From: a virus
DNA length: 22,883 bases
Direction: 5' to 3' (one strand)
IMG/VR virus record: IMGVR_UViG_3300011253_000080
Coordinates: 1-22,883 of that record
A model generated the notes under the pieces. That model searched no databases, was not told the DNA's origin, and worked only from the letters and a program-made list of their open reading frames with translations. Below are positions 1 to 22,883 of the stretch, piece after piece; position 1 is the first letter of the stretch, and each line of letters starts with the position of its first letter. Both the position numbers and the translations under genes were made by a program.

Positions 1-2
1 TA

Positions 3-2420
3 TGTGCTAGCAGTGGGCTTAAAGCCGATCCTGTAGTAACCGCTGATGCGGCCAGAGTGTTACGTGTACCTAATACACATAACTACAAGTCCGATCCACC
101 CGCACCTGTGGAACTGTATGGTGTTGATATACCCGAACCCGTTATATTAGACGAGTTCATGGGCCTGTTTGGTGAGCGACCCGAACCGACATTATCCCCC
201 CATGAGAGCAGGGATAGCAGCGCAGTGTGGGACACGCTCAACAGCAACAAAGAGTACGTCTTTAAGGACATTATAGAAAAGACCCGAGCAGGGCGCGGCT
301 GTGCTCAGATACTACACGCTATAAAGGCGAAAGACGAAGTATCTGAACCTACATGGCGCGGTGTCCTTAGCGTACTGCAAGCCTGTAAGGATGGTAGCAG
401 GGCCAAGGCTCACAAAATATCTAAGGGCTACGAAGGTTATTCGGAGCAGGAAACAGATAAGAAATGGGACTACATAGAAGGCAAGGCTGCGGAGTTAGGT
501 GTTAGAGATATAGCTTACAAGTGCGCTACCTTTGACGATAACAACCCTGATATCTGTATGGATTGCCCTAATTGGGGTAAAATAAAAAGTCCGAAGGTTC
601 TGGGTGAACGGTTAAAAGAAGCCCTAAGTGAGGATGAAGTAGAGGATGATCCGTTCTCGGCATCGTCTACCAAGCACATGATACCCCCTTACCCTAAGCC
701 CTACGTGCGAGGCGCACACGGCGGCGTATACGTACGTAAGAAGAACGCTGACGGGGACGTAGAAGAAGAGGTAGTCTACCACAACGACTTCTATGTAACA
801 CGGTTACTACACGACGCTTCACTGGGAGGTTATGTAGTGGTGTTTAGGTTACACTTACCACAGGACGGAGTGCGGGAGTTTACTGCGCCTATGTCTGCGA
901 TAACTTCAAAAGAAGAGTTCCGTAAAATTGTGGCTATGAACGGTATTACCACATGGGGCAACAAATTGGATCAGCTAATGGCTTACACAACTAAGTGGAT
1001 AGATGAATTGCAGTCGGCGGCAGCGTCTGACGAAGCGCACCTACAATTTGGGTGGACTAATGATAAACAAGAAGCCTTTGTACTAGGAGACAGGCTTATA
1101 TTGGGCGGCAGTGTTGAGTATAACCCCCCATCTAAAAAGACAGCAGGGTTGTTTTCTACCTTTGAACCTAAAGGATCAGAGGCTAGGCAGTTAGAAATGT
1201 TTGCGTTTTATAACCGTGAGAATTTTCAACTACATCAGTTTGTTATAGGCTCTGGGTTTGGCTCTATACTCATGCCCTTTACAGGACAAAACAGTATGGG
1301 TGTTCATCTGTTTGGTGGATCGGGTGTGGGTAAGACCACGGCTATGAGGGCGGCATTGGGCATATACGGCAGACCCGAAGCCTTGATGAACCATCACGCA
1401 GACACGCATAACGCCCGAATGAACAGGGCTGAATTGATGCGTAACCTACCGCTAAGTTCTGACGAAATGACAAACATAACGCCAGAATGGGCTTCTAAAT
1501 ACGTGTACGAACTGTCGGGTGGTATGCAGAAGAACCGTATGTCTAGTGACGGTAATACGGAAAGGCATAGAGGTGATCCTTGGGAGTTGATTGGTGTCAC
1601 CTCTGCTAACATAAGCCTGTGGGAATTGCTGACCCGAAACAAAGAGATACCTCACGCAGAAATGCTTAGGATGTTAGAGATAAAAGTAGACAAGTCGCTT
1701 AAAGACCCAAGCATCAAGCCGATAACCGACAAGATATTCACCGACATAAAATCTAATCACGGTTGGTTTGCCACCAAGTTTGTGCAGCATGTTATAAACA
1801 ACCGTGACGAGGTAGCAGCTTTAGTGTTGGGTATACAGGCACGTATAGATAAAGCTGCGGCATTGGAACCCGAGCATAGGTTCTGGTCGGCAGGGTGTGG
1901 GGCTATTTTGGCGGGTGTAGTTGTAGCCAAGAAGTTAGGTATAGTAGATTGGGATACCGCTGCGTTGTTTAAGTGGGTGGTGCAACAGGTCACTATACGT
2001 AAGAACATAGTAAACGATGTGGGTTCTTCTGTGTCCGAGACACTTAACAACTACGTGTTTGAAAACAACAATAATATTTTGCAGATCAAAAGCACTGCTG
2101 ATCTACGGGCTTCTGTGAACGGCAATGCTTTAGACTACGGCGGTGCAGTTCCCGAGGCCACACCACGCAATCACTTTGTTGCACGGTACGAGATAGACAC
2201 GCAGAAACTATACTTGCTGCCGAAACCGCTAAAGAAATACTGCACGGATCACCAGATAAGTTTTGATAACCTTGTGCAAGACATGACTGAGACTATGGGC
2301 GCAAAGAAGGTGCAGATGCGGTTGAGTAAAGGTACTCACCTAAACCTACCTCCATCGCGGTGTATAGTGGTGGACTACTCAGAAGGAGTACTAGATGAAC
2401 CGCAAAGTGTTGATGATTGA
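3..2420 (+). CDS. Phage primase-helicase (DUF927-type ATPase), 5' end outside window
   Basis: Replicative primase-helicase; 805 residues are visible. The frame is open to the window's left edge, so the GTG at 57 is not the true start. The residues before and after it (DAARVLRVPNTHNYK) are the end of an archaeo-eukaryotic-type primase domain. Numbering from 57: a PriCT-like helical segment lies at about 80-150, then cysteines C156, C167 and C170, probably a zinc site, followed by the SPKVLG segment. The ATPase domain has Walker A GGSGVGKTT at 420-428 (K426), Walker B-like D469-E470 and a sensor-like TSAN near 513, as in DUF927 phage helicases. Expected role: primer synthesis and origin or fork unwinding in the cytoplasm. 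The usual RVPGTxN motif reads RVPNTHN here. The gene ends 26 nt inside the next gene, so the two are coupled. Domain assignment is from recalled family motifs; primase activity cannot be judged because its catalytic part is off-window. Confidence 0.88.
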   Translation, partial: CASSGLKADPVVTADAARVLRVPNTHNYKSDPPAPVELYGVDIPEPVILDEFMGLFGERPEPTLSPHESRDSSAVWDTLNSNKEYVFKDIIEKTRAGRGCAQILHAIKAKDEVSEPTWRGVLSVLQACKDGSRAKAHKISKGYEGYSEQETDKKWDYIEGKAAELGVRDIAYKCATFDDNNPDICMDCPNWGKIKSPKVLGERLKEALSEDEVEDDPFSASSTKHMIPPYPKPYVRGAHGGVYVRKKNADGDVEEEVVYHNDFYVTRLLHDASLGGYVVVFRLHLPQDGVREFTAPMSAITSKEEFRKIVAMNGITTWGNKLDQLMAYTTKWIDELQSAAASDEAHLQFGWTNDKQEAFVLGDRLILGGSVEYNPPSKKTAGLFSTFEPKGSEARQLEMFAFYNRENFQLHQFVIGSGFGSILMPFTGQNSMGVHLFGGSGVGKTTAMRAALGIYGRPEALMNHHADTHNARMNRAELMRNLPLSSDEMTNITPEWASKYVYELSGGMQKNRMSSDGNTERHRGDPWELIGVTSANISLWELLTRNKEIPHAEMLRMLEIKVDKSLKDPSIKPITDKIFTDIKSNHGWFATKFVQHVINNRDEVAALVLGIQARIDKAAALEPEHRFWSAGCGAILAGVVVAKKLGIVDWDTAALFKWVVQQVTIRKNIVNDVGSSVSETLNNYVFENNNNILQIKSTADLRASVNGNALDYGGAVPEATPRNHFVARYEIDTQKLYLLPKPLKKYCTDHQISFDNLVQDMTETMGAKKVQMRLSKGTHLNLPPSRCIVVDYSEGVLDEPQSVDD
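2383..2388 (+). promoter_or_regulatory. Ribosome binding site AAGGAG for the 75-residue gene
   Basis: AAGGAG lies 6 nt before the ATG at 2395, inside the end of the primase-helicase gene. It supports the overlapping start of the small downstream gene. Confidence 0.7.
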
Positions 2421-2622
2421 TGATTTAGACCCTGACGGGATTAAAATAACTGTTAATTGGGACAATTTAGAAGTCGGCGGTTCCGCTTTTATACCCTGCA
2501 TAAATACCGAAAAAGCACACCAACAGGTAAAAAATGTAGAAAAGCGGAAAAAATGGACAATAAAAATGCAAGTCCGTGTCGAAAATGCTAAATTAGGTGT
2601 ACGCCTCTGGAGAATAACGTGA
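2395..2622 (+). CDS. Small conserved phage protein, function unknown (75 aa)
   Basis: A 75-residue soluble, basic protein with no signal peptide or membrane segment. It begins 26 nt before the primase-helicase stop and has a good Shine-Dalgarno 6 nt upstream, so it is real and translationally coupled. Visible pattern: ITVNWDNLEVGGSAFIPC near the N-terminus, a lysine-rich centre, and a C-terminal VENAKLGVRLWRIT. I recall similar short proteins (VGxSxFxPC ... LGVRxWR) beside replication genes in marine phages, but none with a known role. Position as last gene before the terminator suggests a DNA-metabolism or regulatory accessory. No function is assigned. Confidence 0.8.
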   Translation: MNRKVLMIDDLDPDGIKITVNWDNLEVGGSAFIPCINTEKAHQQVKNVEKRKKWTIKMQVRVENAKLGVRLWRIT

Positions 2623-2636
2623 TACTGTCCTGCTCG

Positions 2637-2652
2637 ACAACTTATCAGTTGT
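2637..2652. other. Small hairpin upstream of the terminator
   Basis: Perfect 6-bp inverted repeat ACAACT / AGTTGT with a 4-nt loop (TATC), just after the last + strand gene. No T-run follows on either strand, so it is not a terminator alone. It might stabilise a transcript end. Weak support. Confidence 0.3.
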
Positions 2653-2666
2653 TCTCCTCTCTACTT

Positions 2667-2710
2667 CCCCCGCTTGGCTAGGTTTCGCACTGCGATAGCG
2701 GGGGTTTTTT
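2667..2710 (+). terminator. Rho-independent terminator of the + strand replication unit
   Basis: Perfect 8-bp GC-rich stem CCCCCGCT (2667-2674) / AGCGGGGG (2697-2704) with a 22-nt loop, followed at once by six T (2705-2710). It sits 44 nt after the last + strand stop and 1 nt before the convergent minus-strand stop. Read on the minus strand, no T-run follows the stem, so it should work mainly for + strand transcripts. Confidence 0.9.
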
Positions 2711-2711
2711 A

Positions 2712-5700
2712 CTAAAACATAGTAGCTTTACCACTAAACTGATCCGCAAAGTCCATGTATGTATCCCGTAGTTTGGGGTGTATGGATATGCCTTGGAACT
2801 TTTTAGATGTAGTCTCAGCACGGCTGTTCATGGATTTCTCTATAGATTTGCCGTTGATAGGCCAATCAGGATGATCCGCGTTGTACGCGGGTATTTTGTC
2901 ATAGGCCGCTTGTTCGGCTGCATTGTCACCGTCTGCTCTGGCCCTAGCGATTTCATCTAGGATACGCTTGCGTCTGGCCTTAGTGCCTTTTTCCATGCTT
3001 TTTATTTCAGCATTTAATTCGTAGGCCCGAGCCAACTCTGCGGGGATGAACCCTAGGGCTTGTGTGACTGCGTGTAGAGGATGCACAGGAGCAATGATAT
3101 CGCCTGCTAAGGTTTCGGCCCCACCGTCTTTGTAGAACCGCACACTCTTCATCACGTTACGCGCTGCCGATGGCGCAAAGGCTTCTGCCCCTCTAGCAAA
3201 CTCACCCGCTGCAAACAAATCAGCCGCCCGATCCATCTGCAACGCAATACCTATAGCGGGTCCACCCAACATTTCTACGGCAGTCCATATGGCAGGTTGG
3301 TCACGATCTATCAGCGTGTCCCTAAACAACAGATCGGATAACTGAATACGTGTAGCCACGTTAGTACCTGTTACGTAGTTTACAGCACCCGAGTAGTATC
3401 CTTCGCCCGTAACCCTACGCACTATGGATTGCATGGATTCTTCATCATCGTCTTTGAGTAGGTTGTAAACCATAGCCGCCGCGCCAAAGAAAGGCACACC
3501 GCGCACACCTGACATAAGTGCAGCCGATCCGTATATACCCGCGAGTTGATAAGCGGCTAGTTTCTTAGCTTCAGCAGACTGACCGACCATCCCCTCTTTT
3601 GCCAGTTTATGTAGCAGGGACAACATGGACACACCGTAACGCTTATACATAAAGACTACCGACCCGATAGACCCCTGCATTATCTGGGGTGAAGCCGCCG
3701 ATGCGCTACCACCGTTGGTCATTTCGACCATGTAGAACGCTTTTTCAGCCGCTTGCTCATACTCAGCATCACTTACAGTACGGTTATCCTTGGCGGCTTG
3801 AGCATCTAGTATATCTGCCTCAAGGTTATACGCAGCGGTGAAGGCTACCTCACGGTTAATCCGCTCTCCGTGGTGCAGCATAAAGCCCGATGCAGCGTTA
3901 AACTTTTCCATACCACCGTTAGTACCGTCTATGTCTAGCATGTCGTAAGCTAGTGTGCGTTTGAATAAACCTAGTCGTTCACCTACACCCACTGCAAACT
4001 GCATACGCTTCTTTCGGGGGTCGGTCTCGTTTGCATAGTCGTAGTTGCTTACAGACCTGTCTGCGGGAGTTCCAGTTACTTCCTGCATTTCCTTGATAGG
4101 GTTGCCTTCTGCGTCAACCTTATCGCCGTACACTTCGACCATACGCTTGCGACCACTGTTATGAATAAGGCGCATGGCCTCACCTATAGCAGAGGATGTT
4201 TTATCGTACCCATACTTAGCACCGTATACAGGGAATACTGTAAGGGGTATCTGCGAAAGGTTAACCAAAGCACCAGACACGTTAAATCCTAGCGTCATGT
4301 TAAAGCCAAGATTGGTAAGGAATTTAGAAAAGTTACTTCTGTTGACGCCAGTTCCGCTATCAGCGAAAGATACCAAAGTGTCGTACATATCTCTCATGGC
4401 GGGGGTTGTGTTACCCTCTCCACCCGCTGCATCGTAAGCCGCTTTCAGTTCTACTTTTATTGAGTCGAACTTATTGCCATATTTCATTTGCACAGCTTGC
4501 CTACCCAATAGGGTCGCACGTTTTGTAGTAGCACGTATAGCGTCTTCTATGTTACCCAATGTGCCCTTACGAGTACGAAATGACTGCATGTAGGAGGTCT
4601 CTGGGATAGTGTTAAGAACTAACTCACCAATTTCATTTATTATTTTATTGGTAGTTTCCCGCTGTTCCTTAGTGTCACTAGGGCTATTTTCGCGTATCTG
4701 TTTTGTAAGCTGCGCGATAAAAGATGCAGGGGGCGCGTTGTTAAAGTTTACTTCGGATATAGATGCTGCCTCAGTGACGCCTATCTGTGCGTCTATAGCC
4801 TCTTCTATATTGGCGTGTTTCTTTTGTCGAACCAACTCAGTCATACTAGACATAAGTTTCTGATTGCCCCGTATATCATCACGCACTTTACCTTGAATTT
4901 CAGACCATGCTCTAGCTCTAGCAGCAGGTGTGGTGAAAGATTCGGCATACCGCTCAAGGTTACCCGTAAGCGGATCAATAGCATTATAGTATAACCACAA
5001 GTCTCCTTCACGCTCCAAGGGTGTGTAGGGTTCTATAGTGCCTTTGGAAGTCAGCTTGTCATAAAAACTCTTCATAACCCTAGCGCGTACAGCACCATCA
5101 GGTATGGCTATAGTAAGCCGCTCGTCTACAGCGTTTCTAATGTCGTTTCGTAGGCCACGAAATAGGTTACGCATGGTGGCATATATACGCACGACTGCGG
5201 GACTAGCGTTCACTAAGGCTTCGTAGTCGCTTCTAACCTGCTCCCAATTAGCCATTTTCTCAGGGTCTTTGCCGTACTTTTTGACTGCGGCGGGACGGTC
5301 AAGCACAGGGTCAACTTCACGGCGCGTGGCCTCATTCACCATTCTGTTGAACTGATCTTGCAGTCCTTTGTTAGCTTTGCCCCATTGTACTATAGGTAGC
5401 AGGGTGTTCTTCAACTCGTCAATCTGCTTACCATAGGCTCCGTTAGCTTCATTAACGGTAGTGTTTAATTTAGCCCCTAAATCACCAAAGTATTTTTCGG
5501 ATATATCAGCTAGGTAGTGCAGAGGCGTAGCTTGCATTAAGAATTTATTTGCCCCGCCAAACAACCCGAGGCTCACGTTCTTTGTAGCATCTTCGATCCA
5601 AGCTAGATATCGCGTCTTACCTGCGTTGTTGAAGATAGGCCCATTTGTAATGGCAGTGTTTAGGAAGCCGTTAGCGGCGGCGGGTGTCATCAACGCAAGA

Positions 5701-8700
5701 GAATCCGCATCACGGAACTGTGGGGCAGGGGCCAACATACCTTCGATCAGATAGTCTATCTCCGATAGGGTAGAGGTCAAAGGCTTGGGTTGCAAGCCGA
5801 TTATGCGCCGCACAAAGTTAGTGATAGCATTATATAGACGTTGTAGGGCGGTCTTACCTTTATGCAGGTCGCCCTTATACACTAGCTGTCCTAGCTTCTC
5901 TTGAAACGCTGGATTAGTTAACGCTTCAGAAATAAACTCGTCTAGGTTTGTAGCCCCATACTCAGTATCTAGTACGTCTTTCACATCGTTGAACACATTA
6001 CGCAGCGCCAATGTGCTAGCAGAGTTCTTAGCCAAGGATGCAGAAACAGCGGCATGTACCATTTCATGTAAAACGGTGTGCGTGTTCATACCTGATTTAG
6101 GGTTTATGGAAATAGTGTTTGTCCTAGGATCAAACTGCCCTGCCGATGGCGCACCGTCCATATCCACAAGGTCTGGCACGAACACTATCTTGGTAGTACC
6201 CGCCATGTCTGCCAGCTTGTTAGCGATCTTAGCTAGCCTAGGGTACAGCGTACCTGCTGCAATAGCATGTAGCGTTTCTTTTAACTTACCTGCACTAAGG
6301 AAGCCCATCGCGCTAGGTGACATAGGATCATCTAGGTATACTACACTATCGGCAGGTAACGGCTTAGTAAACGTGTACTTGTTAAAGAAGTCAGCTTCGG
6401 CTTTAGCTTTTTTATTAGCTATAAACCCTGCTTTAGATGGACCTTGACGGCGGAGGATAAAATTATTTTTTGGTTGTCCTAGACTAACACCGGAAGAACC
6501 GTACAACCCTGCTTCTAATTCTGCTTGTATGTCTTCTTGTTTATCAATCTCTTGCTTTGCTTCTATTGCACCAAACACTTTGTTTATAGCGTCCATTTCC
6601 GCTTTTTCTTTTTCACTTGTAGGTACAAAAGTGCTTGCTTGCTTATCTTCAGCAGTTTTTTGTGATGTGGTAGTTCTACGCCGCGCTTCATCTTTTGCGC
6701 TATTTTTTAAATTTCTAAAGTTTGCTTTCATAGCAGTGTAGTACGCGTATGTGTACGGGTCTAAAAATTCTTCTAGCCATACCTCGGCTTTTTCCGCAGC
6801 GCCTTTGTTCTTACCTTCATAAAAATACTGTTGTTCTGGTGTCATACCCTCTTGAGTTTGCACTCTGCTAGTACCGTACACCATATCGTATGCGATTGTA
6901 TCTATAGCCAAGCCAGCATTAAGGGCTGTTTTAAAATAAAACTTAGCAGCCTTAGCCCCCGCTAATAATTCTGGCTCAAGGATTTTAAAGTTTTCTTTAT
7001 CTTTTGCTCTATTGGAAAACACTTTTTTAAGTTTGTCAGGACTAATTTCTAATAGGTTTATTATTTCGCGTTTATCCGCAACATTTGTAGGGTCCATACG
7101 TCTTAGATTACCAAGCCCCGTAGCAGGGTTTATGGTGTATGCAGCATCTACAAGTATGTCTAAATATTTTTTGCTATCTATACGGCCTATGTTTATACCT
7201 AGGTATTTCTCTCCGATAATGTCCATTATGCGTTGACCAAGAGCAGCATTTTCTTGCGCTTCGGTCTGAGCTTCGGCTCCTGCTTCAGGGTCTACTGGTT
7301 CTTCTATAGGCGCATTTGCCTTAATATTATCTCCAGCGGTGCGTTCCATAGGGGTTACAATACTATCCATGTATTGCTGTTCTGCATTAGGTTTATAAAT
7401 CCGCTCAACCGTAGTATCAGGCACAACAGATTCAACTTCAGACTCTGTAACGGGCGCGGCCTCAACCTCATCTCCAGCGGTGCGCGGCTCAACAACAGGC
7501 ATAGCCTTGGCCTTATCTCCAGCGGTGCGTGGCTCAACAACAGGTTTAAGGCTGGGTGTAATAGCTCTAACAATGTCAGCGTATGTAGCATTGTCATTAG
7601 GTATATCAAAACCTAATGTTCTAGCGGTGGCTATGTCTTCAGGACTAGCTACAGATTGTATAAACTCCGCAGCCTTAACATCGTTAGCGTCTATTTTATT
7701 AACTAAGTAGTCTTTAAAAGTACGTAGCTTTGTAGAGTCTACAGTAACAGGATCAACAGGGTTAGTTTCTTCTACTTCGACAGTGCCTGTGCTTGTCTCA
7801 ACGTCTTCAACATCACGTTTTTGATCTGTTTCTGTCTGAGCCTTACTAGCAGCAAGGTTAGCAGCTAGGCGTTGTTCTTTAATTTTAGCTAAAACAGCTT
7901 CTGCTTCTGCTTCTTCTTTAGGGTCTACAGTAGGATCAGCGCGTTTTGCTTCATTCTTACTATCAAATGTGTCTATATTATTGCCATATTCATCAGTGCT
8001 AGCTTTTGCACTTTTTTGCCATGTAGCTTTTTGTGTTGTGTCTGCATTTTGAGCAGGAGACAGTTTTGTATTACCCAAAGCCTCAATGTCTTCTATAGTG
8101 CGTTGAGCATCCCTTCGCACATCTTCTATTGTTACTTCAGTACCTCGGGCTTCGCTTACTTTAGCCGCTACCGCTGCGGCTACTTTATCGTCAGCTAATA
8201 CTTTTTTAGCTTTAGCTAAGGCTTTTTTATCTCTTACAGGGTCAGCAAACAAGTTAGGTTGAGTTTCACCTTCAGCCGCTTTTACCGTTGATGTAGGTTT
8301 TATATTGTTAGCTTCTTCGTACTCACGTTTTTGTTTTTGTAACGGAGTTTCTGCAGCATCTATAGCAGCTTTGTTTTCTGCAGCAGCAGTGGCAGCAGTA
8401 GCAGCAGTAGCAGCAGTGGCATCTTTTGCAACACGGTCTTCAGGTGTAATGGACGTAGCAGCAGAAGGCGTAAATGTACCTTCCCGTAACCCAGCCATAA
8501 GTGCTTCGTATTCGGCCAGCTTTTCGGCGTCCGATACTACTGGCCCAAAAGCTAAATCATCTACATTACTTGTAGGTTTAGCTTGAACAGGATCACCTAA
8601 ATCAAGTTGCGGCTCTCCTGCAGGAGGTACGGCATCGGGGTCTACATTTACTATAGGTTCAGGTCTTGGGCCGCGAATACCACCAGCAACACCACCTGCT

Positions 8701-9605
8701 CCAGTACCAAGCAATGCACCGCCGACAAAAGCGTTCTTTAGCTGATCTATACCCTCTTCATCAAATACTTGATCTATAGGCGCACCAGACTGTATGCGTT
8801 CAGCAGCGGTTTGGAATGTTTCGGTAAGGGCTTCAGTCCCACCACCTTTAAACGCACCGCTAAGAATACGTTGTGTAACCTTCTTGCCAACAGCATTAGG
8901 GCTAATACCCATAGCTGCCATAGCTTTAAGTCCTAAGCGTTCAGCTAAGGCTTGAGCAACAGCGGTGCCGAGCGCCACAGTAAGGTTTACATTATCTTTG
9001 CCTTTAACAGCTTCCTGCGCTTGTATGTCTTTACCAGCAAACTCGGGAACTAATCCTGCGGTAAAGCCTGCACCAAATCCTGCAGCAGCACCAAATGGTA
9101 CAGGTGTAAGTGCTCCTAACGCACCGCCAGCTATACCGCCTTTTAAACCACTCTCAAGGGACGAGCCTGTACCACCTACTAATCCTCCTAAGTACTCAAG
9201 TCCGGTACTAAAGTCATTTACATCTTGATAACGACCCACAGGACGTTGTGCTATAGATTGTAGAATAAGCTCATCGCCAAGCTCTTGTCGGGCTTCTTCT
9301 GCGTAGTCTGTACCGTAATCGGCTAGTGCAGCAATTCCAGTTTTTTGACCAACAGTTTCTATTAAGTCGCCAATAGCCTGAGAACCACTGCCTTTAGCTC
9401 TGCGATAAGCACGACCAATAGCAGTGCCGTCATCTGGTCCTTCTACATCCCCATACTTGCTTTCAAGATCAGCCTTAACAGCAGCTTCTTGAGTACGGAT
9501 ATATTCAGATATGCGTCCATATTCTTCATCAGTAGGTACGTCACCTGCAATAATTATAGGGTAGCTTCTACCGCTATACGGACCCGGAACAGATATTTGA
9601 CCCAT
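2712..9605 (-). CDS. Giant virion-associated polyvalent-type protein with HEXXH metallopeptidase motif (2297 aa)
   Basis: A 2297-residue protein, last gene of the late operon, probably an internal virion protein ejected with the DNA. Order: conserved N-terminus with YPIIIAGD (15-22); glycine-rich hydrophobic stretch about 130-187 and another about 290-312; a long Ala/Glu/Lys-rich, probably disordered segment about 320-800 holding two repeats; a zinc-metallopeptidase segment with H1180-E-M-V-H1184 and a probable third ligand E1223 or E1227 in DEFISEA; then helix-rich sequence to the C-terminus. The C-terminal module, about 1760-2060, has motifs (NLSQIPLTVF, ERINREVAF, MQGSIGSVVFMYKRYG) that I recall from very large marine phage proteins with LPD-type domains, plus possible membrane segments near 2013-2050. 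AAGGGT lies upstream of the ATG. Ejection and proteolysis are inferred. A tape-measure role is less likely because of its place after fibres and lysis genes. Confidence 0.85.
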   Translation of the reverse strand: MGQISVPGPYSGRSYPIIIAGDVPTDEEYGRISEYIRTQEAAVKADLESKYGDVEGPDDGTAIGRAYRRAKGSGSQAIGDLIETVGQKTGIAALADYGTDYAEEARQELGDELILQSIAQRPVGRYQDVNDFSTGLEYLGGLVGGTGSSLESGLKGGIAGGALGALTPVPFGAAAGFGAGFTAGLVPEFAGKDIQAQEAVKGKDNVNLTVALGTAVAQALAERLGLKAMAAMGISPNAVGKKVTQRILSGAFKGGGTEALTETFQTAAERIQSGAPIDQVFDEEGIDQLKNAFVGGALLGTGAGGVAGGIRGPRPEPIVNVDPDAVPPAGEPQLDLGDPVQAKPTSNVDDLAFGPVVSDAEKLAEYEALMAGLREGTFTPSAATSITPEDRVAKDATAATAATAATAAAENKAAIDAAETPLQKQKREYEEANNIKPTSTVKAAEGETQPNLFADPVRDKKALAKAKKVLADDKVAAAVAAKVSEARGTEVTIEDVRRDAQRTIEDIEALGNTKLSPAQNADTTQKATWQKSAKASTDEYGNNIDTFDSKNEAKRADPTVDPKEEAEAEAVLAKIKEQRLAANLAASKAQTETDQKRDVEDVETSTGTVEVEETNPVDPVTVDSTKLRTFKDYLVNKIDANDVKAAEFIQSVASPEDIATARTLGFDIPNDNATYADIVRAITPSLKPVVEPRTAGDKAKAMPVVEPRTAGDEVEAAPVTESEVESVVPDTTVERIYKPNAEQQYMDSIVTPMERTAGDNIKANAPIEEPVDPEAGAEAQTEAQENAALGQRIMDIIGEKYLGINIGRIDSKKYLDILVDAAYTINPATGLGNLRRMDPTNVADKREIINLLEISPDKLKKVFSNRAKDKENFKILEPELLAGAKAAKFYFKTALNAGLAIDTIAYDMVYGTSRVQTQEGMTPEQQYFYEGKNKGAAEKAEVWLEEFLDPYTYAYYTAMKANFRNLKNSAKDEARRRTTTSQKTAEDKQASTFVPTSEKEKAEMDAINKVFGAIEAKQEIDKQEDIQAELEAGLYGSSGVSLGQPKNNFILRRQGPSKAGFIANKKAKAEADFFNKYTFTKPLPADSVVYLDDPMSPSAMGFLSAGKLKETLHAIAAGTLYPRLAKIANKLADMAGTTKIVFVPDLVDMDGAPSAGQFDPRTNTISINPKSGMNTHTVLHEMVHAAVSASLAKNSASTLALRNVFNDVKDVLDTEYGATNLDEFISEALTNPAFQEKLGQLVYKGDLHKGKTALQRLYNAITNFVRRIIGLQPKPLTSTLSEIDYLIEGMLAPAPQFRDADSLALMTPAAANGFLNTAITNGPIFNNAGKTRYLAWIEDATKNVSLGLFGGANKFLMQATPLHYLADISEKYFGDLGAKLNTTVNEANGAYGKQIDELKNTLLPIVQWGKANKGLQDQFNRMVNEATRREVDPVLDRPAAVKKYGKDPEKMANWEQVRSDYEALVNASPAVVRIYATMRNLFRGLRNDIRNAVDERLTIAIPDGAVRARVMKSFYDKLTSKGTIEPYTPLEREGDLWLYYNAIDPLTGNLERYAESFTTPAARARAWSEIQGKVRDDIRGNQKLMSSMTELVRQKKHANIEEAIDAQIGVTEAASISEVNFNNAPPASFIAQLTKQIRENSPSDTKEQRETTNKIINEIGELVLNTIPETSYMQSFRTRKGTLGNIEDAIRATTKRATLLGRQAVQMKYGNKFDSIKVELKAAYDAAGGEGNTTPAMRDMYDTLVSFADSGTGVNRSNFSKFLTNLGFNMTLGFNVSGALVNLSQIPLTVFPVYGAKYGYDKTSSAIGEAMRLIHNSGRKRMVEVYGDKVDAEGNPIKEMQEVTGTPADRSVSNYDYANETDPRKKRMQFAVGVGERLGLFKRTLAYDMLDIDGTNGGMEKFNAASGFMLHHGERINREVAFTAAYNLEADILDAQAAKDNRTVSDAEYEQAAEKAFYMVEMTNGGSASAASPQIMQGSIGSVVFMYKRYGVSMLSLLHKLAKEGMVGQSAEAKKLAAYQLAGIYGSAALMSGVRGVPFFGAAAMVYNLLKDDDEESMQSIVRRVTGEGYYSGAVNYVTGTNVATRIQLSDLLFRDTLIDRDQPAIWTAVEMLGGPAIGIALQMDRAADLFAAGEFARGAEAFAPSAARNVMKSVRFYKDGGAETLAGDIIAPVHPLHAVTQALGFIPAELARAYELNAEIKSMEKGTKARRKRILDEIARARADGDNAAEQAAYDKIPAYNADHPDWPINGKSIEKSMNSRAETTSKKFQGISIHPKLRDTYMDFADQFSGKATMF
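7329..7343. repeat. Third, partial copy of the RTAGD-coding repeat
   Basis: ATCTCCAGCGGTGCG is identical to the core of the two tandem copies at 7470-7545 and encodes RTAGD in the giant protein. It lies about 127 nt from the nearer copy and the flanking sequence does not match. Confidence 0.7.
7470..7545. repeat. Direct 45-nt-period repeat inside the giant protein gene
   Basis: Two 31-nt copies, 7470-7500 and 7515-7545, differ at two positions and are spaced by exactly 45 nt. On the minus strand they encode a 15-residue repeat, VVEPRTAGD plus six variable residues, in the disordered part of the giant virion protein (about residues 687-716). The period keeps the frame. Confidence 0.85.
8383..8418. 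repeat. Short tandem repeat, four 9-nt units (GCAGCAGTR)
   Basis: Four uninterrupted copies of GCAGCAGTA or GCAGCAGTG, flanked by more GCA triplets. On the minus strand they encode an Ala-Ala-Thr tract (about residues 396-407) in the low-complexity part of the giant protein. The 9-nt unit preserves frame, so slippage would change linker length only. Confidence 0.85.
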
Positions 9606-9620
9606 TTATCGTACCCTTAC

Positions 9621-12584
9621 TTAACTTAAATCTACAGCAGCAGGTGTATTCGTCCCGTCTACATTAGCAAAAATACTAGCAACAACAGGATTTGTAGACA
9701 TTAATTGTTTTTCCTGTTCGCGCAGTGAATTTAAAGTTTTTAGTTGTTTATTATACGCATCTAATGCTCGGGAGTCTGTTGGTGGAGTAGCAGGCATACT
9801 TCCTTCTATAGCAGTTATTTGTGCTTTTATACCTGATAATGCTTGGTTAACACTTGCATAGCTTCCCGCTGCAGGTTTTCCACTTCTTGCTCCCGCAGCT
9901 ATACCCGCAGCCGTTAGTCTTGTGCGGTTAGCGTCATCAGCTATTTGTTTACGTGCCTCTAATGCAGACAGCTTAGAAAGTACGTCCATTTCCTGCGCTT
10001 CAGCTTTCCGCTTGTTACCCAAGAACGTCTGGCTGGCACCAAGTCCTGCCTCACCTATAGCACTAAGCATATTAGGGTTGCTACTAGCCATAAGCCGCAT
10101 ACCCATCTCAGCTAGACCTAGCCATTTATCTTGATCTGCCGACTTCTCACGTTCTGCTAAAATATCCAACAGCTTCTGCTCGTAGGACGATGGAGAGTCA
10201 CTAGCACGGTTAGCCATAGGATTGACGGTAGCTATGCCTGTAGGTTTGTCTTTCCCACTCCCCCCTGCATCTTGTTTTCTTTTTGCTTCGGCTAAGTCAC
10301 TAGCTGCCCGAGTAGCGCCATACTCTTTATAGGCAGTACCAATTTTTTCAGGTGTAGGTAAAACTACGCCTGCAGCGGCTGCAGTTTTTTGAGCGTTGTT
10401 AGTAAACAATCCTGTAGCTGCATCATACCCATTTTTTATAGCTTCTAGTACAGATGGAGGTATAGGTGTACCCGGATTTATAGTATCAATTAGAGTCCCT
10501 ATAGTAGAACCAGCATTGGTAGTTACGAAATCACTAGCAGTTTCTGCTCCACTTATAATAGAGTCTACTAACTCTGAACCAGCCGCTGTTGCATTTTTAA
10601 CAATAGGCAGACTTTGAACACCGTCTGTCTCTAATGTTTCTGCTAGGTCATCTACTTTCTTTGCAGCAGATGTTAACATGCCTTCACTCTTATCCCCAGA
10701 AGCAGCAATAAGAATGTCTCCAAGGGTTAAAGGTTTGTCTTTAACTATTTCTGGAGCAAAGGTATCAGGATTGTTTCTTGCAGCATCCATATAAGCATAA
10801 TTTCTATCTGCAACAACTTGCTCTGGACCTTTGCCTTTTATAAACTGATCGTAAAATTCAGTTGATACGTCTACTATCCCACCTTCGCCAGTAACATTGT
10901 TAACAACGTTATTTTTAAGGTTAGAAGCGGCTGCAATTCCTTTGTCTAAAATAGATGGACTACCATCATTTGTTTCAGCCATACGTTTTTCTGTATTGTC
11001 CATTACATACCCAGCAGCTTCAGGTAGTCTGGAAACAGGTGTACTTGCATCAGGTAGTTGTAATTCATCAACAAAAGCACCCTCAGCCTCTGCATTAGCT
11101 CTTGCATCTTGCTCTGCTTTAAGGTCAGCAAATACAAGTCTTTTAGCCTCTAGTGTAGGCTGCATAAGAGCACGAGTTTTGTTATACTGCTCTGCATAAT
11201 CTTCAAATTCTTTTTGCGCTGCTTCTTGTTCCATAGTATTAGGCGCGCCAAGATCGCCAAACATATTAGGATTTTGGTCTAAAAGTCTTGCTTCTCTTTC
11301 CCCTTTATTAGCTATTATTTGTCTAAATCCTACAGGTTCCGAATCTCTACTATACGCTGCAAGCTCTGTTCCGGGTTCATCAGAAGTAACGCGAGCTACA
11401 CGTTCATCTCTAGCGTTATTAGCAAGAGTTGCTTGGTTTACGCTTTCTTTAGCCGCTTCATCAGAAGTTGCATTAAATGGAACTTTACTAAACGCACCTA
11501 CACCACTACGCCCACGCAAATTATCTAACTGTGTTTCTTCTAAAGAAGGTATAAATATACCACGCCCTTTATCATCAACACCTGTTTGAATTGCCTTAGC
11601 AGGCGTTTCAGAAAGTCGTGGCGTGTATTTTGTAGTATCAAACGGAGTACCTGCAGCAATGCCGGGTGATGCTGGCATTGGGGGTGCAGTCTGAACACCT
11701 ACAGTTTCATCAAGCATATCAGCATCACCAGCAGCGCCAAGTGTAGCCAAGCCTTTGGGCCTAGACTTAGCAGATAAAGGAACTCCGCTAAACTCACCAG
11801 TAGGTAAACCTAAATCAGAGGAGTCTGTACTGCCGCCCTGACCCCCTGTGGGAGATGAGTACATAGCGCCGCCAGCGGGTGGTAAGCCTGCAGATACGAC
11901 ATAATTTTCGGGCGTTGCATTTTCTGACTTAAATCTACCAGCTTCTGTAGCATATAAATCGGAAGCAGAAGGCACATACTTAGACACACGCGCATCTGCT
12001 TCAGCAACATCAGATGACTCTTGTAAGATTTTTTTAGCAGTGTCACTTTGCATGACTCTACCAGTATCTGTTTCTACAATCGTACCACCTAACTTACGAA
12101 TAGCTTTGATTACAGCATCGTACTCGTCAAGATCAGAGATGCCTAACTCAAATGGTGGTGTGTTCATCTCTTCTGGGTATATAAATGTATATGTTTTTTC
12201 AGTAGTATCGCCACCGTCTTGCATCTTTAAAATACCACCACTAGCCATAGTAGCTACAGGTGCGACAGAGGCTATGCCTGTATTTTGATTTACGTTAGTC
12301 TTAGGGGCCATAGACTGTGCCATACCACTAGCAACACCTTGAGGCATACCTGCTACGTTAGTCTGTGGTGTTGGAGCTGGGACTGCGCCCATTAATCCTT
12401 CAAGAACAGTAGGTTGACCCAGCCCCTGTTGCCGTGTTTGCTCATCACGCATTTCTTTGCGATTGTTTAGCTCAGAAGCAACAGCCCATTGTGGTACTGT
12501 AGGGTTAGCCCCTTGCATAAGAGCCATTAGCTGTTGATCTGGTGCGCTACGAAGTGCGTTTTGTATTTCTAGCAGGTTCTGCAT
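9621..12584 (-). CDS. Large internal virion / structural protein (987 aa)
   Basis: A 987-residue protein of probable virion-internal role, unrecognised as a defined enzyme. The N-terminal 55 residues are helical and glutamine-rich. A Pro/Ala/Gln-rich linker follows, and then ASGGILKMQDGGD at 114-126, a glycine motif I recall from other marine phage structural proteins. The middle is long, low-complexity and rich in Thr, Ala, Pro and Glu. The C-terminal region (about 790-930) is helical, with KWLGLAEMGMRLMASSNPNML, then GEAGLGASQ and a charged coiled-coil-like stretch. No signal peptide is seen. The ATG lies 2 nt after the stop of the 353-residue gene, with GGGGGT as ribosome site, and the giant protein gene starts 15 nt after its end. 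Placed between two other structural genes, it probably belongs to an ejectosome-like core; that is inference. Confidence 0.75.
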   Translation of the reverse strand: MQNLLEIQNALRSAPDQQLMALMQGANPTVPQWAVASELNNRKEMRDEQTRQQGLGQPTVLEGLMGAVPAPTPQTNVAGMPQGVASGMAQSMAPKTNVNQNTGIASVAPVATMASGGILKMQDGGDTTEKTYTFIYPEEMNTPPFELGISDLDEYDAVIKAIRKLGGTIVETDTGRVMQSDTAKKILQESSDVAEADARVSKYVPSASDLYATEAGRFKSENATPENYVVSAGLPPAGGAMYSSPTGGQGGSTDSSDLGLPTGEFSGVPLSAKSRPKGLATLGAAGDADMLDETVGVQTAPPMPASPGIAAGTPFDTTKYTPRLSETPAKAIQTGVDDKGRGIFIPSLEETQLDNLRGRSGVGAFSKVPFNATSDEAAKESVNQATLANNARDERVARVTSDEPGTELAAYSRDSEPVGFRQIIANKGEREARLLDQNPNMFGDLGAPNTMEQEAAQKEFEDYAEQYNKTRALMQPTLEAKRLVFADLKAEQDARANAEAEGAFVDELQLPDASTPVSRLPEAAGYVMDNTEKRMAETNDGSPSILDKGIAAASNLKNNVVNNVTGEGGIVDVSTEFYDQFIKGKGPEQVVADRNYAYMDAARNNPDTFAPEIVKDKPLTLGDILIAASGDKSEGMLTSAAKKVDDLAETLETDGVQSLPIVKNATAAGSELVDSIISGAETASDFVTTNAGSTIGTLIDTINPGTPIPPSVLEAIKNGYDAATGLFTNNAQKTAAAAGVVLPTPEKIGTAYKEYGATRAASDLAEAKRKQDAGGSGKDKPTGIATVNPMANRASDSPSSYEQKLLDILAEREKSADQDKWLGLAEMGMRLMASSNPNMLSAIGEAGLGASQTFLGNKRKAEAQEMDVLSKLSALEARKQIADDANRTRLTAAGIAAGARSGKPAAGSYASVNQALSGIKAQITAIEGSMPATPPTDSRALDAYNKQLKTLNSLREQEKQLMSTNPVVASIFANVDGTNTPAAVDLS

Positions 12585-12586
12585 AA

Positions 12587-13648
12587 TTAACCCCCGTAGG
12601 CTTTATAGAGAGATAGTCCCGTAAGCCCTGCACCCGCTAACTGTTGTAGCGTTCCCGGCCTTTCTTGAGGAGTAGTAGACGTACCCTGATACGTATTTGT
12701 ACCCGTAGCAGCAATCGGCATACCCGATAAGATACCCGTCATGTTACCAATCTGTTCAGCAGTGTAGCCTTTTTTGGCTAAAAACTCATTGTAGTCTAAG
12801 TCAAGTTGTTGCTGGTCTCTGCCTTCTGCAGCAGCGCCGATACCTTCTAGTAGCTGTAGGTTTTGTATGTCAGTTTGACGATCTAGCTCACCCAAAGCCA
12901 CCGAATCTTTAGCAAGCCCTGCTCCTACACCTAATGCGGCAAGTCCTTGTGTAGCAGCAAACTGATCTGCGTCCTCTGTGGACTTTTCAAACCGTGCAAG
13001 CTCTGCGGCGCGAGCTTTATCAACATCCATGTCTGCTTTACGAGAAGCAGTAAACTGTGTGGTCGCATCTTTATAGGCATCGCGCAGTCCTTTATCTTGG
13101 ATCATGCCCATACGATCCATCATAGCATCTTCAGCTAAGAAGTTACGCACCGCGCCGCGTGACCCACCAAACGCACCCGCCTGTACCGCTTGTGCATTTC
13201 TAGCACCTTGAGTTCGTTGGAAGTCACGCATAGCTTCAGCTTTTTGCCGATCTACAACATTCTGTGTGTAGGGGTTCATATACTGCCCTACATTGTCACC
13301 TGTAAATTTAGCTGCATCGTTATACTCAAACTGACTAAACGTATTGGGGTTATAGTCCGCTAGCCCTTCAGCCGTAGTCATGCCATCTGTCATGTAATCT
13401 TGTGCGCCAGAAAGCCCTGTTATCCCCACCTCTCGGTTAGCAAGGTCACGCGTACCCGATATGGCATCAAGCGTGTCTTGGCTTTGACCTGCAATCCGAT
13501 CACCCGTGTAGGCTTCATATGGCTTACCGTACTCGGCTTCGGCTCTAGCTAGGTTACGTTCAAAATAAGGTTTAGCCCATGCAGGTAAGTCTGCCTGTGA
13601 AGAACCCTGTTGAGTAGTTGTGTTGTATACCGTTTTACTACCGCCCAT
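12587..13648 (-). CDS. Phage structural protein (353 aa), probably internal virion protein
   Basis: A 353-residue soluble protein. I chose the ATG at 13648 (MGGSKTVYN) rather than the in-frame ATG at 13693, because GGAG lies 7 nt before it, it overlaps the previous gene by only 11 nt, and MGGS plus a polar segment then LPAWAKPYFERNLARAE is the form I recall for this marine phage family. Recognisable stretches: KPYEAYTGDRIAG near residue 45, YMNPYTQNVVDRQ near 125, and AFGGSRGAVRNFLAE near 160, followed by long charged helices that could form a coiled coil. No enzyme motif, signal peptide or membrane segment is visible. The neighbours are the GNAT-like gene upstream and the 987-residue structural gene 2 nt downstream. 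Confidence 0.78.
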   Translation of the reverse strand: MGGSKTVYNTTTQQGSSQADLPAWAKPYFERNLARAEAEYGKPYEAYTGDRIAGQSQDTLDAISGTRDLANREVGITGLSGAQDYMTDGMTTAEGLADYNPNTFSQFEYNDAAKFTGDNVGQYMNPYTQNVVDRQKAEAMRDFQRTQGARNAQAVQAGAFGGSRGAVRNFLAEDAMMDRMGMIQDKGLRDAYKDATTQFTASRKADMDVDKARAAELARFEKSTEDADQFAATQGLAALGVGAGLAKDSVALGELDRQTDIQNLQLLEGIGAAAEGRDQQQLDLDYNEFLAKKGYTAEQIGNMTGILSGMPIAATGTNTYQGTSTTPQERPGTLQQLAGAGLTGLSLYKAYGG

Positions 13649-14087
13649 CAGATAACTCCATTTTGTAAGCAATGTATTCTGGCTTCCAGCCATACTTCTT
13701 TAGGCATCGCCCCCATGCCTTACGTCCGTAACCTTCAAGGTGGTCACAGTTATTATCTTTAGCGTATTTACGTAGTGTAGACTGAGACAAAGCTAAGACC
13801 TCTACCATATTGCCACCACCAACCCAATCAACTGCTAACCCACGTTTATTAGGGTATTCTAGTATGCGAGTTGTAAGTGCAGTTACAATAACATCATCCT
13901 TAACAATAATCCACAACGTATAAAAACCACGTTTTATATCATCATAAACGCTTTGAGTAGTGAACTTGTCGTTTGTAGTCCGCACCGCACGATCCATAAA
14001 CTCCTCAACTTGAGGCCACACCGTATCTAGGTACTCAACAGGTACAGGTGTTATGACAGGGTTGCTTTCTACAACTACGTCTTTCAT
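13638..14087 (-). CDS. GNAT-like acyltransferase-fold protein (149 aa)
   Basis: A 149-residue protein that resembles a reduced GNAT N-acetyltransferase. The strand-forming segments FYTLWIIVKDDVIVTALTTRI (55-75) and GLAVDWVGG (83-91) are followed by a helix and CDHLEGYGRKAWGRCLKKYGW (114-134), the signature I recall for this phage family. A clear acetyl-CoA-binding Q/RxxGxG/A loop is not obvious, so catalysis is uncertain. It starts with an ATGA overlap on the 462-residue gene and ends 11 nt inside the 353-residue gene. Similar GNAT-like proteins sit beside internal core proteins in some T7-related marine phages. It could therefore be a virion component, analogous to a small internal core protein, rather than a free enzyme. 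Acyl acceptor unknown. Confidence 0.72.
   Translation of the reverse strand: MKDVVVESNPVITPVPVEYLDTVWPQVEEFMDRAVRTTNDKFTTQSVYDDIKRGFYTLWIIVKDDVIVTALTTRILEYPNKRGLAVDWVGGGNMVEVLALSQSTLRKYAKDNNCDHLEGYGRKAWGRCLKKYGWKPEYIAYKMELSDGR
13656..13659 (-). promoter_or_regulatory. Ribosome binding site GGAG deciding the start of the 353-aa gene
   Basis: GGAG on the minus strand, 7 nt before the ATG at 13648. It favours that start over the upstream in-frame ATG at 13693, which would overlap the preceding gene by 56 nt. Confidence 0.6.
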
Positions 14088-15472
14088 GCGGTCATCATCT
14101 TATTAAGTTCTTTAGCTGCATTAGAACCCGCATCATTTACCTTATCTACGTTTACCCCTGCATCTTTTAGTGCTTCGTAAGCATCTTTACGCAACACAAA
14201 CTCACCTTCTGCTAGCAATACATCTTGTTCAGAATTGCCTTCTTTAAGTTTAGCAGGTACTTTATCGTCTGTGCCTGATCCATCGCCATTACCATTTACG
14301 TACCCATTATCCCCTCGCGCAAAACGATCCCGAGTCTCTTGAGCAGAGCCAGTACGCACACTATCTACCAAGTCTCTTAGCGCACCTTCTCCGTACTGCT
14401 GCACGTATTGAGCAAGAATAATAGCGGCCCTAGTCTCGTCTAACTCACCACGTATGGCTTTTTCAGCATCGTTAATCAGGTCTTTCTCATTACCGCCCAG
14501 CGCCGACTCAACTTCACCACCTCTTGCCATACCCGTTACAGATTTTTTATACTCAACAAGCTGATCGTATGTTGGATTAATAATATATCTTGGAGATAAC
14601 GGGTCTGTAGGATCATAGTCGGGGTTAGGTATAGGTATAAACTGGCCCGCCGCAGCCTCTTGAGACATGACACTCGCAGCGGGTAAACCACCAGTAGGTA
14701 CGGTAGCCTGTGTTATAGGGGCGGGACTGCGTACCATAGCAATACCGCCATCATCGGCTTGCGCGGCGGCTTGTTCTCTTATTAGGCTAGAATTTCCATA
14801 ATTTTGGCCTGTTCTATCAACCCTATAAGTATTGCCAAACCTATTCATCTTATACATAGGCGCATTAGGATCGTCTTGATCGCCTTTGTTTTTAAAGAAA
14901 GAACCTTGTATACGGCCTTCTGGAGTTTTTACTTTTCCTGTCCTATGCAGTTCTTTAATTTGTGCGTCAGTATACACTGGAAGTTCTTTGGTTTTTATCT
15001 GCGCTGCTTTTCTAGGTTCTATTGTAGGAATATTATTAGGGTTAGACCCAAAGCGAAGATTACTATTTTTATAAGCAAGACCGCCAGCAACGCCTATTGG
15101 TCCTAGCATTGCACCACCTATAAAAGGGGCTAAAGAACGCAGTCCCGTTACTTGTTCTCCGTATGGATCATTGCCTGTAGTAGGAGCATTATACTGTTGG
15201 TATGTTCCGTCAGAAGTGTTTGTTGGTGGAGGTGTAGTAGCCGTTGGTAACGGCATAGAAGGTCCATTGTTATATGTGTTTAAATTTGTATAACGGTTAT
15301 CGGCGCTACCAATACCTAATCTTGCTCGTTCATCAGCAGGTACATAGTTACCTGTGCTGCTGTCAACTAAGTCACCCCGTCTATACTCATACCCATCGTT
15401 AGGCGTAAATGTATTTGCTAGGCTTTCAGAAAAGCTATTACCGCCGCCGAATGTTTCAGACCAAAAACCCAT
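14084..15472 (-). CDS. Phage virion structural protein with C-terminal GEFVLRKDA motif (462 aa)
   Basis: A 462-residue protein, probably structural. The N-terminal 150 residues are Gly/Asn/Thr/Pro-rich and low in complexity, with a short hydrophobic Gly-rich patch (LAPFIGGAMLGPIGVAGGLA) near 113-132. M315-A-R-G-G-E-V begins a module with a helical segment (AIRGELDETRAAIILAQYV) and a C-terminus containing GDGSGTDDKVPAKL and AEGEFVLRKDAYEAL. I recall this last pair (SDxIPAxLxxGEFV) as common to marine phage internal proteins. Here about a dozen residues separate the halves (KEGNSEQDVLLA), longer than the form I remember. AAGGA lies 9 nt before the ATG. Its stop overlaps the GNAT-like gene as ATGA. 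No enzyme motif is visible, and the exact place in the virion is unknown. Confidence 0.75.
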   Translation of the reverse strand: MGFWSETFGGGNSFSESLANTFTPNDGYEYRRGDLVDSSTGNYVPADERARLGIGSADNRYTNLNTYNNGPSMPLPTATTPPPTNTSDGTYQQYNAPTTGNDPYGEQVTGLRSLAPFIGGAMLGPIGVAGGLAYKNSNLRFGSNPNNIPTIEPRKAAQIKTKELPVYTDAQIKELHRTGKVKTPEGRIQGSFFKNKGDQDDPNAPMYKMNRFGNTYRVDRTGQNYGNSSLIREQAAAQADDGGIAMVRSPAPITQATVPTGGLPAASVMSQEAAAGQFIPIPNPDYDPTDPLSPRYIINPTYDQLVEYKKSVTGMARGGEVESALGGNEKDLINDAEKAIRGELDETRAAIILAQYVQQYGEGALRDLVDSVRTGSAQETRDRFARGDNGYVNGNGDGSGTDDKVPAKLKEGNSEQDVLLAEGEFVLRKDAYEALKDAGVNVDKVNDAGSNAAKELNKMMTA

Positions 15473-15485
15473 TAGAAAATATCCT

Positions 15486-15737
15486 TCATACTACTATCCT
15501 CAGTTCGCCGCCAGAAGTCTTGTAGACACTGTTAACGGCTAGTCCGCCAGATACTGCTGCTGCGTTATTAGCAAACACAGGGAGATTAGTCATCACTAGA
15601 GTTGTACCCCGCATAGGGCCGGGATTACTCATCTGCTGTGCATACAACGCAAAGCTACGCGTCATTTGAGCAAAGTAATTTGCATCATAGCTACTAGGAG
15701 GATCAGCAAAAAATGGTACAGGTACTTCAGTAGTCAT
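15486..15737 (-). CDS. Small phage structural-type protein (83 aa)
   Basis: An 83-residue protein. The C-terminal pattern GGLAVNSVYKTSGGELRIVV matches a short beta motif that I recall at the ends of many small phage head or tail decoration proteins (GLxxGxVYxxxGxLxIV). The N-terminal part holds a helical segment (YFAQMTRSFALYAQQM) and a polar stretch. The start is fused to the stop of the 619-residue gene as TAATG, with GGGAGACGG just upstream, so it is translated by coupling. It probably accompanies the stabilisation-like protein at the tail or connector. No closer function can be given. Confidence 0.72.
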   Translation of the reverse strand: MTTEVPVPFFADPPSSYDANYFAQMTRSFALYAQQMSNPGPMRGTTLVMTNLPVFANNAAAVSGGLAVNSVYKTSGGELRIVV

Positions 15738-17596
15738 TACCGTCTCCCATCTGGACGTACATCTATTCTAGGAGTACCCAACCGCCATGCTACACCTGAT
15801 GCACCTGTTATAGACGCTAGTTTAATTGCGACAGACCTACCCCTAATACGTATATCTACTTCTTCAGTAAACGTACCCACAGGTATTGGTTGTCCTGTTA
15901 TGGTATTATCCTCAGTGCCGAAAGCACTACCACCCGGACTATTTCTAGCTGATAGACTAAGTTCTGCTGTGGCTGTAACACCGCTTGTAGAGTTTCTAAA
16001 TGATATATCAGGCAATAACCTACGTCCGAACATAAACTGATTACCGTCACTTAATTCAAAAGGACTAGACTCTATAAATGCGCCGATACCCGAAGCGGGG
16101 TCTGTGCTGCCATCATCGTTGCCAAACTCATGTGTATATAAATATCCATCTGAGCTAGTAGCTAGAGGCCGTCCACCTATAGTATTATCAGTCCACGCAG
16201 TTCTAGGGAGTGAGCCGTAATACCATATATTTTCTGCATAATTAAACACTACATATTTGTCGTTATTTGCTGAATTTAGAGAAGGATAAAACCACCACAC
16301 TTCTGAAAATGCTGCATTACTAGCAGCCATAACTTTAGCTTGTTGTGGTAGGTTTATATCGTTAAATACATACTCTTTAACCGCGCATGGTATTTCTCTT
16401 ACGTTACCATTATATAGGTAGAACTGCCCTTTACCCATCCAGTATACTGCATCACCCACTGCTACAGCAGCGTTTTGTCCTGCAACCGATATATTTGTGG
16501 AAACTTCAGTTAGACCGTATACGAATGGATCGCCTACAAACTGCATAGTGTGGGCAGATATGTCAGTTAATACAAGTATTTGCTGTTTAGTTTGTACTGC
16601 AGCCACTATACCACTACCTGTACTAAGCTGCAGTTCCCCCGCTGTATTAGTATCTAAAGTACGCCACTCTGTAGCTGACTCTTGACTAGAAAATCTAATC
16701 GTTAGTGGGTCTTGCGTACCAGAAGCACTTTCAGGATCACACCCAAATGCAATTACATGACGGTCTTTTTCGGATACTAATACAATGTTAGCCACCGTGG
16801 GAATAGCATTACCTGACAGGCTAGATAACTCTACTGCTCTGTTTAAAGGCCCACTAGACAAGTCCCAGTAAAATATGCCCCCTCCGCGCACACACATAAT
16901 TAAGTCTTCACCAAAGTTATCTTGAGACCACAGGCGTAAAGCATTGCCCGGTATTTGAGAGTTAGCTTCAGAGTTCCATGCGCCCCTCGACCATGAACCC
17001 GCGCCCCAGCCACCACCCAAAACTACAGTATCTAGTCCCACAGTTATCTGATATGCAGCTTTAGCATTTGCGCCACCGTTTCCTGTATCACTACCATTTG
17101 CGGCTACAGCCGAAGTAATAGTATACGCATCTGAACTGCTTATTCCTGTTATCTGGTACTCTTTGTTAAGCACAGTTGCAGTAATAGTACCGCCAAGACT
17201 TACAGCACCCGAAAACGTAACAAAGTCTCCTAGAGTTGCGCCATGACTAGGGTCCGTTACGGTTATTGTAGTGGAGCCATTAGTGGCTGCAAAAGTAGCC
17301 GCATTATTACTGGACCTAATAGGTGTGATGTCTTCAGGTACATTACCTATAAGTACATAGAACTTTAAATTAGTTCCCATACCTACGTGAGATGTTCCTG
17401 TTAGACTACTCCAATTATGTAATGATCTGCAGGTGCCCAATATCGGAGTGGCAGTGGTCTTAACCCAACCCCCAATAGTTTCAGGAAAACCCATACGAAA
17501 CCTAATGCGATTACTATCAAACCAACCACCATTATTACTATATCGTGTAACATCGCGGACAATTCCCGGTTTGAACTGCAGTTTTGTATAGGCCAT
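15737..17596 (-). CDS. P22 gp10-like DNA stabilisation / tail nozzle-type protein (619 aa)
   Basis: A 619-residue beta-rich structural protein. The N-terminus (LQFKPGIVRDVTRYSNNGGW, then RIRFRMGFPETIGGW, then SLHNWSSL and THVGMG-like segments to about residue 95) is the signature I recall for phage stabilisation or nozzle proteins related in role to P22 gp10, a propeller-like closure below the portal. An inserted Ig-like domain lies near 100-170 (ITVTDPSHGATLGDFVTFSG and a tract ending in YQITVGLD), followed by GGGWGAGSWSRGAWN. The C-terminal third has repeated aromatic strand motifs (EVWWFYPSL, YVVFNYAENIWYYGSL). AGGAG overlaps the endolysin stop 11 nt upstream. Expected in the short tail; supports a podovirus-like particle. 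Role assigned from memory, with tubular tail protein B as the main alternative. Confidence 0.72.
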   Translation of the reverse strand: MAYTKLQFKPGIVRDVTRYSNNGGWFDSNRIRFRMGFPETIGGWVKTTATPILGTCRSLHNWSSLTGTSHVGMGTNLKFYVLIGNVPEDITPIRSSNNAATFAATNGSTTITVTDPSHGATLGDFVTFSGAVSLGGTITATVLNKEYQITGISSSDAYTITSAVAANGSDTGNGGANAKAAYQITVGLDTVVLGGGWGAGSWSRGAWNSEANSQIPGNALRLWSQDNFGEDLIMCVRGGGIFYWDLSSGPLNRAVELSSLSGNAIPTVANIVLVSEKDRHVIAFGCDPESASGTQDPLTIRFSSQESATEWRTLDTNTAGELQLSTGSGIVAAVQTKQQILVLTDISAHTMQFVGDPFVYGLTEVSTNISVAGQNAAVAVGDAVYWMGKGQFYLYNGNVREIPCAVKEYVFNDINLPQQAKVMAASNAAFSEVWWFYPSLNSANNDKYVVFNYAENIWYYGSLPRTAWTDNTIGGRPLATSSDGYLYTHEFGNDDGSTDPASGIGAFIESSPFELSDGNQFMFGRRLLPDISFRNSTSGVTATAELSLSARNSPGGSAFGTEDNTITGQPIPVGTFTEEVDIRIRGRSVAIKLASITGASGVAWRLGTPRIDVRPDGRR

Positions 17597-17607
17597 AGAT
17601 AACTCTC

Positions 17608-18063
17608 CTAAAGCATTAGCTCAAAGTGCGGCGCATCAATAAACGGCCTACGCGCCTGTGATCTACGTGTATCTATGTACGAACACATAGCATGTTCTGC
17701 TGTGCCATCATAAGCGCCCAAATCGTCGATAGTCCATGCAGCGCCCCACCGTAACTTAACACCTGCAGCCTCTGCGCCTTCTTTCATGGCATCGGCAATC
17801 TCATCGTACAGGTTAAGCTCCCATCGACCCCCGCCGTTGCAGTAAGCCATTAGGTCCACAGCGTTACCGTCAATGTGTTTTGATTTCATGGTCTGCGATG
17901 CGCCCTTTGCTACTAAGGCGCGCTGTTCGTCTATCGTTCGCAGTCCACAGATTACCGAAAAGTCTTGTTTGGTAACACCTATGGCGTACTTCACGACAGT
18001 TACCAGACTTTCGTTTACACCTTCTAGCCTTGACAGGCTTCGTTTTCCTAACTTGTAGCCCAT
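17608..18063 (-). CDS. Endolysin, M15-type L-alanyl-D-glutamate (or D,D/L,D-) peptidase
   Basis: A 151-residue peptidoglycan peptidase of the M15 (VanY / T5-endolysin) class, cytoplasmic until the holin opens the membrane. Visible zinc ligands are H63 and D70 in SKHIDGNAVDL and H146 in APHFEL. R42 in VICGLRTIDEQ fits the conserved substrate-binding position. Length and motif spacing are normal for a single-domain enzyme without a cell-wall-binding domain. There is no signal peptide or N-terminal anchor, so it should be holin-dependent. It starts 2 nt after the three-TM holin stop, with GGGGAAG as ribosome site overlapping that gene. Which peptide bond is cut cannot be told from sequence. Confidence 0.93.
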   Translation of the reverse strand: MGYKLGKRSLSRLEGVNESLVTVVKYAIGVTKQDFSVICGLRTIDEQRALVAKGASQTMKSKHIDGNAVDLMAYCNGGGRWELNLYDEIADAMKEGAEAAGVKLRWGAAWTIDDLGAYDGTAEHAMCSYIDTRRSQARRPFIDAPHFELML

Positions 18064-18065
18064 AA

Positions 18066-18521
18066 CTACTTCCCCGCATATTTAGAGATTGCTCTATTCC
18101 CAAACCAAAACGCTAACACTGCACTAAATAAACCTGACGTTTCACCATCCCACATCAAGTCAACAGCTTGCATCCAATCACCACCTGCCTGTGTAACCTT
18201 AACCATAATCACAACTTTTGTGGCTACGAACAATCCGAAAAAGGCATAAGTAACAATAGGACGAACACTACCCCTGAGAGCGTTGATAAATCCTCCAGCG
18301 TCAATAGATCGGTCATGCTCATACAACCCTCTTGTTTCTTCAATGTCAGCTTTTTTATCTAGCTCGACCAGCTTCATCTCAGAACGTTTCTGGGCAAGCT
18401 CTGTCTCTAGCTGCATCATTTCCATACGATGCTTCTGCGCTTGATTAGCTTTAAAATAGCTAAGAACCTCGGGGAGAAAAGAACTCCCAAAACCTAGCAA
18501 ACTTCCCAATAATGCCATCAT
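18066..18521 (-). CDS. Holin, three-TM gene-transfer-agent type
   Basis: A 151-residue inner-membrane protein. It has an N-terminal hydrophobic segment (about 3-20), a charged coiled-coil-like stretch (about 26-70), then ALRGSVRPIVTY (81-92) leading into a second membrane helix (about 90-108), and WDGETSGLFSAVLAFWFGNRA (124-143) forming the third. The RPIVTY and LFSAVLAFWFGNR signatures are those of the 3-TM holin family known from gene transfer agents. It overlaps the preceding membrane gene by ATGA and is followed after 2 nt by the endolysin, the expected holin-lysin pair. It should form membrane holes that release the endolysin. Confidence 0.88.
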   Translation of the reverse strand: MMALLGSLLGFGSSFLPEVLSYFKANQAQKHRMEMMQLETELAQKRSEMKLVELDKKADIEETRGLYEHDRSIDAGGFINALRGSVRPIVTYAFFGLFVATKVVIMVKVTQAGGDWMQAVDLMWDGETSGLFSAVLAFWFGNRAISKYAGK

Positions 18522-18718
18522 TTTTCGTGACTCAACCAGACGGCAAATGCTCCCGTCATGGCTCCCGTAACAACAGAAATCAAAGACGCTTGCTGCGTAG
18601 ATAAATCAGGCTGTGTTAACGCCCATTCTATGCAACGAACATACACCACCGTCATAGTGAACATCATAAAACGCGGTAGCAGCTTGTATTCTAGTATCTT
18701 CTTAAAAGCTATCTGCAT
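18518..18718 (-). CDS. Small two-helix membrane protein in lysis cluster (66 aa)
   Basis: A 66-residue membrane protein with two predicted helices, about 14-33 (PRFMMFTMTVVYVRC) and about 42-62 (ASLISVVTGAMTGAFAVWL), separated by a short polar loop TQPDLSTQQ. The N-terminus is basic (KKILEYK). It has the best ribosome site of the window, AAAGGAGG 6 nt upstream, and is joined by TAATG to the gene before and ATGA to the holin after. The size, topology and place suggest a class II holin-like or antiholin partner of the three-TM holin. I recall close relatives in marine phages but no tested function. Confidence 0.8.
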   Translation of the reverse strand: MQIAFKKILEYKLLPRFMMFTMTVVYVRCIEWALTQPDLSTQQASLISVVTGAMTGAFAVWLSHEK

Positions 18719-18984
18719 TAGAAACCTCCTTTCAGGCCATCCAATATCTCTGACAAACTAGGACGTTTGTCTTTCTTCTCGTAAAGACAACTAAACACTT
18801 TAGGACACTCAGAAAAACTTTTTGTAGGGTAATGATAGCCCAAGCCACCATACCCTGCTGTAAATCTGTATACACAAACTTTTTGGTCGTTTGCATCTGT
18901 AAACCTCTTCCACAAGTGGCACTGCACATGGGTCGGGTTAGCGACTCCTGCAAGCGTTACTGATAGTATTAACGCATTTATCAC
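18718..18984 (-). CDS. Small secreted cysteine protein in lysis cluster (88 aa, GTG start)
   Basis: An 88-residue protein if read from the GTG at 18984. That start gives a GTGA overlap with the previous gene, like its neighbours, and places a short signal-like hydrophobic segment (INALILSVTLAGVA) at the very N-terminus. The ATG at 19029 in the same frame gives 103 residues but a 49-nt overlap. The mature part has four cysteines (22, 37, 60, 66), enough for two disulfides, in the pattern CHLWKRF ... KVCVYR ... ECPKVFSCLYEK. This suggests a periplasmic or exported domain. There is no lipobox (the cysteine is preceded by HVQ), so it is not a typical outer spanin. Function unknown. Confidence 0.72.
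   Translation of the reverse strand: MINALILSVTLAGVANPTHVQCHLWKRFTDANDQKVCVYRFTAGYGGLGYHYPTKSFSECPKVFSCLYEKKDKRPSLSEILDGLKGGF
18725..18732 (-). promoter_or_regulatory. Strong ribosome binding site AAAGGAGG
   Basis: Full-length Shine-Dalgarno match on the minus strand, 6 nt before the ATG at 18718. It is the strongest in the window and implies high translation of the 66-residue membrane protein just before the holin. Confidence 0.75.
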
Positions 18985-19460
18985 TGTGTAGCCAACATTA
19001 TTAAATACATACCACCACCTAACATACACAATATACCCAAACTTAACCCACCTATAGCCATATTATTCTGTATTTGGCGTTTGGCTTCCATAGCCTTATA
19101 TACAGTTTCTTCTCGTTCAGCACGTATCTTGCGCCGCATACCCAACATCTCGTCGTAAGTCCCCAAGCCAAACCTATAGTCCAACATGAACTTAATCTCT
19201 TTTTCTTTTTCTATCAAAGTCTTCTTGCGGATTACAATATCCATAGCTTCTTGCTCTATGTTATCGGTTCCGTGTGTTTTCTTATCTAACCACGTTGGAT
19301 TTTTACGCTGAGACTCTGCTTTGGTTATATCTGCAACCGCACAGTACCACTGTCCGAGCTGTTTGCTAACGTCTTGCATCTCACGACCAGCACCGACTAA
19401 CATTTTCACGCCTTTAAACGCTGCGTTAGCTGCTGCAAAAGCTGTAACAGGGTCAATCAT
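18981..19460 (-). CDS. C-terminally anchored membrane protein in lysis cluster (159 aa)
   Basis: A 159-residue protein. The N-terminus MIDPVTAFAAANAAFKGVKML is amphipathic. A long charged helical region (about 65-132, with EKEKEIKFML and MRRKIRAEREE) is likely coiled coil, and one strongly hydrophobic helix at about 134-156 ends the protein. The predicted form is a tail-anchored membrane protein with a cytoplasmic coiled coil. The start overlaps the previous gene by 8 nt, with GAGG about 9 nt upstream. I recall this family (MDPxTAxAAAxAAF...) as frequent in marine phages near fibre and lysis genes, but without known function. It might act in lysis timing or be a virion component. Confidence 0.78.
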   Translation of the reverse strand: MIDPVTAFAAANAAFKGVKMLVGAGREMQDVSKQLGQWYCAVADITKAESQRKNPTWLDKKTHGTDNIEQEAMDIVIRKKTLIEKEKEIKFMLDYRFGLGTYDEMLGMRRKIRAEREETVYKAMEAKRQIQNNMAIGGLSLGILCMLGGGMYLIMLATQ

Positions 19461-19665
19461 ATACTGTTACCTCATTAGGGTTGACTGATTTGGGTACACA
19501 GTAAGCTGTACCGTAATCTCTTGTTTCGGGGTATCCGAAGCGCCTAACTAAGTGTTCAGCGTACCAATTACATATATCTAATCTTTTAAAATATAAATCA
19601 CTACTTATTGCCGCACGTTCTGATCCTATGCCTATATATAGTATAAGAACAAAAACGTGTACCAC
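19453..19665 (-). CDS. Small exported protein in lysis cluster (70 aa, GTG start)
   Basis: A 70-residue protein starting at GTG; the frame upstream offers no ATG before a stop, and an ATG two bases away is in another frame. The N-terminal MVHVFVLILYIGIG is a signal-like or membrane segment. The rest is small and polar with two cysteines (C32 in RLDICNWYAEHL and C56 in AYCVPK), which could pair. The ending VNPNEVTVYD is one I recall in a family of short marine phage proteins. It lies 4 nt after the 59-residue gene and overlaps the next gene by 8 nt. Probably exported or membrane-bound; function unknown. Confidence 0.72.
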   Translation of the reverse strand: MVHVFVLILYIGIGSERAAISSDLYFKRLDICNWYAEHLVRRFGYPETRDYGTAYCVPKSVNPNEVTVYD

Positions 19666-19669
19666 ATGC

Positions 19670-19849
19670 TTACCCCATACGACTAAGAATTGTTAACAGC
19701 ATAATGATTGTTGCACCAGATGTAGCTATAAGCACAGCCTCAAGTCGCTTGATCCTAGTAAAGACTTCCTTAAATTGGATTCTTACCTCTGTTTGCAAAG
19801 CCACAACATCCTTTTCTAGCGCGGAAACACGCTCATCTATATCTGCCAT
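19670..19849 (-). CDS. XhlA-like coiled-coil membrane protein (59 aa), missed by length cut-offs
   Basis: A 59-residue open frame from the ATG at 19849 to TAA at 19670. The N-terminal 40 residues form a heptad-like amphipathic helix (MADIDERVSALEKDVVALQT, then EVRIQFKEVFTRIKRLEAVL), followed by one membrane helix at about 39-56 (VLIATSGATIIMLLTIL) and a short SRMG tail. This layout is that of XhlA-like haemolysin/holin accessory proteins. The ATG is fused to the stop of the chaperone gene as TGATG, and the next gene begins 4 nt after its stop, so it fills a gap that would otherwise be empty. Likely a lysis accessory; the family call is from layout only. Confidence 0.78.
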   Translation of the reverse strand: MADIDERVSALEKDVVALQTEVRIQFKEVFTRIKRLEAVLIATSGATIIMLLTILSRMG

Positions 19850-20124
19850 CAGCTAGGCTCAACAGGCCAAGTCACATTTGTGGGAAAACCAGATTGCGCG
19901 GGAACATCGCGCAACGCCTGACGATAAGTGCGCCAATCGTCGGTTATTCTATCAGCTAATGCCATGTGGTCTGATCCCGATAGTAGTGCGTCACGTCGCG
20001 CTCGTACTTGTATTGCACTTGCAGCTATGGGGTTAGGTTGAAAATCAGGCCAGTTTGACATGTCTTCCGCGTCATCAAATACTGCGCCATCGCCTGTGTT
20101 TTTGTTGTACCAAATTTTAGACAT
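19849..20124 (-). CDS. Tail fibre assembly chaperone-like protein 1 (91 aa)
   Basis: A 91-residue protein of the phage tail assembly chaperone type. Its C-terminal domain RARRDALLSGSD ... DDWRTYRQALRDVPAQSGFP ... WPVEPS carries the family's RDxLLxxSD, WRxYRQALRD and FPxxVxWP motifs. A 39-residue N-terminal extension (MSKIWYNKNTGDGAVFDD and following) precedes it. It starts 8 nt before the stop of the glycine-rich fibre gene, with AAGGG about 6 nt upstream, so it should act on that fibre, helping folding or trimer assembly. It is paralogous to the chaperone at 21223-21438: 22 of 27 residues are identical from WRTYRQ to the final proline. Confidence 0.83.
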   Translation of the reverse strand: MSKIWYNKNTGDGAVFDDAEDMSNWPDFQPNPIAASAIQVRARRDALLSGSDHMALADRITDDWRTYRQALRDVPAQSGFPTNVTWPVEPS

Positions 20125-21220
20125 GATAAACCCTTACATTGCCTGCGCCACCATCACTGCTACCGGAAGTGCTAGTTCCACCACAGCCTCCGCCACCGGG
20201 AACCGCCCCAGCGGTGCCAGAATTATAAGCCGCACCTCTGCCAGCATAAAGACTGCCACCCCTAGTGTCTAAAGGGCTACCCGCATACGCGCCCTCACCA
20301 CCACCACCGCCAAAAACAGAATTAGTTGCTGAGGTGAGGTAGCCACCGCGAGTATCTGTTTGAGTGTTATATTTTTTGTCACCGCTCGTGTTCAGATTAG
20401 GAATAGTTGGAATGGTGGCGGGAAGAAAAAATGTTGAGGTTGGGGAAATCCTCGCAGTAACAACCTGATCAACTATGGTTATTGGGATTGTTTTGCCTTC
20501 TATTATTTTAAATATATTTACGCCTGTTTGACCTTCTGAATTTCCCCCAGTATTTCCCGTGGTGAATACAGTAGAATTGTTTGAGGATGAAAGTGTAAAA
20601 GTGGTTGCGGTTGGGAGTGAATTTGACGCGCTCGTACTTGTGCCACCTGCACCAATCACATATGCTCCACCATTAAACCACTGGGCTTTACCGTAAAGAA
20701 GTAAAGCGGACCCCCCTCCACCTCCTACGGAGTACCCATTTGAGGCATATCCGCCACCGCCGCCACCGCCCACAAGATAAACCCAAACGTAATCAGTGTC
20801 AGCCAAACTACCTTTGCTCCATGTCCCGCTGCTTGTGTATGTATTAGTTGGAGAGGCAAAATCAGAGGGCCAAACTACAGAGCTTGCACCTGCTTGAACC
20901 GCAGCAAAGGACAAATCGGTGCCATCAGACGTTAGAACTGTTCCCGCTGCGCCTTTAGCAAGAGGGGCGGACACACCTGAAGCGTTTCCTACATCTATAG
21001 AACCTCGCGTTAGGGCGCGTGTAACAGCACCTGTGGCTGTTATAGAACCCGCAGCAGCAATGTTTACTGTGCCATCTGCAACTGATGCCACCGTAGCGTT
21101 AGCGCCGTTCTTGATTACAACGTCTGTGCTGCTACCATCGCCCTTTAGGATAAGGCCGTCAGCCGTGGTGTTGGTAATCGAACCCGTCGAAAACCCTGCT
21201 AAATCTCTAGCTTTGGTCAT
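20117..21220 (-). CDS. Tail fibre with glycine-rich C-terminal domain (367 aa)
   Basis: A 367-residue host-recognition fibre. The N-terminus (MTKARDLAGF, then DGLILKGDGSSTDVVIKNG and repeated VNIAAAGSITATGAV segments) is a beta-repeat shaft of the kind that attaches to the virion. A module APLAKGAAGTVLTSDGTDLSF near 86-107 is shared with the upstream fibre. From about residue 130 (SGTWSKGSLADTDYVWVYLVGG) to the end it is a glycine-rich domain with runs of five to seven glycines, ending GGAGNVRVYHV; such domains occur in phage adhesins and could bind the receptor. SD AGGGAGA overlaps the previous stop; the start is 2 nt after it. A fibre chaperone gene follows directly with an 8-nt overlap. 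Receptor unknown. Confidence 0.85.
   Translation of the reverse strand: MTKARDLAGFSTGSITNTTADGLILKGDGSSTDVVIKNGANATVASVADGTVNIAAAGSITATGAVTRALTRGSIDVGNASGVSAPLAKGAAGTVLTSDGTDLSFAAVQAGASSVVWPSDFASPTNTYTSSGTWSKGSLADTDYVWVYLVGGGGGGGYASNGYSVGGGGGSALLLYGKAQWFNGGAYVIGAGGTSTSASNSLPTATTFTLSSSNNSTVFTTGNTGGNSEGQTGVNIFKIIEGKTIPITIVDQVVTARISPTSTFFLPATIPTIPNLNTSGDKKYNTQTDTRGGYLTSATNSVFGGGGGEGAYAGSPLDTRGGSLYAGRGAAYNSGTAGAVPGGGGCGGTSTSGSSDGGAGNVRVYHV
20913..20956. repeat. 44-nt repeat copy A shared by both fibre genes
   Basis: Matches 22840-22883 at 40 of 44 bases in the same orientation. It encodes KGAAGTVLTSDGTDLSF in the glycine-rich fibre. The four differences are synonymous at the protein level in this stretch. 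Confidence 0.9.
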
Positions 21221-21222
21221 GG

Positions 21223-21438
21223 TTATTCTCCCTTGATTCTATTTTTATCTATAAAGTCAGGATCATCGGGCCAAATAACATTTGAGGGAAATCCAGACTG
21301 AGCGGGTATGTCCCTAAGTGCCTGTCTGTACGTGCGCCACGCATCAGGTACATAGTCAGGCCAAACCTTACTGTCAGATAGTTCAAGGAGTAAATTTCTA
21401 TTTTCTCTAACTATATCAGATGCGGTTTTGACAGACAT
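21223..21438 (-). CDS. Tail fibre assembly chaperone-like protein 2 (71 aa)
   Basis: A 71-residue chaperone-like protein, little more than the core domain: RENRNLLLELSD, then DAWRTYRQALRDIPAQSGFP, then NVIWPDDPD. It aligns without gaps to the C-terminal domain of the 91-residue chaperone downstream but lacks that protein's N-terminal extension, having only nine residues (MSVKTASDI and one more) before the core. It starts at TAATG on the stop of the repeat fibre gene, with GGGAGG 5 nt upstream, and the glycine-rich fibre starts 2 nt after its stop. It should serve the fibre encoded just before it. Confidence 0.82.
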   Translation of the reverse strand: MSVKTASDIVRENRNLLLELSDSKVWPDYVPDAWRTYRQALRDIPAQSGFPSNVIWPDDPDFIDKNRIKGE

Positions 21439-22883
21439 TATAACCTCCCTACGTTAAGATAAATTGAAGAAGAAGATAGAGCCACGCCAACGGCTCCAAC
21501 GCCATCCACCCCAATTTCCGAAAGTGTTGCCGAACTAGAAATAAGTCCATACTCTTTACCAGCCGTTAGCCCACTTACTGACGTATTAATTCCACCAGCA
21601 ACCGTAACTTTGCCCGTGGCCCCATTTGAAATGTTTTCCGCTGCAATACCTACAAAAGATGGAGCCGTTGTATTTAAAACGCGAACATTAGTTCCATCAG
21701 CATTTACCAGACTACCCGTATCAGGGTCATAAACGGCGGCGGGGTATCCACTGCTGCTCCCTGACCCCCATTGAATTTTTTCCGTCAACGGTGCAAACGT
21801 AATCTGTGTAGTACTTACATCTATTTGTAAAAGAGTATTGTGTGTCCCCGCAGTTTCAGGATACTGCATGTACATTTTATCACCAGCAACGGCTACATAG
21901 ATTTGTCCCGGCCCTACCCCAAGAGTCTCATCAAAACGAATTCCACTAGGCACCGTAATATCCGTGCCACTAACTGTTAAAATGTAATAGTACGCATAAG
22001 AGCCAGCATAGCCCTGTATAAGAACTGTTCTGTTAATAGAAGGAATATAAGTTAACTCTGGACGATAACTTCCGTTAGAAAGACCATTACCGTTAACTGC
22101 CGTCCCACCACTAACACTTGTTCCGCTAATTGTTAAAACCCTTAGAGTAGGAACACCCGCGCCATAACCTATCATCGAAAGAACAAATTTGTTTGCGGTA
22201 GAATCAAAACTCAAAGCCGTTCCGTCTATAGTAGCATTAAGTGTAGACACTTGTGCTTCTGCACCGAAACTAATAGAAGTACCGCTGACAGTTCCAACTC
22301 TACCGTAAACCTTACCGTTGCTCTGGTTGTAAATACAGAGAACTTTTTGTGCATTACTGTCGTATTCAACTATAGTATTATACTGGGCGCTACTTTTCAT
22401 CGCTACAGGAGTGCCAAATGAGAGGTCCGTACCACTAACCGTTACAACTACGGCGTAAGGGTAATTATTACCATTTTTTTGTGTATAAGTAACCACAGTT
22501 TTTCCAGAATTAACATCGTAAGCGGCATGAATATCATCTGCGCCGACACCAGTAGTAGCCGCTGTTCCAAATGAAATTTGTCCGTTAGCAACAGTGCCTA
22601 CTCTGCCATACAAATAGAGGTTCGTGCCTTTAAAAAATAATAACACTTTGTCATTAGCAGTATCATAAACTAATGCTTGAAATGAGGACGCCCCACTCCC
22701 CTGTGCCACAGACGCCTGTAACTCTGCTTCTGACACAGAAATTGTTCCGTTTGCATTAAATCCTACTAAATCACCCGCTGAAATAGCACCTGTAGCAGTA
22801 AACGTCTGTTCACCACCACCGCTTGCTGCCACAAACGATAAATCGGTGCCATCAGATGTTAGGACTGTTCCCGCAGCACCTTT
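21438..22883 (-). CDS. Tail fibre/spike with propeller-like repeats, 5' end outside window
   Basis: The last 481 residues of a fibre or spike protein; the frame is open to the window edge, so the GTG at 22832 is not the start. Numbering from that GTG: the visible N-terminal part repeats the KGAAGTVLTSDGTDLSF module of the other fibre just before residue 1, followed by SAGDLVGFNANGTISV (18-33). Then come about seven repeats of about 51 residues, beginning near 55, 105, 156, 207, 260, 311 and 365. Each has an aYDxxxxKvl strand pair and a later vgTVSGTxiSFGt strand, as in a beta-propeller. The C-terminus (PSFVGIAAENISNGATGKVT ... VGVALSSSSIYLNVGRL) matches a small beta domain I recall at many phage fibre ends. 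A dedicated chaperone gene follows. Likely binds a surface glycan; receptor unknown. Confidence 0.85.
   Translation of the reverse strand, partial: KGAAGTVLTSDGTDLSFVAASGGGEQTFTATGAISAGDLVGFNANGTISVSEAELQASVAQGSGASSFQALVYDTANDKVLLFFKGTNLYLYGRVGTVANGQISFGTAATTGVGADDIHAAYDVNSGKTVVTYTQKNGNNYPYAVVVTVSGTDLSFGTPVAMKSSAQYNTIVEYDSNAQKVLCIYNQSNGKVYGRVGTVSGTSISFGAEAQVSTLNATIDGTALSFDSTANKFVLSMIGYGAGVPTLRVLTISGTSVSGGTAVNGNGLSNGSYRPELTYIPSINRTVLIQGYAGSYAYYYILTVSGTDITVPSGIRFDETLGVGPGQIYVAVAGDKMYMQYPETAGTHNTLLQIDVSTTQITFAPLTEKIQWGSGSSSGYPAAVYDPDTGSLVNADGTNVRVLNTTAPSFVGIAAENISNGATGKVTVAGGINTSVSGLTAGKEYGLISSSATLSEIGVDGVGAVGVALSSSSIYLNVGRL
21444..21449 (-). promoter_or_regulatory. Ribosome binding site GGGAGG for chaperone 2
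   Basis: GGGAGG on the minus strand, 5 nt before the ATG at 21438, inside the end of the fibre gene. Supports the TAATG-coupled start. Confidence 0.65.
22840..22883. repeat. 44-nt repeat copy B shared by both fibre genes
   Basis: Matches 20913-20956 at 40 of 44 bases, same orientation, coding for the same module in the upstream fibre. It runs into the window edge, so the full length of the match cannot be seen. Confidence 0.9.

Follow-up and report, generated by a model that had tools for sequence, protein, structure and literature searches.

A predicted seven-bladed propeller held in a split socket is the probable receptor-binding head of a phage tail fibre

The window, i.e., the whole stretch of 22,883 nucleotides of viral DNA analysed here, ends in a minus-strand reading frame (22883–21438) that is open for 481 codons and has its 5′ end off the window. 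Downstream of this gene, hereafter the propeller gene, we found in order a tail fibre assembly gene, a second fibre gene and a second assembly-type gene:

21223–21438, minus strand: tail fibre assembly (chaperone-like) gene, directly downstream of the propeller gene (phrog_4912 tail fiber assembly, E 3.8e-15)
20117–21220, minus strand: second fibre gene with a glycine-rich head and a linker, KGAAGTVLTSDGTDLSF, in common with the propeller gene (52-nt repeat, 88% identical between 22832–22883 and 20905–20956; PF21722 E 8.8e-4, below cut-off; phrog_863 tail fiber assembly E 8.6e-4)
19849–20124, minus strand: second assembly-type gene, a paralogue of 21223–21438 (common motif WRTYRQALRD.PAQSGFP.NV.WP, read from the translations)

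Relatives of the propeller gene with a visible start possess 76–95 additional upstream residues (counted from the first Met), and because of this extension and because the frame exits the window, the GTG at 22832, from which the first-pass annotation had numbered the protein, is internal and not a start. The contig end falls within the 52-nt repeat of the two fibre genes, and one relative on a 55.8 kb contig (L009; relatives are cited by locus) begins at the same codon as the window frame. A contig end at a linker common to two fibre genes is likely an assembly break; the gene is the 3′ part of a longer one, and the window may hold only some of the propeller genes, with more beyond its end.

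The stem of the window protein itself lies beyond the window, and its close relatives possess stems. Stems matching tail fibre families were recovered in three of the seven propeller relatives scanned (L121, L110 and L056); the stem of L107 matches 11 Synechococcus phage records, five of them annotated as tail fibre, and that of L004, the sole close relative scanned, matched no PHROG. Among 120 of the 148 nearest-neighbour ORFs of the relatives (24 minus-strand and 4 plus-strand ORFs were left out of the scan), Phage_tail_APC occurs in nine and the virion structural family phrog_3287 in 17. The window has its own structural gene of the stabilization-protein kind at 15737–17596 (phrog_3287, E 2.5e-62), which is named stabilization protein in DSL-LC04. 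Since the best-matching records of this gene are a mixture (DSL-LC04, 39%; Planktothrix and Synechococcus, 35%; CRP-901, 35%; HTVC phages, 33–36%) and the window has no tRNA genes, we claim no host or habitat for it. Elsewhere in the window, 2712–9605 encodes a 2297-aa protein with a DarB-like antirestriction match (phrog_10089, E 2.6e-51).

The propeller gene had been described from its translation as bearing about seven repeats with a YD strand and a TVSGTxISFG strand, and these repeats are real. A blade profile HMM, built from 42 blades of six remote relatives with the window left out of training, scores 125 bits on the window protein over six stretches (the sixth with E 3.3), against a best of 5.7 bits in 200 shuffles, of which 32 gave any match, and 6.1 bits in the reversed sequence. 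Self-comparison of residues 51–400 peaks at lags 52 (z 4.4), 50 (4.0) and 101 (3.8), and since the maxima over lags in shuffles lie at 3.5 (95%) and 4.1 (99.5%), only lag 52 clears the stricter level. The seven repeats in the 481-residue frame are spaced by 49–54 residues. The YD-type pattern is in register at residues 73, 122, 174, 226 and 385, with one out-of-register match at 317 and degenerate forms at about 279 and 331 that coincide with the A-B turns of the structural model; TVSGTxISFG-type strands lie at 97, 148, 198, 251 and 303, and VSTTQITF at 356. Numbered over the whole open frame, the protein is divided as follows, with strand and blade limits taken from the models described below:

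22812–22883, minus strand: end of the fibre stem/linker, residues 1–24, the gene going on past the window (5′-open frame; upstream extension in relatives; pLDDT about 50 over the first 20 residues)
22743–22811, minus strand: predicted N-terminal half of the barrel-like socket, residues 25–47 (strands 25–30 and 39–42; block pLDDT 78–95; N-half HMM at 24–50, window in training set)
22734–22742, minus strand: strand 48–50, putative outer strand of blade 7 closing the ring (DSSP of both models)
22569–22691, minus strand: predicted blade 1, residues 65–105 (model; blade HMM E 9e-10)
22416–22559, minus strand: predicted blade 2, residues 109–156 (model; blade HMM E 5e-12)
22266–22385, minus strand: predicted blade 3, residues 167–206 (model; blade HMM E 4e-15)
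22107–22235, minus strand: predicted blade 4, residues 217–259 (model; blade HMM E 4e-6)
21954–22058, minus strand: predicted blade 5, residues 276–310 (model; blade HMM E 0.036)
21795–21899, minus strand: predicted blade 6, residues 329–363 (model alone; the HMM gave no match)
21672–21740, minus strand: predicted blade 7, residues 382–404, three strands (model; HMM scrap at 376–390, E 3.3)
21438–21671, minus strand: predicted C-terminal half of the socket, residues 405–481 plus stop (block pLDDT 79–96 to residue 480; C-half HMM at 406–477, window in training set; PF09956 E 0.12)

The sequence alone reveals blades 1–4 clearly and blade 5 weakly, and the models are the main evidence for blades 6 and 7. 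AlphaFold2 runs with 16 sequences (pLDDT 78, pTM 0.76) and with 107 sequences (seven blades, pLDDT 88.4, pTM 0.86) gave identical blade strands, namely six four-stranded blades and a seventh of three strands; because blade 7 has three strands in the models, strand 48–50 is presumably its fourth. The strands of these monomer models and the fold matches support a head that is predicted to be a closed seven-bladed ring. The first-pass annotation had proposed just such a propeller on a phage fibre, a proposal now backed by both models and by the blade counts in relatives, and the contrary outcome it had named, a linear solenoid or unrelated domains, appears in neither model; both models, together with the clustering of the blade counts, led us to reject a solenoid. 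In both VIA-align lists the first 19 rows are all PLL/PHL/BP39L lectins (Z 28.9–31.3, rmsd 2.3–2.9 Å over 304–319 residues, identity 8–12%), followed by CylK (Z 28.9, one list only), YncE (28.3–28.7) and WD40 rings (about 25); as Z differences under 1 count as ties, CylK and YncE tie with the lowest lectins, and the lectins lead clearly in the uppermost rows alone. PhiKZ gp131, phi11 Gp45, PRD1 P2 and K1F are not among the best 50 fold matches listed.

A scan of viral contigs with remote members recovered at least 461 relatives. In isolate and single-cell records the propeller was found in only three, two of them records of one phage, ICBM2, and the third the single-cell virus AG-345-O18; it was found in five MAG contigs among the species genomes searched and in none of the plasmids searched. 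The named relatives found are all from seawater, and we found no earlier description of the propeller/socket family in the open-access literature. Blade matches per complete-ORF relative (n = 174, a set that includes contigs fetched twice) number seven in 127, 14 in 15, 28 in one and between 3 and 15 in the 31 others, where sevens are favoured because the loci were chosen by similarity to the seven-bladed L019 or its barrel, and where the sets counted had also supplied training members for the blade and socket HMMs (ICBM2, L002, was not in training). The close family of the window scores 4–5 blade matches because several of its blades have diverged, and includes tandem propeller genes (three in L013, 528–6140, and two in L014, 21–3910). 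The protein with 28 matches (L050, 3439–10497) has 2353 aa and four sockets and lies in a MAG labelled Euryarchaeota.

The ring is flanked by conserved sequence, with a mean difference among close sequences of 0.15 for residues 1–47 and 405–446 and 0.30 for 447–481, and both flanks, the predicted socket halves, are well modelled with the deeper, 107-sequence alignment. Of 153 single-ring ORFs, 142 carry a single N-half and a single C-half, and the other 11 show one extra match. The 20 two-ring ORFs have one N-half each and one C-half (15 ORFs) or two (five), and the 28-blade protein has four of each. When identical ORFs are dropped and loci L048–L208 alone are counted, distinct complete ORFs yield 241 N-to-C socket pairs: 203 enclose 331–420 residues with 6–8 blades, 28 enclose more than 420 residues with nine or more blades, seven have 1–5 blades, one is a shorter six-blade case and two enclose only 6–7 residues. 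Six ORFs contain both halves and no blade match: L019 and L053 (the same empty socket, at 4648–4998 in L019), L020 (empty, 106–465), L064 (empty, truncated where the contig stops), L038 (a socket with a glycine-rich region after it) and L108 (a 417-residue insert with a mere trace of blades). Empty sockets thus occur in four contigs (L019/L053/L130, L178, L020 and L064), each accompanied in its locus by a propeller gene, and their presence beside filled ones suggests a way for binding heads to be acquired or shed with the frame left intact. In L178, the propeller gene beside the empty socket (1399–2700) is a six-bladed member with a regular register.

Among Pfam families, PF09956 Phage_cement_2 (formerly DUF2190) matches the C-half most often: 20 of 48 members show it at E up to 1, the best of them (0.0045) still below cut-off. 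The C-half of the window, scored alone, reaches 13.2 bits (curated cut-off 24 bits, for a split domain scored by one half). The profile is matched at positions 28–89 of 103, and the N-half of the window has about the missing length. A family of unknown function, phrog_4368, is matched by 46 of 48 C-halves at E up to 0.1, and nearly end to end by three empty sockets. Our inference is that one loop of a small cement-like barrel has received the ring as an insertion. Such a relationship to cement and decoration proteins could instead mean that the ring decorates the capsid or neck and projects from the phage head and not from a tail fibre: besides PF09956, head-decoration phrogs weakly match single members (the empty socket of L020 at E 5.6e-4), major head protein families occur in three of the 120 neighbours, and many of the remote members listed have only about 15–30 residues ahead of the socket. 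However, a stem precedes the socket in the close family of the window, a tail-fibre-assembly gene follows in the window itself, and several relatives have tail-fibre stems, so that a decoration role appears unlikely next to that of a tail fibre head.

Strand order places both termini of the predicted ring on the face that bears the A-B and C-D turns. We compared the faces in 11 of 14 close sequences (the window and 13 loci, leaving out L006, the same ORF as L005, L009, a near-copy of L008, and the fragment L015; the rows of L010 and L013 are partial). Mean pairwise difference is 0.46 in D-A loops and 0.51 in B-C loops versus 0.10 in A-B turns and 0.14 in C-D turns, and strand halves differ by 0.43 on the top, i.e., the face opposite the termini, versus 0.24 on the bottom, the top being the more variable in seven of seven blades; the D strand is opposite in trend (0.10 top versus 0.32 bottom, 10 columns each). 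Conservation of the short A-B and C-D turns may reflect structural constraint; B-C hairpins are about as short (3–5 residues) and vary about five times more. For the window and L003, dN/dS is 0.51 on the top versus 0.08 on the bottom (dS 0.16 and 0.13), a ratio computed for four pairs and undefined for the bottom in two of them; substitution counts redone for all 55 pairs, which are not independent, place non-synonymous change higher on the top in all 55. Synonymous change is likewise higher on the top in all nine of the 55 pairs that were listed, so selection is not the sole possible cause of the top variability, and no dN/dS above 1 is established. Across 879 remote blades variability peaks in the D-A loop and at some B-C positions, the remaining positions of the B-C hairpin being conserved and the C-D turn nearly fixed. 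In most of these blades (L053–L129) the hairpin reads D-x-G-N-S-x-Y-G, possibly a repeated ligand or ion site, and it is degenerate in the family of the window. The face opposite both termini probably recognises host cells, and the variability pattern offers a testable map of the face that meets the host.

The heads also appear to have histories of their own. Synonymous divergence between L007 and L008 is 0.008 in the ring versus 0.333 in residues 1–47, and between L011 and L014 it is 0.588 in the ring versus 0.027 in residues 1–47. The ring (residues 51–404) is lower than the N-half in 35 of 55 pairs, the disagreement running in both directions among L003–L014, and lower than the C-half in only nine of 45. 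Two stems bear this head, MTKARDLAGF (L004 and L013) and MAGYIGSK (nine rows, L006 being the same ORF as L005). Because of the discordant divergence and of the two stems on one head, heads and stems seem to recombine near the shared linker; the head and N-half histories are discordant, which points to recombination of heads.

In PLL and PHL, according to the available text of PMC5584973 and PMC6943638, sugars sit between blades, with two Trp per hydrophobic site. The window protein has a single Trp (residue 372, in KIQWGSG), and the paired Trp of such inter-blade sites were looked for in it and are absent; across the 55-row relative alignment, window included, proteins have 0–5 Trp. PDB searches with the single sequence or a 16-row profile returned no PLL/PHL chain at E ≤ 10, and so no lectin homology at the sequence level; the weak single-sequence matches were an aldolase and the WD40 ring G-beta-5 (E 0.46–0.75). 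With the two-Trp sites missing, the lectin resemblance is one of fold only, and of the lectin-like, glycan-binding propeller suggested initially the fold similarity is retained, at the top rows of the structural lists, and the sugar-site Trp pairs and a sequence match are not. WD40 repeats have a WD motif at the blade terminus; this motif is absent from the window protein, with its one Trp over seven blades and no Pfam match at E up to 1. Neither Pfam nor NCBIfam has a model that matches the window protein at E up to 1, and PHROG matches below 0.31 are likewise absent. Pfam matches in relatives (Cyclophil_like2 in 17 of 55, best E 4e-10; DUF1923; Agenet) represent unrelated folds and were set aside as repeat-amplified, and weak PHROGs of unknown function were also found in relatives.

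A glycan-degrading tailspike propeller of a sialidase-, lyase- or hydrolase-like kind finds some support in the fold matches, which include sialidases, a rhamnose-glucuronate lyase and BT3686-type hydrolases, but these enzymes rank below the lectins and YncE in VIA-align. The Asp-box motifs of sialidases end in TW, and with the only Trp in KIQWGSG the window protein has no such boxes; it also lacks Pfam and NCBIfam matches at the above threshold, and the outward face is its least conserved part, all of which makes an enzyme very unlikely. Least probable is a generic structural ring with no recognition role, like the propellers that the available text of PMC10386132, PMC9509320 and PMC6702177 places in podoviral nozzle (tubular-B) proteins, with which the weak G-beta-5 matches would agree, but against which stand the separate stabilization-type gene of the window and the concentration of variability on one face.

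We therefore favour, as the probable function of the gene product, the distal receptor-binding half, or head, of a phage tail fibre, with a predicted seven-bladed ring in a predicted socket. The split socket (residues about 25–47 and 405–478) would sit at the end of the fibre stem, presumably in a trimeric assembly, and the propeller (about 48–404) would be plugged into one socket loop and closed by its N-terminal strand. Both ring ends would lie on one face, tied to the socket, so that the opposite face with its D-A and B-C loops would point away from the virus and touch the host surface; that the outward face is the most variable is as expected where host receptors change. Heads would be exchanged between phages. 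The ligand could be a glycan or, just as plausibly, a protein or another molecule, neither option being favoured, and an enzyme substrate is improbable. More tentatively still than the assignment of the window gene, and at slightly less than even confidence, we posit that many uncultured viruses share a modular adhesin, in which a propeller cassette occupies one loop of a barrel socket that may be empty, hold one ring (7 blades) or two (14), or be repeated four times in succession (28 blades), frequently in tandem genes of the same contig and with heads exchanged. If true, one virion could show several outward faces on a common frame, and the adhesin would represent a host-recognition module that is widespread and as yet without a name.

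The cultivable test case for this family is gene 49 of Lentibacter phage vB_LenP_ICBM2 (AYP28108.1, hypothetical protein), the best named viral model match (E 5e-21; 30% identity over 88%). Like the window protein, it has both socket halves and blades by HMMs trained without ICBM2, and it is flanked on both sides by tail assembly chaperone genes; only three of its blades are clear by sequence and it has no annotated function. For cobaviruses such as ICBM2, the available text of PMC6775973 presents the equivalent end region as the variable tail-fibre region. The view that a propeller is uncommon as the main head of a phage fibre is fair, yet there are precedents: the available text of PMC4901313 covers phi11 Gp45, PRD1 P2, PhiKZ gp131 and the endosialidases, reporting for phi11 Gp45 a propeller in the receptor-binding protein with a proposed GlcNAc site, and for PhiKZ gp131C a seven-bladed propeller at the baseplate periphery whose role is unproven. 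Unlike the window protein, phi11 Gp45 has five blades and helical stem and tower domains; PhiKZ gp131C shares with it the seven blades (here predicted), and neither was a sequence match in the PDB searches. The PLL/PHL/BP39L bangle lectins of Photorhabdus and Burkholderia likewise have seven blades of four strands (again by prediction in our case), but they are free lectins, whereas the window ring would be inserted in a fibre domain. Phage_cement_2, to which the C-half is weakly similar, differs by the 330–420 aa propeller insert of the window-type socket. Propellers on phage receptor-binding proteins are thus known from a handful of isolates, whereas the present family abounds in viral contigs from the environment; heads of the propeller type were already known, and what is new is the split socket, the empty sockets and the multi-ring members.
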